This document shows positions 1-64,000 of a stretch of DNA of 64,000 bases, one piece after another. Position numbers and translations under genes: made by a program. A model generated the notes under the pieces. It did not search any database, had not been told where the DNA came from, and saw only the letters and a program-made list of their open reading frames with translations. The stretch lies in contig JABDBR010000001.1 of assembly GCA_013288545.1 (NCBI GenBank), positions 62,001 to 126,000 of the forward strand, read 5' to 3'. Source of the stretch: Nitrososphaerota archaeon. Its GTDB lineage: Archaea > Thermoproteota > Nitrososphaeria > Nitrososphaerales > Nitrosopumilaceae. The stretch's first letter is position 1; every line of letters starts with the position of its first letter.

Positions 1-2
1 AT

Positions 3-98
3 CTTTTTGTCGCAGCAAAAATTACTGGCTGCAGATACGGAATAGGAAAACTTGATGATGGTTTTGAGGTAAGAATTTCTGGAGTCTCAGACGCCTGA
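3..98 (+). CDS. C-terminal end of an unidentified protein (partial)
   Basis: Only this frame is open from the window edge to a TGA stop, giving about 31 codons ending in the residues RISGVSDA. The remainder lies outside the window. The fragment is too short to assign a family. It overlaps the 3' end of the convergent CopD-like gene by 12 bases, which is typical of the tight packing elsewhere in the window. It could be spurious, but the reading is protein-like (FVAAKITGCRYGIGKLDDG). Confidence 0.45.
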   Translation, partial: LFVAAKITGCRYGIGKLDDGFEVRISGVSDA

Positions 99-581
99 AT
101 GAAGTAGTGCTGCCATCAAAAGTATGGCAAGTGACAGTATTACTGTAAGCCTTCCAAGCATGATAATTTTTGAGCGAAGTTTTTGTAGATGGTCCCCAGA
201 AAGATTTTTTGACTCTATCTTTCTTTCCACCTCAGTTCGGATTAGCCGTACATGTATTGCAAATATGATTATCAGTAAGATTACTAGTATGACCTTGATG
301 AGAAGAATAATTCCATAGTTTGTGGAAAGTATCATAGATGGTTTTACAATAAACCCAACAGAGTTGTAGATTCCAGTTACGATTAGTATGATAAGAGACG
401 GGACTCCAATTGTGTTGAATTTTCGTCCTACTCGGATCATTATTGATAGCCTTCCCTCTACAGAATCAGAAATTGTCTTAAGAAGTGGAGCAAGAACTAT
501 TCCAATGAATATTGAACCGCCAACCCAAATTGATGCAGCAACAAGATGTGCCCACATAATGAGTGCATCAACAAGTGCCAT
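87..581 (-). CDS. CopD-like four-helix membrane protein
   Basis: A 164-residue integral membrane protein with about four hydrophobic segments (roughly residues 8-35, 55-78, 85-112 and 140-162). The first helix carries the WAHLVAASIWVGG motif and the second a G-(V/I)-YN signature, both seen in the CopD/DUF2269 family of copper-resistance or haem-associated membrane proteins. The conserved His in helix 1 is a potential metal or haem ligand. The gene starts with ATG at 581 and is divergent from the LEA2-like gene at 665. The role in copper handling is inferred from family resemblance only. Confidence 0.6.
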   Translation of the reverse strand: MALVDALIMWAHLVAASIWVGGSIFIGIVLAPLLKTISDSVEGRLSIMIRVGRKFNTIGVPSLIILIVTGIYNSVGFIVKPSMILSTNYGIILLIKVILVILLIIIFAIHVRLIRTEVERKIESKNLSGDHLQKLRSKIIMLGRLTVILSLAILLMAALLHSGV

Positions 582-664
582 TACACTATTGCAGAGTTAA
601 CGAATAATATCTATTATCATCTGAAGAAGGTTTTTTAATTGAACAGGCCTCGTAGCTTCTAGAT

Positions 665-1162
665 TTGATAAGTAAGGGAAGATTAGTCATATTTGCATGC
701 TTTGCTGGCCTTGGCGCAATGATGTTATTTTTCTATCTTTACGCAAATTCTTTTCAGGGTGATCTTAGCAAAGTAATAATCAGTGTTGACAGCATCAAAG
801 TTCTCGATGAGAACAAGATAGACAAACGTGCACATCTTGATGTACGATTTAATCTTACAAATCCTACTGCCATTGTTTTGACTATCGCCACAATCAACTA
901 TCAGCTATATGCAAATGGGAATAATGTTGGAGAAGGACATTTTACAACAGATGACATTCCAGAGGCTGGAAGACCTGCACTATTTGCCAACAGCAATCTT
1001 ACCTTACCTACAACATTTGATCTTGTAAATAGTGACCAGATTACAAAGGAATATTCAGAAATAACAACTGGTCAACCGATAAAATATGAAGTAAAGGGAC
1101 AGGTAACCATAGAATCATTTCTGACTGCAGTTATCAAAGACTTTGATTTAGCTTTTGGTTAG
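665..1162 (+). CDS. Membrane-anchored LEA2/WHy-domain-like protein
   Basis: A 165-residue protein starting at TTG 665. Residues 7-27 form one transmembrane segment; the rest is a predicted extracytoplasmic beta-sandwich. The pattern of an N(L/P)T-rich strand (VRFNLTNPTAIVLTIATINYQLYANG) followed by a polar region and TFDL resembles the late-embryogenesis-abundant type 2 (WHy) fold. Many archaea carry such proteins, usually of unknown function. A second protein of the same architecture lies at 6656-7129. The stop overlaps the convergent flavin-type gene by four bases. Confidence 0.6.
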   Translation: MISKGRLVIFACFAGLGAMMLFFYLYANSFQGDLSKVIISVDSIKVLDENKIDKRAHLDVRFNLTNPTAIVLTIATINYQLYANGNNVGEGHFTTDDIPEAGRPALFANSNLTLPTTFDLVNSDQITKEYSEITTGQPIKYEVKGQVTIESFLTAVIKDFDLAFG

Positions 1163-1557
1163 CCCAGACCCCAACTCGTTTTAGTTTTTGGAGTAATTTT
1201 TACAAATGGAGCTTCCTTTTCTTTCCAGGGATTTTCCCTGACCCAGGTAAACTTTTTGTAAAATATTTCGTATAACCGCTTGAATTGCGGACCTTTTTCG
1301 ATAAAGGTAGTTGTGCCTTGAACAACAACAGCTTTGTGTTGGCTAGGAGAGTAAATGTCCACAGAGATTGCAATTTTGTTGTTCTTTTTTAGATTTGCAT
1401 ATTTTTTTGTACCATAATCTGTTGCAAAATAAAAAAAGCCATCTTCAAAATAATATGTGACAGGAGCAATATGCGGTACATCACTTGTGCATGTAGATAT
1501 TCTGCATCCCTCATTTTCCTTTAGAAAATCTGATTCTTTTATGGTAAATTTTATCAC
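1159..1557 (-). CDS. Pyridoxamine 5'-phosphate oxidase-like (split-barrel) flavoprotein
   Basis: A 132-residue protein with the split beta-barrel signature of the PPOX/F420-dependent oxidoreductase superfamily: a strand with HIAPVTYYFEDGFFYFAT, then GTKKYANLKKNNKIAISVD, then a VVVQGTTTFIE strand. Members bind FMN or F420 and reduce varied substrates, and this one cannot be assigned a substrate. It starts at GTG 1557. A perfect inverted repeat lies directly upstream at 1561-1576, where an operator or core promoter would sit. Confidence 0.75.
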   Translation of the reverse strand: MIKFTIKESDFLKENEGCRISTCTSDVPHIAPVTYYFEDGFFYFATDYGTKKYANLKKNNKIAISVDIYSPSQHKAVVVQGTTTFIEKGPQFKRLYEIFYKKFTWVRENPWKEKEAPFVKITPKTKTSWGLG

Positions 1558-1560
1558 AAA

Positions 1561-1576
1561 ATGTAATTTATTACAT
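1561..1576. promoter_or_regulatory. Inverted repeat ATGTAAT-TT-ATTACAT, candidate operator
   Basis: Two perfect 7-base arms separated by two bases, ending four bases before the GTG start of the split-barrel flavoprotein gene and lying between that gene and tRNA-Val. Symmetry and location suggest a dimeric regulator site, but AT-rich palindromes can arise by chance and I see no second copy in the window. Confidence 0.4.
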
Positions 1577-1590
1577 TGAATAAAAAGAAA

Positions 1591-1665
1591 TGGGCCGAGA
1601 GAGATTTGAACTCTCGACCACCTCCGTGTCAGGGAGGTATCCTAACCAGACTAGACTACCGGCCC
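1591..1665 (-). tRNA. tRNA-Val (anticodon GAC)
   Basis: The reverse strand folds as a full cloverleaf: acceptor GGGCCGG/TCGGCCC with discriminator A, anticodon stem CCTCC/GGAGG around the loop CTGACAC (anticodon GAC), and T-stem GAGAG/CTCTC with loop TTCAAAT. No CCA is encoded after the discriminator base, so the CCA enzyme at 56301-57635 would be needed. No intron is visible. Confidence 0.95.
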
Positions 1666-1744
1666 AATAGAATTCGACCTCACTTTAGACGTTATTAACG
1701 TTTAAGAAACAAGAATAATATGCAATGCATCAAGTGAGTATCAT

Positions 1745-2455
1745 ATGATTGGTGATTTTTCACCAGAGGAAAAGGATGGCTTTTACAAAGCAGTATTTTC
1801 TAGACGTGATGTTAGATCTCATTTTACTTCAGAACCAATTGACGAGCAAGCACTCACACGTATACTAAATGCAGCACATCATGCCCCATCTGTAGGATTT
1901 TCTCAACCTTGGAACTTTATTCTAGTTAAAAACAAAGATACCAGAAAGCAGGTCAGAGATTCATTTGATAAGGAACGAATTCGCTCTTCTACTCTTGTTG
2001 AAGATCCTAAAAGATCAAAATACTTGTCATTAAGACTAGAAGGAATTTTAGATTGCGCTGTAAACATTTGCATTACATATGATCCCACAAAATTTGGTCC
2101 TTTTGTCATAGGAAGATCAAGTATTCCAGAGACTGGGATCTATAGTGTTTGTTGTGCGATACAAAATCTCTGGCTTGCAGCAAGAGCAGAAGGGATTGGT
2201 GTTGGCTGGGTGAGCATACTTTCAAATGACGATCTTAAACGAATTCTTGAAATTCCAGATCACGTGGTCCCTGTTGCATATCTTTGTCTTGGACACGTGT
2301 CAAGCTTTGCAGACAAGCCAGATTTGGAAAGTGCCGGTTGGTTACCGCGTCTTGGCCTCAAAGATGTTGTATTTTATGAAAAATGGAACAATAACAGCGA
2401 TCCCAATTGGCAACAAATTCGTGAGATGATAATCTCAAATCTTGATTACGCTTAA
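1745..2455 (+). CDS. bluB: 5,6-dimethylbenzimidazole synthase BluB
   Basis: A 236-residue nitroreductase-fold flavoprotein. BluB uses FMNH2 and O2 to fragment the flavin into 5,6-dimethylbenzimidazole, the lower ligand of cobalamin. Family marks are clear: FSRRDVRSHF near residues 18-27, AAHHAPSVGFSQPWNF near 44-59, the central ETGIYSVCCAIQNLWLAARAEG segment and GVGWVS. The Asp of RRDVR matches the catalytic Asp described in rhizobial BluB. It stands alone here, but cobJ (12675) and cbiE (28721) elsewhere in the window support a cobalamin pathway. The TATA box of the following tRNA overlaps its stop codon. Confidence 0.93.
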   Translation: MIGDFSPEEKDGFYKAVFSRRDVRSHFTSEPIDEQALTRILNAAHHAPSVGFSQPWNFILVKNKDTRKQVRDSFDKERIRSSTLVEDPKRSKYLSLRLEGILDCAVNICITYDPTKFGPFVIGRSSIPETGIYSVCCAIQNLWLAARAEGIGVGWVSILSNDDLKRILEIPDHVVPVAYLCLGHVSSFADKPDLESAGWLPRLGLKDVVFYEKWNNNSDPNWQQIREMIISNLDYA

Positions 2456-2480
2456 ATGCTTACCAAGTGTGATTTTTTTC

Positions 2481-2575
2481 GGGCTCGTGGCGCAGAGTCA
2501 TATATTGACGCGAAGCTTGGATAGCGCGGTAGCCTCCTAAGTTACAGGTCGAGGGATCGAAGCCCTCCGAGCCCG
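2481..2575 (+). tRNA. tRNA-Arg (anticodon CCT) with a 20-base D-loop insertion (probable intron)
   Basis: The ends pair as GGGCTCG/CGAGCCC with discriminator G. The anticodon arm is GTAGC-CTCCTAA-GTTAC (anticodon CCT), and the T-arm is GAGGG/CCCTC. The D-arm GCGC...GCGC fits only if about 20 bases are removed: the remaining loop AGCTTGGATA has A14, G15, G18G19 and A21 in place, and the mature length becomes 75. The extra bases (about 2500-2519, boundaries ambiguous by two bases) contain a GTCA/TGAC hairpin. A TATA-like CTTAAAT at 2451-2457 is correctly spaced for transcription. No CCA is encoded. Confidence 0.88.
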
Positions 2576-2595
2576 TCTTATTTTAAATTAAAAAT

Positions 2596-3015
2596 CTAGG
2601 TTGAGGTTGTTCCAGGTGTTGGACTTTTCAATACAGCTTTGTAGATGTTTACTGTATAATCGCCCTCAAAGATGTGGATTACCTTATCGTTTACAACAGA
2701 TGTTACTCTGAAATATTGTTCATAGGAACCGTCACTTTTTACATTGGTTTGTGCAACATAAACTGGTTTTCCATTTTGATATATCTGAATTACAACAGGA
2801 TAACCTGGTGCAGCATTTTGTACTGTTCCCCAAACACAACCAAATGGTAATTTGCTATCTCCTGGAATATGCATAGAAACAATACTTTTTTGCAAGGCAA
2901 CATTTTCTTCAGGTACTAGCTTCTGATCCCACTCTGCACCTTGTGATGCGGGCAGTGTAATACTTGGAACTAGGAGTATAAAGAATCCAAAGATTGCGCC
3001 TAATAGTAGCTTCAT
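2596..3015 (-). CDS. Small secreted protein of unknown function
   Basis: A 139-residue protein with a clear signal peptide: MK followed by a hydrophobic core to about residue 20 and a likely cleavage near ASQGAEW. The mature part is predicted beta-rich (VVIQIYQNGKPVYVAQTNV, SDGSYEQYFRVTS, GDYTVNIYKA), the pattern of a single Ig/CARDB-like domain common in secreted thaumarchaeal proteins. One Cys is present (PFGCVWG). No catalytic motif is recognised. Function unknown. Confidence 0.65.
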   Translation of the reverse strand: MKLLLGAIFGFFILLVPSITLPASQGAEWDQKLVPEENVALQKSIVSMHIPGDSKLPFGCVWGTVQNAAPGYPVVIQIYQNGKPVYVAQTNVKSDGSYEQYFRVTSVVNDKVIHIFEGDYTVNIYKAVLKSPTPGTTST

Positions 3016-3070
3016 GCCACAAATTCCTTATTGTTAAATATTAAGTTGACGCATCTATTATTCACACCAA

Positions 3071-3190
3071 TTGATATCAGAAGAGAAACTAAATGATGGA
3101 TGCAAATGCGACTGCCATTATGGTGGAGCAATAAGCTGTCCTTCATGTAAAGAGAATCACGGAAAACATTCCTGCGCACACTGCAAGTAG
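3071..3190 (+). CDS. 39-residue Cys/His-rich zinc-binding miniprotein
   Basis: A short open frame from TTG 3071 to TAG 3190. The product carries three Cys pairs, GCKCDC, SCPSCK and SCAHCK, plus three His (HYGG, NHGKH), an unusually high ligand density that would fit one or two zinc sites. The gene lies divergent to the secreted protein at 2596-3015 and its stop abuts the stop of the convergent gene at 3191. Such tiny zinc-ribbon proteins are common in archaea. The start codon is not certain and no function is known. Confidence 0.6.
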   Translation: MISEEKLNDGCKCDCHYGGAISCPSCKENHGKHSCAHCK

Positions 3191-3652
3191 TTATTTTTTC
3201 TTTTTGTTGTTTTCCTTTGCTGCCAAAGTCTTCAGGTTGGCAAGATCTACTTTTAGTTTCTCAATCTCAACAAGTGTATGAAGACTAGATATCTCAGATT
3301 TTAGATTTTCAATCTCTTCATCTTTGTTCTTAAGTGAACTTCGAAGTGAGTCAAGTTCAGCATTTAATTCAGATTTTGCCTGATTAATCTGATTAGATGT
3401 CATTTGTAGGGTTTGGCCGCTGCTGTGGCTAGTTAGCTTTTTTTTTTCTGCTTCGTGTTCGTGGCCTTCATATCTATGCATATACTGGGTACTTTTCAGA
3501 GCCAGCCAGCATATAGCTGTTAGGAACCATGAGATGGCTGAGAAAACTATGAAGATTTGTTTTGTAGCCTCAGGCATGACAAAATACATGATAGTCATTG
3601 CTATTGCAAGACAGGTCGTAACAGTTGTCGGTATGTCATATTGGCGTCCCAT
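3191..3652 (-). CDS. Two-helix membrane protein with C-terminal coiled coil
   Basis: A 153-residue protein. Residues 10-27 and 31-50 form two transmembrane helices separated by a very short turn. After a His-rich linker (YMHRYEGHEHEAEKKK), residues 80-145 form a long heptad-patterned coiled coil (NQINQAKSELNAELDSLRSSLKN and following), ending in a KENNKKKK basic tail. This suggests a membrane-tethered, oligomerising scaffold facing the cytoplasm. No named family is recognised. Confidence 0.6.
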   Translation of the reverse strand: MGRQYDIPTTVTTCLAIAMTIMYFVMPEATKQIFIVFSAISWFLTAICWLALKSTQYMHRYEGHEHEAEKKKLTSHSSGQTLQMTSNQINQAKSELNAELDSLRSSLKNKDEEIENLKSEISSLHTLVEIEKLKVDLANLKTLAAKENNKKKK

Positions 3653-3739
3653 GAATTTACCTCTCCGACGCTTGAATATAAATAGTAATGCAGATTTTCA
3701 GAATAAAAAAGGACTTTGTAAAAATGAAAAGGGGTAATG

Positions 3740-3982
3740 CTAGTTAGTGCTCTGAGTAGTCTTTCCTTGTGCAATTTCCATTTCTGGAACCTCAGATTGC
3801 AAGATCTTTATTTTTTGTAGAAGTTCATTTCTAAGATCTCTAGCTACTCGTCTTACGGTTGGTCTTGGAACCCCAAGTTCTTCTACTACTTTAGAGTAGA
3901 TATCTTGTTTATCTGTAAAGCCTTTGTCAAGCAATTCATTGATTGCTTGTTTGATGCTTGTGCTTTGAGTAGTACGATTCAC
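3740..3982 (-). CDS. Small helix-turn-helix protein
   Basis: An 80-residue, mostly helical basic protein. Residues 8-50 (SIKQAINELLDKGFTDKQDIYSKVVEELGVPRPTVRRVAR) fit a tri-helical DNA-binding domain with the recognition helix at PRPTVRRVARDL. It resembles small thaumarchaeal HTH proteins found as single-domain regulators. About 275 bases without a gene separate it from the cyclophilin gene to the right; that gap holds no ORF or clear structure that I can see beyond AT-rich promoter-like DNA. Target unknown. Confidence 0.6.
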   Translation of the reverse strand: MNRTTQSTSIKQAINELLDKGFTDKQDIYSKVVEELGVPRPTVRRVARDLRNELLQKIKILQSEVPEMEIAQGKTTQSTN

Positions 3983-4257
3983 GAATTTTAATTTCCAGAT
4001 GTTCTATATAAGACTGTTACTATGTTTTTAGTAATATTTTTTGATACTTGAAAGTTTGACTTTGACACAAAAACAAGATTATGTGTTTGTATCACAGGAT
4101 TATAGTTTTTGAAGAAATTTTACAAATAAAAATTTGTTATCTAAAATGTTTTTATTTTACGAATTTGTTATGACCATACAGAATTAGTAATTTCGTCTGC
4201 CCCACGTGGAAGTAAGTGGAGAAAAGTTCTTATGATTAAATCATCAGTTGTCAAGAG

Positions 4258-4737
4258 GTGTCCAAGGCAACTATTGAAACAAATTTTGGCAACATAGTCT
4301 TTGAATTATTCCCAAATATTGCTCCAGAAACTGTGAGAAATTTTACCAAACTGGCAAAAAGTAACTTTTATGATGGAACACTATTCCATCGCGTTATTCC
4401 GGGCTTTATGATTCAGGGAGGAGACCCAAATACAAAGAAGTCAGACAAGAGCAACTGGGGCATGGGTGGACCAGGATATACAATAAAGGCAGAATTTAGC
4501 TCCAGATCTCATCTCAGAGGCATAGTATCCATGGCACGAGCCACTGACCCAAATAGTGCAGGCTCTCAGTTTTTCATAGTAACAACAGACAGTACCTTCC
4601 TAGACAAACAGTACACTGTCTTTGGACAAGTCTTGCAAGGAATGGATGTGGCAGATAAAATTGTCAAGCTTCCAAAAGACAAAAACGACTGTCCACAGCA
4701 GGAAGCAAAGATTCTTAGAATAAGCATATCAGAGTAG
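4258..4737 (+). CDS. Cyclophilin-type peptidyl-prolyl cis-trans isomerase
   Basis: A 159-residue single-domain cyclophilin starting at GTG 4258. It shows the family signature FHRVIPGFMIQGGDP (active-site Arg, Phe, Met, Gln), then GGPGYTIKAEF, LRGIVSMARATDPNSAGSQFFI and LDKQYTVFGQV. No signal peptide is present, so it should act in the cytoplasm as a proline isomerase and folding helper. The length matches bacterial PpiB. The next gene, for a secreted protein, starts 10 bases downstream and could be co-transcribed. Confidence 0.95.
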   Translation: MSKATIETNFGNIVFELFPNIAPETVRNFTKLAKSNFYDGTLFHRVIPGFMIQGGDPNTKKSDKSNWGMGGPGYTIKAEFSSRSHLRGIVSMARATDPNSAGSQFFIVTTDSTFLDKQYTVFGQVLQGMDVADKIVKLPKDKNDCPQQEAKILRISISE

Positions 4738-4747
4738 GAAATAGAGT

Positions 4748-5800
4748 TTGAAAATTCTCCTCAGTCTTCTCATCATACCAATACTAGCTCTTTCAGGCTA
4801 CCAGGCATTTGGTCAGCAATTATCTATGGGTGCGGCACCTCATGAGGTTGTAAAGGTTACAATTGATGAAACTGGTACTGCGCATGTAACGCATGAAATC
4901 AACACTACAACTGCAAATTTCAAACCAATTCAAGTTGATACAATAGATGGTAACATGAACAATCTTACTGTTACAGACAGTAGTGGCAACTCGGTAGAAT
5001 ATGCCAAGATCCAAAAAACACCATTATCTGTAATCATTAACGCTTCGCAACGAAATATGACTTTGATCAAATATGATTTGATCAATGTTGTAACAAATAC
5101 TGACGGAGTGTGGAAATGGAATTACTATGAGCCACAGGATACTGACTTTACTGCATTTCATTTTCCAAAAGGAGTTGACATGGTCTGGGCAAATAGCAGA
5201 CCAGTATATCTTGGAAATCTAGGCCTAGGTCAACATGGAAATGGATTCACATTAGAGTACATCATAAATGAACCAGTAAACATTCAGACTGTCCAATTTT
5301 CAGGCAAGAGCTTTGCAGTTGGAGTAAGAACTGTTGCAGGACTTGGAGATTATGCGTTTGATCAATCGCTAAAAGCATACTCGCTTAATGTAAACAAGGC
5401 AAACATACCAATCACAGTAATAATGCCGCAGGATCTTTTGTCAGGCCCATATGATGTGACATTAAATGGTAATGCAACCCTACATCAGGAATTTCACTAT
5501 AATGCAACACATGCATGGATTGGGTTCACACCAGCCAAAAGTGGAACCATCCAGATAACAGGTGGAGCAGTTGGCCAAGGACAAACTGGTGTTACACAAT
5601 CAGGTCCATCAGATAATGCTACAATAGGTGGCAATTCACCATCTGGCCCATCAGATAATTCGGGAGTATTTGGAAGTGGACTAAACGTTTCATCTGACAA
5701 TACCTCAATCTATCTATTGATTGGAGGCATTATTGCAGCAGGAGTAGGCGGAATCATAATCGTGAAAAAAACAAGATCAAAGACAGCACCCAAGCCCTAA
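4748..5800 (+). CDS. Secreted, C-terminally membrane-anchored protein of unknown function
   Basis: A 350-residue protein from TTG 4748. A signal peptide (residues 1-22) precedes a beta-rich ectodomain. A Gly/Ser/Pro/Asn linker near 280-315 contains the repeat SGPSDN twice. It ends in one transmembrane helix (about 321-340) and a basic tail KKTRSKTAPKP. Several NxT/NxS sequons suggest glycosylation. The architecture is that of a cell-surface protein held in the membrane by its C-terminus, as is common in archaea. No enzymatic motif is seen. Confidence 0.6.
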   Translation: MKILLSLLIIPILALSGYQAFGQQLSMGAAPHEVVKVTIDETGTAHVTHEINTTTANFKPIQVDTIDGNMNNLTVTDSSGNSVEYAKIQKTPLSVIINASQRNMTLIKYDLINVVTNTDGVWKWNYYEPQDTDFTAFHFPKGVDMVWANSRPVYLGNLGLGQHGNGFTLEYIINEPVNIQTVQFSGKSFAVGVRTVAGLGDYAFDQSLKAYSLNVNKANIPITVIMPQDLLSGPYDVTLNGNATLHQEFHYNATHAWIGFTPAKSGTIQITGGAVGQGQTGVTQSGPSDNATIGGNSPSGPSDNSGVFGSGLNVSSDNTSIYLLIGGIIAAGVGGIIIVKKTRSKTAPKP

Positions 5801-5853
5801 AACGTTTACGAAATGCAAGAATTTCAACTTAGATTATTAATAGCAAAAGATCA

Positions 5854-6045
5854 ATGAACCCCATGCAATGTGGATGTCATTGTATAAAATGCGGCAGCAT
5901 GGAATTGTCATCCAAGCGTGTTGGAGAGATTGAAAAAGACGGATATTATGACATGCATCACACTTGCCTCAAATGCAAAGCACACTTTGACCATTTAGAA
6001 GGCGATGTCTTTGACTCGTGTGAAAAGTGCGGATTTAGTGTTTAG
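5854..6045 (+). CDS. Small zinc-ribbon protein
   Basis: A 63-residue protein with eight Cys in pairs: CGCHC..C near the N-terminus, HTCLKC in the middle and SCEKCG at the C-terminus, together with His residues (MHHTC, FDHLEG). The layout fits one or two zinc knuckles. It ends by overlapping the convergent gene at 6042 by four bases. A nucleic-acid or protein-binding role is plausible from the fold type alone. Confidence 0.6.
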   Translation: MNPMQCGCHCIKCGSMELSSKRVGEIEKDGYYDMHHTCLKCKAHFDHLEGDVFDSCEKCGFSV

Positions 6046-6518
6046 TTGACCTGAAGTAACTTTACTTTGGAATAATAGCTGCGTTTTTCTTTCAGATCTC
6101 TTTGGAGTTCATGAGTAAATGCCATGTTTGTTAGTACTTTTGATACGTCTAGTGGAACTGCAGACCAGCCATATTCTCTTAGTTGCGCTACTACTTCTGA
6201 GACAGTTCTTGCCTGGTCAAAGAAAGCATCATCAATTAGTGTCTGCATTTTGTTTTTAATCTGATCTTTGTCGATAAATGTAGGTTTGGCAAATTCAGGC
6301 TCGTGAACCTCAGCATCTTCAAGTGAATGTAGTAAACCGGTTGTTTGTACAGGATGTTGATCATAGGAATATTCGAACTGAGCGTTGTTATTGGTAGAAT
6401 CCTTGACAAATGACGCTAGATTACATATGACCTTCTCTACGCTTTCATTGTCTATATAGAAGTCCTTTGACTCTATCTCAATTTCATTTTGACCGTATTT
6501 TATCTTAATTCTGGCCAT
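6042..6518 (-). CDS. Unknown protein with N-terminal beta region and C-terminal winged-helix-like region
   Basis: A 158-residue protein. Residues 1-20 are amphipathic strands (MARIKIKYGQNEIEIES), 25-45 form a helix, 45-80 look like a flexible acidic linker, and 85-158 resemble a winged helix (QIKNKMQTLIDDAFF, TVSEVVAQLREYGW, LDVSKVLTNMAF, then a basic wing). The arrangement parallels the origin-adjacent protein at 34930-35325, and the two may be distant relatives. No characterised family is recognised. Confidence 0.55.
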   Translation of the reverse strand: MARIKIKYGQNEIEIESKDFYIDNESVEKVICNLASFVKDSTNNNAQFEYSYDQHPVQTTGLLHSLEDAEVHEPEFAKPTFIDKDQIKNKMQTLIDDAFFDQARTVSEVVAQLREYGWSAVPLDVSKVLTNMAFTHELQRDLKEKRSYYSKVKLLQVN

Positions 6519-6655
6519 TTTGTAACTTCAGTTCCGATTGATTTGATTTATTTTGTTAGCTCTAAGTAGCTTAGAAAACTGATCAAAATATTTACACAAC
6601 TTATTGGGATTTTTTTTCTTTATAGTACTAAAAGGGAATATTCTAATTTATTATC

Positions 6656-7129
6656 GTGGAAAGACGCTCAAAGGTAATAATCATAGCAGTGTGCGTTGTT
6701 GCTGCAGTAGGAATATTTGCCTACTCTCAGTACCTGTCTGCCACGCATCTTAGTATCTCAATACTTGAGAGCAAGATAATACAGAGAAATGATAACAATT
6801 CGCTATACAACATGACACTTCAATTCCAAAATCCTTCATTGTTTCCCATTAACGTAGGACAGACTGATTTTGTCATATCTATCAATGGTGAGAATCTTGG
6901 GACAGGTACGTTACAGGCACTTGTGATACCGCCTATAGGAAAAATTGCCTCCCAAGCCCCATTTACTGCAGACAGTACAATTCTTCATAAATATGACAAG
7001 AGTAGTAATGTTCCCAACATCAAGTTGACTGGAACAAGCAAATATGGAATTTCGATAATATCAGTAAATGTTCCATTTACATATTATCCAACAGAACAAG
7101 AAGCCAGAGAATTTATACACGGTTCCTAA
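6656..7129 (+). CDS. Membrane-anchored LEA2/WHy-domain-like protein
   Basis: A 157-residue protein starting at GTG 6656. A basic N-terminus and one transmembrane helix (residues 6-24) are followed by an extracytoplasmic beta-sandwich: MTLQFQNPSLFPINVGQTDFVISINGENLGTGTLQ, then PIGKIASQAPFTADSTI and IKLTGTSKYG. These are LEA2-like features, and the architecture matches the protein at 665-1162. The PfkB kinase gene follows after 12 bases and may share a transcript. Function unknown. Confidence 0.6.
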   Translation: MERRSKVIIIAVCVVAAVGIFAYSQYLSATHLSISILESKIIQRNDNNSLYNMTLQFQNPSLFPINVGQTDFVISINGENLGTGTLQALVIPPIGKIASQAPFTADSTILHKYDKSSNVPNIKLTGTSKYGISIISVNVPFTYYPTEQEAREFIHGS

Positions 7130-7141
7130 AAGCAGCAAAGT

Positions 7142-8035
7142 ATGCTGACAGTATTTGGATCAATAGCCTATGATACGATAAGAACTCCCACAAAGGTTGT
7201 TACAAATGCATTAGGAGGAGCAGCTACATATGCTGCAATCTCTGCAAGTTTTTTTGTCAAACCAGGATTGATTGGAGTAGTAGGTCAAGATTTTCCAAAA
7301 AGTTATCAGAATATACTTGATAGATTTGTTGACACGCGCGGAGTCGTTCACGCAAAAGGCAAGACATTCAGATATGATGGTAGTTACGATTCTACTCTGA
7401 GTCTACGTACAACTAACAAAACAGAACTAAATGTACTGAAGGATTTCAAACCCGTTGTACCAGAAGAGTACCGCAAGTCAGAGTTTGTATATCTTGCAAA
7501 CAATGATCCTGTCCAAAATACTAGAATCATAAAGGAATTTGATAGGGTCAAGTTTTCAATGTGTGATACCATAGAATTTTGGATATCAAGCAAAAGAAGT
7601 GATGTTATCAAGATGATGGGTTCTGTTGATTCGGTTGTAATCAATGATGAGGAGGCAAAATTGCTCACAAAAACTCACAATCTGATCAAGGCTGCAAAAA
7701 AGATCATGGAATGGGGAACAAAGTATGTCATAATAAAAAAAGGCGAACATGGTTCTCTATTGTTTTATGAAGATGTCATATTCCCATCACCTGCTTTTTC
7801 AATGGAAGATATTGTAGATCCTACAGGCGCCGGTGACTCTTTTGCAGGTGGAATGATAGGACATCTCTCAAGCAAAAACAGCACAAAGATCTCAACTATC
7901 AGAGAGGCTGCAGTATATGGAAACATTATGGGTTCATTTGCAGTAGAAAAATACGGAGTGTATGGAATAACTGGACTGAAAAGGCCAGATATTAAGAAAA
8001 GATTTGACAGATACAAAAAGATGGTCCATTTCTAA
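7142..8035 (+). CDS. PfkB-family carbohydrate or nucleoside kinase
   Basis: A 297-residue ribokinase-fold enzyme. The N-terminal strand MLTVFGSIAYDTI and GGAATYAAISASFF form the substrate-side signature. The C-terminal DPTGAGDSFAGGMIG (about residues 228-242) is the PfkB anion-hole motif with the catalytic Asp of GAGD. VVINDEEAKLL and KYVIIKKGEHGSL are typical linking strands. It would phosphorylate a sugar or nucleoside hydroxyl with ATP. The substrate cannot be read from the sequence; archaeal members include ribokinases, adenosine kinases and cytidine/guanosine kinases. Confidence 0.85.
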   Translation: MLTVFGSIAYDTIRTPTKVVTNALGGAATYAAISASFFVKPGLIGVVGQDFPKSYQNILDRFVDTRGVVHAKGKTFRYDGSYDSTLSLRTTNKTELNVLKDFKPVVPEEYRKSEFVYLANNDPVQNTRIIKEFDRVKFSMCDTIEFWISSKRSDVIKMMGSVDSVVINDEEAKLLTKTHNLIKAAKKIMEWGTKYVIIKKGEHGSLLFYEDVIFPSPAFSMEDIVDPTGAGDSFAGGMIGHLSSKNSTKISTIREAAVYGNIMGSFAVEKYGVYGITGLKRPDIKKRFDRYKKMVHF

Positions 8036-8069
8036 CAAAGGTTATAGATATCAAATTAAAAAATAAAAC

Positions 8070-8399
8070 ATGGATAAGTTAGATACAATTTTCAGTCTTC
8101 AAAAAAATCTTGAAAAAATGATGAATCTTGAACGCTATCCAAAAGATACACAGGGGAAGATTTCTGCACTTTGCACCGCAATAATTCATGAGGCAGTTGA
8201 ACTTCAGAGAAACACAAACTGGAAGTGGTGGAAAAAAGCCACACCATTTGATGAAGCAGCAGCTCGTGAAGAGCTAATAGACATATGGCATTTTGTCATT
8301 CAAGCATCGCTTGAGCTCAATATGACTCCAGATGATATTCTAAAAGAATATCAGAAAAAGAATCAGATAAACAGACAAAGACAGATAGACGGTTACTGA
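8070..8399 (+). CDS. All-alpha NTP pyrophosphatase (dimeric dUTPase/MazG-like)
   Basis: A 109-residue helical protein. It carries the metal-binding EXXE...EXXD pattern of all-alpha NTP pyrophosphohydrolases: IIHEAVELQRNTNWKWWKK supplies the first acidic helix and REELIDIWHFVIQASLEL the second. The W-K-W-W-K segment is characteristic of the dimeric dUTPase-2 group. The probable role is hydrolysis of dUTP or a non-canonical NTP to clean the nucleotide pool. The 3' end overlaps the convergent MtrA-like gene by 7 bases. Confidence 0.75.
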   Translation: MDKLDTIFSLQKNLEKMMNLERYPKDTQGKISALCTAIIHEAVELQRNTNWKWWKKATPFDEAAAREELIDIWHFVIQASLELNMTPDDILKEYQKKNQINRQRQIDGY

Positions 8400-8881
8400 G
8401 TTTGTCTCAGAGTCTCAATTATGCTTTTTAGTTGTGAGATACTAGTTTCGCCTATTTTGTTTATGATTTTTACTTGCCTTTGAAATTTTGACACTTCATT
8501 TTTTGTAACTGTCAAGACAGGATGTGGACTTGATGAACCAATGATCATGTGGTTTACGTCCATTCCATTTTTGTACAGACAGAGAAGAGAATCACCAGAT
8601 TTGTGTCCTAGCGTATCCTTGCCACAAAGTATGATTGTATCAATTTTTTCATTTGATGTTACAGATCTTACAAGAGAATCAATGCCCTTGTTCTCAGATA
8701 ACAGCCTGCCTACTATTGCAACCTCTTTGATAATAGATGATTTTGAAATATCTTTTAGGAGATTCATGCTTGATAAAGTACAAACTGCAATGTTTGATTT
8801 TGAATCTCCAAAGAATACCTCTTCTTCTATTGGAAGAATAATCCTGCACAATTCTCCTGCAATGTCCTCAATCAGATTCAT
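8393..8881 (-). CDS. MtrA-like corrinoid-domain protein (stand-alone)
   Basis: A 162-residue protein resembling the cytosolic domain of tetrahydromethanopterin S-methyltransferase subunit A: GRLLSENKGIDSLVRSVTSNEKIDTIILCGKD, GHKSGDSLLCLYKNGMDVNHMIIGSSSPHP. In methanogens MtrA carries the corrinoid that moves methyl groups from H4MPT to coenzyme M. Here no other Mtr subunit is present and the C-terminal membrane anchor of MtrA is missing. It overlaps the upstream DegT-type aminotransferase by four bases, so the two are probably co-transcribed. Its actual methyl acceptor is unknown. Confidence 0.75.
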   Translation of the reverse strand: MNLIEDIAGELCRIILPIEEEVFFGDSKSNIAVCTLSSMNLLKDISKSSIIKEVAIVGRLLSENKGIDSLVRSVTSNEKIDTIILCGKDTLGHKSGDSLLCLYKNGMDVNHMIIGSSSPHPVLTVTKNEVSKFQRQVKIINKIGETSISQLKSIIETLRQTQ

Positions 8882-9963
8882 GTAATCAGTTTGTGTAATG
8901 TCTTTGAGATGTAATGCAAATCATTTTCTGTGACCAAAGGATTCACAGGAAGACTGAGAACAGAATTTGCAGCCCAATCAGTAAGAGGAAGTTTGATGTC
9001 TTTTTTGTAAAACGGAGTTTTGTGCACTGGAATGGAATAGTATGCAGTTGCCCCAATCCCTTGTGCATTTAGCTGTTTCATCAATTTATTGCGATTTTTT
9101 GTTGCAATTGTATACAGATACCAATTTACATTGACATCCTTTCTTTCTTCAGGCAAGATAACATTGAGGTCAGACAAGAGTTCATTGAGAACTGTAGCAT
9201 TCTTTTTTCTTTTTTCCAGGAATTTTGGAAGTTTTTTCATTTGGACCTTTGCTATGGCAGCACAGATTTCTGGGAGTCTTAGGTTCAGTCCAAGTATTCT
9301 GGTGTCATAACCATGAAGCATTCCATGATTTCGGATCTTGCGCAGTTTGTCAAAGAGTTTTTTATCATCTGTAACTATAGCTCCACCTTCTCCAGCAGTT
9401 ACAACTTTAGCAGCATACATGCTAAAGCAGCCCATTTTTGAAAATGTTCCAGATTGTTTTTTCTTGTATGTAGTTCCTAGTGATTGACATGCGTCTTCAA
9501 TTATCTCAAGATTATGCTTTCTGGCAATCTCAGAAATTTCATCCATGTATGAAAAGTTGCCATATAGATGAACTGGCATTATAGCCTTTGATTTTTTTGT
9601 GATCTTCTTTTTGAGATCACTTGGATCCATCGTATAATTTTCTGGACGTATATCAACAAACACGGGCTTTGCTCCAACTGACAAAATAGAGTTGGCAGTT
9701 GCTACAAATGTAAAAGAGGGTACCAAAACCTCATCGCCTTGTTTTATGTCAAGGGCATAAAGTGCAGCTTGTAGTGCGGCTGTTCCTGAATTTACCGCAA
9801 CTGCATATTTTGATTTTGTATAAGAGGCTAAAAGTTGTTCAAAATCTTGTACTCTCTTTCCACCAGTATTTGCAGCAGTTGTGAGAGATTTCTCTGTTAA
9901 TACCGAACGTACTTCATTTATTTCGTCTTTTTCAATAATTGGTATATTTATCGGAATTTTCAA
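8878..9963 (-). CDS. DegT/DnrJ/EryC1-family PLP aminotransferase
   Basis: A 361-residue fold-type I PLP enzyme. It shows the binding pocket NSGTAALQAALYAL, VLVPSFTFVATANSI, EDACQSLG and the catalytic-lysine segment MYAAKVVTAGEGGAIV (Lys near residue 185), then KIRNHGM. Such enzymes aminate keto-sugars for surface glycans or nucleotide-sugar products. It is the first gene of a two-gene unit with the MtrA-like protein. No other sugar-biosynthesis genes lie beside it, so the substrate is open. Confidence 0.9.
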   Translation of the reverse strand: MKIPINIPIIEKDEINEVRSVLTEKSLTTAANTGGKRVQDFEQLLASYTKSKYAVAVNSGTAALQAALYALDIKQGDEVLVPSFTFVATANSILSVGAKPVFVDIRPENYTMDPSDLKKKITKKSKAIMPVHLYGNFSYMDEISEIARKHNLEIIEDACQSLGTTYKKKQSGTFSKMGCFSMYAAKVVTAGEGGAIVTDDKKLFDKLRKIRNHGMLHGYDTRILGLNLRLPEICAAIAKVQMKKLPKFLEKRKKNATVLNELLSDLNVILPEERKDVNVNWYLYTIATKNRNKLMKQLNAQGIGATAYYSIPVHKTPFYKKDIKLPLTDWAANSVLSLPVNPLVTENDLHYISKTLHKLIT

Positions 9964-10047
9964 TAATACAATAGAAAATTTTCACCATAATTAAACTTCC
10001 TAAATTAAAACCAATTCTTATATTTTAGAGACATACATCGAGATCAA

Positions 10048-10611
10048 ATGAAAGTGCACTTGCAAGAAAATGATCCTAGTTACAAGATATTCTTGTATGT
10101 TTTCTATGTTAGCGCATTCATAATGTGTTCCATTACCATATTTGGATTCTATGCCATGATACAGGAATGGATCACCAATGGCACCTACGTAATGGGTGAA
10201 GTACTGGTCAAGACAGAATTTCCAACTCCGCACTTTGCTAAATTATTAACATGGCTATTTTTCACATCAATTGTTAGTTGGTATTGTGTTTCACGATTAG
10301 GTTGGAAAAAAACAGTTACTGTTTCAAAGTGGAAGCTTACGATGGTACAACTGATGCTCTTGGGATTGGCAGTAATTACGCTCTATGAAACAATTTACAA
10401 CTTTATTCTCCTGAATGCTCAAATCACTGCAGGGATGATCAATGGAGTAACTCCAGATATTGATTCTCTCACTGTAGCCTATCCAGATCCAAACAGACCA
10501 TGGAACCTTATCTTTGCAACAAAGATGTTTCTTGCTGCATTTTTGATAAGCTCACATGCATTTTATCTTAGTACTCGTCCAAGAAAGTCAATTCAAGAAC
10601 TTGATCCTTAA
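10048..10611 (+). CDS. Four-helix membrane protein of unknown function
   Basis: A 187-residue protein with four predicted transmembrane helices at about residues 15-37, 65-82, 97-118 and 155-175 and a short basic C-terminus. Conserved-looking aromatic and His positions (PTPHFAKLLTWLFF, SHAFYLS) are present but match no family I know. A TATA-like CTTATATTTTAG lies about 26 bases before the ATG, which supports this start and a leaderless transcript. TyrRS follows 33 bases downstream. Confidence 0.6.
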   Translation: MKVHLQENDPSYKIFLYVFYVSAFIMCSITIFGFYAMIQEWITNGTYVMGEVLVKTEFPTPHFAKLLTWLFFTSIVSWYCVSRLGWKKTVTVSKWKLTMVQLMLLGLAVITLYETIYNFILLNAQITAGMINGVTPDIDSLTVAYPDPNRPWNLIFATKMFLAAFLISSHAFYLSTRPRKSIQELDP

Positions 10612-10644
10612 ATTTATAGGAATACGCATTGGAATCTGACTGGA

Positions 10645-11700
10645 ATGGATGTTATAGAAAAAATCAAACTTGTAAAAAAAGAACCTACTGAAGAGGTGGT
10701 AACAGATGAAGAATTACTAAATCTGTTTAATACAAATTCACAGCCCAAACACTACATTGGTCTTGAGATATCTGGTTTCATGCACTTGGGCAGTCTCATA
10801 CTGACTGGATTTAAGATAAATGATTTTATCAAAGCTGGAGTAAAATGCACAGTATTTTTGGCAGACTGGCATACTTACCTAAACAACAAACTTGGAGGAG
10901 ACTGGGACAAGATACGGATGGTATCAAAATACTATGCTGATGCATTCAAGATGTTTTGTCCAGGAGTTGAGATTGTGGAAGGCTCGCAACTTTATGAATC
11001 AAGAAGAGGCTATTGGTTAGACCTTGTAAAGTTTGCAAAAAACATGTCACTTGAGCGCACCATGCGTTCACTTACAATAATGGGAAGAAGTACAGAAAAG
11101 GACAAGATTGATCTTGGTCAACTTTTCTATCCTCCAATGCAAGCTGTAGATATTCATACAATGGATTTGGATATCGTGCATGCTGGAATGGATCAGAGAA
11201 AGATCCACATGCTTGTAAGAGAGATCTTTCCAAAAATGAAGTGGAAGGTACCAGTTGCAGTGCATCACCACATTCTTGCAGGACTTGGTGAACCAGAACC
11301 TGCCTCAGATTCTGATTCAGATTTTGTATCAAGTAAGATGAGTAAATCAAAATCTGCATCAGGAATATTTGTTCACGATACAGACGAAGAGATCAATTCA
11401 AAATTCAAAAAAGCGTGGTGTCCTGAAGGAGTTGTAGATAAAAATCCAGTTCTTGAGATCTCAAAACACATTGTTTTTCACGAATTCAAGGAGTTTGTTG
11501 TAGAACGCCCAGAGAAATTTGGTGGCAATGTTACCTATACAAGCTATCAGGATTTAGAGGGAGATTTTGCGCAGAAAAAATTGCACCCATCTGATCTAAA
11601 GGCTACAGTCTCCAAATATGTTACTGATATAATCAGGCCAATAAGAGAGAAAATTGTCTTAACCGAAGAACTTTCAGAGGCAATAAAGAAAACTACTTGA
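10645..11700 (+). CDS. tyrS: Tyrosyl-tRNA synthetase, archaeal type
   Basis: A 351-residue class I aminoacyl-tRNA synthetase. The HIGH-type motif is FMHLGSLILTG (residues 45-55) and the KMSKS loop is present exactly as SKMSKSKSASG (about 231-241). LADWHTYLNNKLGG, GMDQRKIHMLVREI and the compact size fit archaeal/eukaryal TyrRS. It charges tRNA-Tyr with tyrosine. The stop overlaps the convergent LLM-family gene by eight bases. Confidence 0.95.
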   Translation: MDVIEKIKLVKKEPTEEVVTDEELLNLFNTNSQPKHYIGLEISGFMHLGSLILTGFKINDFIKAGVKCTVFLADWHTYLNNKLGGDWDKIRMVSKYYADAFKMFCPGVEIVEGSQLYESRRGYWLDLVKFAKNMSLERTMRSLTIMGRSTEKDKIDLGQLFYPPMQAVDIHTMDLDIVHAGMDQRKIHMLVREIFPKMKWKVPVAVHHHILAGLGEPEPASDSDSDFVSSKMSKSKSASGIFVHDTDEEINSKFKKAWCPEGVVDKNPVLEISKHIVFHEFKEFVVERPEKFGGNVTYTSYQDLEGDFAQKKLHPSDLKATVSKYVTDIIRPIREKIVLTEELSEAIKKTT

Positions 11701-12673
11701 GATTAGGTCTTACTTTTAGTGAAAACAATGACAGCATCTCAAGTGATTTTGACAATCCTATAAAATTCACAATAAAGTAGTTTATTCCAATTCTTTGGTA
11801 TTGTCGCAGGTAATTGGTTACCTCATCAGGGGTGCCTAACGCAATACTATCTTTTGAACGTATAATAAAATCTGCAATAGATTCATTTTTCTTTTTTAGT
11901 TTTGATACAATATCTTTGACATCATCGCTGTCTTTGCCGACCAAGACTCGAAGCAATACAGAATTTTCTATTTTTTTATGATCCCTTTTGATTAATTTGC
12001 AATTCTCTTTTAGGAGTTTTATTTTTTCCTCTAAAATTTCAGGTGTTCCAAATGGATGATTATACCTAGTAGCATGTTTTGCTGCAACCTTCATGAGTTT
12101 CTTTCCTGCTCCACCCACCATGATTGGTGGATGTGGTCTCTGTATGGGCTTTGGATTACAAATGGCATTTTTGATAGAGTAATGTTTTCCTTTGAAGCTT
12201 GATTTTTGATTTTGCCACATCTTTTTGATTATGGTAATGGATTCGTCAAGTTGTTCGACTCGTGTTTTTAGATCATCGAATTTGTATCCATAGGAATTGT
12301 ATTCGTACCCAAACCAGCCTGCTCCGATACCAAACTCTAACCTTCCATTGCTGATTGCATCAAGTGTAGATGTCATTTTTGCCAAAAGCGAAGGATGTCT
12401 AAAGGAATTGGAGGTCACTACTTGTCCTATCCTGAGTTTTGATGTTACTGCAGAAACTGCAGAAAGAAGCATGTATGCCTCAAATAAAGTCTCAGCGCGA
12501 TTATTTGATGGATGAGAAACAAAATGATCATAGACATATCCTGCATCAAATCCAAGTTTTTCTGCAGTTAACGCAACATTTTTTGAAAACAAAAATTGCT
12601 CATGTGGGTTATCGGTAGGAAATTCATCAAGCCATCCCTGAGGCAAGGTTAGTCCTACCTGGACTGATTCCAT
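11693..12673 (-). CDS. LLM-class (luciferase-like, probably F420-dependent) oxidoreductase
   Basis: A 326-residue TIM-barrel protein of the bacterial luciferase superfamily. Marks include VGLTLPQGW at the N-terminus, AEKLGFDAGYVYDHF, LRIGQVVTSNSFRHPSLLAKMTSTLDAISNGRLEFGIGAGWF and HPPIMVGGAGKKLM. This group commonly uses coenzyme F420, which thaumarchaea make. It follows cobJ with one base between the genes, so co-transcription is likely. No link to cobalamin chemistry is known. The substrate is unknown. Confidence 0.88.
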   Translation of the reverse strand: MESVQVGLTLPQGWLDEFPTDNPHEQFLFSKNVALTAEKLGFDAGYVYDHFVSHPSNNRAETLFEAYMLLSAVSAVTSKLRIGQVVTSNSFRHPSLLAKMTSTLDAISNGRLEFGIGAGWFGYEYNSYGYKFDDLKTRVEQLDESITIIKKMWQNQKSSFKGKHYSIKNAICNPKPIQRPHPPIMVGGAGKKLMKVAAKHATRYNHPFGTPEILEEKIKLLKENCKLIKRDHKKIENSVLLRVLVGKDSDDVKDIVSKLKKKNESIADFIIRSKDSIALGTPDEVTNYLRQYQRIGINYFIVNFIGLSKSLEMLSLFSLKVRPNLK

Positions 12674-12674
12674 A

Positions 12675-13463
12675 TTATTTTCTTGTTTGCTGCGGCTCTA
12701 CAATATTATATTTTGATGTATAACCACGCGGGTTTATCATCAAGTCTTTGTACATAAAGGTCGAAGAGTTACCAATTATCACTGTAGTAATCATACCAAG
12801 TTTGTCATTGTGTTCTTCCATGTTTTCCAAGTCAGTCATAACAATTTCTTCTGATTCTCGAAATGCACCTTTTACAATTGCTACTGGTGTGTTGGGTGCT
12901 CTATATTTTAAAAGAAGTTTTCTTGTATCTTGTAATTGATGAATTCTTTTCTTGCTTGCAGGATTGTATATTACAATAACAAAATCACCCTGAGCTGCTG
13001 CCTCTACTCTTTTTGTTATAATTTCCCAAGGAACAAGTAGGTCACTCATGCTTACTACAGCAAAATCTGTCATAAGTGGAGAGCCAACCAATGCGGCGCA
13101 AGAATTAAGCGATGAAACTCCTGGAACTATTTCAACAACAAGACCAGTCTTTCTGTCCCATTTCTCTTCTGCTAAAATTTCATAGATCAAACCAGCCATT
13201 CCGTATATTCCAGGATCTCCACTTGATACAAGTGAGACTATTTTTCCAGATTTTGCAAGATCAATGCACTGATGTGCCCTTTCTACCTCTTGTGTCATTG
13301 CATATCTGTGAACTTCTTTTCCCTCTATTAGATCTGCAACCAAGTTGACATATGTCTCATATCCAACAATTGTGTTGCTTTCTTCAATTGCCTGTTTTGC
13401 TCGAAAAGTCATATGATCATGATGGCCCGGTCCTACACCTACAATAAACAATTTACCGGTCAT
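12675..13463 (-). CDS. cobJ: Precorrin-3B / cobalt-precorrin-3 C17-methyltransferase
   Basis: A 262-residue SAM-dependent tetrapyrrole methylase. The N-terminus KLFIVGVGPGHHDHMTFRAKQAI, then TIVGYETYVNLV, LVSSGDPGIYGMAGLI and VEIVPGVSSLNSCAALVGSPLMTDFAVVSMSDLLVPWE are the CobJ/CbiH signature; the NPASKKR and STFMYKDLMINPRGY segments are also typical. It methylates C17 with ring contraction in corrin synthesis. bluB and cbiE in the same window support a complete cobalamin route encoded in scattered loci. Confidence 0.93.
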   Translation of the reverse strand: MTGKLFIVGVGPGHHDHMTFRAKQAIEESNTIVGYETYVNLVADLIEGKEVHRYAMTQEVERAHQCIDLAKSGKIVSLVSSGDPGIYGMAGLIYEILAEEKWDRKTGLVVEIVPGVSSLNSCAALVGSPLMTDFAVVSMSDLLVPWEIITKRVEAAAQGDFVIVIYNPASKKRIHQLQDTRKLLLKYRAPNTPVAIVKGAFRESEEIVMTDLENMEEHNDKLGMITTVIIGNSSTFMYKDLMINPRGYTSKYNIVEPQQTRK

Positions 13464-13508
13464 TCATACTAGGAGATTTTCAAAGTAAATTTATCCCTTT
13501 TGATGATT

Positions 13509-14957
13509 TTATGGATTTACAATAGGACAATCAAGAATGTAGTTCTTGCCAAGTGTTGTTGCTTCTTGTACAGTGATGTTGCCTGCAGATTTTTCAGATT
13601 CAATATCATTTTTGTTTTCTAGAACTTTTACATTTTGTGGATCATTCCAAGTTATTATTGAGATTTTGCAGATAGGACTGTATGTAGAATCTCCTAATTG
13701 TGCAGCAGAAATTCCTTCTTGGTAACCAAATGGTCCTGCGCCTTGCAAGCCGTTAGCAAATTGGTAGACATCTCTTGCTGATGAACCAAGAATTGAGAGC
13801 AAAGGAACATTTTGGATTTTCATTGTCTGTGCTGGACCTTCAGGAGTTCCTGCAGTGATGATATAGTATATCGTTTTTCCATCAGGCCCCCATCCCCTAT
13901 GTCCTACAAATGTAGCTGTCATATTATCTACATTGACATCAAGTAGTTGGCCATCCAGATATGATGTCTTATCTGACAATATTTTACTGGTTCTCACATT
14001 TAATGCGCCGCCATCCCAAATTACTTCTGGAGTATTCAGGATTGTATCAGTAACAGTCAATTTTATTTTTCCTGTCATGTTTGCATCAAGAATTGCTTTG
14101 GTAGAATTGAGAATGAATGGTCCTCGCCCTACATCCCATGATACTTCAATTACTTTGTTTAATGGACTGTATTGCTTGTCAGAAGGTGTAAACGACAACA
14201 CGTCGCCTTGATATCCATGTGTTCCATTTCCAGCAATCCCATTGGTGAACATGAAGATATTTCCATATGAGGTGACTGGAACATGAGCCAATACTGGAGA
14301 TAGTTGAACTTTCCAATTTTGGTTGCTTGAGATAGTATTCGCTACAAGATTATTACTTGAATCAGTTATGATATAGTAAACAGCTTTTCCATTGACTATT
14401 CCTGCATGCATAGGTATCGGTACTGGGATTGTACTTTTTTCCAGTTTGATTGTATAATTTTCAGTCGATGGTGCAGCTATAGGCTGAGTGATCTCAGGAG
14501 TTGTAACTCTTATCCATCCGTCCACACTTACAGTAGCAGTAAATTGACTAGAGTTTATTGAATGAAGACCAATTGCAGATCCTGTGAAATCCAAACTACC
14601 ACCAGTTGAATTTGGATCAATTGTTGTTTGTGCATAAAGTGTACTACCATCTACTGTCCAGGTTGGTTGACCCTTTGCATCACCCTTGTCAATTTGATGT
14701 AAAATAACAACCTGAACTGGTTGACTTGAACTGTATGTAATCGAACCATGATAGATAGAACCACTGTTTGGCGGCAAGACTATTGCCATCTGCTCGTTGC
14801 TGTGACCAATTCCGGGATCTTGCGAAGATGTAATTGTTTGAGTAAACTGGATCTTCTTTGTTGAACCAGCATTAGCAAGTTGATCATTAAATAATGAAAG
14901 AGAAGCTGCTAGACCTCCAACTATTACTATGATTGCTAATAGTAAGAGTCTGTTCAT
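13509..14957 (-). CDS. Secreted protein with two tandem repeats (DUF7482-like)
   Basis: A 482-residue protein with a hydrophobic N-terminal signal or anchor (residues 3-22). Two related domains are visible at about 188-275 and 358-440. Each opens with NGKAVYYIITDS or DGKTIYYIITAG, runs through a VPLLS/HVPVTS strand and (M/Q)F(T/A)NG, then GYQ, and closes with a YSP...(VS/IT)W(D/N) strand. The upstream portion (30-170) is a separate beta domain. This architecture is frequent in secreted thaumarchaeal proteins of unknown function. It is probably cell-surface. No enzymatic residues are identified. Confidence 0.6.
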   Translation of the reverse strand: MNRLLLLAIIVIVGGLAASLSLFNDQLANAGSTKKIQFTQTITSSQDPGIGHSNEQMAIVLPPNSGSIYHGSITYSSSQPVQVVILHQIDKGDAKGQPTWTVDGSTLYAQTTIDPNSTGGSLDFTGSAIGLHSINSSQFTATVSVDGWIRVTTPEITQPIAAPSTENYTIKLEKSTIPVPIPMHAGIVNGKAVYYIITDSSNNLVANTISSNQNWKVQLSPVLAHVPVTSYGNIFMFTNGIAGNGTHGYQGDVLSFTPSDKQYSPLNKVIEVSWDVGRGPFILNSTKAILDANMTGKIKLTVTDTILNTPEVIWDGGALNVRTSKILSDKTSYLDGQLLDVNVDNMTATFVGHRGWGPDGKTIYYIITAGTPEGPAQTMKIQNVPLLSILGSSARDVYQFANGLQGAGPFGYQEGISAAQLGDSTYSPICKISIITWNDPQNVKVLENKNDIESEKSAGNITVQEATTLGKNYILDCPIVNP

Positions 14958-15007
14958 ATGCTATGAATATTTAATTTGCATAAATATGCTTTTCAAAAGA
15001 ATTTCAG

Positions 15008-16405
15008 TTACTTGCCAAGATTAAACTCGTCATGTAGTGCCTGAACTGCAGAATTGCAATCAGAATCTTTGACTACAAATGCAAGATTAAGCTCAGAGGA
15101 GCCTTGTGCTATCATTATTACATTTACACCTTTTTTTGCCACAGCAGTGAATACTTTGGATGCAACACCTGCAATGCCTCTCATTCCAGAACCTATGAGA
15201 GCTATTATCGATACATCTACTGTGACATCTACTTTTTTGATTATTTTTCCAAGCAAGTTCATCTCAAGTGAATTTACTGCTTTATCCAAATCATTTTTCT
15301 TTACAATAATTGATATGGATGATTCAGATGGACTCTGAGAAATCATCATTATGTTAATTCCTTCTTTTGCAAGAATTGAAAATATTGTAGCTGCAGTACC
15401 AGGAGCACCAACCATGCTTCCTCCTCTGACATCAATTAGTCCTGTATGTCTGATTGTGCTGACACATTTTACCATTTTTTGAGTATCAGCTTGTGGAGTT
15501 GCAGTAACTAGCGTACCGGGGTTATCTACGTTAAACGTATTTCTTATGCGTAAAGGAATTTTTTTTGCAACAAGTGGCTCAAGTGCTCTTGGATGAATGT
15601 ATTTTGCACCAAATAGTGCCATCTCCATTGCTTCAATGTACGATACTTCTTTGATTAGTTTAGCATCTTTTACAATTTTTGGATCAGTTGTCATCAAACC
15701 ATCTACATCACTCATTAACCAAACTTCATCTGCCTTGATACTTGATGCAATGATAGTTGCTGTATAATCAGATCCTCCTCTTCCAAATGTAGTGATGTTG
15801 CCATGTTGGTCTGCGCCAGCAAATCCCCCAATTACTGCCATGATCTTCTTTTGCAGAAGATTTTCTACTGTATGAGATACATGCAATCGTGTAGTATCCA
15901 TGAGAGGTTTTGCTCCTCCGAAATTAGAATCTGTAACTATTCCTACATCTTTTCCTGTAAGTGGTACTGCCTTTATGCCTATTTCATTTAATGCAAAAGC
16001 CACCAAGTTGATTGACAGCCTTTCACCAAAGGAGATCATGTAATCAGAAGATCGTGGTGTAACTTCTCCAAGTAAAAGCATACCATGCAACAGATCTTCG
16101 AATTCATCAAGATCTGATTTCATCTTGTTGAGCAAATCTTTTTTTATTTTTGGGTTCTTTACACATTGATCTGCAATATCATTATGCATTTTGATAATTT
16201 TCTTTGCAAGTAAACTTGCAGCCTCCTTGTTCCTATTCTGAATCAAATTTGTTATCCTGATTAAATCATCAGTTACTCCGCTTATGGCAGAAAACACTGG
16301 AATGATTTTGTGTTCCTTTGATAGTTTTTTTATCAGAGTTGCAACATTTCGTATATTTTGTGGCGAGGAAACAGAAGTTCCGCCAAATTTTAGAACAAGT
16401 TTCAA
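15008..16405 (-). CDS. lysC: Aspartate kinase
   Basis: A 465-residue enzyme phosphorylating aspartate, the first step to Thr, Met and (in many organisms) Lys. The N-terminal KFGGTSVS, FGERLS, TFGRGGSDYTA and the region VSYIEAMEMALFGAKYIHPRA are the kinase signature. Residues about 320-465 contain tandem ACT domains (VRGGSMVGAPGTAATIFSILAKEGINI and IALIGSGMRGIAGVASKVFTAVAKKGVNV), implying feedback inhibition by an amino acid. The gene stands alone, 36 bases from pcn. Confidence 0.95.
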   Translation of the reverse strand: MKLVLKFGGTSVSSPQNIRNVATLIKKLSKEHKIIPVFSAISGVTDDLIRITNLIQNRNKEAASLLAKKIIKMHNDIADQCVKNPKIKKDLLNKMKSDLDEFEDLLHGMLLLGEVTPRSSDYMISFGERLSINLVAFALNEIGIKAVPLTGKDVGIVTDSNFGGAKPLMDTTRLHVSHTVENLLQKKIMAVIGGFAGADQHGNITTFGRGGSDYTATIIASSIKADEVWLMSDVDGLMTTDPKIVKDAKLIKEVSYIEAMEMALFGAKYIHPRALEPLVAKKIPLRIRNTFNVDNPGTLVTATPQADTQKMVKCVSTIRHTGLIDVRGGSMVGAPGTAATIFSILAKEGINIMMISQSPSESSISIIVKKNDLDKAVNSLEMNLLGKIIKKVDVTVDVSIIALIGSGMRGIAGVASKVFTAVAKKGVNVIMIAQGSSELNLAFVVKDSDCNSAVQALHDEFNLGK

Positions 16406-16441
16406 ATCAGTATAACCTCGCCCTATTATCCTTAAAATCTT

Positions 16442-17188
16442 TTAACTCTCTACTCTAGGAGCAAGGTAAAAGTGAATCCTTCCTATGTTCGCTACCTTAA
16501 ATTCTAGTCTAAGCGGCATTTTACTTGAATATTCACAAACTACTGTACCTGCAACAGTACCTACTGCTTTTACTATACTATTGAGATATTCTAGGCTGTA
16601 GGTTGCATTGCTATCTTCTTTTATCTCCAGCTCTGGCATCTCTGGCATTCCTTTTTCTAGTGTTATAATTGCCTCACCAGAATCACCACGTCCTGAAAAT
16701 TCTGCTTTTGTTGGATTTGCATTAATTGAGAGATATTCTGAGACTACCTGTATGTCTCCAAGTATTTTGTCAAATTCTGCAGATGTTACACCCACTTTGG
16801 CATTGAAAGTAATTTTTGGAAGTGGAGTATCAGTTGCTGAACTTTCAATCAGTCGCATCTTGTATTTTTTATTTTTACCTATTGTAACAAGTAAAAGCTT
16901 GTCTTCAGAAATACTGATTTCTATATTGTCTTTTTTATCAGATCTTTTAATCAACTTTGAAAACTCATCTATTCTTACTCCAAACTTGACATCTTCATCG
17001 CAAACATATTTTTCAAATGCGGAATTAGGCCAAGCAATATCAATTAATGCTACATGTGATGGATCCATTCCTCGAAAAGCAATTCCTTCGCCTGTAGCTT
17101 CGAATGTAGCTTCTTCAACTAGAGTCGATATGGCAGATATGACTGCTTTCCATTCTTCAGAACCACCGGTCTTTGCAGAAAATACCAA
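16442..17188 (-). CDS. pcn: DNA polymerase sliding clamp (PCNA)
   Basis: A 248-residue sliding clamp. Typical features are a first domain with GIAFRGMDPSHVALIDIAWP, the inter-domain connector around residues 117-133, and a second domain with SLEYLNSIVKAVGTVAG and the C-terminal IHFYLAPRVES. It forms the trimeric ring that tethers PolD/PolB, FEN1 and ligase. The order pcn-tfs-rpoL on one strand (36 and 0 bases between genes) suggests an information-processing operon. Confidence 0.95.
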   Translation of the reverse strand: MVFSAKTGGSEEWKAVISAISTLVEEATFEATGEGIAFRGMDPSHVALIDIAWPNSAFEKYVCDEDVKFGVRIDEFSKLIKRSDKKDNIEISISEDKLLLVTIGKNKKYKMRLIESSATDTPLPKITFNAKVGVTSAEFDKILGDIQVVSEYLSINANPTKAEFSGRGDSGEAIITLEKGMPEMPELEIKEDSNATYSLEYLNSIVKAVGTVAGTVVCEYSSKMPLRLEFKVANIGRIHFYLAPRVES

Positions 17189-17223
17189 ACTTACTCACAT
17201 CTCCAGAATGTTCAAGTTAAACC

Positions 17224-17538
17224 TTATGCGTAGTTTCGCCAAGTATAGCTGCATTTGACGCATCGATAAAACTGAGTGGTAGGCTCATCTGCACTTCTTG
17301 TTTGTAGCATCCACCATACAGCTTCAGTGTTTCCACATTTTTCGCAATCGATTCTAATTGTTGGTAGTGCTTCTTTTTTTTCTTTCTCGTCTAGTACATT
17401 AATGGTAGAGACATTTTCATTTTTTACTTCTTTTGTGGCCTTGCTCCCTTTCTCACTGTATCCACATTTGGGACATACAAATTCAGAGTCAGAGCTATCT
17501 ATCTTTAATCGTGCCTGACACTTGGGACAGAATTTCAT
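17224..17538 (-). CDS. tfs: Transcription factor S (TFS)
   Basis: A 104-residue protein with an N-terminal zinc ribbon (CPKCQ...CPKCG, residues 4-25) and a C-terminal TFIIS-type ribbon (CEKCG...CVKCSYTW, 65-100). The hairpin tip RSADEPTT supplies the acidic pair D84-E85 that stimulates RNA cleavage by stalled RNA polymerase. It rescues backtracked polymerase. It abuts rpoL without a spacer. Confidence 0.95.
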   Translation of the reverse strand: MKFCPKCQARLKIDSSDSEFVCPKCGYSEKGSKATKEVKNENVSTINVLDEKEKKEALPTIRIDCEKCGNTEAVWWMLQTRSADEPTTQFYRCVKCSYTWRNYA

Positions 17539-17820
17539 TTAGACACCTTTAATTTTAGAAAAAATTGCTTTTTTTAATTCGTCTGTATATTCCATGGCAG
17601 TCTTTGTTGCCTTTTCAATTTCCTTCACTGGATTGCCCTTTGAGGTGTTTACTCGCATTGCAAGTTGTTTGGTAAGTGGGTGTTTCAAGACTACACCTGC
17701 AAACTCTACAGTAGGATCCTTGAGCATCTCATATTGGACTATATAGAGAGTGCTAATGTCTGACTTTCTTATGTCCAATTGAACCTCCTTTGGAGAAGAT
17801 TTTTTCAGTTGAACATCCAT
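17539..17820 (-). CDS. rpoL: DNA-directed RNA polymerase subunit L
   Basis: A 93-residue RpoL (eukaryotic Rpb11 homologue) from ATG 17820; a TTG at 17829 would add three residues. The ATG is 29 bases from a TATA-like TTTATATCC. The DPTVEFAGVVLKHPLTKQLAMRV strand-turn region (with the family's HPL) and the C-terminal helix EIEKATKTAMEYTDELKKAI fit the alpha-like dimerisation fold that pairs with subunit D. It heads the rpoL-tfs-pcn unit. Confidence 0.88.
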   Translation of the reverse strand: MDVQLKKSSPKEVQLDIRKSDISTLYIVQYEMLKDPTVEFAGVVLKHPLTKQLAMRVNTSKGNPVKEIEKATKTAMEYTDELKKAIFSKIKGV

Positions 17821-17865
17821 GTAAGTCAAAAAAATACTTATTGAGGATATAAACCATCCCAGTAG

Positions 17866-18408
17866 TTGACTAGCGATAAAAATGCAATAAGTGGAGTTTC
17901 TCTAGAGAAATCCTTTGACAAGCCAAAAGTAGAAGACAACGTTACAGTAAGCGTAAAATTTTCTGTAACAGGAGCCCTCAGAGAAGCCTTCAATGAGAAA
18001 AATTGGGAAAAAGCTTACAATAATCATGACAACACCTTCAAGCTAAGATACGGAGTAAAGCTCCACACAAGTGGACTTAGAAAGAAGGAGATTGGCAAGC
18101 CCCTAGATACGTACAAGAAAGCTGCCCTTTTTTGGACACGAAACCCGAAACTAACTCAAATGGGAGAGAAAAAGGTCTGGGTACAGATATCCAAGAACTT
18201 TGAGCCATCCATTCCAAATAGCCAATCCGAAGCCCAACAGCTATTTCTTGACTTTGATGAAAAAATACAATTTAGTGCATCAGAGCTTGGAGTTGGTAAA
18301 CACAAGATAGGAGCCGAAGTTTATGTCTCTTGGTTCAAACATGATTACACAGAACCATTTGATGAAACTGTACACTCTAAAGAAATCGAGATTGAAGTTA
18401 CCAAATAA
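17866..18408 (+). CDS. Unknown beta-rich cytoplasmic protein
   Basis: A 180-residue protein from TTG 17866, divergent from rpoL. There is no signal peptide or transmembrane helix. It is rich in strand-forming segments (VEDNVTVSVKFSVTG, KKVWVQISKNFEPS, GVGKHKIGAEVYVSWFKHDY) and ends with KEIEIEVTK. The fold may be an Ig-like sandwich. No known family is recognised. A 48-residue gene follows 30 bases downstream. Confidence 0.6.
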   Translation: MTSDKNAISGVSLEKSFDKPKVEDNVTVSVKFSVTGALREAFNEKNWEKAYNNHDNTFKLRYGVKLHTSGLRKKEIGKPLDTYKKAALFWTRNPKLTQMGEKKVWVQISKNFEPSIPNSQSEAQQLFLDFDEKIQFSASELGVGKHKIGAEVYVSWFKHDYTEPFDETVHSKEIEIEVTK

Positions 18409-18438
18409 GATATAAACGGAATTATTGGTGGATTCGAT

Positions 18439-18585
18439 ATGGCAAAATTCGATGGACTTAGAGGACAAGAACTGCTTGAAGTAGAAGAGAAAAATGGCGA
18501 AGTAACTTTGATCTTCAAGGACAACAGGTTTTTGTTTATCAAGCTTGAAGACGGCAAGATGGTAACTACATCTATACCAGAGTAA
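18439..18585 (+). CDS. 48-residue acidic protein of unknown function
   Basis: A short frame from ATG 18439 to TAA 18585 encoding a charged protein (MAKFDGLRGQELLEVEEKNG, then EVTLIFKDNRFLFIKLEDGK). Four alternating strands separated by charged turns suggest a small beta-barrel or hairpin. Strand-compatible residue spacing and a good ATG make it more likely real than random. It ends three bases before the stop of the convergent phosphatase gene. Confidence 0.55.
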   Translation: MAKFDGLRGQELLEVEEKNGEVTLIFKDNRFLFIKLEDGKMVTTSIPE

Positions 18586-18587
18586 AC

Positions 18588-19082
18588 TTACTTGTTTAGG
18601 AATTTGTAGTATAGCCCTATTGCTATTTCTTGTGATTCAGACTGGATAGAACCAGGTCTTTCTTTTCGTACTTTTTGTATAGCCTCTTTTGCTGAGATCT
18701 TTTGATACTTGACAAGATAACAAGCAAGAATTGTACCAGTTCTTCCAATTCCTGCAGCACAATGAACCATTACAGGTTCATTGTTTTCAATTCTAATTCG
18801 AATAAACTCAACTGCTTCATCAATTTGTTCCATATCAGGTGCAGAAAAGTCCTCGGTTGGAACGTGTAGATATTTTACATTCTTCACCCAAGATTCTGGA
18901 AGTGAGTTCTCAGTCATTGTAACAATGGATTTTACTCCTTGCTTTAGTATCCAATTTATTTCAGAAACGGATGTTGGCATTCCACTACCAGCTAACTTGT
19001 CACTGATTAACCAGCTAAAGTTTGTGGGTTTTTTTGCAATTTTGCCATGTACCTTTCTCCAAAGATTTCCTGGTTTACTCAC
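18588..19082 (-). CDS. Dual-specificity / tyrosine protein phosphatase
   Basis: A 164-residue cysteine phosphatase. The P-loop VMVHCAAGIGRTGTILACYL gives the C(X)5R signature HCAAGIGRTG near residue 106, and the general-acid Asp is in PTEDFSAPDMEQID. The N-terminal WLISDKLAGSGMPTS is typical of the small DUSP23-like VH1 phosphatases. It should dephosphorylate phosphotyrosine or phosphoserine in proteins, or possibly a small phosphate ester. A Ser/Thr-type kinase lies at 55562-56329, not nearby. Confidence 0.88.
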   Translation of the reverse strand: MSKPGNLWRKVHGKIAKKPTNFSWLISDKLAGSGMPTSVSEINWILKQGVKSIVTMTENSLPESWVKNVKYLHVPTEDFSAPDMEQIDEAVEFIRIRIENNEPVMVHCAAGIGRTGTILACYLVKYQKISAKEAIQKVRKERPGSIQSESQEIAIGLYYKFLNK

Positions 19083-19162
19083 AGAATATCATAGAAAGCG
19101 TACCATATATGTAGAAAACGGAGTCTAAATAAAAATAATAAAAAGAGAAATTGATGCCGGAC

Positions 19163-19462
19163 TTAATCGATTAGTTCAGTCCAACCTTTTACGAACACAG
19201 AGTTTCTATAGAGTGGTACTGGTTGACCTGGAGTAAAGTCCATTGGTCTCATCCAGAAGATTGCCTTTGTTGGGCATACACCTATGCATGCTCCATCTGA
19301 AATGCATCTTTCTGGATAAAATACAAATGCTTTACCTCTCTTCCAGCCTTCTACTGGTTTTACTCTTAATACGTCTGGGCCTAGTGATGTACAAATCTCT
19401 ACGCAGAGTGCACATCCTATGCACATTTGTTCGCCTATATCTGGAATAATTCCAACTGGCAT
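19163..19462 (-). CDS. Dicluster ferredoxin with an Asp in the second motif
   Basis: A 99-residue iron-sulphur protein. The first motif CIGCALCVEIC has four Cys (CxxCxxCxxxC). The second, CISDGACIGVCP, has Asp in place of the second Cys, the CxxDxxCxxxCP form known from ferredoxins with an Asp-ligated [4Fe-4S] or a [3Fe-4S] cluster. I start the gene at ATG 19462 rather than at an upstream in-frame ATG (19531) because a TATA-like TTATATTAAG is centred 26 bases before it. It probably serves as an electron carrier in the cytoplasm. Confidence 0.85.
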   Translation of the reverse strand: MPVGIIPDIGEQMCIGCALCVEICTSLGPDVLRVKPVEGWKRGKAFVFYPERCISDGACIGVCPTKAIFWMRPMDFTPGQPVPLYRNSVFVKGWTELID

Positions 19463-19483
19463 GTGAGTACTGCTAGAAAAGAT

Positions 19484-19493
19484 CTTAATATAA
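19484..19493 (-). promoter_or_regulatory. TATA box of the ferredoxin gene
   Basis: TTATATTAAG on the minus strand, centred about 26 bases upstream of ATG 19462. The spacing predicts a leaderless mRNA and excludes the longer open frame. Confidence 0.6.
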
Positions 19494-19632
19494 CTTGCTG
19501 AAAAATGGCTTGTTATAACGGCGTTTGGCAATTTTATAACACCGTTAATTTTCAGATCAGTTATTCTAAAACTTTAGAATGACAATTGTTTAAACCGACG
19601 TTTTTTTATAATTTATCTTTGATCAAAGAATT

Positions 19633-19908
19633 ATGGGAAGCAAAATTCATTGTGCACATATTTTAGTTGAAAAACTAAGTGTTGCACAAGATCTTAAGAC
19701 AAGAATTTCAAAAGGCGAAAGTTTTGCAAATCTTGCCAAAGAATATTCGATGGATGTTTCAAAAAAGAGGGGTGGAGATCTTGGATTTTTTTCAAGAGGA
19801 GCCATGGTGTCAGAATTTGAAAAAGCAGCTTTTGCATTACAAAAGGGACAGGTTTCTGACATTGTAAAGACCCAGTTTGGATATCACATAATAAAAAGAC
19901 TAGACTAG
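19633..19908 (+). CDS. Parvulin-type peptidyl-prolyl isomerase
   Basis: A 91-residue single-domain parvulin. CAHILVEKLSVAQDLK, FANLAKEYSMDVSKKRGGDLGFFSRGAMVSEFEKAAFALQKGQVSDIVKTQFGYHIIKR is the full family pattern with the conserved His pair and the GGDLGFF loop. There is no signal peptide, so a cytoplasmic role in protein folding is expected, alongside the cyclophilin at 4258. The 3' end overlaps the convergent RecA-like gene by nine bases. Confidence 0.93.
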   Translation: MGSKIHCAHILVEKLSVAQDLKTRISKGESFANLAKEYSMDVSKKRGGDLGFFSRGAMVSEFEKAAFALQKGQVSDIVKTQFGYHIIKRLD

Positions 19909-20514
19909 TGGAATCAAATTTGAAGGAATAACAAGTTTGCACGAGTCACTAGGCATACTCAATACAATACTTTCTTTTCCATATTCAAGAAGAATTTTCT
20001 TGCTATTTTTTGTCTCAATTAGGCGTTTTCCCGTAGGAGACAAGATCCAGCCTTCTTCTTTTTTGTATCGGACCATACTAGTAACAACAAGATATGATTT
20101 GGTCATTTTTGCCATACTTGCAAGCAACATCATGATAGACATAACCGTCTTGCCAATGTTCTTTTTTCTATTTAGCATATTGAAGAGCCCGTTGAGTGAA
20201 TCTACAACAATTATGGTTTGAGATAGACTTGCTTTGACTAGGATCTCTTTGATCATTTTATACAAAGTTTCAGTAGTGGGTTGAAACAAAGTTAGATTTT
20301 TTTCAGTAGGAATTATTCCTGAAACTACATATCCACTATATAACAAATCAAGATCCAAGTATAGAACCTCAAGTTTTGCATCCTGAACTAGTTTTGAGAT
20401 AAATCCTGCCTTCAAAAATGGATCAGAGTAGAATACAGAATTGATAAGATCTTGTTCTAGCATTGTTTGTAAATTTAACTGAGATTGGAAGCCATCACTA
20501 GGATTTTTAAACAA
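19900..20514 (-). CDS. RecA/KaiC-fold protein lacking a Walker A motif
   Basis: About 204 residues from TTG 20514 (a TATA-like TATTATATTAC is 26 bases upstream); starts at 20463 or 20574 are possible. SVFYSDPFLKAGFISKLVQDAKLEVLYLDLDL occupies the place of the P-loop strand and helix, but the GxxxxGK(T/S) sequence is absent. A Walker B-like TIIVVDSLNGLF is retained, followed by LLASMAKMTKSYLVVTSMV, a typical RecA-fold strand. This suggests a pseudo-ATPase related to RadA/RadB or KaiC. It diverges from the aminotransferase at 20544. Confidence 0.6.
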   Translation of the reverse strand: MFKNPSDGFQSQLNLQTMLEQDLINSVFYSDPFLKAGFISKLVQDAKLEVLYLDLDLLYSGYVVSGIIPTEKNLTLFQPTTETLYKMIKEILVKASLSQTIIVVDSLNGLFNMLNRKKNIGKTVMSIMMLLASMAKMTKSYLVVTSMVRYKKEEGWILSPTGKRLIETKNSKKILLEYGKESIVLSMPSDSCKLVIPSNLIPLV

Positions 20515-20543
20515 TACAAAGACTAGCAGATTGTAATATAATA

Positions 20544-21686
20544 ATGAATTTAGATTATTCCCAAGATTTTCCATACAAAAAGAGAATCTATCTAAACAAT
20601 GCCTCTACTTCGAGAATGCCAAGATCAAGCATAGCAGCAATGAATGATTTTCTTGTAAAGTATAATGAACTTGGTCCTGACTCTGAAGCTTCCGATATCT
20701 ATGTAAAAGAAATGCTTGGTAACTTGCGAAAAGAAATTTCAGGATTAATCAAGTGTAGGCCAGAAGAGGTGATACTTACCCAGAGTGTAACTGATGGGAT
20801 AAACTTTGTAGCAAATGGATTAAAGTTGAATCCAAATTCCAATATCATAATACGTGGATCAACTCATGAGCACCCAGCCAACCACTATCCATGGGTTAGA
20901 GCCGGCCAAAGAGTAGAATTAAGAAATTTATCAATAAATGAGACAGGTTATTTTGAACCAGAATCTCTTGTGAATGCAATTGATGAAAGAACAGGACTTG
21001 TTGCACTTAGTCATGCGTTGTTTAACACAGGTGCAATAATTCCAATTGAAAAGATTGGCAAAATACTTTCAGAGAAGAACATACCATATTTTGTAGATGC
21101 GGCACAAACTGTTGGTTGCATTGATGATGTTGATGTAAACAAAATTAATTGTAATTTCATGTCCTTTAACGGTTCAAAGTGGTTATGTGGCCCAATGGGT
21201 ATGGGCATCTTCTTTTGTAGAAGAGATTCAAGTGATCTTATTGAACCGATTCAGGTTGGTGGAGAGTCTGCAATATTTCATGAAGATAAGATAGTGCACA
21301 AAGAAATTCCTGCCAGGTTTCAGGCAGGTTTTCGTAACTGGTCAGGTGCTGCAGGCCTTGAGGCATCAATAATTTATCTGAAAAAAATAGGAATTTCATC
21401 CATAAGAGAAAAGAACATCAAGCTTGCGAATCTATTACGTCAAGAGATTTCAAAAATTAATGGTGCAGTTCTGTATGGACCAGAAGAGGAAGAACAGAGA
21501 ACAAGCATAGTCTCCTTTTCAATCCAAGGTCAGGATTCAAAGACTTTGGTTGCCAGACTTGAAAAAGAGAATATGATACTTGCAGTAAGGGATATCTTTT
21601 CTAAAAAGATTGTAAGGGCTTCTCCGCACTTTTTCAATACAGAGTCAGAAATTCACGCTATAGTTGATGCAATAAAAAGAGACTAG
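20544..21686 (+). CDS. Class V aminotransferase / cysteine desulfurase-like enzyme
   Basis: A 380-residue fold-type I PLP enzyme. IYLNNASTSRMPRSS is the class V opening; STHEHPANHYPW, VALSHALFNTGAIIPIEKI, FVDAAQTVGCIDDVDV and the Lys-bearing SFNGSKWLCGPMGMGIFF form the active site. The family includes cysteine desulfurases, isopenicillin-N epimerases and selenocysteine lyases. The active-site Cys loop of dedicated desulfurases is not obvious near the C-terminus, so sulfur transfer is only one option. Confidence 0.85.
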   Translation: MNLDYSQDFPYKKRIYLNNASTSRMPRSSIAAMNDFLVKYNELGPDSEASDIYVKEMLGNLRKEISGLIKCRPEEVILTQSVTDGINFVANGLKLNPNSNIIIRGSTHEHPANHYPWVRAGQRVELRNLSINETGYFEPESLVNAIDERTGLVALSHALFNTGAIIPIEKIGKILSEKNIPYFVDAAQTVGCIDDVDVNKINCNFMSFNGSKWLCGPMGMGIFFCRRDSSDLIEPIQVGGESAIFHEDKIVHKEIPARFQAGFRNWSGAAGLEASIIYLKKIGISSIREKNIKLANLLRQEISKINGAVLYGPEEEEQRTSIVSFSIQGQDSKTLVARLEKENMILAVRDIFSKKIVRASPHFFNTESEIHAIVDAIKRD

Positions 21687-21943
21687 GATTTTTCTTGCTC
21701 TTCAATTACCATCATAGTCAAGGTAGAGTAGACCTTGTCTATTTTTCTAATCTTATTTGTAATGATACTTCTTAGAAGATCCATGGAATTGGCAGTTATC
21801 TTGACTATTATATCGTAAACGCCATACACACCTTGAACCTCATATTTGATGCTGCTCTCACCATCAAGTATCTGTTTTATCTTTTGAATTATCTCAACAT
21901 CAGAACCTAGATCGGAGTTAATCAGGATGTAAGTAGTTGGCAT
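21683..21943 (-). CDS. Stand-alone Lrp/AsnC ligand-binding (RAM) domain protein
   Basis: An 86-residue alpha-beta sandwich: TTYILINSDLGSDVEIIQKIKQ, IKYEVQGVYGVYDIIVKITANSMDLLRSIITNKIRKIDKVYSTLTMMVI. This matches the RAM domain of Lrp-family regulators without the DNA-binding part. Such proteins bind amino acids and pair with, or compete for, full-length Lrp proteins. It overlaps the convergent aminotransferase gene by four bases. Confidence 0.85.
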   Translation of the reverse strand: MPTTYILINSDLGSDVEIIQKIKQILDGESSIKYEVQGVYGVYDIIVKITANSMDLLRSIITNKIRKIDKVYSTLTMMVIEEQEKS

Positions 21944-22019
21944 GCTCTAATTCGAATTGTACGATATTTAACCTTTGATTAGAATTTAAAAATAGTTTTG
22001 TGATCTTGGAAATGTCTCT

Positions 22020-23081
22020 TTAGAGTACAAATTGAAATCTGTTTTGTTTATAGTTTTTAGAAAGTTTACCCTCTATCGCTATTTTAGTACCACAAAAATT
22101 GCAATTGTTATCATTGTCAAGATGCCATTCCTGAATATCAAAACCATATCTTTTGACAACAATTTTCTTGCATTGTGGGGAGTATGTATTTTCAAGATGA
22201 TGTCCTGGAACATTTCCTAAATAAGCATAATTGAGTCCAACCTCCTTTGCGATTTCATAGTGTTTTTCAAGTGTAGGTATTGGCGTTGACTCAAAGTCCA
22301 TCATCTTGTAATCTGGATGGAATCTAAGAAAATGTATTGGCATGTCTGGTCCAAACTCATCATAGATGAATTGACATAGTTTTTTGGCATATTCCAAATT
22401 ATCACCAACACGTGGCACTACCAAGTCAGTTATCTCTACGTGGATCTTTGTCTTGCTATGAATTTCTTTGAGGGTATCAAATATTGGTTTAGGATCTGGA
22501 ATTCCAATATATTTTCGCGAAAATTGTGGTTCTGCATTTCCCTTAAAATCTACTGTGATGCAATCAAGAAAATCATTCATCATGTTGACTGTTTCGGGAG
22601 TATCATAACCATTTGAGACAAAGATGTTAAACAATCCATTTTTTCTTGCTATTACCCCACAGTCACGAGCAAATTCGATAAATATAGACGGCTGATTGTA
22701 GGTATATGCAATTCCATCCGAGCCTGATTGTTTTGCCAAGTCAACTACTTCTTGAGGCGTCATGTCAGTTCCCTCTATTTTCCGTCGTTGACTAATGTCA
22801 TAGTTCTGACAATATTTGCAAAGCCAATTGCAACCTGTTGTAGCAATTGAAAATATGCTAGTGCCAGGGTGATAGTGAGTTACTGGTTTTTTCTCAATAG
22901 GATCTACATGACCAGTAATTACTTTACCATATGCAAGAAGATCAAGTTTGCCATTGTTGTTTGCCCTGATTCCACATAGACCAATCTGATCTTTTCCAAT
23001 TTCGCAGTATCTAGCACATGCTGTACATCTGACCTTGTCATTAGGTAACTTTTGATAGAGAATTGCTTCCTTTGCCGTCAC
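22020..23081 (-). CDS. amrS: AmmeMemoRadiSam-system radical SAM enzyme
   Basis: A 353-residue radical SAM protein. The cluster motif TTGCNWLCKYCQNYDIS is CxxxCxxC near residue 90. An N-terminal Cys-rich part (CTACARYCEIGKDQIGLCGIR) and C-terminal pair CNFCG are typical of AmrS/PflX-like activases. Other marks are TYNQPSIFIEFARD, FVSNGYDTPE and HFLRFHPDYKM. Its usual partners, AMMECR1 and Memo, are not in the window. The chemistry remains unsettled in this family. It lies 27 bases after cdc48 on the same strand. Confidence 0.9.
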   Translation of the reverse strand: MTAKEAILYQKLPNDKVRCTACARYCEIGKDQIGLCGIRANNNGKLDLLAYGKVITGHVDPIEKKPVTHYHPGTSIFSIATTGCNWLCKYCQNYDISQRRKIEGTDMTPQEVVDLAKQSGSDGIAYTYNQPSIFIEFARDCGVIARKNGLFNIFVSNGYDTPETVNMMNDFLDCITVDFKGNAEPQFSRKYIGIPDPKPIFDTLKEIHSKTKIHVEITDLVVPRVGDNLEYAKKLCQFIYDEFGPDMPIHFLRFHPDYKMMDFESTPIPTLEKHYEIAKEVGLNYAYLGNVPGHHLENTYSPQCKKIVVKRYGFDIQEWHLDNDNNCNFCGTKIAIEGKLSKNYKQNRFQFVL

Positions 23082-23108
23082 TGAATATCAGTCAATTTAT
23101 CATATAAG

Positions 23109-25250
23109 CTATGATGTCATTACCTGATTTGATTTTGAAGTGGGTGGTCGCATTTTTTCTATTGCTTTTTCAAGATCTTCCTGAGTTATCTTGATTGATT
23201 TTACATCCTTTTCTTTTTTGTCTACATACCTTCGTATGGAACTCATGGCAGCCCTATTACATACTCCTTCAATTTCTGCACCACTAAAGCCTTCAGTTAG
23301 CTTTACGAGTTTTACAAAGTCTATGTTGTCTGCAAGCGGTTTCTTTTTTGTGTGTATTTTGAATATGTTTTCGCGTCCTTTTGCATCTGGAAGTGGTACC
23401 TCGATAATTCTGTCAAATCTACCTGGTCGTAGTAGTGCACTATCGATAAGATCTACTCTGTTAGTAGCACCAATTATCAGTACATTATGTAATTCTTCAA
23501 GGCCATCTATCTCAGTTAATAGTTGAGACACTACCCTTTCTGTGACATTAGAGTCAGAGCCTCCTGAACCACGGCTTGGGGCCAACGAATCAAGCTCATC
23601 CAAAAATATGATACATGGAGCAGCTTGGCGTGCCTTTCGGAATACTTCACGAACTCCTTTTTCAGATTCGCCTACCCATTTTGATAGTAGTTCAGGACCT
23701 TTGATACTAATGAAATTAGATTCAGATGTGTGTGCAACTGCCTTTGCAATCAATGTCTTTCCTGTTCCAGGTGGTCCATAAAGCAAGATTCCCTTTGGAG
23801 TTGCAACATCAGTGTACTCAAAGGCCTCTTTGTGTTTGAGTGGCCATTCTACAGCTTCATAGAGTTCCTCCTTTAGAGATTCCAGGCCACCAACATCTTC
23901 CCATGATACATCTGGCACTTGAACTAGAACTTCTCGTAGTGCAGATGGTTTAACATCTTTTAGTGCATCTTTGAAATCGTTATCAGTAATGATAATTTTT
24001 TGAAGAATTTCTGCTGGAATTTTTTCTGCTTCAAGATCCAAATCAGGTAGAATTTTTCGAAGAGATCTCATGGCAGCTTCTTTTGCAAGCATTTCCAAGT
24101 CAGCTCCTACAAATCCATGAGTCACTCTTGCAATCTGATCCAAGTTTACTTTTTCTTCAATTGGCATACCTCTTGTATGAATATTTAGTATCTCTCTTCT
24201 TCCTTGTTGATCTGGAATTCCAATCTCTATTTCACGATCAAATCTTCCTGGTCTTCGTAATGCTGGATCTATTGAATCTGGTCTATTTGTTGCCGCAATT
24301 ACAATTACTTTACCTCTTGATTTCATTCCGTCCATCAAAGTTAGAAGTTGTGATACAATTCTTTTTTCTACTTCCCCGGTTACTTCTTCTCTCTTTGGAG
24401 CGATCGAGTCAATTTCATCAATGAATATTATACTTGGTGAATTTTCCTCTGCTTGTTTGAATATGTCTCGTAATCGCTCTTCACTTTCTCCATAGAATTT
24501 TCCAATAATTTCAGGACCACTAATAGAAGTAAAGTGAGAATTGGTTTCTCCTGCAACCGCTTTTGCTAATAATGTCTTTCCTGTTCCCGGGGGTCCATAA
24601 AGCAAGACTCCTTTTGGTGCCTCAACTCCCAGTTTTTCAAATAGTTCCGGATGTCTCATAGGAAGTTCTACCATTTCACGTATCTTCTGAACCTCATTTC
24701 TCAGTCCACCAAGATCATCATAGGTAATCCTTGGAATAGAATTATCAATGGCTTTGGTCATAGCTCCTAATTTGAACTCGGTCTGTTCTGATACAACTAC
24801 TGGCTTTGCAGACGGTTTAGTACTACTAACAACAAGTTGTGTCTTTCCACCTAACTGTGTAGTTACAATTAATGTATCACCAGTAGTTAGCACATGACCC
24901 ATGTAGTATGCTTGCATATACTCTTGGAGTCCTTCCTCACCTAGTTTTTCTATAGGTGAGAGTGTTATCTGGTCAGCTTCTTCTGCATCTACAGTTTTTA
25001 CTGTAATTTTTTCGCCAATGCCTGCACCTATGTTATGACGTGTAATTCCGTCTATCTTGATTATTCCAGTTCCATAATCTGGAGTAGAACCAGACCAGAG
25101 CTTAACGTGGCTTTTTCTATTTCCCACTAGCTCAAGAATTTGGCCAGTTTCCCATCCATTGTCTTCAACAATTTTTGGATCTACTACAGCTATTCCTTTC
25201 CCTACATGTCTTTGTGCTGCCTCTGCAATTTTTAATGTAATTTCGCTCAT
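23109..25250 (-). CDS. cdc48: CDC48/VCP-type double AAA+ ATPase
   Basis: A 713-residue protein. Residues 1-180 form the N-domain double-psi barrel ([25 protein letters not shown]). Two AAA+ modules follow, each with GPPGTGKT (Walker A) and a Walker [15 protein letters not shown] and [14 protein letters not shown]; both have ATNR sensor motifs and arginine-finger [20 protein letters not shown]. The unfoldase feeds substrates to the archaeal proteasome. The C-terminus (SKSNQVMTS) lacks a HbYX proteasome-docking tail. Hsp20 lies 25 bases upstream on the same strand. Confidence 0.97.
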
Positions 25251-25275
25251 AATTTTATCACCATAAAAAATAAAG

Positions 25276-25791
25276 TTATTCGACCGTCACCGTCCTTCCT
25301 TGCGGTCGATCTTCTTCTTTGAGTTTGAACTTTACTTCCAAGATTCCGTTAGAATATGTTGCCTTGACAGAATCTTCGTCAACCTTTTGTTTTATAGGGA
25401 TTTTTGTATGGTATTTTTTATCACCATTTTCTGCATCAAGATTTACAGCTCGTCCTACGACTTCGATCTTGATATCTTTCTTTTCTACCCCTGGCATCTC
25501 TGCTACAATTTTGAGAACTTTTTCTTTGTTATCTACGATAACATCAACAAATGGTTCTCTTGTTTCTGATTTTTCGATAAGACCGGGTTGAACATTTCCG
25601 TATTCTTTGACCACAGGCTTTCCATCAGGTCCTACAGTTAGAGAGTATCCATAATAGTAAGGACCAAATGTCTGTGTATTCTCAGAGCTGGTCATGTCAT
25701 TCCAAATCTTGTCTAATCCCTTGAAAGGCCGCATCATTTTTTGGAAGAGATGTTCAAACTCATCCCATTCATCCATGTCATAGTTATGCAT
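25276..25791 (-). CDS. Small heat-shock protein (Hsp20/alpha-crystallin)
   Basis: A 171-residue sHSP. The alpha-crystallin domain spans about residues 75-165 with [30 protein letters not shown] and the [13 protein letters not shown] strand. The N-terminal arm is rich in DEF residues and a YYYGYSLT segment. It holds unfolding proteins as an oligomer. The start is set at ATG 25791, since TTTATATAAT lies 25 bases before it; an upstream in-frame ATG (25812) would sit inside that box. It probably shares regulation with the downstream cdc48. Confidence 0.92.
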
Positions 25792-25810
25792 GATATGTAA
25801 TAGGTATGAC

Positions 25811-25820
25811 ATTATATAAA
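25811..25820 (-). promoter_or_regulatory. TATA box of the Hsp20 gene
   Basis: TTTATATAAT on the minus strand, a near-consensus archaeal TATA box, centred 25 bases upstream of ATG 25791. Confidence 0.65.
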
Positions 25821-25884
25821 TATTATCAGATAATGGTCTATCTTATTACATAAATTAATATAATTATCGATATAAGTCACTCTT

Positions 25885-26547
25885 ATGCGAACCTCAAGTC
25901 TCTCGGTTCCTGATGCAGTCAAGGAGATAATTACTAAAAACAGATCCATCTACGACTGCATCAAGATGGGCTTGATAAATTACACATCACTTGCAATAAA
26001 ACTCCAAGAGGAGGTTGAAGTCCTTGTAGGAGGACCAGTCAATCCAAATACAATTGTGGTTGCAATCAAAAGGTATGCAGATTCTTTTGAAAAGAAAGAC
26101 GCGATGCAAAATGAGACCATATTAAAAAATGCAAGACTTTCTCTGACCGATGGTATCGTAGACATAAAAATTTTCTCGGAGGGTTTTGAAATGAAAGATG
26201 TAGCTGATTTGATGGACAGATTCTTGAGAATTGATCCAGATTACGAGTTTTTCAGATCTACGGACTCTTTTAGATTCTTGACTGAGGACATAAGTGCTGT
26301 AAGAAATATTTTAGAATCTTTTTCATCACATAGAAATTTCTTTCAAACTGGATTGGCAAAGATAACCATACACATTCCGGAATCCGAACATAGTTCTGAC
26401 GTGGTTTCGTACGTGTCTGAGATTCTACATGATAATGGAATCGAGCTTTTTAATGCGTTTTTCGGACAGGATCACATAGTAGCAGTATTGCATGAAAAAG
26501 ATGCTGCAAGAGCATATCAGATTCTAAGAAGAGAAATTTCTCGTTAA
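25885..26547 (+). CDS. Unknown protein with N-terminal HTH-like and C-terminal ACT-like domain
   Basis: A 220-residue soluble protein. Residues 1-75 are helical and basic (PDAVKEIITKNRSIYDCIKMGLINYTSLAIKLQEEV) with VNPNTIVVAIKRYADSF, resembling an HTH. Residues 85-130 and 150-215 form two beta-alpha-beta units, the second (LAKITIHIPESEHSSDVVSYVSEILHDNGIELFNAFFGQDHIVAVLHEKDAARAYQIL) strongly ACT-like. This is a sensor-regulator design, common but uncharacterised in archaea. It is divergent from hsp20. Confidence 0.65.
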   Translation: MRTSSLSVPDAVKEIITKNRSIYDCIKMGLINYTSLAIKLQEEVEVLVGGPVNPNTIVVAIKRYADSFEKKDAMQNETILKNARLSLTDGIVDIKIFSEGFEMKDVADLMDRFLRIDPDYEFFRSTDSFRFLTEDISAVRNILESFSSHRNFFQTGLAKITIHIPESEHSSDVVSYVSEILHDNGIELFNAFFGQDHIVAVLHEKDAARAYQILRREISR

Positions 26548-26561
26548 TATTAGAAAATCTT

Positions 26562-26885
26562 CTAAATTCCAGTAGCTTCTGCTTTTGTCATTTCTAGGTA
26601 GACTTTGTCTCCTACTGCAAGATTCAGTTCCTTGTATTCGTGCATATCAAGTTTGATCGAGGTTGTAGAACCTGGTTGACCCATACCTCCTCCACCAGAT
26701 AGCATTTTGTTGAGGTTTTTCACCATGTCATCCATATTTGTAAAGCCCATTACTCCTCCAGCACCAAATGGTGATGCAGGTGTACTCTGTTCTCTAAAAT
26801 CTTTAGATGTAGACAGTGAGACTATCACGTATGGAGCACCATCCGGTGACGCGTCTATTCTTACAATAAGGTACTCTTTTTTCAT
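26562..26885 (-). CDS. Small conserved protein of unknown function
   Basis: A 107-residue protein: an N-terminal beta segment (KKEYLIVRIDASPDGAPYVIVSLS), a helical DDMVKNLNKMLS followed by the Gly-rich loop SGGGGMGQPG, and a C-terminal strand-turn SIKLDMHEYKELNLAVGDKVYLEM. That last part resembles a small beta-barrel (OB or SpoVT-like) strand set. No motif for catalysis is seen. It stands between the ACT-like gene and the NDH-2-like gene, convergent with the former. Confidence 0.55.
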   Translation of the reverse strand: MKKEYLIVRIDASPDGAPYVIVSLSTSKDFREQSTPASPFGAGGVMGFTNMDDMVKNLNKMLSGGGGMGQPGSTTSIKLDMHEYKELNLAVGDKVYLEMTKAEATGI

Positions 26886-26994
26886 ATCCTAACTTCATAA
26901 AATCAGCATATTTTACCTTTCGCTCAAATGTTCCATAGAGTATGAGAATCATTACTACCTTTTTTATCCCCAAAGATAACACTAGGTGGGTACA

Positions 26995-28347
26995 ATGCCA
27001 GAAACTAAGATTCTTGTTTTAGGGGGAGGATTTGCAGGTGTAGAATGCGTAAGAAAACTTGAATCTTATTTTTCAAATGAAAACGACATACAGATCAGTC
27101 TAGTAAGTGAGGACAACTTTTTCTTGTTTACTCCAATGCTTCCCCAGGTAGCTTCTGGAACAATTGAGACTAGGCACATTGTAATTCCAGTCAGAACACT
27201 GTTGAAGAAGACCAAGTTCTATGAAGCCGAAGTTAAGAATATTGATCCTTATGGAAAAACAGTAACTCTTAGCGGTACAAAAGAAAAACGTGGAGTTTCA
27301 TTACATTATGATTATCTTGTACTGGCTCTTGGCAGCCAGACAAATTTCTTTGGGATGGACCAATTAGCGAAATTAGCTTATTCAATGAAGACTCTCAATG
27401 ATGCAGTAGTATTACGAAATAGAGCCATAGACATGCTTGAGCAAGCAGACAATGAAACCAATCCAATTCTCAAGAAAAGTTTGCTTACTTTTGTAATTGT
27501 TGGAGGTGGATTTGCAGGTATTGAAACTGCTGGAGAATTAATGGACTTACTACATGATGCCAGAAAATATTATCCAAATATTGAAAAAACTGACATCAGG
27601 GTTATTGTGCTTGAGGCACTTGGAGCCATACTTCCAGGTTTTAATGAGAAACTTGCAAAATTTGCTCTAGAAAAACTTCATGAGCGTGGAATTGAAGTTA
27701 AGGTAAGTACAAAACTTTCTAGTTTTTCAGGTGACGAAGTTCTAATCGAGGATGCTCAGCCACCTACAAAGGATCCTAGTAACCAATTTTCAGTAAATGC
27801 AATACAGACAAGAACTTTGGTATGGACTGCAGGTGTTACACCAGTAGATATCATAAAAAAATCTGTCTTCAAAACTAATAGAGGTGGAATTGTGGTAGAT
27901 GAGTTTCTTCAAGCAGTTGATTTTCCTGAAGTTTTTGCAGTAGGAGATTGTTGTTATCTCATTGATCCCAAGACAAACAGGTCTCTTCCACCAACAGCAC
28001 AGAATGCAGAGTCAGAAGCAAAAATTGTTGCAAAAAATATTCAGGCTCTAATCAAAAATAAAGAGAAGGAAAAATTTGCATATACACCCAAGGGTCAGAT
28101 GGCAGTAATAGGAAAACGAAGTGCAATTGCAAGCATATTTGGTATTCATTTACATGGACTTTTTGCCTGGTTACTCTGGAGAATAATTTACCTCTCAAAG
28201 ATACCACGTTTGGATAAAAAAATAAGAATCTTTCTTGATTGGACAATAGACATGTTCTTTGATAGAGATATTGCCAGATTGAAGGTGATGCGTGAAAAGC
28301 CCGTTGAGGAATTCAAGGAACTTGATGAAGTTGACGATGTATGGTAA
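26995..28347 (+). CDS. NDH-2-type NAD(P)H:quinone oxidoreductase
   Basis: A 450-residue two-dinucleotide-fold flavoprotein. The N-terminal KILVLGGGFAGVECVRKLE binds FAD; FVIVGGGFAGIETAGEL (about residues 165-181) binds NAD(P)H; EVFAVGDCCY is the C-terminal FAD contact. LFTPMLPQVASGTIE and VWTAGVTP are typical of type II NADH dehydrogenases. The C-terminal amphipathic segment (GLFAWLLWRIIYLSKIPRLDKKIRIFLDW) would attach it to the membrane. ATG 26995 is chosen over an in-frame GTG at 26986. It would feed electrons to the quinone pool. Confidence 0.85.
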   Translation: MPETKILVLGGGFAGVECVRKLESYFSNENDIQISLVSEDNFFLFTPMLPQVASGTIETRHIVIPVRTLLKKTKFYEAEVKNIDPYGKTVTLSGTKEKRGVSLHYDYLVLALGSQTNFFGMDQLAKLAYSMKTLNDAVVLRNRAIDMLEQADNETNPILKKSLLTFVIVGGGFAGIETAGELMDLLHDARKYYPNIEKTDIRVIVLEALGAILPGFNEKLAKFALEKLHERGIEVKVSTKLSSFSGDEVLIEDAQPPTKDPSNQFSVNAIQTRTLVWTAGVTPVDIIKKSVFKTNRGGIVVDEFLQAVDFPEVFAVGDCCYLIDPKTNRSLPPTAQNAESEAKIVAKNIQALIKNKEKEKFAYTPKGQMAVIGKRSAIASIFGIHLHGLFAWLLWRIIYLSKIPRLDKKIRIFLDWTIDMFFDRDIARLKVMREKPVEEFKELDEVDDVW

Positions 28348-28483
28348 AAATAGTAAACTAGTTTTACATTTTCATATTTTTAAATTGAATCAAAACTATG
28401 ATTCAAACTCTTGTGTTGCCCATATAGTTTCTAAAGTAAACAGAAATACAATGACTTAATACGACACTGACTTGCTAGTTGCG

Positions 28484-28630
28484 ATGAACAATACCGAACT
28501 AATTGTTGCAGGAATAATTGCAGCTGCAATTGGTGCCATCGTATTTTATATGAAAAGTAAGAAAAAAACACCTTCACAAAAAATACAACCACAAACAAGT
28601 ACAACAAAACCAGATACAACTAAAGAATAA
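28484..28630 (+). CDS. 48-residue single-pass membrane miniprotein
   Basis: A short frame from ATG 28484 to TAA 28630. After six polar residues, about residues 6-22 form a transmembrane helix (LIVAGIIAAAIGAIVFY), followed by a basic patch KSKKK and a Thr/Gln/Pro-rich cytoplasmic tail. The orientation follows the positive-inside rule. It lies in the 340-base gap before cbiE, with no structured element seen in the remaining part (28348-28483). Confidence 0.6.
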   Translation: MNNTELIVAGIIAAAIGAIVFYMKSKKKTPSQKIQPQTSTTKPDTTKE

Positions 28631-28720
28631 CTGTATCTTGCATTTTTTATTTCAAAGGTATTTTCTTGCAAATCAAGTACAACATTAGTGAAATATATTG
28701 AACATTACAAAACGGCATTT

Positions 28721-29422
28721 ATGGGAAAGGTCTTTGCCGTAGGTGTTGGACCAGGATCACCAAAGTATGTAACTGAAATAGTAAAGGAAGTAGTACTAAA
28801 TTCAGATATTGTGATTGGTTACAAATACACGCTCAAAACGATAGAGGCGCTATTGAAAAATAAAGAGATACATGAAATCACCATGAAAGACCAGGAAGAC
28901 GCATACCAAAAGGTCTCAAAAACCCTAGGAGACAAAACATGTGTTGTTCCATTCACAGGAGACGTGAATTTCTCAGAATCAGAAGTTGTAGACAGATTAA
29001 TTGAGATATTTGGAGATGTACAAATTATTCCTGGAATTAGTTCCACACAGGTAGCCGCGTCAAAGGCAAGAGTGCCGACAGATAAAAGCAAGGTCATCAC
29101 CATGCATATTTCTACAAGCATAGAGGAGAAGAAACTTGAGCTTCAAAAGGCGCTCATTGACGGATTTAGTGTCATACTTGTGCCAAGACCTTGGCCAAAA
29201 GAACCTTCCAAGCATTTTATGCAATCTGAAATAGCAATATACTTGAGAGAGCATGGTTTTGATACTTCAAAAATAAAGGTGCATGTCTTTGAGTTTTTGA
29301 CTACCGAGAAGGAGACACATTTTATTGGTAAGGTAAAAGATTTGGAAGGAAAACAATTCTCTGATCTTTCCGTAATGGTCTTTGATCAGACAAAGCTAGA
29401 GTCCTACATTAATTTCAAATAA
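28721..29422 (+). CDS. cbiE: Cobalt-precorrin-7 C5-methyltransferase
   Basis: A 233-residue SAM-dependent tetrapyrrole methylase. VFAVGVGPGSPKYVTEIVKEVV, IVIGYKYTL, VVPFTGDVNFSESEVVDRLIEIF and VQIIPGISSTQVAASKARVP fit the CbiE/CobL-N group; the STQVAASK segment separates it from CobJ. It methylates C5 late in corrin ring synthesis; a CbiT decarboxylase is not adjacent. I begin it at ATG 28721, with a TATA-like AAATATATT centred 26 bases upstream, instead of GTG 28688. Confidence 0.85.
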   Translation: MGKVFAVGVGPGSPKYVTEIVKEVVLNSDIVIGYKYTLKTIEALLKNKEIHEITMKDQEDAYQKVSKTLGDKTCVVPFTGDVNFSESEVVDRLIEIFGDVQIIPGISSTQVAASKARVPTDKSKVITMHISTSIEEKKLELQKALIDGFSVILVPRPWPKEPSKHFMQSEIAIYLREHGFDTSKIKVHVFEFLTTEKETHFIGKVKDLEGKQFSDLSVMVFDQTKLESYINFK

Positions 29423-29423
29423 T

Positions 29424-31124
29424 TTAGTGAAGAGCCGAATTATGTGATGATGCACCAATTGTATATGATTGTGTGGGGGGCATTGAAATTATCAAACCAT
29501 TCATCCAAGTGTACTGTGGATCATAAAATCTGACAATTCCAGTATCGTTTACAATAACTGTGAATGTCTGACCTGGTGCAATTTTGCCACTTGCTATTTT
29601 TCCATCAGGCTTGAATGGATTTGTTGCATATTGCTGAGTGCTTGTTCCACTAAGAATGGTGTGTTCTATAGAATCATTGTTTACCCAAATGATTGGAGTG
29701 CCTGGAACTATCTGTATAGTCTCTGGTGTATAGTACGTATTGTATTGATTATACGTTTGTTGAGTTGCGCTTCCCTTTTGTAACGATGATCCTGGGTTTA
29801 TACTAATTGTAATTGGAGCAATTTGTCCTGTGGTTGCAGTAGATGAAATGATAATTCCGTTTATCCATGTATATGTTGGATCAAAGATTTGTGTAGTACC
29901 AGTGTTGGTAAATGTGATTTGATAATGTTGTCCTGGAGCTATATCACCACTATCAATATTATTATCTGACACAAAGTGGGGGCTGACTGGTTTTCCAGTA
30001 GAACCTTTTCCACCAGTACTGTCTGTGGTGGATAACAGTTGACCACTCATTATTCTGTGTGGAACAGAGTCGTTGTTAGTCCAAATTATGGTTGTACCAG
30101 GAGTAATTTGAAGCGATGATGGTGTAAGGAACTGTCCACTATTGGGATTAGATGCACCTGATAAGATATTCATCTGAACTGTTTTTGCTTGAGTAGGTTG
30201 CGATTGTGGTGCAATAATTCCTACCATGAATTGGTATGTAGGATCAAAGAAGGTAATATCACCTGCTGTTTGATCTGGTGGAATGTTGTAACGTGCTGCA
30301 ATTTTTGGATCCAAGGATTGTGTAGTATCAAAACTAGTTATTGTATATTGGAAGGATTGACCTGGTGCAATAGTACCACTGTCAATTTTGCCATCGGAGG
30401 TAAAGACTGCAGTTGATTGATCAGTGACAAGTGCTTTTGCAATACCACTCATTATTCTGTGTGGAACAGAGTCGTTGTTAGTCCAAATTATGGTTGTACC
30501 AGGAGTTACCTGTATGTTTGACGGAGAGTAATGCACCTGATTATTAACACTCGATGCACCAGATACGATGCTTATACTCACTTTGGTTGAAGATGACGGT
30601 TGCTGAATTGGTGTAGTGGTTGTAGTTGAATTTGTGGTTACAGTATTGGCAGATATTATTTTAGAGCTATAACTTACTTTCAGAGTTTCAGAGCTAGTTA
30701 TCTTTCCTGATATGCTAAAGACAGAACCGTCTTGGTTGCTATTGATAATTCTACCAAACAAATTGAGATGGATTATGTTTCCATTTTCATCCTGTGCATC
30801 ACCTTGGATGACAAAATATTTACCGTCTCGCAAGATTGAGATTTGCCATAGCCCAGAATTAAGATAATGTGCACCTGATATGGTGACAAGTCCATTATCA
30901 ATTGTGGCTTGCATGTTGCTTCCACTCTTAGCTCCTGCTGTAATCTGTAAAGCAATATTTGAATCAAAGATGGTTTTATTTCCTGAAAGATATCCCGAGG
31001 CATCAATCAAGTATTTTCCGTTAGTTGAAAAATCAGAATAGGCATTAGGCAAATACAATGCAGTAGCAGTAAATCCTGCAATTACCATTAGAAACAGGAA
31101 TACGTATTTCACTAGATTACACAT
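29424..31124 (-). CDS. Secreted protein with three cupredoxin-like repeats lacking Cu ligands
   Basis: A 566-residue protein with a signal peptide (1-29) and an N-terminal beta domain (to about 165). Three plastocyanin-like repeats follow at about 181-305, 316-428 and 437-548, each with (T/P)IIW(T/V)NNDS, one His (H222, H356, H488), an APGQ segment and a final (F/Y)DP(T/Q)Y. The final loop aligns with the C-x-x-H-x-W-M type-1 copper loop, but Cys is Asp and the second His is Tyr in all three; Met is kept in repeats 1 and 3 and is Ile in repeat 2. No Cys occurs after residue 2. Repeats 1 and 2 share an exact 63-base stretch. Confidence 0.8.
   Translation of the reverse strand: MCNLVKYVFLFLMVIAGFTATALYLPNAYSDFSTNGKYLIDASGYLSGNKTIFDSNIALQITAGAKSGSNMQATIDNGLVTISGAHYLNSGLWQISILRDGKYFVIQGDAQDENGNIIHLNLFGRIINSNQDGSVFSISGKITSSETLKVSYSSKIISANTVTTNSTTTTTPIQQPSSSTKVSISIVSGASSVNNQVHYSPSNIQVTPGTTIIWTNNDSVPHRIMSGIAKALVTDQSTAVFTSDGKIDSGTIAPGQSFQYTITSFDTTQSLDPKIAARYNIPPDQTAGDITFFDPTYQFMVGIIAPQSQPTQAKTVQMNILSGASNPNSGQFLTPSSLQITPGTTIIWTNNDSVPHRIMSGQLLSTTDSTGGKGSTGKPVSPHFVSDNNIDSGDIAPGQHYQITFTNTGTTQIFDPTYTWINGIIISSTATTGQIAPITISINPGSSLQKGSATQQTYNQYNTYYTPETIQIVPGTPIIWVNNDSIEHTILSGTSTQQYATNPFKPDGKIASGKIAPGQTFTVIVNDTGIVRFYDPQYTWMNGLIISMPPTQSYTIGASSHNSALH
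30042..30104. repeat. 63-base perfect direct repeat, copy 1 (within cupredoxin-like repeat 2)
   Basis: This stretch is identical base for base to 30444-30506. It encodes the segment TPGTTIIWTNNDSVPHRIMSG of a cupredoxin-like unit. Surrounding DNA has diverged, so identity at silent sites points to recent duplication or gene conversion. Confidence 0.9.
30444..30506. repeat. 63-base perfect direct repeat, copy 2 (within cupredoxin-like repeat 1)
   Basis: Identical to 30042-30104, offset 402 bases in the same reading frame. See the entry for copy 1. Confidence 0.9.
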
Positions 31125-31192
31125 CCCCTTATTGCATATTTAATACTAGGTATAATTTATCACACAATTTAGCAATTCCCGGTTAATTTTCT

Positions 31193-31801
31193 TTACAAAC
31201 TAGATTTTGGATTAACTACATTTGATCCAAAATGTTGAATCATGAAATATTCAATGAATCCTCCTGCAAGAAGGAGAGCCAAAACTATTCCTATCTCTAT
31301 AACAGTCTGACGGAGCTCAGCTTTTAGAGATTTTTTTCTTATTATTACAAGTATTAACAAAAGGCTTCTTGACATTCCAATCGAATAGGCTACAAGCTCC
31401 ATCACACCAAAAGGAGACAAGTAAAGCAGTGCAAGTGGGGGAACCTTTGCAAGTGCAGGAGTTGTTGATACTAATGCAGCAAATGCAACCCCTGTTGACC
31501 AGGCTGCAAATGTACCCCAGGCCAACCCAAAACCCGGAATAAACATGGGCAGTGCAACTGACGCATTATGTTCAAAAATTCCTATAGCATTAATTCCTTC
31601 AACTACTTTCTGAAATTCTTTGAGAAATGTTTGTGATTCATCATCAGATAATTTACTTTGAGTTCCAATTAAATAAGATAAAGAGAAAATTCCAATGAAA
31701 ACAACAAATACTAGAACTCTTGGTTTCCTAAACAATAATCCATTTTTAGGTGAACTATATTTGAGGTTGACGATTGGATCAGATTTAATTAAAAGTCGCA
31801 T
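31193..31801 (-). CDS. SpoIIM-family (DUF95-like) membrane protein
   Basis: A 202-residue protein with about five hydrophobic segments, starting at about residues 28, 76, 100, 130 and 165. The signature HNASVALPMFIPGFGLAWGTFAAWSTGVAFAAL and LSPFGVMELVAYSIGMSRSLLL resemble the stage II sporulation protein M family, widespread in non-sporulating archaea, where the function is unknown. It is divergent from the PolD small-subunit gene with nine bases between the coding starts, so their promoters must overlap. Confidence 0.7.
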   Translation of the reverse strand: MRLLIKSDPIVNLKYSSPKNGLLFRKPRVLVFVVFIGIFSLSYLIGTQSKLSDDESQTFLKEFQKVVEGINAIGIFEHNASVALPMFIPGFGLAWGTFAAWSTGVAFAALVSTTPALAKVPPLALLYLSPFGVMELVAYSIGMSRSLLLILVIIRKKSLKAELRQTVIEIGIVLALLLAGGFIEYFMIQHFGSNVVNPKSSL

Positions 31802-31810
31802 TATGAGACC

Positions 31811-33244
31811 TTGTTGAAAGAAGAGGTTTCCTCGGCCATAACTTATGCATTAAGCAAAGGATTTCAGATTCATCCTGATGCGTTTAAAATATTAGAAAAA
31901 ATTGATGTAAAAGAACTTCAGAGTATAATAAAACAAGTAGTTCGAGAAAAAGCTAAACAAAATATGTTTTTAATTAATCAAAGTGACCTCAAAATGTTTG
32001 TAGAATCTGAGATAGACGATAGCATTGAAAATAACCATGTAATCATATCTGATCCTACAAAAAAGGTCACATCTGCAGAAGGAATAGAGGGTTTTCACGC
32101 ATTATTTCGAGATAGATATTCAAAACTACTCAAAATCATGATGCAACGTTCACAGTCAAAGAAACTAACTCCTATTTCGAACGTGACAAATGGTAAGTTA
32201 GATGAAGGAACCTACATTGCAGGCCTGTTGATGGACAGAAGAATAGACAGAGATGTCACAAAGCTTGTCATAGATGACCCTACCGGCTCAATAGAACTAT
32301 TAATTTTCAATAAAGAGATACAGGACACTGCAAATTCCCTGCAGATTGATCAGTTTGTCATGGTATCAATTGCAAGTGGAAAGAATGGAGGATTTTTTGT
32401 CAAAGAAATCCTCGTTCCAGACATACCTGATCACATAGCAAATCGTTCAAAGACTGAAACCTATGCTGTCTTCATTTCGGATTTGCACGTGGGAAGCAAG
32501 TTCTTTATGGAAAAAGAGTTTGCAGAGTTTGTTTCATGGCTTTCAAGCCCTGACCCTATAGCAAGAAAGGTCAGGTTTGTACTAGTGGGAGGAGACATTA
32601 TTGACGGAATAGGCATCTTCCCAAATCAAGACAAGGAATTATTGCTGCTAGATGTGGACCAGCAGATGGCAAAGGCTACTGAACTTTTAGATAAAATTCC
32701 AAAACACATCAAGGTCTTCATCATTCCTGGAAATCACGATCCGGGAAGAAGAGCACTTCCTCAGCCAGCAATTCCAGAAAAGCATAACATGCATCTCTGG
32801 AACAGGGAGAATTTTTTCATGTTGGGCAATCCCTCAATGGTTGAGCTAAACGGTGTAAAGATACTGATGTTCCATGGCCAAAGTCTTGATGATGTTGTTG
32901 GCAGCACTCCAGGACTGAGTTATGCACAACCTGCAAAAGCCATGCGGGTTTTGCTAAAAACCAGGCACCTCAGTCCAATATATGGTAAAAGGACGCCGAT
33001 TGCACCCGAGTTGGAGGACATGATGGTAATATCTGAAGTTCCTGACATTTTTCATTCTGGCCACATACACGTTGTTGAGCTTGACATGTACAAAGGGACA
33101 TTGATTGTAAACTCTGGTGCATGGCAAAGCCAGACCCCATTCCAGGCAAGTGTTGGAATCAGTCCTACTCCCGGAATTGCTATTATTGTAAACCTTGCCA
33201 CAATGAAGGTTTTTACAAAGGACTTTACAGAAAATTCCAGCTAA
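31811..33244 (+). CDS. polB: DNA polymerase D small subunit (DP1), proofreading exonuclease
   Basis: A 477-residue subunit from TTG 31811 (31814 is also TTG). An OB-fold region (about 140-210) precedes a calcineurin-like phosphoesterase with all metal motifs intact: FISDLHVGSKF, GGDIIDGIG, IIPGNHDPG, MFHGQSLDD and FHSGHIHVVE. It is therefore a likely active 3'-5' exonuclease. It pairs with DP2 at 37523-40897; both lie within about 6 kb of the candidate origin. Confidence 0.95.
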   Translation: MLKEEVSSAITYALSKGFQIHPDAFKILEKIDVKELQSIIKQVVREKAKQNMFLINQSDLKMFVESEIDDSIENNHVIISDPTKKVTSAEGIEGFHALFRDRYSKLLKIMMQRSQSKKLTPISNVTNGKLDEGTYIAGLLMDRRIDRDVTKLVIDDPTGSIELLIFNKEIQDTANSLQIDQFVMVSIASGKNGGFFVKEILVPDIPDHIANRSKTETYAVFISDLHVGSKFFMEKEFAEFVSWLSSPDPIARKVRFVLVGGDIIDGIGIFPNQDKELLLLDVDQQMAKATELLDKIPKHIKVFIIPGNHDPGRRALPQPAIPEKHNMHLWNRENFFMLGNPSMVELNGVKILMFHGQSLDDVVGSTPGLSYAQPAKAMRVLLKTRHLSPIYGKRTPIAPELEDMMVISEVPDIFHSGHIHVVELDMYKGTLIVNSGAWQSQTPFQASVGISPTPGIAIIVNLATMKVFTKDFTENSS

Positions 33245-33246
33245 GA

Positions 33247-34485
33247 TTACACAAGATCTTCCAAAGTTAGATCTTCTTTGAATGCTTTTTTCACAGTATC
33301 AGCATTTAGTGTTAGATTGAATTTTTTAGTTCTACCATGCATTCCTTGATGAATAATTTTTCCTGTAATCAGTCCAGTCATTTCTATCTCGCTTAGCATT
33401 TGCGTAATTCTGCGCTGTGTGAGTTCTTTTTGTCTTGTAATTTTACAGAGGTTTTTGTATGATTGGTATATTTCACCGGTGGTATTTCCACCTGCCTTCA
33501 TTACTGCAAGTATTAGCAGTTTTTCATGTAATGGGTATGAGTTTAATGCCGTAGTTTCCTTATCTTCTTCCATCTTAAGGGAGGCTCTTCGTATGTGATC
33601 TTCTTTTACAGTATCAGATTGTTCACGCTCGGCCATCTCACCTGCTACTCTTAACAGGTCTATGGCCCTCCTTGCATCGCCATGTTCCTGACCTGACATG
33701 GCAGAACAGAGGTTTAGGGCTGCTGCTTCTACGGAATTAGGTATAAAGGCTACCTTGATACGTTCTTCAAGGATCTCCTTAATTTGCTCAACTGTATAAT
33801 TTGTAAAGACAATCTCTTCCTCACTCATACTGCTTAAAACTCTGGGATCTAGTCTTTCTTTGAATGTAAGATCATTAGAAATTCCTATCAAGGTCAATGT
33901 GCCCTTTTTTAGTCTCTCATTGGCCCTTGTTAGAGAATATAGTATATCCTTGCCTGATTTTGAAATAAGTTCTGCAAGAAAGTCGATTTCATCCACTACA
34001 AATACTGTATTTAGTTCATCTTCCTCAATTTTGGCAATAATTCGATTGAATACTTCACTAATAGAAAGGCCAGTAGATGGTAATTGTTTCCCTTTCAGAC
34101 CTAACTGTCCACCCAATTTTACTAGTAACCCATAGAGTGTAGTCTCTTCTTTTGAGTTTGCATAAAGTAGGTGAATAGGAAAGGAGTTGTCCTTTACTCG
34201 TTCTTGTATTTTATCTAGAACTTTTTTTACTACAAGAGTTTTACCGACTCCAGGTTTTCCATAAACTAATAGGTTGGAAGGACGAGATTTTTTTAATAAT
34301 GGTAATAATGATTGGGTGACTTTTTTTTGTTCATCTTCTCTATGTAAAATTATGTTAGGAATAAATGAATAATGTAGGACTTCACGATTTTGGAATAATG
34401 ATTTACCACTCTGTGCATCATCAAGTAATTTATCAATCGGATCCTTTGTCATAGACCCACACACCATTGTTTCGTCTCTATCCAC
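33247..34485 (-). CDS. cdc6: Origin-recognition / replication initiator Orc1/Cdc6
   Basis: A 412-residue AAA+ initiator. Walker A is LLVYGKPGVGKTLVVKKVL (about 72-90), Walker B VFVVDEIDFLAEL, sensor 1 LIGISNDLTFKERLDPRVLSS. The C-terminal winged helix (about 325-400) includes TGEIYQSYKNLCKITRQKELTQRRITQML. It binds ORB elements and loads MCM. The GTG at 34485 gives the longest form; ATG codons at 34467 and 34452 are alternatives. The candidate origin lies directly upstream. Confidence 0.95.
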   Translation of the reverse strand: MDRDETMVCGSMTKDPIDKLLDDAQSGKSLFQNREVLHYSFIPNIILHREDEQKKVTQSLLPLLKKSRPSNLLVYGKPGVGKTLVVKKVLDKIQERVKDNSFPIHLLYANSKEETTLYGLLVKLGGQLGLKGKQLPSTGLSISEVFNRIIAKIEEDELNTVFVVDEIDFLAELISKSGKDILYSLTRANERLKKGTLTLIGISNDLTFKERLDPRVLSSMSEEEIVFTNYTVEQIKEILEERIKVAFIPNSVEAAALNLCSAMSGQEHGDARRAIDLLRVAGEMAEREQSDTVKEDHIRRASLKMEEDKETTALNSYPLHEKLLILAVMKAGGNTTGEIYQSYKNLCKITRQKELTQRRITQMLSEIEMTGLITGKIIHQGMHGRTKKFNLTLNADTVKKAFKEDLTLEDLV

Positions 34486-34538
34486 ATATGGACTCTACCA
34501 TACTAATTAGATTAGAATAGAATAACTAAACCAAATTT

Positions 34539-34593
34539 AGTATATCATTAATTATTTTTATTTTATTTTTCATTAAAAAATATTTTTAATAAA
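34539..34593. other. AT-rich tract, candidate duplex-unwinding element
   Basis: About 55 bases with almost no G or C (one C at about 34546 and one at about 34571), including runs of T and A. It sits on the cdc6 side of the ORB-like repeats, as in other archaeal origins. Confidence 0.6.
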
Positions 34594-34688
34594 GCTAGAG
34601 TGGAAGTATAGGTGTGTGGGTCTTCCTAGGATGATCTTAACAATTAGTGAACTTTTTGTTAACTTTTGGTTCCGAAGAGCCCAAAATG

Positions 34689-34716
34689 ACCCCTTTGTTT
34701 CCAGTCTAGGCGTGAA
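34689..34716 (-). repeat. ORB-like element 1
   Basis: The plus strand reads ACCCCTTTGTTTCCAGTCTA followed by GGCGTGAA. The minus strand thus contains TGGAAACAAAGGGGT, matching the core of archaeal origin recognition boxes (TGGAAAC-AAA-GGGG). It is the best match of the set. Confidence 0.75.
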
Positions 34717-34750
34717 GATGGGTCTTAACATTGTTAATATCCTGAAGAAT

Positions 34751-34778
34751 ACCCCTTTATTTCCACTCCAGGCGTGAA
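34751..34778 (-). repeat. ORB-like element 2
   Basis: The plus strand reads ACCCCTTTATTTCCACTCCA followed by GGCGTGAA, 23 of 28 positions identical to element 1 and in the same orientation, 62 bases away. The minus strand has AGTGGAAATAAAGGGGT. Confidence 0.75.
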
Positions 34779-34831
34779 TTTTAGGGATATTTGGATATAA
34801 AGCCTAGAGGGGTTGTTAATATGCTAAAAAC

Positions 34832-34855
34832 ACCCCTTCGTGGGCTAGGCAGTGA
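34832..34855 (-). repeat. Degenerate ORB-like element 3
   Basis: Plus strand ACCCCTTCGTGGGCTAGGCA then GTGAA. It keeps the ACCCCTT end and the (C/T)AGGC-GTGAA end of elements 1 and 2 but the central TTTCCA is replaced. It could be a weak initiator site. Confidence 0.45.
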
Positions 34856-34856
34856 A

Positions 34857-34910
34857 TGTTAACAAACCTAGGTGTTAACAATTCTTCTATGATCTATTCA
34901 AGTGTTAACG
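34857..34910. promoter_or_regulatory. Cluster of three TGTTAAC sites before the winged-helix gene
   Basis: TGTTAACA at 34857-34864 and 34873-34880 and TGTTAACG at 34903-34910; further TTAAC/GTTAA copies lie at 34637, 34658, 34725, 34733 and 34815. GTTAAC is self-complementary, as expected for a dimeric protein. The nearest copy is 20 bases from the start of the adjacent gene. Confidence 0.5.
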
Positions 34911-34929
34911 GGTTACCAGATCGATCTCA

Positions 34930-35325
34930 ATGGCCCGAAAAAGAATCAGAATAGACTTGGAAGACTCGGATGGAGCCAAGTACAACTTTAGCCTAGAGGG
35001 TAATGTTACCCGTGAAAAGATGCTAAAGATATTCGAATTGATGAACCTAATGAATATAGAAGAGCCAGAGGCTGTAACCCAATTGGATTCTATCGGCGCC
35101 AAGATATGGAATGTTATAGACAAGAACTTTCCAATTGGCAAGTTTACCTCCTCAATGATATTGGAAAAGTATGAGGATGAGTATGAAGAACCAATTAAAC
35201 TAAGTGTGATTTCGACATATCTCTCCAGATTTGCCGTAAAGGGAAGGGTGGCTAGAGAAAAACAAGGGAAAGAGTGGGCCTACCAGATACTAAAGATAGC
35301 CCAGAGAGAAAAGAACGCGACTTAG
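34930..35325 (+). CDS. Origin-adjacent winged-helix protein of unknown function
   Basis: A 131-residue basic protein. The N-terminal part (1-45) has strands MARKRIRIDLEDSDGAKYNF then a helix TREKMLKIFELMNLMN. Residues 53-125 resemble a winged helix: IGAKIWNVIDKNFPIGKFTSSMILEKYEDEY, a recognition helix LSVISTYLSRFAVKGR and a basic wing EKQGKEWAYQIL. It is divergent from cdc6 across the candidate origin. A DNA-binding role at the origin or in autoregulation is plausible from fold and position alone. The 3' end overlaps the AbrB-like gene by four bases. Confidence 0.7.
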   Translation: MARKRIRIDLEDSDGAKYNFSLEGNVTREKMLKIFELMNLMNIEEPEAVTQLDSIGAKIWNVIDKNFPIGKFTSSMILEKYEDEYEEPIKLSVISTYLSRFAVKGRVAREKQGKEWAYQILKIAQREKNAT

Positions 35326-35474
35326 GAGATTACTACCTTTTTGACTACTAGGTGGTCACCATCTATTGTGATCTTGACATAATCCCCTTTCTGCAGCTCT
35401 AGGAATTTTCTAAAGTCTTTGGGAATTGAGATTGTTCCTGCAGTGGTAATTTTGATTAATTGCTCGTTAGGCAT
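35322..35474 (-). CDS. 50-residue SpoVT/AbrB-type DNA-binding protein
   Basis: A short frame from ATG 35474 to TAA 35322. The sequence LIKITTAGTISIPKDFRKFLELQKGDYVKITIDGDHLVVKK is the complete AbrB swapped-hairpin domain (ITxxGxISIPKxFRxxLxLxxGDxV). Such proteins dimerise and bind DNA as transition-state or antitoxin-type regulators. No toxin gene is beside it. It is convergent with the origin-adjacent winged-helix gene. The 175 bases to the next gene hold nothing I can support. Confidence 0.85.
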   Translation of the reverse strand: MPNEQLIKITTAGTISIPKDFRKFLELQKGDYVKITIDGDHLVVKKVVIS

Positions 35475-35649
35475 GTTATAATATTATAAGAACAATAATT
35501 TAAGAATTTAGTATTAACTAGGATTATTAATTTATAATGATTTTGGATGACTTTGACATAAAATATAGGGCTAAAGATCTGATCAACTGGAAAATCATTT
35601 AGAAGGGTATCCTAATTTCTTGATTTGAAAACTATTGATGCTCTAAAAA

Positions 35650-36210
35650 TTACTGGGCTGGAGCCATCTTGATGACCCCTATCCTTGTAAGGCCTTTATC
35701 GGTTATTTTGTAGGAAAATGGCTTTGTTGACATATCTCTCTCGACCACACCATCCTCAAACAGCTTCTTTAACATGCGTGATGTATGTTCCCGAGTCCTT
35801 CCTATTGTGACCTGGATGTCACGTGATGTCATGGGTTTCTCTGTGATTAATCGCAGAACATGATCAGTAGCACTAGCAAATTGCATATTCTGGATTCTTT
35901 CCTTTGGCTTCTCTTCTTTGACCATTACCTGCAGCTCCTGCTGTATTTTTTGCTCCTTTGGCTTTGGAATTTGTGCCTGAGGAATTTGCTCTGTTTCCTG
36001 TGTCATTTCTAATGAATCTAAACGAATTTTCATATCAATAAGCAAGTTTTCGTAATATTGTAAGCGCTCTGTTAGAATTTTTGCATTTTCAGACTCTGAT
36101 ACTAGCCGTGGCTTTACCTTATTGTAGACTGTAATAGCTACAAGCCCACCAATAAATGAAGCAAAGACGCCTAGAATGACACCTACATCTGGAATGTCTA
36201 CTAACATCAC
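35650..36210 (-). CDS. Membrane-anchored winged-helix (MarR/ArsR-like) protein
   Basis: A 186-residue protein. Residues 10-30 form one N-terminal transmembrane helix (VGVILGVFASFIGGLVAIT), followed by a predicted coiled coil (40-70), a Gln/Pro/Lys-rich linker and a C-terminal winged helix at 112-180: ATDHVLRLITEKPMTSRDIQVTIGRTREHTSRMLKKLFEDGVVERD and a wing FSYKITDKG. The design is a transcription regulator tethered to the membrane. This type is known in archaea; its signal is unknown. Confidence 0.7.
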   Translation of the reverse strand: MMLVDIPDVGVILGVFASFIGGLVAITVYNKVKPRLVSESENAKILTERLQYYENLLIDMKIRLDSLEMTQETEQIPQAQIPKPKEQKIQQELQVMVKEEKPKERIQNMQFASATDHVLRLITEKPMTSRDIQVTIGRTREHTSRMLKKLFEDGVVERDMSTKPFSYKITDKGLTRIGVIKMAPAQ

Positions 36211-36342
36211 GGTGTTACATTAGATGATGTGATTTATCATATTTGAGTAAAATTATTTCACACCTTACACATCAATATCAAACGTATTGTATCACAACTC
36301 ATCACAGCATCTACATGAAATCATGCCTATTTTGAAGCCAAA

Positions 36343-36705
36343 TCATAGTTTACAAGTTCGTTTTAGTAACTCTCGTATCACAGACATGATTTCTTCCTCA
36401 CGTTCAGGAAAAACATCACTACTTTTAATCACAGAAACTTGCTCAGAGAGGCGATTTATCACATCCATATCATCATCACTAAGCACGCCTAGGCCTCTAA
36501 GCAGGATCCACGAATAGCATAGTGCTGTCAACTTGTCTTTACACTGAGTTACTTGTCGATAAAATGCCCCTTTACTGATAGTAAACTGGGAGTCCACAAG
36601 GTTCCTACGTTTTAAAATAATTTCAATTTGTCTTTCAGTAAATAATGATTTTTCTATTATTTGCCTTGTAATATTATTAAAATTATCATCTGGAGGATTG
36701 CTCAT
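36343..36705 (-). CDS. Small helical protein of unknown function
   Basis: A 120-residue mainly helical protein from ATG 36705; TATA-like AATATAG 26 bases upstream supports this start over ATG 36735. ITRQIIEKSLFTERQIEIILKRRNL and FTISKGAFYRQVTQCKDKLTALCYSWILLRGLGVL suggest an HTH-like region, with a charged C-terminal helix (EREEEIMSVIRELLKR). It diverges from the GGGP synthase gene. No family name is certain. Confidence 0.6.
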   Translation of the reverse strand: MSNPPDDNFNNITRQIIEKSLFTERQIEIILKRRNLVDSQFTISKGAFYRQVTQCKDKLTALCYSWILLRGLGVLSDDDMDVINRLSEQVSVIKSSDVFPEREEEIMSVIRELLKRTCKL

Positions 36706-36771
36706 AGCTATACAAATCTGTATAACTATATTCAATTAAACTTTTAATCAATAGGTATTCAACCACTCCGT

Positions 36772-37521
36772 ATGCAAAAGACAGAAAATTATCTTCATGC
36801 GACCAGGAAGAAAAAAGGCACACTTCTCCTCGTATTAATCGACTCTGAAAATTCTGCAGGTCATTCTGCTTCAACTTTAGCAAAAGAAGCAGAAAAGAGT
36901 GGAGCATCTGCAATTTTGGTTGGTGGTTCATCAGCCACAGATCAGCTCACCATGACTGAGACCGTATCTAGCATAAAAAAAGCAGTCAAGATACCTGTAA
37001 TCCTCTTTCCTGGCAACGTTACAGGCGTGGTTCCTGGTGCAGATGCAATACTATTTAGCTCACTTTTGAACTCGGATAATCCTTACTTTATCTCACAGGC
37101 GCAAGCCCTAGGGGCACCAAGTGTTCTAAGATTTGGCCTTGAGCCTCTTCCTACAGCCTACATCATTATTGGTGAGGGAACTACCGTTTGGCATGTAGGT
37201 TCAGTGAGAACAATTCCCTTTGACAAGCCTAGCCTAGCCGTCATGTATGCCTTGTCTGCCCAATTCATGGGAATGCGATTTGTATATCTTGAAGCAGGTT
37301 CTGGAGCCAAATCTAATGTAAAACCCGAGATGGTTGCCGCAGTAAGGAAACTTTTCAAGGGATTTCTTATAGTGGGAGGAGGCATTCGTAGTCCAGAAAC
37401 TGCTGAGGAGATAGCCAAGGCTGGTGCAGATGCCATAGTGATTGGAACCTTCATTGAGAAGGGTGGAAGTTTCAAAACGATTTCCGATATCGTAAAAGCC
37501 ATCCAATCTGTAAGGAAATAA
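36772..37521 (+). CDS. Geranylgeranylglyceryl phosphate synthase
   Basis: A 249-residue TIM-barrel prenyltransferase forming the first ether bond of archaeal lipids, from sn-glycerol-1-phosphate and GGPP. LLVLIDSENS supplies the metal Asp strand; SGASAILVGGSS, FPGNVTGVVPGADAILFSSLLNS, FVYLEAGSGA and LIVGGGIRSPETAEEIAKAGADAIVIGT are the phosphate-binding family marks. PolD large subunit starts one base after its stop, so the two are very likely co-transcribed. Confidence 0.95.
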   Translation: MQKTENYLHATRKKKGTLLLVLIDSENSAGHSASTLAKEAEKSGASAILVGGSSATDQLTMTETVSSIKKAVKIPVILFPGNVTGVVPGADAILFSSLLNSDNPYFISQAQALGAPSVLRFGLEPLPTAYIIIGEGTTVWHVGSVRTIPFDKPSLAVMYALSAQFMGMRFVYLEAGSGAKSNVKPEMVAAVRKLFKGFLIVGGGIRSPETAEEIAKAGADAIVIGTFIEKGGSFKTISDIVKAIQSVRK

Positions 37522-37522
37522 C

Positions 37523-40500
37523 ATGTCTGAGAACCTAGCATTGAGACTCAAAGAAGTCCCAATGCCTCAAGATTATTTTGATTATTACACCAAACTATCA
37601 GAGGAAGTCTTTACTATTTTTGAACATGCTGCATCTGCCAAGGCAACACTTGCGGATTCTTCTGGGATGGTAGAACCAAAGATCGCTTTTGATCTTGCAG
37701 ATCGTGTATCTAAAATGCACGACATTGACGTGACTGACAATCTTAGGTCTCTCATTCAAAACACTACCAAAGAATTAGCTGCCCTCAAACTTGCAGAAGA
37801 CATTGCACAAGGCAAGTATTCTGGGCCTGATACTGGGCTTCAGGAAAAGCTTGACCTTGCTGTACGTGTAGCTTTGGCTATAGTTACAGAAGGAGTTACT
37901 ATTGCTCCCCTCCAAGGAATAAGCGAAGTTCAGATCAAGAAAAATGCAGACGGTTCTGAATATCTATCTGTCTCATTTGCAGGTCCTATTAGATCAGCAG
38001 GAGGAACAGAAGCTGCCTCTACTATGCTTATTGCAGATCATGTACGAAAAATAGCTGGACTTGCAAAATATCAGGCAAATTCATTTGATGATGAGACTGG
38101 CCGGTTTGTAGAAGAGTTACGGGTATACGAAAGAGAAGTTGGAAGCTTTCAATTTCATGTTCCAGATCAAGATGTGATAAATGTCATCTCTAATCTTCCA
38201 GTTGAACTTGATGGTGTAGATACTGACATAGTTGAAATTGTAAGCCACAGAAACATGGTACGAATAGGTACCAATAGAGTACGAGGAGGAGCCCTTCGTG
38301 TGCTAAATGATGGACTCATTGGAAGATCCCGTAAACTGCTCAAACTAATTGAATTGTACAAACTCGATGGCTGGGATTGGCTTAAGGACCTCAAAGGGGC
38401 CATCCAGACAGGCGATGCAGATGCAGCAGCTCACAGAATGAGAGAGGTAATTACGGGAAGATCAGTACTTTCCATGCCTAAAAAACTAGGTGGATTCCGA
38501 TTAAGATATGGCCGTTCATGCAATACTGGATTTGCTTCAATTGGCATTCATCCTGTAGTTGCAGAAATACTTGATCATGCCATAGCCGTGGGTACTCAGA
38601 TTAAGCTTGATGTCCCTGGAAAAGCCTCCACCGTGGCCTTTGTGGACTCGATTGATACACCAATTGTCAGACTAACCAATGGCAATGTTGTAAAAATAAA
38701 AGACACTGCACATGGAATTCATCTAAAACCCCAAATTGCAAAGATTTTGCATCTTGGCGACATTTTGATCAGTTACGGAGACTTTTTAGAAAACAATGCC
38801 GAGCTTGTACCGACAGGATATGTGGAAGAGTTTTGGGCTCAGGAACTACAAGACAAAGTAACCAAGTACGAACCAAATGACACTGAACTTCTAAGTTATG
38901 TAAACAAGATACCAGAACTGGAAGAAGCATTTAGGATATCACTGAATTTTGGCATTGGCCTTCATCCACACTATCTCTATTATTGGGATCAAATTACAAT
39001 TGAAGAATTTGAAAAAATTCTCAAACCCACAAAATCTGAATCAGATCTCATCATTTATCCAATTGAGGCAAAAGATATTCTGGAAAAATTGGGTGTTCCT
39101 CATGAAGTTGCAGGCAGCACAATTCTCCTAAAAGACGTAGAGGCAAAAGTCTTCTTTTATTTATTATTTAGAAAGCCAGTACAACTTGAAAAAGATCTCT
39201 CTGTTCCTCAAATCATAACAAAATCATCTGGCATAAAAATACCAAATAAATTTTCAACTTCTATTGGTGTAAGGGTCGGAAGACCAGAAAAAGCTGCACT
39301 ACGAAAAATGAAACCTCCGGTCCATACTTTATTTCCAGTTGGAAACAAAGGTGGAGCGTCCCGTGATTTGCTCAAGGCAGTCAAGCAACCAAATTTTTAC
39401 TGCAACATATACAACAGATTCTGCAAAAACTGTAACGTACCTTCCATTAGCATAGCATGTCCTAAATGTCATACAAAAACAAATACGATTTTCATATGTA
39501 ACAAATGCAGAGATGAGCTTGAAACAGATTATTGTGCAAAATGCAAATCACGAACACATGCACACTCATACCGCTCATTTCCCCTCAAAGATCTACTATA
39601 TGCTGCTCAAGAGAGGACTGGATTTAGGGCACAAGAGCCATTCAAGGGCGTAAAGGAGCTCATAAACCAAGACAGAGTACCAGAGCCACTTGAAAAGGGC
39701 CTGATAAGACAAAGTCTTGGTCTTAATGTCTTCAAGGATGGGACAATTAGATTTGATACAACAAATGCCCCACTCTCACACTTCAAACCTTCTTGGATTG
39801 GCACAACACCAGAAAAACTAGTCAAACTTGGATACACTCGTGATACTAACGGCAATCCACTTGAAAACTCTGATCAGCTTGTTGAACTCAGAGTACAAGA
39901 TGTAGTAATTCCTAAAGAATGCGGAGATAGTCTTGTTTTTGTTTGCCAATATATTGACCGAGAGCTTGCAAAACTATTTGGACATCCACCATTTTACAAT
40001 GTAAAAAGTACTGATGATCTTGTAGGTCATCTTATCATTGGTCTTGCACCGCATACATCTGTAGGAATTGTGGGCAGAATAATTGGATACACCAATACCC
40101 AAGTGTGTCTTGGAACTGCAGTATGGCATTCCGCAAAAAGGCGTGACGCTGACGGTGACGCAGATTCTATAATGTTGTTAATGGACAGTTTACTTAATTT
40201 CTCAAGATTATTTTTGTCTGATAGAATAGGTGGATTGATGGATGCACCATTGCTTGTTCAGCCTATTGTAATTCCTCAAGAGGTGCAAAGACAAGCTCAC
40301 AACTTTGAGGTTGTAAAGGCATATCCACTTTCATTCTTTGAATCTACTCTTAGAAAGGAAAAGGCAAGTGAGATCAAAGACGTTGAGATCCTAAAATCAA
40401 GATTAGAAACAGAAAGACAATTTCTTGGACATGATTTTACACATTCTACATCTACTTTGACCACATCAAAATCAAGGAGTGCCTACTCTACACTTGGTTC

Positions 40501-40897
40501 ATTGCTTGAGAAGCTTGACATGCAAATCAGAACTGCAGATATCATAAATGCAGTTGACCCAAGTGAGGTGGTATCAATGGTAATGACCACTCACCTTCTT
40601 CCTGATATCATGGGTAACCTCAGAGCCTATTCGGGCCAATCTTTTCGATGTACTGCATGTGGTGCAAGTTACAGGAGAGTTCCTCTCATAGGAAAATGTC
40701 TTGAATGTGACAATAAACTAATTCAAACCATGACTAGGCCATCTGTACAAAAATATCTCAAGCTTGCAAGAAGAATGCTCAACAAGTATACCATCACACC
40801 CTATCTTAGAGGACGTGTGCTCTCTCTCTTGGATGAACTAGAACTAGTATTTGGTAAAGAAGAAAGTAGTCAGTCTATTCTTACAGACTTTGCCTAG
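37523..40897 (+). CDS. polC: DNA polymerase D large subunit (DP2), catalytic
   Basis: A 1124-residue catalytic subunit. The two-metal acidic motif is AKRRDADGDADSIMLLMD (near 870). A zinc-ribbon region (CNIYNRFCKNCNV, CPKC, CNKC, CAKC) lies at about 625-680 and a C-terminal ribbon CTACGASYRR...CLECD near 1035-1060. The protein ends in QSILTDFA, a PCNA-interacting-peptide-like sequence in the same place as in euryarchaeal DP2. No intein is present. It overlaps convergent glyA by four bases. Confidence 0.97.
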   Translation: MSENLALRLKEVPMPQDYFDYYTKLSEEVFTIFEHAASAKATLADSSGMVEPKIAFDLADRVSKMHDIDVTDNLRSLIQNTTKELAALKLAEDIAQGKYSGPDTGLQEKLDLAVRVALAIVTEGVTIAPLQGISEVQIKKNADGSEYLSVSFAGPIRSAGGTEAASTMLIADHVRKIAGLAKYQANSFDDETGRFVEELRVYEREVGSFQFHVPDQDVINVISNLPVELDGVDTDIVEIVSHRNMVRIGTNRVRGGALRVLNDGLIGRSRKLLKLIELYKLDGWDWLKDLKGAIQTGDADAAAHRMREVITGRSVLSMPKKLGGFRLRYGRSCNTGFASIGIHPVVAEILDHAIAVGTQIKLDVPGKASTVAFVDSIDTPIVRLTNGNVVKIKDTAHGIHLKPQIAKILHLGDILISYGDFLENNAELVPTGYVEEFWAQELQDKVTKYEPNDTELLSYVNKIPELEEAFRISLNFGIGLHPHYLYYWDQITIEEFEKILKPTKSESDLIIYPIEAKDILEKLGVPHEVAGSTILLKDVEAKVFFYLLFRKPVQLEKDLSVPQIITKSSGIKIPNKFSTSIGVRVGRPEKAALRKMKPPVHTLFPVGNKGGASRDLLKAVKQPNFYCNIYNRFCKNCNVPSISIACPKCHTKTNTIFICNKCRDELETDYCAKCKSRTHAHSYRSFPLKDLLYAAQERTGFRAQEPFKGVKELINQDRVPEPLEKGLIRQSLGLNVFKDGTIRFDTTNAPLSHFKPSWIGTTPEKLVKLGYTRDTNGNPLENSDQLVELRVQDVVIPKECGDSLVFVCQYIDRELAKLFGHPPFYNVKSTDDLVGHLIIGLAPHTSVGIVGRIIGYTNTQVCLGTAVWHSAKRRDADGDADSIMLLMDSLLNFSRLFLSDRIGGLMDAPLLVQPIVIPQEVQRQAHNFEVVKAYPLSFFESTLRKEKASEIKDVEILKSRLETERQFLGHDFTHSTSTLTTSKSRSAYSTLGSLLEKLDMQIRTADIINAVDPSEVVSMVMTTHLLPDIMGNLRAYSGQSFRCTACGASYRRVPLIGKCLECDNKLIQTMTRPSVQKYLKLARRMLNKYTITPYLRGRVLSLLDELELVFGKEESSQSILTDFA

Positions 40898-42216
40898 CGA
40901 ATCTTGATGTAATCGTAACCGCCATGCTTGCTTTCAAAACAATAGCGGACTTTTTGAAAGTCTTTTCTAAATTTCTTTACCTCTAATGCCACTTTTTTCT
41001 TGTCTTTTTTATCTACCACTACTTTTTTGATAAATTCAGCTATTTGTTTCATGTCTGATTCTTTCATGCCAAGTCGTGTGAGTTCTGCAACACCAAGTCT
41101 CATTCCACCTGGATGGAAATAGTTGCGTCCTGCCTTGATATCTCCTGGTATGAGCTGTCTGTTTACGATAATGTTTGCCTTTTCAAGATCTGCTTCAATT
41201 GATCCACCGTCGCCAAATGAAAGTACGTTTACAACTATCTGATGAGATTTTGTAAATCCTCGTTTTTCACCAAGTACTGAAAAACCAAATGAGCTGAGGG
41301 CCTCTGCAAGTGCCTTTGCATTCTTTATGACTTGGACTGCATACTTTTTACCAAACTCTAACATCTCTGCATAAGCAATAGCTTTTCCTGCCATGTGGTG
41401 CAAGTGATGATTACTGGTCATTCCTGGGAATGTGGCCTTCTTGATACTTTCACCATATTTTTCAAATGAGCAGACCATTCCACCCTGAGGACCAAACAAA
41501 GTCTTGTGTGTACTCATTGTCATTGCATCTGCACCTTCTCTTAGTGGATCTTGGAACTGTCCACCTGCAATTAGGCCTGCAACATGAGCACCATCATAAT
41601 TGACAAACATATTGTAACTTTTCAGAAAATCTGCAAGTTCCTTAACTGGGTGTGGGAACAAGAACACAGAACCTCCAAACATTGCTAATTTAGGAATCTT
41701 TCCAGCTTTTTCAAGTTCCCTGACTTTTTCTTTTGTCTTGTCAACATCAATTGTCATCTCTTCTACATCAAACGGATAAAACTCAATGTCTAATCCATGG
41801 ACAAGACCTGCAGTACCTGAATGTTCTTTCTTTCCATGTGATATGTGACCTCCAGATGGGATAGAAGGAGCAAGCATTGTATCTCCTGGATTTGTAAATG
41901 CTGAATAGATAGCTAGATTGGCAACAACACCGGAAATTGGCCTTACATCTACAAATTCTGCCTTGAATAGTTTTTTTGCAAGTGCCATGCACTTGAATTC
42001 TACCTCATCAATGTAGATACAGCCTGCATAGACTCGCTCACCAGGCCAACCTTCTGCATATCTGTTGGCAAAGTCTGAAATTGTTGCCTCTCGGACTGCC
42101 GGACTTGTGACATTCTCACTTGCAATTAGAGGAATTGAATTTGCAAACCACTGATTGTGAGTCTTTAGCAATGAAAGTACTTCATTGTAAGATGATCGCG
42201 GTGAAGAACGAGACAT
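40894..42216 (-). CDS. glyA: Serine hydroxymethyltransferase
   Basis: A 440-residue PLP enzyme converting serine and a tetrahydropterin to glycine and the methylene derivative. IPLIASENVTSPAVREA, YAEGWPGERVYAGC, NYDGAHVAGLIAGG and the Lys loop TMSTHKTLFGPQGGM are diagnostic, and HHLHHMAGKAIAYAEM follows. The N-terminal region is of archaeal size. Neighbouring MtrA-like and one-carbon functions are not adjacent. Confidence 0.95.
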   Translation of the reverse strand: MSRSSPRSSYNEVLSLLKTHNQWFANSIPLIASENVTSPAVREATISDFANRYAEGWPGERVYAGCIYIDEVEFKCMALAKKLFKAEFVDVRPISGVVANLAIYSAFTNPGDTMLAPSIPSGGHISHGKKEHSGTAGLVHGLDIEFYPFDVEEMTIDVDKTKEKVRELEKAGKIPKLAMFGGSVFLFPHPVKELADFLKSYNMFVNYDGAHVAGLIAGGQFQDPLREGADAMTMSTHKTLFGPQGGMVCSFEKYGESIKKATFPGMTSNHHLHHMAGKAIAYAEMLEFGKKYAVQVIKNAKALAEALSSFGFSVLGEKRGFTKSHQIVVNVLSFGDGGSIEADLEKANIIVNRQLIPGDIKAGRNYFHPGGMRLGVAELTRLGMKESDMKQIAEFIKKVVVDKKDKKKVALEVKKFRKDFQKVRYCFESKHGGYDYIKIR

Positions 42217-42340
42217 ATCTAGTCCCGCCAGTTTTCCTAATTTAAAAACATCGTTCGACAGTGTTGAAAATTATCTGTTTCAAGTGTAAAGGCTTTTGAT
42301 CTCATAAGACATAATAAGGGAAAATCGACCTCTTGCAAAT

Positions 42341-44041
42341 ATGTCAATTCAGTCTTCTTCTGGTGGTATACCAGTTGTTATTCTAAAGGACGGTGCTCAA
42401 CAGACCAAGGGTCGTGATGCCCAGAAAAACAATATTGCAGCAGCAAAACTGATTGCCGAAATCGTTCATTCTAGTCTTGGCCCACGTGGAATGGACAAGA
42501 TGCTAGTGGACTCCCTAGGTGACGTTACAATTACAAATGACGGTGCTACTATTCTAAAAGAAATTGATGTACAACATCCAGCTGCAAAAATGCTAGTTGA
42601 AATCTCAAAAGCAACCGATAATGAAGTAGGAGATGGAACAACATCTGCTGTAGTATTAGCAGGCGCATTATTGGAAAACGCTGAGATCTTAATTTTGCAA
42701 GACGTACATCCAACAATTGTCGTTGATGGTTATAGAAAAGCTGCTCAAAAAGCAGTAGAACTCTTAGAGAAGATTGCAGACAAAGTTTCAGCAACTGACA
42801 AAGATGTGCTTGAAAGAATTGCAAGAACATCTATGCAGACAAAACTTGTAAGAAGAGATTCTGCAAATCTAGCAGATATGATTGTAAAATCCGTAATTGC
42901 AGTAGCTGAGAAGAAAGGAGAAGGATATCTAGTTGATATTGATGATATCAAAGTAGAAAAGAAAGCTGGCGGCTCTATCAAGGACTGTGCAATTATCAAA
43001 GGGATAGTGCTTGACAAAGAAGTTGTGCACAGTGGAATGCCAAAGAAAATTGATCATGCAAAAATCGCTCTAGTTAACAATGCACTTGAGATTGACAAAA
43101 CAGAGTTTGACGCAAAGATAAACATCACAAATCCACAACAGATGAAATCATTTCTTGATGAAGAACAAAGAATGATCAAAAATATGGTGGATAAAGTAAT
43201 TGCTTCTGGCGCAAATGTTCTATTCTGTCAAAAAGGAATTGATGACATGGCACAACATTATCTTGCAAAAGCAGGAATACTTACAGTAAGAAGAATAAAA
43301 GAAAGCGATATGACAAAACTTGCAAAAGCAACAGGTGCAAGAATGATAAGTAATTTCGATGATTTGTTTGAAAAAGATCTTGGTTCTGCTGAACTAGTAG
43401 AAGAAAGAAAAGTAGAGACTGACAAATGGGTCTTCGTTGAAGGCTGCAAACACCCCAAGGCAGTTACCCTTCTTCTAAGAGGCGGTTCTCAAAGAGTAGT
43501 TGACGAAGTAGAAAGATCAGTTCACGATGCAATAATGGTTGTAAAAGATGTAATGGAAAAACCATTCATTGTGGCAGGCGGAGGCGCACCAGAAACCTAT
43601 GCTGCAACAAAACTACGTGAATGGGCAAAGACACTTGAAGGCAGAGAACAACTTGCAGTAGAAAAATTTGCAGACTCTTTAGAAGTAATTCCAATCACAC
43701 TTGCTGAGAATGCAGGAATGGATCCAATTGATACATTGGCATCATTGCGCTCAAAGCAACTCAAAGGAAACAAATGGACAGGTATTGATGTTATGAAAGG
43801 CCAAGTTGCTAGCATGCATGCTAGTGATATATTTGAGCCACTCTCTGTCAAGATCCAAATAATCACATGCGCAACAGAAGCCGCATCCATGATACTACGA
43901 ATCGATGATGTTATTGCCACTGCAAAATCTGCAGGAGGACCACCGCCAGGAGCTGAAGGCATGGGAGGTATGGGTGGAATGGGCGGTATGGGAGGCATGG
44001 GCGGAATGGGTGGTATGGGCATGCCTGGCATGGATATGTAA
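42341..44041 (+). CDS. thsA: Thermosome subunit (group II chaperonin)
   Basis: A 566-residue chaperonin. [56 protein letters not shown] and [19 protein letters not shown] are the family signatures with the GDGTT nucleotide-binding loop. The C-terminus is a Gly-Met repeat (seven GGM-type units, GMGGMGGMG...), as in many thermosomes. It forms the double-ring folding chamber. Gene symbol is by similarity; the number of paralogues elsewhere is unknown. Confidence 0.96.
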
Positions 44042-44099
44042 TAGACTAGACTACAATATTTCTCTCAAAGTTTATTTGACTATTCCAGATAGGAATTCT

Positions 44100-44378
44100 A
44101 TGCAAATAGGCGGAACCAAAATTCTAGCTGGCGCAAAATACGTCTATCTTGTAGCATTCTTTGCATTGCTTTCTGGAATGTTTTATCCTGTAATCACTCA
44201 CAGCACATGGGATCCAGTAATTTCTGGAACGCTGATTCTCTTTGTTGGCCTTGCAGGAACTGTTTCTATATACAAAGCAACTACTGCTGAAAAACACAAA
44301 AAAGCCTATCTTATCATCGGCTTGGCTGTTACCTCACTTGCATTGTTCCTTGTATACGGTGCAATAGGAAGAATTTAG
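44100..44378 (+). CDS. Small three-helix membrane protein
   Basis: A 92-residue protein from ATG 44100. Three hydrophobic segments are at about 10-32, 38-57 and 70-90. A TATA-like TTTATTT at 44071-44077 lies 26 bases upstream, supporting this start and an independent leaderless transcript after the thermosome gene. No family is recognised. Confidence 0.7.
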   Translation: MQIGGTKILAGAKYVYLVAFFALLSGMFYPVITHSTWDPVISGTLILFVGLAGTVSIYKATTAEKHKKAYLIIGLAVTSLALFLVYGAIGRI

Positions 44379-44432
44379 ATTCCCAGATTTTTCAAAAATT
44401 TAATGTCCGTAGATTTTATGTTTTGAGTATAT

Positions 44433-45917
44433 CTAGATGTCAAAGTAAAGATAGAATTCATGTGGATGAGGTCTTATTGAAATCTCATGATCATCTGCCC
44501 TTTCTATCTCGATTATTTTATCAATAGTCTCATTTGAAAATATTGGCGCAAGGAATTTTCTGTCATTTTCCAACTCATCAAGTGCCTCTCCCAAAGTTGC
44601 AGGCAAGTCCTTGATTCCTTTTGCAACTCGTTGAGCTTTTGTCATCTTGTAAATATCCTCATAAACTGGGTCACCAGGATCCATCTTCTTTTTAATTCCG
44701 TCTAATCCTGCTGCCTGTACTGCTGCAAACACTAGATATGGATTTGATGATGGGTCAGGTGCTCTGAATTCAATTCTCTTAATCTTTGCATATTTTTCTC
44801 CCTTGAAATGAGATGGAATTCTAATTATTGCTGATCTGTTGCTTGGGCTCCATGCAATATACACTGGTGCTTCATAACCTGGAACTAGTCTGTGGTAAGA
44901 GTTTGTAGTTGGAGCAACAATTGCAGATAATGCTCTTGCATGATTCATGATTCCTCCACAATAGTATCTTGCAATTTGACTGATCTCTTCCTTGTCATCT
45001 TTGTCATAAAACATGTTCTTCTCACCTTTCCACAAGCTTACGTTTGTGTGCATTCCAGAACCTGCATCCATTGAAATCGGTTTTGGCATCATGGTTGCAA
45101 CTTTATCATATTTTTTAGCAATGTTTCTTATGACATACTTGTATGTCTGTGCTCCATCAGCAGAATTTGTCAGGTTGTCATATCGTATATCGATCTCACA
45201 TTGTCCTGCTGTAGCTACTTCATGGTGATGATTGTCACATAAAATTCCAAAATATTCGTTCAAACACTCGACACAATCGTTTCTAAATTCTGTTAACGTA
45301 TCAGCTGGTGTACTTGGGTAGTATCCTTTCTTTAATGCCATTGGATAGCCCTTGCCCTCTTGATTCCATGGTGCTTCCTTGGATTCTATTGAATACGACT
45401 GTCCCTTGTACGGAGTAAGTACATCCCATGTAATTTTATCAAATACGAAGAATTCTACCTCTGGACCCCAGTAACTATTGTCAAATCCTTGAGTTTTTAG
45501 ATATTTTTCTGCCTTTTGTGCAATACCTCTTGGGTCTGACTCTAATCTGCCCTTGTCTTTTCCCCAATAAACATCACAAATCAATCTGGCAGTCTTTGCA
45601 TTTCCCATCCAAGGAATTATTGCAAAAGTGGTAGGGTCTGGTTTTAGGATCATGTCAGAGTCTTCTATTGATGCAAATCCCACAATTGAGGAACCATCAA
45701 GTTTTGGCAGTCCATCTTGCATCTGTTGTGGAGTAAACAGATTTGCAGAAATTGTAGTGTGATGGAACCTTCCTCTAAGGCCAGTAAATTGTAAATCGAT
45801 AAATTTTATCTGATCATGCTTTATTTTTGAGAAAACATCTTCAGCAGAATAGGATACGGGTACTGGCTCTCCACCAATCACTTTATATGGCAATTTTGCA
45901 CCTTGATCATAACACAA
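44433..45917 (-). CDS. glnA: Glutamine synthetase, type I
   Basis: A 494-residue enzyme making glutamine from glutamate, ammonia and ATP. KFIDLQFTGLRGRFHHTT is the N-terminal beta-grasp; SYWGPEVEFFVF, AGQCEIDIRY, SGMHTNVSLWKGEKN, PGYEAPVYIAWSPSNRSAIIRIP and RIEFRAPDPSSNPYLVFAAVQAAGLDGI are catalytic and binding motifs. The first residue is uncertain: TTG 45917 gives the longest frame, with downstream TTG 45893 possible. It divides off divergently from the GINS gene. Confidence 0.95.
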   Translation of the reverse strand: MCYDQGAKLPYKVIGGEPVPVSYSAEDVFSKIKHDQIKFIDLQFTGLRGRFHHTTISANLFTPQQMQDGLPKLDGSSIVGFASIEDSDMILKPDPTTFAIIPWMGNAKTARLICDVYWGKDKGRLESDPRGIAQKAEKYLKTQGFDNSYWGPEVEFFVFDKITWDVLTPYKGQSYSIESKEAPWNQEGKGYPMALKKGYYPSTPADTLTEFRNDCVECLNEYFGILCDNHHHEVATAGQCEIDIRYDNLTNSADGAQTYKYVIRNIAKKYDKVATMMPKPISMDAGSGMHTNVSLWKGEKNMFYDKDDKEEISQIARYYCGGIMNHARALSAIVAPTTNSYHRLVPGYEAPVYIAWSPSNRSAIIRIPSHFKGEKYAKIKRIEFRAPDPSSNPYLVFAAVQAAGLDGIKKKMDPGDPVYEDIYKMTKAQRVAKGIKDLPATLGEALDELENDRKFLAPIFSNETIDKIIEIERADDHEISIRPHPHEFYLYFDI

Positions 45918-45952
45918 AGGGGTCTATGATTTAAGTATTGTTGGATATGGAA

Positions 45953-46510
45953 ATGTCAGAAACAAAAAAAATTGATGTAAATTCATTGTATGCTATTCTT
46001 CTTCGCGAAGTAGAAAACGATACGGTTCAAGAGGTAGACCCTAACTTGTATCATAACATTGCAGAATTTCTTGGCAACATAAAGAATCATGATTACGATG
46101 GAATAGAATCCAAGATTACTGAATCGCTAGTAAAAATGATAACAGAAATGACTTCAATTCTTTTGAAGATTAGAATTGAAAAGGTAACATCACTAGATGA
46201 GATTGATTATTCTAATCTACTTGATGAAGAGAGATTCATTTTGGATTCTGAAGATGAGCTGAGACAAAGAAAAGAAACCATTCTTTCTGCAACACTCAAT
46301 GGACGGCTAAAACTTTTAGAGACTGTGGGAGAAAACCACCGAGCCAGATCAATTGTGGTACGATTTCTCAAACCCATGGATCAGATAATGGGCACAGACC
46401 TGCAGTCATATGGGCCATTTGATGCAGAAGATGTTGCTACCCTGCCCTTTGAAAATGCACGGTCTCTGATTGGTAAGAAAATCGCAGTAAAAGTAAGCTG
46501 GGAAGACTAG
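45953..46510 (+). CDS. GINS complex subunit (Gins51-like)
   Basis: A 185-residue replication protein. The N-terminal helical domain (SLYAILLREVENDTVQEVDPNLYHNIAEFL) precedes a large helical segment. The C-terminal B-domain RARSIVVRFLKPMDQIMGTDLQSYGPFDAEDVATLPFENARSLIGKKIAVKV is distinctive of archaeal GINS. It assembles with MCM and a GAN/Cdc45-like protein. ATG 45953 is chosen 22 bases after a TATA-like GATTTAAG; earlier in-frame starts exist at 45938 and 45947. Confidence 0.88.
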   Translation: MSETKKIDVNSLYAILLREVENDTVQEVDPNLYHNIAEFLGNIKNHDYDGIESKITESLVKMITEMTSILLKIRIEKVTSLDEIDYSNLLDEERFILDSEDELRQRKETILSATLNGRLKLLETVGENHRARSIVVRFLKPMDQIMGTDLQSYGPFDAEDVATLPFENARSLIGKKIAVKVSWED

Positions 46511-46540
46511 AAATTAGACAGCCAATATCGTGAAAACTGT

Positions 46541-46813
46541 ATGCATAACGGAATAGATCTAGATGTCTACTTTGAAATCATACTGTATCCCGTTGCTGGA
46601 TTGTTTATCATAGAAATGATTTGTAGAACAGCCAAGATTGCAAACTGGGTAAAACTTTTGACTCAGGCCGTAATGTGTGTGGGATTTGGCATAGCATATC
46701 TTGCAATGCAAGTAGCTCACTGGTTCACAGCTGGTGTATTGCTTGCACTGGCAATAGCTCTGTTTTACCAGGCAAAACGCTCAAAACTTGATCCACAAAA
46801 AGCTCTGTACTAG
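46541..46813 (+). CDS. Small three-helix membrane protein
   Basis: A 90-residue protein with hydrophobic segments at about 10-27, 36-56 and 62-76 and a basic C-terminus (QAKRSKLDPQKALY). It follows the GINS gene by 30 bases and may share its transcript. The 3' end overlaps the convergent AN1 gene by four bases. Unknown function. Confidence 0.6.
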   Translation: MHNGIDLDVYFEIILYPVAGLFIIEMICRTAKIANWVKLLTQAVMCVGFGIAYLAMQVAHWFTAGVLLALAIALFYQAKRSKLDPQKALY

Positions 46814-47034
46814 CCGAACTTTCCAAAAATTCTCTTGATGAAACTCTGTCTGCCTATTCCCTTTGTTCTTTGAATCTTTTTTTCTCCAAATTTCTTTGCC
46901 CTTATTTGGAATAGCTTGACACATCTATGCGATTCAGGTAACCTGTGTTCTGCACAAAACTTGTCGTTACAGTAATTGCACTCAAAAGGCAAGTCTTGAG
47001 TCTCTCCACAATATGCGCAGTCAAATTGCTCCAT
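46810..47034 (-). CDS. AN1-type zinc-finger protein
   Basis: A 74-residue protein from ATG 47034, with TATA-like TAATTTAG 25 bases upstream, excluding the longer frame from 47076. FDCAYCGETQDLPFECNYCNDKFCAEHRLPESHRC is a complete AN1 finger (C-x2-C, C-x2-C, C-x4-H, H-x-C), followed by a basic tail (RAKKFGEKKIQRTKG). AN1 proteins are linked to ubiquitin-type and stress pathways in eukaryotes; the archaeal role is unknown. Confidence 0.88.
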   Translation of the reverse strand: MEQFDCAYCGETQDLPFECNYCNDKFCAEHRLPESHRCVKLFQIRAKKFGEKKIQRTKGIGRQSFIKRIFGKFG

Positions 47035-47142
47035 AATTGTAATCAACTGAGATCCTAAATTAGTGTTAGTGAGCAAAAATACTTTTCATTAATTAACAAA
47101 ACGTATTTACGCAAGACAGGGTGATGAAAAATAGTTTTCAGT

Positions 47143-47883
47143 ATGATAAAAGGTCAAGTAGCTGTAGTCACAGGCGCCAGTAGCGGAATAGGATATGCAA
47201 CTGCCATGGCAATAGCAAAAGCTGGTGCAAAGGTTGCAGTTGGTGCAAGAAGAGTTGACAAATTAGAACAACTTAAAAAAGACATTGAAAAAATTGGCGG
47301 AGAATGTATTACGATATCATGTGATGTAACAAAGCGCGGTGATTGTGAAAATTTGATCAATGCTACAATAAAAAAATGGAATAAAATCGATATGCTTGTA
47401 AATAATGCAGGACTTATGCCCTTGAGCTTTGTCAAGAACCTCAAAATAGACGAGTGGGAACAAATGATTGACGTAAACATCAAAGGTGTGATGTACTGTA
47501 CTGCAGCTGCAATTCCTCATATGATTCAACAAAAATCTGGCCACATCGTAAACATTTCATCAATTGCAGGCAGAGTGGTCTTTCCTGCAGGCAGTGTTTA
47601 TTGTGCAACCAAGTTTGCAGTATGGGCTTTTAGCGAAGGACTCAGACAGGAACTATCTGTCAGAAACAATATCCGAGTTACAACAATAGAACCTGGAATC
47701 GTAGACACAGAACTTACCAATACCATAACTGACGAATCTCTTGAAGCATTTGTGACACATTCAAAATCAATTCAATCTCTCAAGGCAGAAGATATTGCAA
47801 ATTCCATACTTTTTGCACTTGAATCTCCACCTCACATGAATGTAAACGAAATTACAATCAGACCAACTACACAAGAAAAATAA
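47143..47883 (+). CDS. Short-chain dehydrogenase/reductase
   Basis: A 246-residue Rossmann oxidoreductase. TGASSGIG binds the cofactor; NNAG, the catalytic Ser (NISSIAG), and YCATK (Tyr/Lys) are all present, and EPGIVDTEL follows. Arg residues after the first strand (VGARRVDKL) suggest NADPH. Substrate unknown. A FAD oxidoreductase follows after 16 bases. Confidence 0.93.
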   Translation: MIKGQVAVVTGASSGIGYATAMAIAKAGAKVAVGARRVDKLEQLKKDIEKIGGECITISCDVTKRGDCENLINATIKKWNKIDMLVNNAGLMPLSFVKNLKIDEWEQMIDVNIKGVMYCTAAAIPHMIQQKSGHIVNISSIAGRVVFPAGSVYCATKFAVWAFSEGLRQELSVRNNIRVTTIEPGIVDTELTNTITDESLEAFVTHSKSIQSLKAEDIANSILFALESPPHMNVNEITIRPTTQEK

Positions 47884-47899
47884 TGACAAATGCTCTGAC

Positions 47900-49042
47900 A
47901 TGAGACCAATAAACATTGTAATTTTGGGAGGAGGCTTTGGAGGCCTTGCCGCTGCAAATGAACTTCGGGAGAACCTAACACAAGATACACGAATTACAAT
48001 AATTGATAAAAAAGACTGGTTCATGATGGACCTAGTCAAACTCTGGATAATTAACGGAACAAGAGAGTTTGAACTTTCTAAAAGACCACTGGAAAATGTT
48101 ACCAAGAAAGGTATAGAGTTTGTAAATGAAGATGTTGTAAAAATAGATCCTGTAAACAGATCAGTTCGAACAAAGTATAGGCAATTTCATTATGATTATT
48201 TGATAATAGCACTAGGTGTAGAGCTTGCACCAGATCAAATTCCGGGCTTGAAGGAAAATGGTTTTATCCTTTATGACATCAATGATGTTCCAAAAATCAG
48301 AGATACGCTAAGGCAGATGAAATCAGGTAAAATTGTAATGGCAATCACTGGCCTTCCATACAAATGTCCGCCTGCACCATTTGAGGCTGCACTTTTAATC
48401 AGATCTGTCCTTGAAGAAACAGGAGCAAGTGATTCTGTACAAATAGATTTCTACAGCCCAACTCCGATCACGCTTCCAGCAGGAGGTCCACAAGTAAGTG
48501 AAGAAATATTTCAAATTCTAAAATCAAAGAAAATAGAATTTCTGGGAAATCATAAAACTATTGCAGTTGAACCAAATAAAATAAAATTTGAAAATGATGA
48601 GGCAAGCTTTGACATTTTAATTTCTGTTCCTCCTCACAAGGTTCCCTCAGTTGTAATAGAGTCTGGTTTTGCAGAAAATGGAAAGTTTGTGGTAGTCGAT
48701 AAAACTTGCAAGACAAAACATGATCGTGTATACGCAATAGGCGATGTAAACCAAATAATGGTAACAGACAAAATTACTGTACCAAAGGCAGGGATCTTTG
48801 CTGAGGCCGAGGGAGTAACTGTTGCAAGAAATATCATTTCTCAGATAAAAAATGAACTAGAAAACACAGTCTTTGATGGAAAAGGTGGATGTTTTCTTGA
48901 AACTGGCAAGGGAACTGCAGGATATCTTCAAGTTGACATGTTTGCAACTCCCGATCCTCTAACACAACTAAAATCTACATCAACAGAACATTTTGCAGAA
49001 AAAGAAAAATTTGAACAAGAAAGACTGAAAAAATGGCTCTAG
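47900..49042 (+). CDS. FAD-dependent oxidoreductase (sulfide:quinone reductase-like)
   Basis: A 380-residue flavoprotein. IVILGGGFGGLAAANELRE binds FAD; VYAIGDVNQIMV is the second FAD contact. IDKKDWFMMDLVKLWIINGTREFELSKRPLEN and GPQVSEEIFQILKSKKIEF resemble SQR/FCSD-type enzymes. The Cys in YKCPPAPFEAALL matches one SQR redox Cys position, but I cannot confirm the second, so sulfide is not proven as substrate. A short C-terminal helix may contact the membrane. Confidence 0.8.
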   Translation: MRPINIVILGGGFGGLAAANELRENLTQDTRITIIDKKDWFMMDLVKLWIINGTREFELSKRPLENVTKKGIEFVNEDVVKIDPVNRSVRTKYRQFHYDYLIIALGVELAPDQIPGLKENGFILYDINDVPKIRDTLRQMKSGKIVMAITGLPYKCPPAPFEAALLIRSVLEETGASDSVQIDFYSPTPITLPAGGPQVSEEIFQILKSKKIEFLGNHKTIAVEPNKIKFENDEASFDILISVPPHKVPSVVIESGFAENGKFVVVDKTCKTKHDRVYAIGDVNQIMVTDKITVPKAGIFAEAEGVTVARNIISQIKNELENTVFDGKGGCFLETGKGTAGYLQVDMFATPDPLTQLKSTSTEHFAEKEKFEQERLKKWL

Positions 49043-49116
49043 GTTACAACACACAAATTTCTTGACATCGATTTAATCCTACAATTTAATAATTTCAACA
49101 ATAGCCAGCACCTTGA

Positions 49117-49193
49117 GGGGCCGTAGTCTAGCTTGGTATGATACTAGCCTGGGGTGCTAGAGGTCGCCGGTTCAAGTCCGGCCGGCCCCACCA
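49117..49193 (+). tRNA. tRNA-Pro (anticodon GGG), CCA encoded
   Basis: Acceptor GGGGCCG/CGGCCCC, discriminator A and an encoded CCA (49191-49193). Anticodon arm CTAGC-CTGGGGT-GCTAG gives anticodon GGG; T-arm GCCGG/CCGGC with loop TTCAAGT. A TATA-like ATTTAATAA at 49084-49092 is correctly placed. No intron. Unlike the other two tRNAs here, the CCA is in the DNA. Confidence 0.95.
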
Positions 49194-49239
49194 TTGTACA
49201 AAAATAGTTGTGTGCACAAATAATCAAGATAAACAATAC

Positions 49240-49638
49240 ATGAAAATATCATATGTGATAAATCCAGATTTGAAACCAAAAGAGGTATCTGCACTCTTTG
49301 TTAGTTCAGGTATACGAAGGCCTGTCAAAAATATTGACAGAATCAAGCGCATGATTAAAAATGCAAATCTTACAATATGTGCAAAAGATGGAAAAACTCT
49401 AGTCGGAATACTTCGTGCTGTAACTGACTTTAGCTACTGTTGCTATGTATCCGATCTGGCTGTAGACAAAAAATACCAACATCTTGGAATTGGAAAAAAA
49501 CTACTCAAGACTGCACAAAAATCGCTTGGCAACGAAGTGATGATACTTTTGTTATCTGCACCCGAAGCAGATTCGTTTTACTCACATATTGGAATGGAAA
49601 ACATACAAAACGCCTGGAAAATTGCTCGAAAGAGGTAA
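49240..49638 (+). CDS. GNAT-family N-acetyltransferase
   Basis: A 132-residue acetyltransferase. CAKDGKTLVGILRAVTDFSYCCYVSDLAVDKKYQHLGIGKKLLKTAQKSLG contains motif A with the acetyl-CoA loop YQHLGIGKKL; LLSAPEADSFYSHIGME is the C-terminal motif B. The start at ATG 49240 avoids running through the tRNA-Pro gene. The acceptor substrate is unknown. Confidence 0.88.
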   Translation: MKISYVINPDLKPKEVSALFVSSGIRRPVKNIDRIKRMIKNANLTICAKDGKTLVGILRAVTDFSYCCYVSDLAVDKKYQHLGIGKKLLKTAQKSLGNEVMILLLSAPEADSFYSHIGMENIQNAWKIARKR

Positions 49639-49754
49639 TCGTCTCATGATGTATGCATTGTCTGCATAAGCAAATTTTGTCATAATTTCCAATCTACTTG
49701 CTAACGTCAAGTTGTCAAGCTTATTTTTTGTAGAATTGTGGTTGTAACCAGGCC

Positions 49755-50063
49755 ATGGGAAAGCGAAAATTCACTATTGACCTTGGCAACGAGAAAATTG
49801 AGGTAGAAGGACACATGCACAAGAATGTCGCAATCAAGTACCTCATGAAAAGACGAAGATCCCTGCTTATGACAAGGGACAAAGAAAAGGTAGAAAAACT
49901 CTTCACAGATGTGCCAAAGACAATCTCAATAGTGGGTAGCCACTTGATCAAATCTTACAAGATAAACTGGGAAAGAGAAGGAACAACAGAATTTGAGGGT
50001 TCTAGATTTGTCTTTACCTTGACTGAACTACCTGACAAATCAGTACATACCGTTGCAAATTAA
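49755..50063 (+). CDS. Basic protein of unknown function
   Basis: A 102-residue protein (MGKRKFTIDLGNEKIEVEGH, then a KYLMKRRRSLLMTRDKEKVEKL helix, IVGSHLIKSYKINWE and a beta end). Charge is strongly positive, and the N-terminal strand pattern recalls those of 6042-6518 and 34930-35325. A nucleic-acid association is conceivable. No family is recognised. Confidence 0.5.
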   Translation: MGKRKFTIDLGNEKIEVEGHMHKNVAIKYLMKRRRSLLMTRDKEKVEKLFTDVPKTISIVGSHLIKSYKINWEREGTTEFEGSRFVFTLTELPDKSVHTVAN

Positions 50064-50102
50064 TTTCCCATAAGTGCTTTTTTTGAAAGCAAACAAATTT
50101 TC

Positions 50103-51809
50103 TTACAATGTGGATTTTATACTTGAATTATAGCTTGGAAATCCCAGTACATCCTGGTATGCTTTTGGAATCATAAATTTTGATTGAAGCAAAAGATCAC
50201 TTGCAGCAGAGTCCAGAACATATGTGACTGCCCAGTCATCTTCACTTCTAATTGATCTACCAAACCCCTGTAGGAGTTTTGTCAATGTCTGTGACTTGTA
50301 CCATAACGGGAATTTTTTCATCTTGTCTTTTGTTCGCTTTTCACTTAGGTTTGGATATGGCACCTTTGCTATTATCTGAAACCTTGACAGGTCATCTTTT
50401 AGGTCAACTCCTTCCCACAATGATGATGATAGTAATACACCGTCCTCATCAAAAGAATGCTCTTGCAGTACCTCATCTTGGGTCATGCCGTTCTCATTTT
50501 TACTATGACATATCCTAATTCGTTGTCTATTTTTCTCAGATAGATTGTTTCTTATGTCAAAACATCGCTTCTCTGAAGAAGTAAGTATCAATCCTCTTTC
50601 GGTGCTATGTTGAGACAAGATCTCATCAATTTTGTTAATTACGGCAAGCTCATCATCTTTACTTGAAGAGTAGCTGAGTTTTTTTGTATTAAGAAAATTA
50701 ATTCTTCTCCTGTCTGGGGGAAACGGAGATCTTGGAGTATCCACAAATCCAACCTTAGATGGATCAAGGCCTGTATTTTCACAAAAACTATCTTTGTCTA
50801 TTGTCGCCGACATGAAAACTTGATTCTCAATATCAAAGAAGGTCTTGACATATTTTGAAATATCAAGTGGCTTGACCGAAACTGATCTGAAATTTCCTCG
50901 TTCGTCGTTGAATGGATCATTTACAACAAAATTATTTTTGTTTAAGAATATTTCTGCATGAGCGTTTGCCATTTTTTCATATCTTGATTCTAATTTTGCA
51001 AGTAAGGCATAGTCTGGGTTTAGAATAAATGCTCTACTGTCTAGTAATTCCTTTATCTGTTCTGAATATGATCTTGCCATGTCATCAAGCAATTTTGCTA
51101 CCATGTTCATCTCTGTCAGATCGTATGGTTTTTCATCAATGTGGCATTCAGAAAGATATGCGTTGTAAATATCGACACCAATGAATTGTATGATCTGATC
51201 TTCTACCTTATGTGCCTCATCAAAAATTGCAATTGGTTTTGAAACATATTCTGCATAGGCCTTTCTATTGAACTTCATCAGCTGAAAATATGCTGCATAG
51301 TTCCAGATTGAATGAGGCGAAGTTAGTGCACGATATTTTTGCTCATAGTAATAACATGAATCCTTGGTGTCATCATGGGGCTCTCCAAGTTTTGGCTTGA
51401 ACTGGCAGGACTCCTTGACTTTTTTGCCATTTTTCATTGTTGTCTCTTCACATAGGCCTTTTTCACAAGTGAGGCCTTTCTGCATTGCACTTTTTGTATC
51501 TGATTTGAGTATTGATTCTTGGTCCATCAATTTGAGACAGGCAAAATTTGACTTGCCTTTTACTGGCATGAGAAATTTCAAGTCCTTTGAATATTGGTCC
51601 TGCAATTGCTTGGAAGCAGTAACTATGAAAGAGCTACCAAAATATCTTGCAAGAGTTGCAGCAATAAGCGATTTTCCAACTCCGGTTGGTGCCGATAAAA
51701 TGATTGTCTTGTATCCTGATTTGATTTTTTCTTCTATTCCCTGTATGATCTCTTTTTGTATTTCTCTTGGTTTGAATCCCTCTGGAAAGTGCTCAAGAAT
51801 AGTAGTCAT
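50103..51809 (-). CDS. XPD/Rad3-like superfamily 2 DNA helicase
   Basis: A 568-residue helicase. Walker A is LSAPTGVGKSLIAATLA; motif II is IAIFDEAHKVED. Cys residues at FACLKL, TCEKGLC, ESCQF and SCYYYEQ are placed between motifs I and II like the [4Fe-4S] ligands of XPD/DinG. Later motifs include MSATID, GLILTSSEKRCF, WEGVDLKDDLSRFQIIAKVPYPN and QGFGRSIRSEDDWAVTYVLD. It should unwind DNA 5'-3' in repair. An essential Q-motif-like region is less clear. Confidence 0.93.
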   Translation of the reverse strand: MTTILEHFPEGFKPREIQKEIIQGIEEKIKSGYKTIILSAPTGVGKSLIAATLARYFGSSFIVTASKQLQDQYSKDLKFLMPVKGKSNFACLKLMDQESILKSDTKSAMQKGLTCEKGLCEETTMKNGKKVKESCQFKPKLGEPHDDTKDSCYYYEQKYRALTSPHSIWNYAAYFQLMKFNRKAYAEYVSKPIAIFDEAHKVEDQIIQFIGVDIYNAYLSECHIDEKPYDLTEMNMVAKLLDDMARSYSEQIKELLDSRAFILNPDYALLAKLESRYEKMANAHAEIFLNKNNFVVNDPFNDERGNFRSVSVKPLDISKYVKTFFDIENQVFMSATIDKDSFCENTGLDPSKVGFVDTPRSPFPPDRRRINFLNTKKLSYSSSKDDELAVINKIDEILSQHSTERGLILTSSEKRCFDIRNNLSEKNRQRIRICHSKNENGMTQDEVLQEHSFDEDGVLLSSSLWEGVDLKDDLSRFQIIAKVPYPNLSEKRTKDKMKKFPLWYKSQTLTKLLQGFGRSIRSEDDWAVTYVLDSAASDLLLQSKFMIPKAYQDVLGFPSYNSSIKSTL

Positions 51810-51949
51810 ATTGATTCAAGATAATTTATCATTCAAAAACTACCTACTTAATTCCTTGTTTTGATTTCTGATGCTTTCAAGGTAAGAACATATCATATTA
51901 TTTTTAATTAAAATTTTTTCAAGAAATTAATTATTGCAACCAGATACAA

Positions 51950-53503
51950 TTATTCGGTAGCTATTTTTATCAAATCAGCAATTTGTTTGCCTTTTCCTTG
52001 AGAGATTCCAGATATTCCTCCAGTCAAACTTTCAGTTGCAATACCCTTTTTCCCAAATACTTGCACGGCATTCAGTGAAGTATAACCTGCCATGCAAACA
52101 AGCAATGATTTGTGAGATCCTTCAAGAGCTTTGTTCAAATCTTCAGGAATTTGTTGTGCCATTAACAATCGTTCTGCGTCTCTTGCCTTTGGTACGATGA
52201 TCTTACTCTTGTCAATACCCAGAGTTTTCGCAAGCAATTCTATTCCTTCCTCACGTGGAGTATACTGTGTGTGAATCCAAATTACTTTGTCATAGTCACC
52301 TACGCTTGATACAGCTTCTTCCAAGGAAACCTGTGTTCGACTTTGCTTCTTTGCCATCGATTCCAGATTCTTTTTGTACTTTTGTATTCCATCAGCAACT
52401 ATTACAACAAACTTTCCGCCAACACCGCCAAAGTTTGCCATCTGCATCACTGCATATAGTGCAAGTGCACTGCTTTCTCCCATATCATGACCTTTGTCTA
52501 CAAAGAATTTTAGCAAACGCTTTGCCTGCTCAAAATCCACTTCATGCTGTCCAGCATATTGTTGGGGTTCGTAAAACTTGAGCCCTTCTGCCTTGCTTTT
52601 TGTTCTAATTCCTGCAACATCCTGGGCTGCAATAGGAAATACTACGTGTATTGCTTTCTTACCATATTTTTCAGACATGTATCTGCTCAATCCACCAGAT
52701 GTTCCACCTGTACCAAATGTGCAGACAATTCTAAAGTCTTCAAGAGAAAGTTCTTTTTCATGTAATTGTTGATCTATCTCTGCTGCAGTAACAGTTCTAT
52801 GAATCTCAATGTTTGATTCGTTATCATATTGTTCTGGGCAGTAGCAGTTGTAGATCTTTGCAAGAAGCTTTGCCAAGTTTATGATATCTTGTTTAGCTAA
52901 CAGTTCATGAGCCTCAGTTATTGCATTTTCAAAAATGGTTGGATCAAATCCAAGTTCAGATAATTGTGATTTAATGTTGGCAGCAGTTGCTTTTGCAGCC
53001 AAAACATTTGGACTGTCTTTCATTCCTGGAGCTGGGCATATGTCCATGTCAAGATTTATGATGCGAATTTTCTCATTTCGTAATTCCTCAAACACTCCAT
53101 CCTGCAGTTTTCTTGAGACTAGGGCAACTACATCTAGTCCAATTTTAGATAATTGTCCAAGTGCGATTCCAAAGTTACCTGAAGTAGCTTCGAATATTGT
53201 CTGTCCACTTTTCAGTTTGCCTGTAGCAATAGCATCATGGATTATGTTGACTGCAGGCCTTACCTTAATCGAGCCTGCAAGCAAGTTAGAATCAAACTTG
53301 CCAAAAATTTTCAGATCTTTATCATCTAAATTTATGTTAAATTCTTTTTTTGCACATTCCTTCAAATCTTGTGTGATATCAGTCAATGGTGTTGCATTAA
53401 CCACTTTGGTTCCATTTTTTTCTAGATGGGGAATCTTACTCCAGATCTCTCTTTCAAAACGCTCAAGTAAATTACTGTCAATTTTGGTTCCATTTTGTTC
53501 CAT
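51950..53503 (-). CDS. Cysteine synthase-like PLP enzyme fused to a rhodanese-like segment
   Basis: A 517-residue protein from ATG 53503; TATA-like ATTTTATC is 25 bases upstream, excluding the longer frame to 53599. The fold-type II PLP domain has the Lys in LLAGSIKVRPAVNII and the substrate loop EATSGNFGIALG; the Gly loop is CTFGTGGTSGG. The last 110 residues include SLLVCMAGYTSLNAVQVFGKKGIATESLTGGISG, matching the rhodanese CxxGxxS active-site loop and GG end. It may coordinate Cys/persulfide transfer, but the reaction is inferred. Confidence 0.75.
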   Translation of the reverse strand: MEQNGTKIDSNLLERFEREIWSKIPHLEKNGTKVVNATPLTDITQDLKECAKKEFNINLDDKDLKIFGKFDSNLLAGSIKVRPAVNIIHDAIATGKLKSGQTIFEATSGNFGIALGQLSKIGLDVVALVSRKLQDGVFEELRNEKIRIINLDMDICPAPGMKDSPNVLAAKATAANIKSQLSELGFDPTIFENAITEAHELLAKQDIINLAKLLAKIYNCYCPEQYDNESNIEIHRTVTAAEIDQQLHEKELSLEDFRIVCTFGTGGTSGGLSRYMSEKYGKKAIHVVFPIAAQDVAGIRTKSKAEGLKFYEPQQYAGQHEVDFEQAKRLLKFFVDKGHDMGESSALALYAVMQMANFGGVGGKFVVIVADGIQKYKKNLESMAKKQSRTQVSLEEAVSSVGDYDKVIWIHTQYTPREEGIELLAKTLGIDKSKIIVPKARDAERLLMAQQIPEDLNKALEGSHKSLLVCMAGYTSLNAVQVFGKKGIATESLTGGISGISQGKGKQIADLIKIATE

Positions 53504-53595
53504 TTTACCTTCAGAGCTTGATGGATAAAATGACCTTATAAAATATGCACTAACTTTCTTTAGGTGTTTTAGGGGCCCAAAGCAGGAAAATCTCC

Positions 53596-54204
53596 TCATC
53601 CAATCTTGTCAAATTTTTGAAGACTCTTCCATAGGTACCATGTTGCAACGCTTCTGTATGGTCTCCATCTATCGCCAAACTTTTCAGTCTCCTTGGGTTT
53701 TGGTAGCTCTTTTAATGAAAATGCCATCTGGACGCCTTTTCTCAAACCAAGATCTCCTACAGGAAATACATCCATTCTCCCAAGTGAAAAAATCAAAAAC
53801 ATCTCAGCTGTCCATCTTCCAATGCCCTTTACCTGCGTAAGTTGTGTTATCACATCCTCATCACTCATCTTTGGTAATTTTTTGATCTCAAGAATACCTT
53901 CTTCAACTTGCTTTGAGAGGTCTTTGAGATAGTCTATCTTCATTCCTGACAGCCCTACAGAACGCAATTTTGTTTTGCGTGTAGACAAAATGTCAGTAGA
54001 GGTGGGAAAATCAGGATAAAGCGCCTTGAATCTAGAAAATATTGCCTCAGCTGCACTTGTTGCTAGCTGCTGTGATATTATAGATTCAACCAGCACTGCA
54101 AAATAGTGGTTATGTTTTTTTAACTTGAATTCTCCAACACGAGCAATTATCTTTCCTAGTATTGCATCATTTCTAAGAAAGATGACACCCTCATGAGTTT
54201 TCAT
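53596..54204 (-). CDS. AlkA-like 3-methyladenine DNA glycosylase (HhH-GPD)
   Basis: A 202-residue glycosylase. FAVLVESIISQQLATSAAEAIFSRF and LSRKTK-type region lead to the helix-hairpin-helix LTQVKGIGRWTAEMFLIFSLGRMDVFPVGDLGLRKGV with the catalytic Asp (PVGDLG), typical of AlkA. WRPYRSVATWYLWKSL closes the domain. It removes alkylated bases. It ends the operon with the CDF transporter and kinase genes, two bases after the CDF stop. Confidence 0.9.
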   Translation of the reverse strand: MKTHEGVIFLRNDAILGKIIARVGEFKLKKHNHYFAVLVESIISQQLATSAAEAIFSRFKALYPDFPTSTDILSTRKTKLRSVGLSGMKIDYLKDLSKQVEEGILEIKKLPKMSDEDVITQLTQVKGIGRWTAEMFLIFSLGRMDVFPVGDLGLRKGVQMAFSLKELPKPKETEKFGDRWRPYRSVATWYLWKSLQKFDKIG

Positions 54205-54206
54205 TT

Positions 54207-55565
54207 CTAATTAGGCTCTGGATGTATGGTAACTATGGCATTTTTTATCTGATTTTTAATTTTATCTTCTATATCTGAAACAATATCATGTACCTCTTCT
54301 ATGGTGAGATCTTTTTCAAATGAACAATCAATGTCAACCTTGAATATATCCTGCAGGTGTAATGTTATCACCCTGCCAATTTTTTTCACCTTGGGATATT
54401 CCTTTATGATGTTTGTCACCTGTTCCTCTATTGTTATGTCTTCTACCGGAGTGCTCTCTGGAATTGAAATATATGGTTCAAGATGAATAGTAATGTGATT
54501 TACATCTGCAACAGATTTTTTTATTTGAGATTCTATTTCATCTGACACACGGTGTGCATCTTCAAGTGACATGTTTCGGTCAACCATCACATGCAAGCTT
54601 ATGAAAACACCATTCTCTGCAGTAAAGGAGCTTACATTGTGGATCTCTTTTACTCCTTGAACTGAAGTTGCAACTTTGTTTATGATGTAATCAGCAGGTA
54701 CATCCTTCCAGGTAGGTTCAAAGTGGATGGTGACATTGGAATTTGCAATCGCATTTTTAATGTTCTTTTCTACATTGGCACTAATTTTGTGGGCTTCCTC
54801 AAAACTTGATGCAGCGCTTAACGATATTGTAATTTCTGTAAAAATATCACTACCAGATCTTCGTATCTGGACAGATTCTGTCTTCATTACTCCTGCAGTG
54901 TTACTCACAATATCACGTACTCTTTTGACCATGTTTGCAGGTACAGCATCAGTAAGCTCAAGACCGCTCTTGTGGATTAGCTTCAGGCTCAGTGCAGCAA
55001 GCAGGCCTCCAAGGATGAGTGCTGCAATATTGTCACCCTGGTAGAATCCCATGATTACAAACACAATTCCTACCAAGGCAACTGAAGTGGCACCCATGTC
55101 CATGAGGGCATGGTACAAGTCCACTCTAAGCGTAGAGCCGTCTGTTTTCTCAAGGGCCCTTCTCAGAATTGCTATTCTAAAGAAGATAGACCCCAGGGTA
55201 TACACTGCTGCTATTATTGCAAGAATTCCAGGCACGACCAGAGGTTTTGGTTCCTGGAATCTTGATACTGACTCGTAAACAAAAAACAATGAAATTACAA
55301 GAATTATGATTCCTGCAACAAAACTTCCCATCGTCTCAATTTTTCCATGACCATAGGTGTGTTCCCTGTCCGGTGGTTTTGTAGACCATTTTGCTGCAAC
55401 AAGCAAGACTACAGTTACGATAGAATCCAGTATTGCATGAACACTGTCTGTGATAAGGGCAAGACTGTTGGAAGAAACTCCAATCAAAAACTCTACTGCA
55501 AAGGCAGAAAGTATTACTGCAAGTGAAATTTTTAGTGCATTAGTCTTGATATCTTGCAAGCTCAA
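54207..55565 (-). CDS. Cation diffusion facilitator with three tandem dimerisation domains
   Basis: A 452-residue transporter. Six helices occupy about 1-195 with metal-site pairs D40/H43/D47 (DSVHAILDS) and H152/D156 (HALMDMG), which fit Zn, Fe, Mn or Co export in exchange for protons. Three ZT-dimer repeats follow at about 206-284, 291-364 and 380-450, ending TIHFEP, TIHLEP and TIHPEP. CDF proteins usually have one. It overlaps the kinase gene by four bases. Confidence 0.9.
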   Translation of the reverse strand: MSLQDIKTNALKISLAVILSAFAVEFLIGVSSNSLALITDSVHAILDSIVTVVLLVAAKWSTKPPDREHTYGHGKIETMGSFVAGIIILVISLFFVYESVSRFQEPKPLVVPGILAIIAAVYTLGSIFFRIAILRRALEKTDGSTLRVDLYHALMDMGATSVALVGIVFVIMGFYQGDNIAALILGGLLAALSLKLIHKSGLELTDAVPANMVKRVRDIVSNTAGVMKTESVQIRRSGSDIFTEITISLSAASSFEEAHKISANVEKNIKNAIANSNVTIHFEPTWKDVPADYIINKVATSVQGVKEIHNVSSFTAENGVFISLHVMVDRNMSLEDAHRVSDEIESQIKKSVADVNHITIHLEPYISIPESTPVEDITIEEQVTNIIKEYPKVKKIGRVITLHLQDIFKVDIDCSFEKDLTIEEVHDIVSDIEDKIKNQIKNAIVTIHPEPN

Positions 55566-56329
55566 CTCTTGTCCAACCCCAACATCTTTAATATCTCATC
55601 AAAATTTTCTCTTGACTGGTCATGCTTGTATTTTTTCAGAGGGCCTATCATTTTTTTCTTGTTTGGTATCTTTATAATATTTTTAACAATACTTGAAAGA
55701 GCAGATCCTATGAATATTGATTGAGTGGCAGATGTAACATTTGAAGTTCTTCTGTTTGTACTGGAACTTTCAAAATCAATTATGCATGGAGATTTTCCTA
55801 CAATCACATGCTTGTGGATGTAGCTTAGCTCTCCGTGATCAAGATGAATTGTATCAAGAGTGTGACAATCTTCGAGTACTTGCCTTACAACAGATTTTAG
55901 CTTTGCAGCACTTCTTCTACCCTTTAGATCTTTTACCCAGTCAGTTATTTTTTTACCCTCCACATATTCCATTATCAAGAAATTTTTGCTGCTGTCTACA
56001 AGTTTTGGACCCACACCTGACTTGTTTGCAATGCCTAGAAGTTTTGCCTCGCTTTTCATCTCTTGTCTGCTGGAATCTATTCTACGAATCTTGAGGGCTA
56101 CATCTTTTTTGCCAAGTCGTGACAGTACCACAACTCCAACATAGCCTTTGCCAAGTACGGAGATATTGTTCAGAGTTGTCTCACCCTGAAATGAGACACC
56201 CGTAATTCCAAGTTTTTTAAGCTCGGCATGTCTTTTGACAAGTTCGCCCTTTGTAGCCTTGGGGTATCCTAGTATGAGAGAATATGGTTCTTTGACAAGC
56301 TTACTTGCTGGAACCAAAGATGAGTTCAT
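55562..56329 (-). CDS. RIO/Bud32-like protein kinase
   Basis: A 255-residue kinase. The nucleotide loop is ISVLGKGYVGVVVLSRL, the Lys strand DVALKIRRIDSS and the hinge LIMEYVEGKKITDWV. The catalytic loop is LDHGELSYIHKHVI, where Asp is the base, and the metal motif is CIIDFES (DFG-like Asp). The activation segment is short, as in RIO and Bud32 kinases. It overlaps cca by 29 bases and the CDF gene by four. Its role beside tRNA-processing genes is unknown. Confidence 0.8.
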   Translation of the reverse strand: MNSSLVPASKLVKEPYSLILGYPKATKGELVKRHAELKKLGITGVSFQGETTLNNISVLGKGYVGVVVLSRLGKKDVALKIRRIDSSRQEMKSEAKLLGIANKSGVGPKLVDSSKNFLIMEYVEGKKITDWVKDLKGRRSAAKLKSVVRQVLEDCHTLDTIHLDHGELSYIHKHVIVGKSPCIIDFESSSTNRRTSNVTSATQSIFIGSALSSIVKNIIKIPNKKKMIGPLKKYKHDQSRENFDEILKMLGLDKS

Positions 56330-57635
56330 TGGTAGAGGTTAACTCAGCCAGAGCCTTTTTAATGGATTTGCTTGTCACCTGATTGCCCCCTAGTACCCTA
56401 AGACTGCGCTTCATGTCTGGGATTATTCCACTAGGAATGCCTGCTTTTGACAGATTTTTCTTCAAAATGGACTGTAAGAATTTTTTTGCTTCATAAAGCT
56501 CTCTTTGCTGCAAGGACAAGATCCTTCCATCATCATCAACCCATGTTAGCTTGTTCTTGGAATTTCGCAAAATAAAGCTCTCTGATTCTGATTTTCTAAA
56601 TACATCAGGGCCATTTTTGACCATGGATTTTTCAATTGTAGTCGAGTGCACAAGAAAAAGCATTGCAGCTTCTGATTTTTCATCTGTTGTTGCACCCTTG
56701 CGCAATACATGAAATCCCCCAAGTTCAAGTTGACCTGAAAGAGCAGTTGCTCCCCTTTTTACCTGCCCCCAAATTATGTCAGGACTTCTAGATTTGTAAT
56801 CAAACTTGACAACTAGGACATTTTGTAGGTTCTTTGTATCTGGGATTGGTTTTTTTCCATTGAAAAATACCAATGATGGTTTTTTCAGGTATACCCTTGC
56901 TGCAAGTATGAACTTGCCAAAGTTTTGTGCAGAAATTGCAGTGCCAAGGTTTCTGTTGCTATCAATCGGGTCTATCAATACTAATGCAGTCTCAAATTTT
57001 TTTGTGGGACTTCCTATCACTTGTCCTTGGGCAAAGTTTGCAGCAGCTTCTAAAACTTTCATGAAACTGCCATAATGATAAATCAAAACTTCGGAAACAT
57101 ATCCACCAAATCCCTCCTTGGCTATTTCTGCACCATAGATGTCAATTCCTCTTAGAAACTTTTTGAGTAATCTCACCTCATTCTTTTTTTGCTCATCTAG
57201 TTGTTCCAGTATGAATCTAGTGTGAAATGATGACCTGTCAGCTGCACTCTTCCACTGACCTTTTTCTACATCATAGCAAGGAACAACATTTACTTTGGTG
57301 CCTTCAACTACTGCCTCAACGTATGGATGCTCCGAGTATCTAACATAAGGATGAAATTTTTTCATGGATGCAAATCCGATCTCTCTGCCAATATTTTCAA
57401 ATTGTTTCTCGTCTGTCTCTTTTTTCATCTTTACAAAGATGTCAAGATCTAACTTGCCCTTGAGCCAGGTCCCCTTTGCAAAAGACCCGCCAAGCTCAAC
57501 AGAGACAACATCTGGATGTTTTGTAGCTTCTTTTTTTACCAAGCCAAGCAACTTTTCTGCAAGTGCTCCAATTTTTTCTTGTTCCTGTCTTGCAGGAATT
57601 GATATCTTTCTTGCCTGTTCCAAAACGTTACTCAT
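56301..57635 (-). CDS. cca: Class I (archaeal) CCA-adding enzyme
   Basis: A 444-residue tRNA nucleotidyltransferase adding CCA to tRNA 3' ends. ELGGSFAKGTWLKGKLDLDIFVKM contains the G-S-x(3)-G and DxD metal motif (DLDIF). VEAVVEGTKVNVVPCYDV supplies the third carboxylate region. FGGYVSEVLIYHYGSF and later regions fit the archaeal fold. Two of the three tRNAs in the window lack encoded CCA. It shares an operon with thpR upstream (four-base overlap). Confidence 0.95.
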   Translation of the reverse strand: MSNVLEQARKISIPARQEQEKIGALAEKLLGLVKKEATKHPDVVSVELGGSFAKGTWLKGKLDLDIFVKMKKETDEKQFENIGREIGFASMKKFHPYVRYSEHPYVEAVVEGTKVNVVPCYDVEKGQWKSAADRSSFHTRFILEQLDEQKKNEVRLLKKFLRGIDIYGAEIAKEGFGGYVSEVLIYHYGSFMKVLEAAANFAQGQVIGSPTKKFETALVLIDPIDSNRNLGTAISAQNFGKFILAARVYLKKPSLVFFNGKKPIPDTKNLQNVLVVKFDYKSRSPDIIWGQVKRGATALSGQLELGGFHVLRKGATTDEKSEAAMLFLVHSTTIEKSMVKNGPDVFRKSESESFILRNSKNKLTWVDDDGRILSLQQRELYEAKKFLQSILKKNLSKAGIPSGIIPDMKRSLRVLGGNQVTSKSIKKALAELTSTNELIFGSSK

Positions 57636-58171
57636 TGAGCTAAAACCACCTGTAAATCAGAGTATATCGGGCCATTAGGGGTTAAGATGCTTTGCTTGAA
57701 CTTTAACTCTGTCATGATATACTTGCCCAAATCAATTTTCTTGAATTTTTCAATTATATTTGAAATGTCATCTGCCCTAATTTTGATTCTAAATATTGTC
57801 AGGTGTGCCTTGAAGGGTTTGTCTGACTTGAATCCAAGTGGCCCAAGTTTTTTTTCTACCTGTGATGCAAGCTCTACTAGTTGCCTTGATGATGTATCAT
57901 CTACTCCAATCCATACCACTCGCGGAGATCTTGGATTTGGAAATGCACCAACATGTGTAAACCTGACTTCGATTGGCTTGAATGAAATTGTACACAAGGC
58001 TTTTTTTACATTTTCTGCAGCCTCTTCTGATATCTCTCCCAAAAACAATAATGTAAAGTGCATATTTTTTTTGTTTACAGGAGTTGCCTTTATCTTAAAT
58101 TCAGATTGGATCTTGGCTATTGCATCCAGTATGTTGTAATCTTGAATCTCTACTGCAACAAAAGCACGCAT
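57632..58171 (-). CDS. thpR: RNA 2',3'-cyclic phosphodiesterase
   Basis: A 179-residue 2H phosphoesterase. Both HxT motifs are present: HFTLLFLG (about 41-48) and HLTIFRIK (about 125-132). The N-terminus MRAFVAVEIQD is typical. It opens 2',3'-cyclic phosphates to 2'-phosphate and could assist tRNA splicing or repair. It is the first gene of the minus-strand operon thpR-cca-kinase-CDF-AlkA. Confidence 0.93.
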   Translation of the reverse strand: MRAFVAVEIQDYNILDAIAKIQSEFKIKATPVNKKNMHFTLLFLGEISEEAAENVKKALCTISFKPIEVRFTHVGAFPNPRSPRVVWIGVDDTSSRQLVELASQVEKKLGPLGFKSDKPFKAHLTIFRIKIRADDISNIIEKFKKIDLGKYIMTELKFKQSILTPNGPIYSDLQVVLAQ

Positions 58172-58229
58172 TAGTGAAATTCAGATTATGGCATCTATAA
58201 TGATTTTCGGTAGATTGATAGACTAGAGG

Positions 58230-58790
58230 ATGAAATTTGTGAGTGTGAAGCTAATCGTATGTCTTACAGGAATGCCCGGTGCAGGAAAAACCACAATAGC
58301 TGAGGGCCTAAAATCAAAAGGGTTTGATAAAATTACAATGGGAGATGCAGTACGAGCAGAGGCAACAAGAAGAAAGATAGAACCAACAGGGGCAAATCTT
58401 GGAAATCTTATGATTGAGATTCGAGAAAAAAATGGCCCAGGTGCAGTGGCAGAGCTCATAAAAGATGGCATCCAAAATTCCAAGTCTGATGTTGTACTTG
58501 TAGATGGAGTACGATCACTTGCAGAAGTTAATGTCTTGAAAAAAATTGGTACAGTCAAAGTTCTTGCAATCCATGCATCTGGTGATACAAGATACAAGTT
58601 TCTAACAGGGCGTGGCAGGTCAGATGCACCCTCTGATCGTGAAGATTTTACAAAAAGGGATACAAGGGAAATTGGAGTTGGCATGAGCGAATCAATTGCA
58701 CTTGCAGACGAAACCATATCCAACAACAACATGACAATTGAAGAACTGGTTGGCACTGCGTATAACGTCATAAAAGGCTGGATGACTTGA
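58230..58790 (+). CDS. UPF0200 nucleotide kinase-like protein
   Basis: A 186-residue P-loop NTPase. Walker A is LTGMPGAGKTTIAEGL, then MGDAVRAEATRRKIEPTGANLGNLMIEIREKNG and VVLVDGVRSLAEV. The GRSDAPSDREDFTKRD lid is typical of UPF0200 proteins, related to adenylate and dephospho-CoA kinases. The substrate is not established. It overlaps the UPF0201 gene by four bases, a pairing known in archaea. Confidence 0.85.
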   Translation: MKFVSVKLIVCLTGMPGAGKTTIAEGLKSKGFDKITMGDAVRAEATRRKIEPTGANLGNLMIEIREKNGPGAVAELIKDGIQNSKSDVVLVDGVRSLAEVNVLKKIGTVKVLAIHASGDTRYKFLTGRGRSDAPSDREDFTKRDTREIGVGMSESIALADETISNNNMTIEELVGTAYNVIKGWMT

Positions 58791-59200
58791 AGATTCCAAA
58801 AGTTGCATGCAAGATTGAGGTCTATGCAGCAGTAAACCCATCTGAAGATCCAGACAAGGTAAGGCTTGCAGTATCCAAAGTTATACTAGAAACAGATTAC
58901 CAGTACAAGGAAGGAAGCATCAAGGCAATATCACATGAATTAGAATCAATTTCAAAGATACAGGAGACAATCAAAAAGCATCGAAGCAACCGGGTTTACC
59001 GAAGGCAGATGCGATACAATACAAAAGGTGACACTACCTGGTTCTATCTTAACAAGCAGGCAGCATTTGTCGATGTTATTGCAATATGCGAAGAGGCAGA
59101 AGAGTCTGCAATGGGTCCAATCAAGGTGATACTTCATTCCAAGGATCTTGATAAAATAATGGACTGGCTTGCCCCTGAAGACAGGGAAATAACTGGATAA
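58787..59200 (+). CDS. UPF0201 family protein
   Basis: A 137-residue protein from TTG 58787. CKIEVYAAVNPSEDPDKVRLAVSKVI, SRRQ-type helix region SNRVYRRQMRYNTKGDTTWFYLNKQAAFVDVIAICEE and PIKVILHSKDLDKIMDWLAP are the UPF0201 signature, an RNA-binding-like alpha-beta fold. The function is unsettled. Translational coupling to UPF0200 is likely. Confidence 0.85.
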   Translation: MKIPKVACKIEVYAAVNPSEDPDKVRLAVSKVILETDYQYKEGSIKAISHELESISKIQETIKKHRSNRVYRRQMRYNTKGDTTWFYLNKQAAFVDVIAICEEAEESAMGPIKVILHSKDLDKIMDWLAPEDREITG

Positions 59201-59269
59201 ATTTTATCACACTTGCTCAACTAGTGTGAATTTGTGCTTTTTTATTAACACCTCAAGACATGCAATCAC

Positions 59270-60103
59270 TTGATAGGAAAATTGATCATTATTGGAATTG
59301 TAATAGCTACATTAGTCATCTTGATACCAAATTCATCAAAATTATTCCAGAGTGTGCCATCACTTGATACAGTAAAGGACAAAATTGATCAGGTCACAAG
59401 TGACAAGGGAGTCATCAATGCATCAAAGTCAGCTATCAAAGATATCAGCATGGGTGGAAGACTATTAGTAAATTCTACAGAGTCAAATAATGCTCCGACT
59501 TCAGTTTACCAACTTGCCCCACAGTATGTAACACAACAAAACTATACTGGGCAAGTTTTTGAAAAATCAGGAAACACATGCCAGATCTCTGTTCCTGCCC
59601 TGGCACAAACGATAAACGGAAAAAAGCAACTAACCGGAATAGTTCAGCTTGATCAATGTCCAGAAAAAATAGGCGATCCAGTCCAAGTGATACAATTAAC
59701 AGCAAAACCAAATTCCCCTCCGGTCAATGTCACAAACGGTCTTGTCATTTCTCCTTATTCTAGCAATGATGGTACAAGTACAACAGTATCTCCAACTCTA
59801 CCATCATACTACAATACAGTCCAGCTTAGTACAGTAAATCAAGGGAATAATGCCATGCTAAACTTTGATGATTCATCTGGCCAGACAAGGTCAGTTACAG
59901 TTACAATGAAGAACAGTGACACCATATTATTCACTGGAACATTTTATTCTTCAAAGTTCACGGCTGAAGTAAAAGATGTTCCAAACACGCCACACATCAT
60001 AGAAATGACAATAGACAATGCAGTTTACGGAATATTGCATGCATCTGCATATGCTCCATCTAATGCACAAAACTCTACCATAACTGGAATACTTTCAAAA
60101 TAG
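59270..60103 (+). CDS. Secreted or membrane-anchored protein of unknown function
   Basis: A 277-residue protein from TTG 59270. A hydrophobic segment (3-21) anchors or exports it. The mature region is Ser/Thr/Asn-rich with strand-like segments (VYQLAPQYVTQQNYTGQVFEKSG, CQISVPALAQ, SVTVTMKNSDTILFTGTFYSSKFTAEVKDVP) and several glycosylation sequons. It is probably surface-exposed. No motif is known. Confidence 0.6.
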   Translation: MIGKLIIIGIVIATLVILIPNSSKLFQSVPSLDTVKDKIDQVTSDKGVINASKSAIKDISMGGRLLVNSTESNNAPTSVYQLAPQYVTQQNYTGQVFEKSGNTCQISVPALAQTINGKKQLTGIVQLDQCPEKIGDPVQVIQLTAKPNSPPVNVTNGLVISPYSSNDGTSTTVSPTLPSYYNTVQLSTVNQGNNAMLNFDDSSGQTRSVTVTMKNSDTILFTGTFYSSKFTAEVKDVPNTPHIIEMTIDNAVYGILHASAYAPSNAQNSTITGILSK

Positions 60104-60137
60104 ATACGAAGTAGATTTTGTTGCATTTGATTTAGAA

Positions 60138-60145
60138 TTTTATAA
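60138..60145 (+). promoter_or_regulatory. TATA box of a candidate RNA gene
   Basis: TTTATAAG-type box (TTTTATAAG at 60138-60146) centred about 26 bases before 60167, the first base of the 11-bp stem. The box is close to consensus and there is no protein start here. Confidence 0.55.
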
Positions 60146-60165
60146 GAACATGAAAAGGGTGTAAT

Positions 60166-60255
60166 GGCGTGACCCTGTATAGGCTAAAGCATTCTCTTGC
60201 CATTCGTACAAACACATTGTACTTGACTATGTACAGTTTTTCGCAGGGTCACGCA
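60166..60255 (+). ncRNA. Candidate free-standing structured RNA of unknown class
   Basis: The 334-base gap between two convergent genes contains a perfect 11-bp closing stem: 60167-60177 (GCGTGACCCTG) with 60244-60254 (CAGGGTCACGC). Inside, 60182-60201 folds as GGC-(TA)-AAG-loop-CTT-GCC, and 60218-60235 as TGTAC/GTACA around eight bases; GTACA at 60206-60210 can pair with TGTAC instead. The result is a three-way junction of about 90 nt with its own TATA box. No tRNA, RNase P, SRP, C/D or H/ACA features are clear. The rest of the gap (60256-60437) holds nothing I can name. Confidence 0.6.
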
Positions 60256-60437
60256 AATTCATTTGTCATAATTTGCATCTTTCCGCATTGTTTTGTATAT
60301 GTTCTCATCTTATTTAATAATTAGTGTGATTTATTTCATGAATTAATTATATTCTGTATAAATTATTGTTACTATACCCCAAATAATGTGGGTTTTGTCT
60401 CATCATTGTGGAATTAATCTGAAAACTAGGAGATTTT

Positions 60438-61166
60438 CTAGAAATGTGATATTATTCCAACAAGTTCAGGGAGGGCTTTTGCAGCAGATACCCCAAGGGA
60501 GAAGTCCATGCTTGATGACATGTGGGTCTGCTCTACATTTACCTCAATCATTGTTGCACCATTCTGTTTTGCATATACAGGCAATAGGTTTGCAGGGGAA
60601 ACAGCAAGTGAAGTTCCAACAACAATCATTGCATCACAAGAGCTTGCCTGCATCATTGCAGACTCCCACACATCCTGGGGAAGTGCTTCTCCAAACCAGA
60701 CAACATCAGGCCGTAAAATATTTCCACATTTGCAAAGTGGTGGAAGCTGCGAAAATCCAGATGTTATTTTATTTTTAAAATCACAGACGGTACACTTGAT
60801 TGTAATTATACTACCATGTAATTCGTATACACTAGAGCTTCCAGCTCTTTGGTGTAGCCCGTCAATGTTTTGTGTAAGAACAGAAACTTTCTTGTACTTT
60901 TCAAGCTCTGCAATTGCGACATGTCCAGGATTTGGACTAGCATTCAAGATGTTCTGTCTTCTTTCCTCATACCACTCCCATACAAGTTTTGGATCTTCAT
61001 AGAATGCATCTATTGTTGCAAGCTTCATTGGGTCATACTTTCTCCACAGTCCATCTTTTCCACGAAATGTTGGAATTCCACTCTCCTGGGAAATTCCAGC
61101 ACCTGTAACAAATACAATTTTTTCTGCCTTTCTTAATTTATCAGATATGGTATCCCACATTTTCAC
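60438..61166 (-). CDS. cobB: Sir2-family NAD-dependent protein deacylase
   Basis: A 242-residue sirtuin. [24 protein letters not shown] binds [25 protein letters not shown] holds the catalytic His; the zinc Cys are CTVCDF and PPLCKCGN. The final strands bear [12 protein letters not shown]. In Archaea such enzymes deacetylate Alba and other proteins. It overlaps RNase Z by four bases and closes the operon. Confidence 0.95.
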
Positions 61167-62062
61167 TTGATGTCTATCTCTAAGAGATCCCTTGCAGCAG
61201 TAACGGAACCATGAATTGTCTTTGCCTCGCTTACAAGCTCGGCCACATCTTCATATCTTGCAGAAAAGTGTGTCAGGATCAAATTTGAGACACCTGCCTT
61301 TTTGGCAAGCTCAGCTGCTTCCTTTGCAGTAGAGTGATAGTTGTCTTTTGCCTTGTCTCGTAATGTATCTGAATAAGTAGAATCAAATGTCATGTAATTG
61401 CAACCTTTGAAAAATTCTGCAAGTTTTTCAGTAGGCCTTGTATCCCCTGATATGCCAATCTTGATGCCTTGTCTTTTTTCTCCCATCACATCTGAAGGTC
61501 TCACAAGTTTCCCATCTACAGTAACCTCCTTGTCACTTTGTAACTCATGCCAGAGCTTTCCCTCTGGGATGCCAAGCGACTTGGCCTTGTCTGGATAAAA
61601 CTTGCCAGGCTTGTCTTTTTCTGCAAAGAGGTACGAATAGGCAGGAATAGAGTGCTCTGCCTCACATACATGCACGCTATACCCAGAATCATCAAAGACC
61701 AGTCCTTCCTTTATCCTAGTTATCCTGACAGGAAATGTAAGACCAAAATTTAGTATCTTCAAGTTTGCTGCAATAAATTCCTCGATTCCTGTTGGGCCAT
61801 AGATGTCAACAGATTCTGTCCTGTTCTGCAGTGACATGGTTTGTAATAATCCAAGTATTCCAACGCAATGGTCTCCATGCAAATGTGTCACAAAGATCTT
61901 GATCTTTTTGTTCCAGCCAAGCTTTGCCTTTTGGAATGCAATCTGCGCGCCCTCTCCTGCATCGAACATCAAAATTTCCCTGTCAAGCACAAGGCAGATG
62001 CATGTCATGCCACGCTCTGCAGTTGGCTGCGCTGCCGATGTTCCCAAAAATACTAGTTTCAT
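61163..62062 (-). CDS. rnz: Ribonuclease Z (tRNA 3'-endonuclease)
   Basis: A 299-residue metallo-beta-lactamase-fold enzyme removing 3' trailers from tRNA precursors. The metal motif [13 protein letters not shown] (HxHxDH) is complete; [17 protein letters not shown] and [10 protein letters not shown] follow. The N-terminus [14 protein letters not shown] is the RNase Z signature. The product of this step is the substrate for CCA addition. Four-base overlaps on both sides indicate translational coupling. Confidence 0.96.
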
Positions 62063-62985
62063 GATACTGCAATCACTCTTGTCAGGCTCTTATGCCTGTA
62101 AATCTCGTATTTCTTTGCTTTGCTCATCTTTTCCACTTCAAGACCTTTCTTGTATACCATTACAAGTTTTTTTCTTTTTGGTATGATGGATACAAAATCC
62201 TTGATCAATTTTTTTGGGGATACAGATGCCCTTGATGATATTCCATATGGCAGGTCAGTCACAATCGCATTTGATTTGATATTTAGCATCTCTTCGTAGC
62301 CAGAGTTTATCACTTTGGAGTCAAACCCATTTGCAGCAAGATTCTTTGTTGTTATGTTACACATTATTTTATCAAAATCAATTCCAACAGACTTTATTCC
62401 CATGGATTCTGCTTCAAGCAAGATTGTGCCTGTACCGCAGAATGGATCACAGAGTGTTTTTCCTTCCTTTAGATTTGACAAATTCACAATGCACCTGCTG
62501 AGTTTCATGTCAAGCTCATGCGGGTGCTTGATTATCTTTGTTGGAAGCTTTTGTGTAATCTGGCGGTCAGAATATCCAAGATATTTTTTCGAATCTGTGA
62601 TGATGAGGTATACTGTAAGCTTGGGGTCTGAGAGTGACACCTTTGCGCCCCATCTTCTTGAGAGTATTCCTCCTGCTTGCCTTTCAAGTGCAGATGAGCC
62701 AATGTTTTTTGATGACAAGTTTATTGTTCTGCATACAAATGATGCAGGCTTGTGTATGTCAAAGTCAATTTTTGTGATATCATCAAATGTGCCTGCAATT
62801 TGTCCTGAATATCTTGCAAATGTTGCCCTGTTTGCAATTTTGTACCATGGAACTTTGGATGATATCATGACAAGCCTTGGCTCTGATTTTACATTTACTT
62901 TGGCATCATAGCTTTTCGATATTGAAATTATTTCATCTCTTGCAAGGTCTTCGTATTGGCTTTGCAATACAAAAAAGCTTGACAT
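62059..62985 (-). CDS. tRNA (guanine-N2) methyltransferase, Trm-G10 type
   Basis: A 308-residue enzyme. The first part (1-150) has a THUMP-like region; the methylase motif I is [20 protein letters not shown] and motif IV is [12 protein letters not shown] (variant of (D/N)PPY). This pattern fits archaeal Trm-G10 / Trm11 proteins that methylate G10 of tRNA. The tRNA-processing neighbours agree. Exact target guanine is inferred. Confidence 0.85.
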
Positions 62986-63861
62986 TCAGGTTATTGCCTT
63001 TGCAATTATTGGCGATACGTCAACTGTAGATGTCTTGCCAGGTATTGTATTTGCACTAATTATCTTTGTAACTCCAGCTTTTATGATATTTTTTTCTGCA
63101 TCTCCAATCAGTAAAGCATGTGTACAACAGGCATAGACCTTGCCGCTTTTTTGTTTCTTTAAAAATTCTGCAGCCTTGACAATGCTGCCACCAGTGCTTA
63201 TCATGTCATCAACTAGTATGATGTCTCTTCCCTTGACTCCATCAAGGCCCTTTGACTTTATTGTTACGTTTCCAGTTTTTCGGTCCCTCTGCTTTTCTAG
63301 TGCGGTATAATCAACGCCAAGAAACTTTGCAAAATTTCTTGCCCTCTCAACTCCTCCCTTGTCAGGTGAGACCACAAGAGGATCATGAAGAGCCATTTTC
63401 TTGAAATGTTTTGCAAGCTCTTCAACTGCACTGATATTTTTTGCAGGAATGGTAAAGTGTTCTAGTGCAGTAGTGCTGTGTATGTCGACTATGAATACCT
63501 TTGATGCACCTGCTGCCTTGAGAAATCTTGCAACAAGTTTTATTGTAATTACCTCGCCTGGAAGAAATTGCCTGTCTTGTCTTGCATATCCCATGTATGG
63601 TAATACCACATACACTTGAGAGGAAAATGTCCTTGCCTGTGATGTAATTGCCAAGCAACGAAGCAGGTTAGAGTCAACTGGTGGATAGATTGATTGTACT
63701 ACCAGTATCTTTCCACTTGGGTTTCCTTTTAGTGTAATTTTGCTTTCTCCGTCTGGGAATATACGCAGTTCGCAGCCGATAAATTTTGATTTTAGTCTAG
63801 TGGCAATCTTTCTTGCCAGTTGTTCTGAAGACGGGCCCCCAATAACTGTAAAATCAGTCAT
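62986..63861 (-). CDS. prs: Ribose-phosphate diphosphokinase (PRPP synthetase)
   Basis: A 291-residue enzyme making PRPP for nucleotides, His and Trp. VIGGPSSEQLARKIATRL, RIFPDGESKI, VLPYMGYARQDRQFLPGE, VVSPDKGGVERA and the PRPP loop IILVDDMISTGGSIVKAAEFL are present. ATG 63861 is preferred over the adjacent TTG 63864. It abuts the methyltransferase gene and leads the prs-trm-rnz-sir2 operon. Confidence 0.96.
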   Translation of the reverse strand: MTDFTVIGGPSSEQLARKIATRLKSKFIGCELRIFPDGESKITLKGNPSGKILVVQSIYPPVDSNLLRCLAITSQARTFSSQVYVVLPYMGYARQDRQFLPGEVITIKLVARFLKAAGASKVFIVDIHSTTALEHFTIPAKNISAVEELAKHFKKMALHDPLVVSPDKGGVERARNFAKFLGVDYTALEKQRDRKTGNVTIKSKGLDGVKGRDIILVDDMISTGGSIVKAAEFLKKQKSGKVYACCTHALLIGDAEKNIIKAGVTKIISANTIPGKTSTVDVSPIIAKAIT

Positions 63862-63864
63862 CAA

Positions 63865-64000
63865 TCAAATCGAGCCTTGGGCTATTCTTAAGTTTTGAGG
63901 GATTGGGTAAGGAATTTGAATCCGTATTACAATAAGCATATTCCAGAGTTTTAACATGATTGTTCTTAGCATATACAACAAAGTGTAATCGTCACAATCA
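63865..64000. other. Right-end region with no assigned gene
   Basis: The last 136 bases show no complete gene. On the minus strand one frame is open from the edge to a stop at about 63874 and another ends in a TGA overlapping the prs ATG but has in-frame stops near the edge and no start codon. A partial upstream gene may continue beyond the window, but I cannot choose its frame. Confidence 0.4.

Follow-up and report, generated by a model that had tools for sequence, protein, structure and literature searches.

Nitrosopumilaceae, which are among the most numerous archaea of ocean and soil and important nitrifiers, carry a free-standing structured RNA family that appears undescribed within the open literature. 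In the window (the whole 64,000-nucleotide stretch of DNA that was analysed), comparison of sequences indicates that this RNA is transcribed from the minus strand, from about 60288 to about 60152. The family and the short leaderless open frame at its 5′ end are well supported by the comparisons described below. We propose, with a confidence somewhat below even, that it is a translated, ribosome-gated, trans-acting small RNA, a mechanism suggested by a frame that keeps its length but not its peptide.

The window belongs to a draft assembly of Candidatus Nitrosotalea (1.39 Mb, 57 contigs), a genus whose genomes include N. devanaterra and N. bavarica. The assembly is 85% complete, so copy numbers in it are lower bounds. 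The RNA locus lies between a hypothetical gene (59270–60103, plus strand) and a Sir2-like gene (60438–61166, minus strand), which are convergent. By DNA comparison the locus was the single match in its own genome, and it was recovered in 32 of 61 genomes, all of the same genus. An alignment of the Nitrosotalea loci placed the end of the conserved block at about 60320, past the interval of an earlier note on this DNA, and the RNA is larger than the roughly 90 nt claimed there. Absent from that note were the nine-codon 5′ frame, an extra 5′ hairpin and the paralogous copies.

Structure, strand and extent of the RNA gene

The 90 nt first singled out in the window fold at −33 kcal/mol; relative to dinucleotide shuffles this is z = −4.0, with one of 200 shuffles folding as well. 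Individual relatives gave fold z-scores of −2.9 to −6.5. Structure and strand counts for this copy type, type A, were made on 29 Nitrosotalea sequences. In these the named structure (HA, P1, P2 and P3) had 98.4% of cells paired and 11 pairs with two-sided changes, and its covariation score exceeded those of all 500 shuffles and all slid versions. RNAalifold, unaided, returned P1, P2 and P3. The covariation found in the aligned relatives supports these three helices, and the three-way junction that had been proposed from the window alone is borne out.

The closing helix P1 is the 11-bp perfect stem of the earlier note: its 5′ arm GCGUGACCCUG (60244–60254, minus strand) pairs with its 3′ arm CAGGGUCACGC (60167–60177, minus strand), with four pairs showing two-sided changes and zero broken cells in the 29 sequences. 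The strand joining P1 to P2 (60223–60243, minus strand) contains the conserved unpaired CGAAAAA and GUACAUAGU, in columns that are near-invariant in the same sequences. The P2 hairpin (60206–60222, minus strand) had two-sided changes in four of its six pairs, and the P3 hairpin (60182–60201, minus strand), with its conserved apical AAGAGAAUGCUUU, had two such pairs and 99% of cells paired. The alternative GTACA/TGTAC pairing suggested previously is possible in the window sequence but is not conserved in relatives, as P2 changes to GTGCAC or GTGCGC while the other GTACAT stays unchanged. The additional 5′ hairpin HA (60253–60276, minus strand; GCAAATTC/GAATTTGC in relatives) had 98% of cells paired; one of its pairs changed on both sides (UA to AU), and U-G variants occurred. 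It overlaps the stop codon of the open frame and the first two bases of P1. A second copy type, with its relatives (type B-like), has a further helix, P1b, besides P1 and P2, and its P3 hairpin carries a GNAAU loop that is mostly conserved. Among 44 such sequences in a plain MAFFT alignment, not a structure-fitted one, 25 pairs showed two-sided changes. The place of the 5′ hairpin differs from copy to copy, and only 76% of its cells are paired in type B.

Read as the minus strand, P1 contained 14 G-U cells and 0 A-C cells in the 29 sequences. Together with a conserved promoter on the minus side, this indicates that the RNA is the minus strand and not, as the earlier note had it, the plus strand. 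The TATA box of the RNA gene, ATTAAATA (60311–60318, minus strand), is conserved in the alignment and centred about 26 nt upstream of the first base of the RNA. All 146 copies whose upstream DNA could be scored had TATA-like matches of 6–8 of 8, and in 125 of the 146 the centre lay 25–26 nt upstream of the first base of the frame. Read as the minus strand, the far end of the conserved block carries TTATTAAATA, and an invariant AATG comes about 26 nt after it. A plus-strand three-way-junction RNA is highly improbable. The same stem can form on that strand, and a TATA-like TTTTATAAG (60138–60145) does exist in the window 26 nt before it, but the 14 P1 G-U pairs would become A-C mismatches, all copies retain the promoter and start on the minus side, and the plus-strand box is not a family feature, plus-side matches being only mildly above random stretches across copies. 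The RNA gene thus has a TATA box of its own, as claimed, but not the one that was claimed.

The whole RNA (60152–60288, minus strand) is about 137 nt long, as delimited by the conservation block and by a match of the covariance model R1 (described below) at 60153–60290 on the minus strand (150.5 bits). Its predicted 5′ end is at 60288 or at most 2 nt off, and its 3′ end was set by a U-rich tract after P1 (60141–60156, minus strand). A T-rich tract lay 3′ of P1 in the copies read, and the tract in the window is probably the terminator.

Distribution, paralogs and gene context

Two covariance models were used, R1 built from Nitrosotalea type A sequences and R2 from the second copy type; their E-values are rough. 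R1 found relatives in 11 genera, with second copies in several genomes. R2 was applied to 300 genomes of the order, 132 in the family and 168 others, and matched 127 of the 132 (Nitrosotalea and other Nitrosopumilaceae genera) and none of the 168. Matching genomes held one to four copies by the covariance models. A laxer search of 31 negative genomes gave nothing under E = 0.5, and partial R1 matches outside the family in two genomes (G145 and G151, E 0.001–0.009) were not supported by R2. The five family genomes in which R2 found no copy (G261, G266, G277, G287 and G304) possibly reflect lineage-specific loss. Two of the five are 0.8 Mb genomes of one genus.

The window genome has three copies: type A in the window, type B and type C. 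Type B (C1:130751–130888, equivalent to L091:12752–12889, plus strand) lies about 4.8 kb past the window end, with the frame MQKDVKSTA*. It stands on the opposite strand, between SDR-like and TFB-like genes. Type C (C7:6138–6301, equivalent to L205:2139–2302, minus strand) has a GTG start and the frame VIVESHQMA*. Its P3 hairpin contains GGAGGTAATCTCC, a Shine-Dalgarno-like word; this GGAGG was considered as a family feature and set aside, as it is not common to the Nitrosotalea type A copies. The paralogs are strongly diverged and were detected only by covariance models. This divergence and the single DNA match in the genome speak against a repeat or mobile element.

Type A lies between the hypothetical gene and the Sir2-like gene in Nitrosotalea, while in other genera its flanking genes are aroC- and aroA-like (names assigned by reading translations) and it is on the opposite strand. 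Several type A copies are about 24 nt from the aroA stop (L109:2059–2191, L103, L098, L110, L102, L052, L055 and L060). Near a TFB-like gene, type B faces a small hypothetical gene in convergent orientation, and a further copy likewise converges on a PurP-like gene. In several genera a gene for a small protein (FHVTLADP...NG...FVPNG) recurs in convergent orientation to type B copies (L107, L104, L106, L097, L100 and L217). No consistent gene was found on the same strand downstream of the RNA across lineages. Since the neighbours vary by lineage and the downstream genes are convergent, the RNA is free-standing, as the earlier note had also concluded from the window, and if functional it would act in trans. 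A cis-acting riboswitch or attenuator leader was rejected on the same grounds, and the ATG-like words 3′ of type B copies fall inside the convergent genes, which removes a leader of a downstream gene there.

No known RNA class was recognised, in agreement with the earlier note: the window copy and the type B copies matched no Rfam 15 family at the gathering threshold. An H/ACA guide RNA was rejected, as some Nitrosotalea copies have an ACA after P1 but other Nitrosotalea copies and most of type B lack it. Archaeal RNase P RNA was likewise rejected, the RF00373 match lying elsewhere in the window genome (contig C51). RF00373 matched both Nitrosotalea genomes tried and gave no match in the apparently complete genome G128.

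The nine-codon open frame and its possible role

At the start of the RNA lies a leaderless nine-codon frame, ATG CGG AAA GAT GCA AAT TAT GAC AAA TGA (MRKDANYDK*; 60259–60288, minus strand). An open frame at this place was present in 147 of 147 copies, with nine codons in 138, ten in 5 and eight in 4; for L213, one of the five with ten, the scoring script chose wrongly, since a nine-codon frame exists there in register. Although the script could pick among nearby starts, 139 of the 147 share one model position. The start codon was ATG in 141 copies and GTG in 6, and TAA, TGA and TAG all occurred as stops. The distance from the start codon to P1 was 33–34 nt in 133 of 144 copies, with the stop 3–7 nt upstream of that helix.

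The 147 frames comprise 109 distinct sequences and 102 distinct peptides, and the most variable codon position is the second, so the peptide does not appear to be the conserved thing; there was no sign of peptide selection. The paralogs of one genome encode nine codons each of the unlike peptides MRKDANYDK, MQKDVKSTA and VIVESHQMA. When letters were permuted within columns, 78% of frames stayed intact (maximum 87%, 500 trials) against the 100% observed. A tree was built from the RNA with the frame left out; a minimum of 27 changes of stop identity, 4 of start codon and 6 of length were counted on it, and the frame was never lost; the 27 is approximate because a tree of RNAs of about 110 nt is poorly resolved. 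One Nitrosotalea subgroup has lost the usual stop and has a new one a codon later, and some copies have swapped the start to GTG or moved it in frame, with the frame preserved. The overlap with the 5′ hairpin means that part of the nucleotide conservation of the frame could come from structure. The frame is, however, intact in all copies although this hairpin varies in place and pairing. A selected open frame in a structured small RNA, the mark of a dual-function (translated) small RNA, is what these sequence patterns indicate.

A frame of fixed length and free sequence points to the ribosome rather than the peptide. The proposed mechanism is as follows. Transcription would start at, or a base or two from, the AUG, so that a ribosome could load on the 5′ end without a leader. 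The ribosome would translate the nine codons and terminate 3–7 nt before P1; going by ribosome footprints in general rather than in these archaea, a ribosome that sits on the stop codon would extend to about +40 and intrude into the P1 5′ arm, whose start is at +34. The RNA would in this way be kept open or ribosome-bound by translation. When initiation drops, closure of the junction would let it act in trans on a partner, protein or RNA, and the activity of the small RNA would report translational capacity. The frame would then be truly translated, with ribosome passage and position mattering and not the peptide, and it is this pressing on or opening of the P1 5′ arm at the stop that favours a translation-gated trans-acting RNA. 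The junction strands and P3 were no more complementary to 16S and 23S rRNA than shuffles, and so no trans target is suggested by rRNA. In a more tentative version, the ribosome might be a mechanical switch or timer: the fixed-length frame would park or drive it against the closing helix, and the RNA would sense translation itself. In nearly all Nitrosopumilaceae, paralogs would then be set to respond to different signals.

Three other explanations accept the minus-strand RNA but assign the frame a different role. The leaderless start and constant short length would also suit a trans-acting structured RNA in which ribosome loading on the frame only protects or stabilises the 5′ end and the junction works independently of translation. 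The strong conserved structure fits this as well, but protection alone leaves nine codons and the exact 33–34 nt spacing to P1 unexplained, and we regard it as rather unlikely. A small mRNA or dual-function RNA, whose product is the nine-residue peptide and whose 3′ structure only stabilises, would account for an open frame intact in every copy and has an archaeal precedent in sRNA154, with its leaderless 20-residue frame (PMC11456600). The 102 peptides, the greatest variation at second codon positions, the unlike peptides from copies of one genome, and the conservation and covariation of the structured part make this distinctly unlikely.

Still less likely is a purely non-coding structured RNA, with the frame a by-product of 5′ structure and promoter sequence that are themselves conserved. 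The frame does overlap hairpins, and the 78% of column-permuted sequences that keep it intact are in line with such an origin. However, the by-product would have had to survive at least 27 changes among TAA, TGA and TAG with no uncompensated loss, to regain a stop one codon later in the Nitrosotalea subgroup, to keep lengths of 8, 9 and 10 only while its start was swapped to GTG or shifted in frame, and to stay put while the hairpin position varies between copies. The translation-gated RNA remains our preferred reading, and a frame that keeps its length while its peptide changes would then be a sharp example of a trans-acting RNA that takes the position of the ribosome as its signal.

Comparison with known systems

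In bacterial leader-peptide attenuators a short translated frame precedes alternative RNA structure, and it is the position of the ribosome that matters, not the peptide. The RNA described here is similar in having a short frame directly before RNA structure. Unlike the attenuators, which act in cis on a downstream gene, it is followed by no same-strand gene, its neighbours being convergent. We know of no orphan RNA class with a conserved leaderless frame at its start. In being covarying and free-standing, it resembles the orphan structured RNA classes found by comparative genomics (for example PMC2864571). No motif from Nitrosopumilus, Cenarchaeum or crenarchaea is named in the main text of that paper. 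Among small RNAs of Nitrosopumilus, none matching was found in the open-access literature, though the marine survey of Shi et al. 2009 could contain them. No small-RNA regulator of Nitrosopumilaceae was described in the open-access literature searched, and a family present in 127 of 132 genomes and 0 of 168 others, and missing from Rfam, would supply one.

The frame of Methanosarcina mazei sRNA154 is described as highly conserved (PMC11456600). Both are free-standing archaeal small RNAs with a leaderless small frame at the 5′ end. They differ, as far as a comparison by description allows, in that the peptide here varies freely, frame and length alone being retained, and in that the Nitrosopumilaceae RNA forms a three-way junction and has several paralogs in a genome. 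In Haloferax volcanii, according to the available part of the report, 42 small RNAs have ribosome occupancy, most without evidence of coding potential (PMC12482152). These too are archaeal, but that part of the report mentions no structured family that they share and that has a frame of fixed length. Within translated small RNAs, what sets the present family apart is a frame of fixed length whose peptide is not conserved, together with the three-way junction and the distribution of the family.
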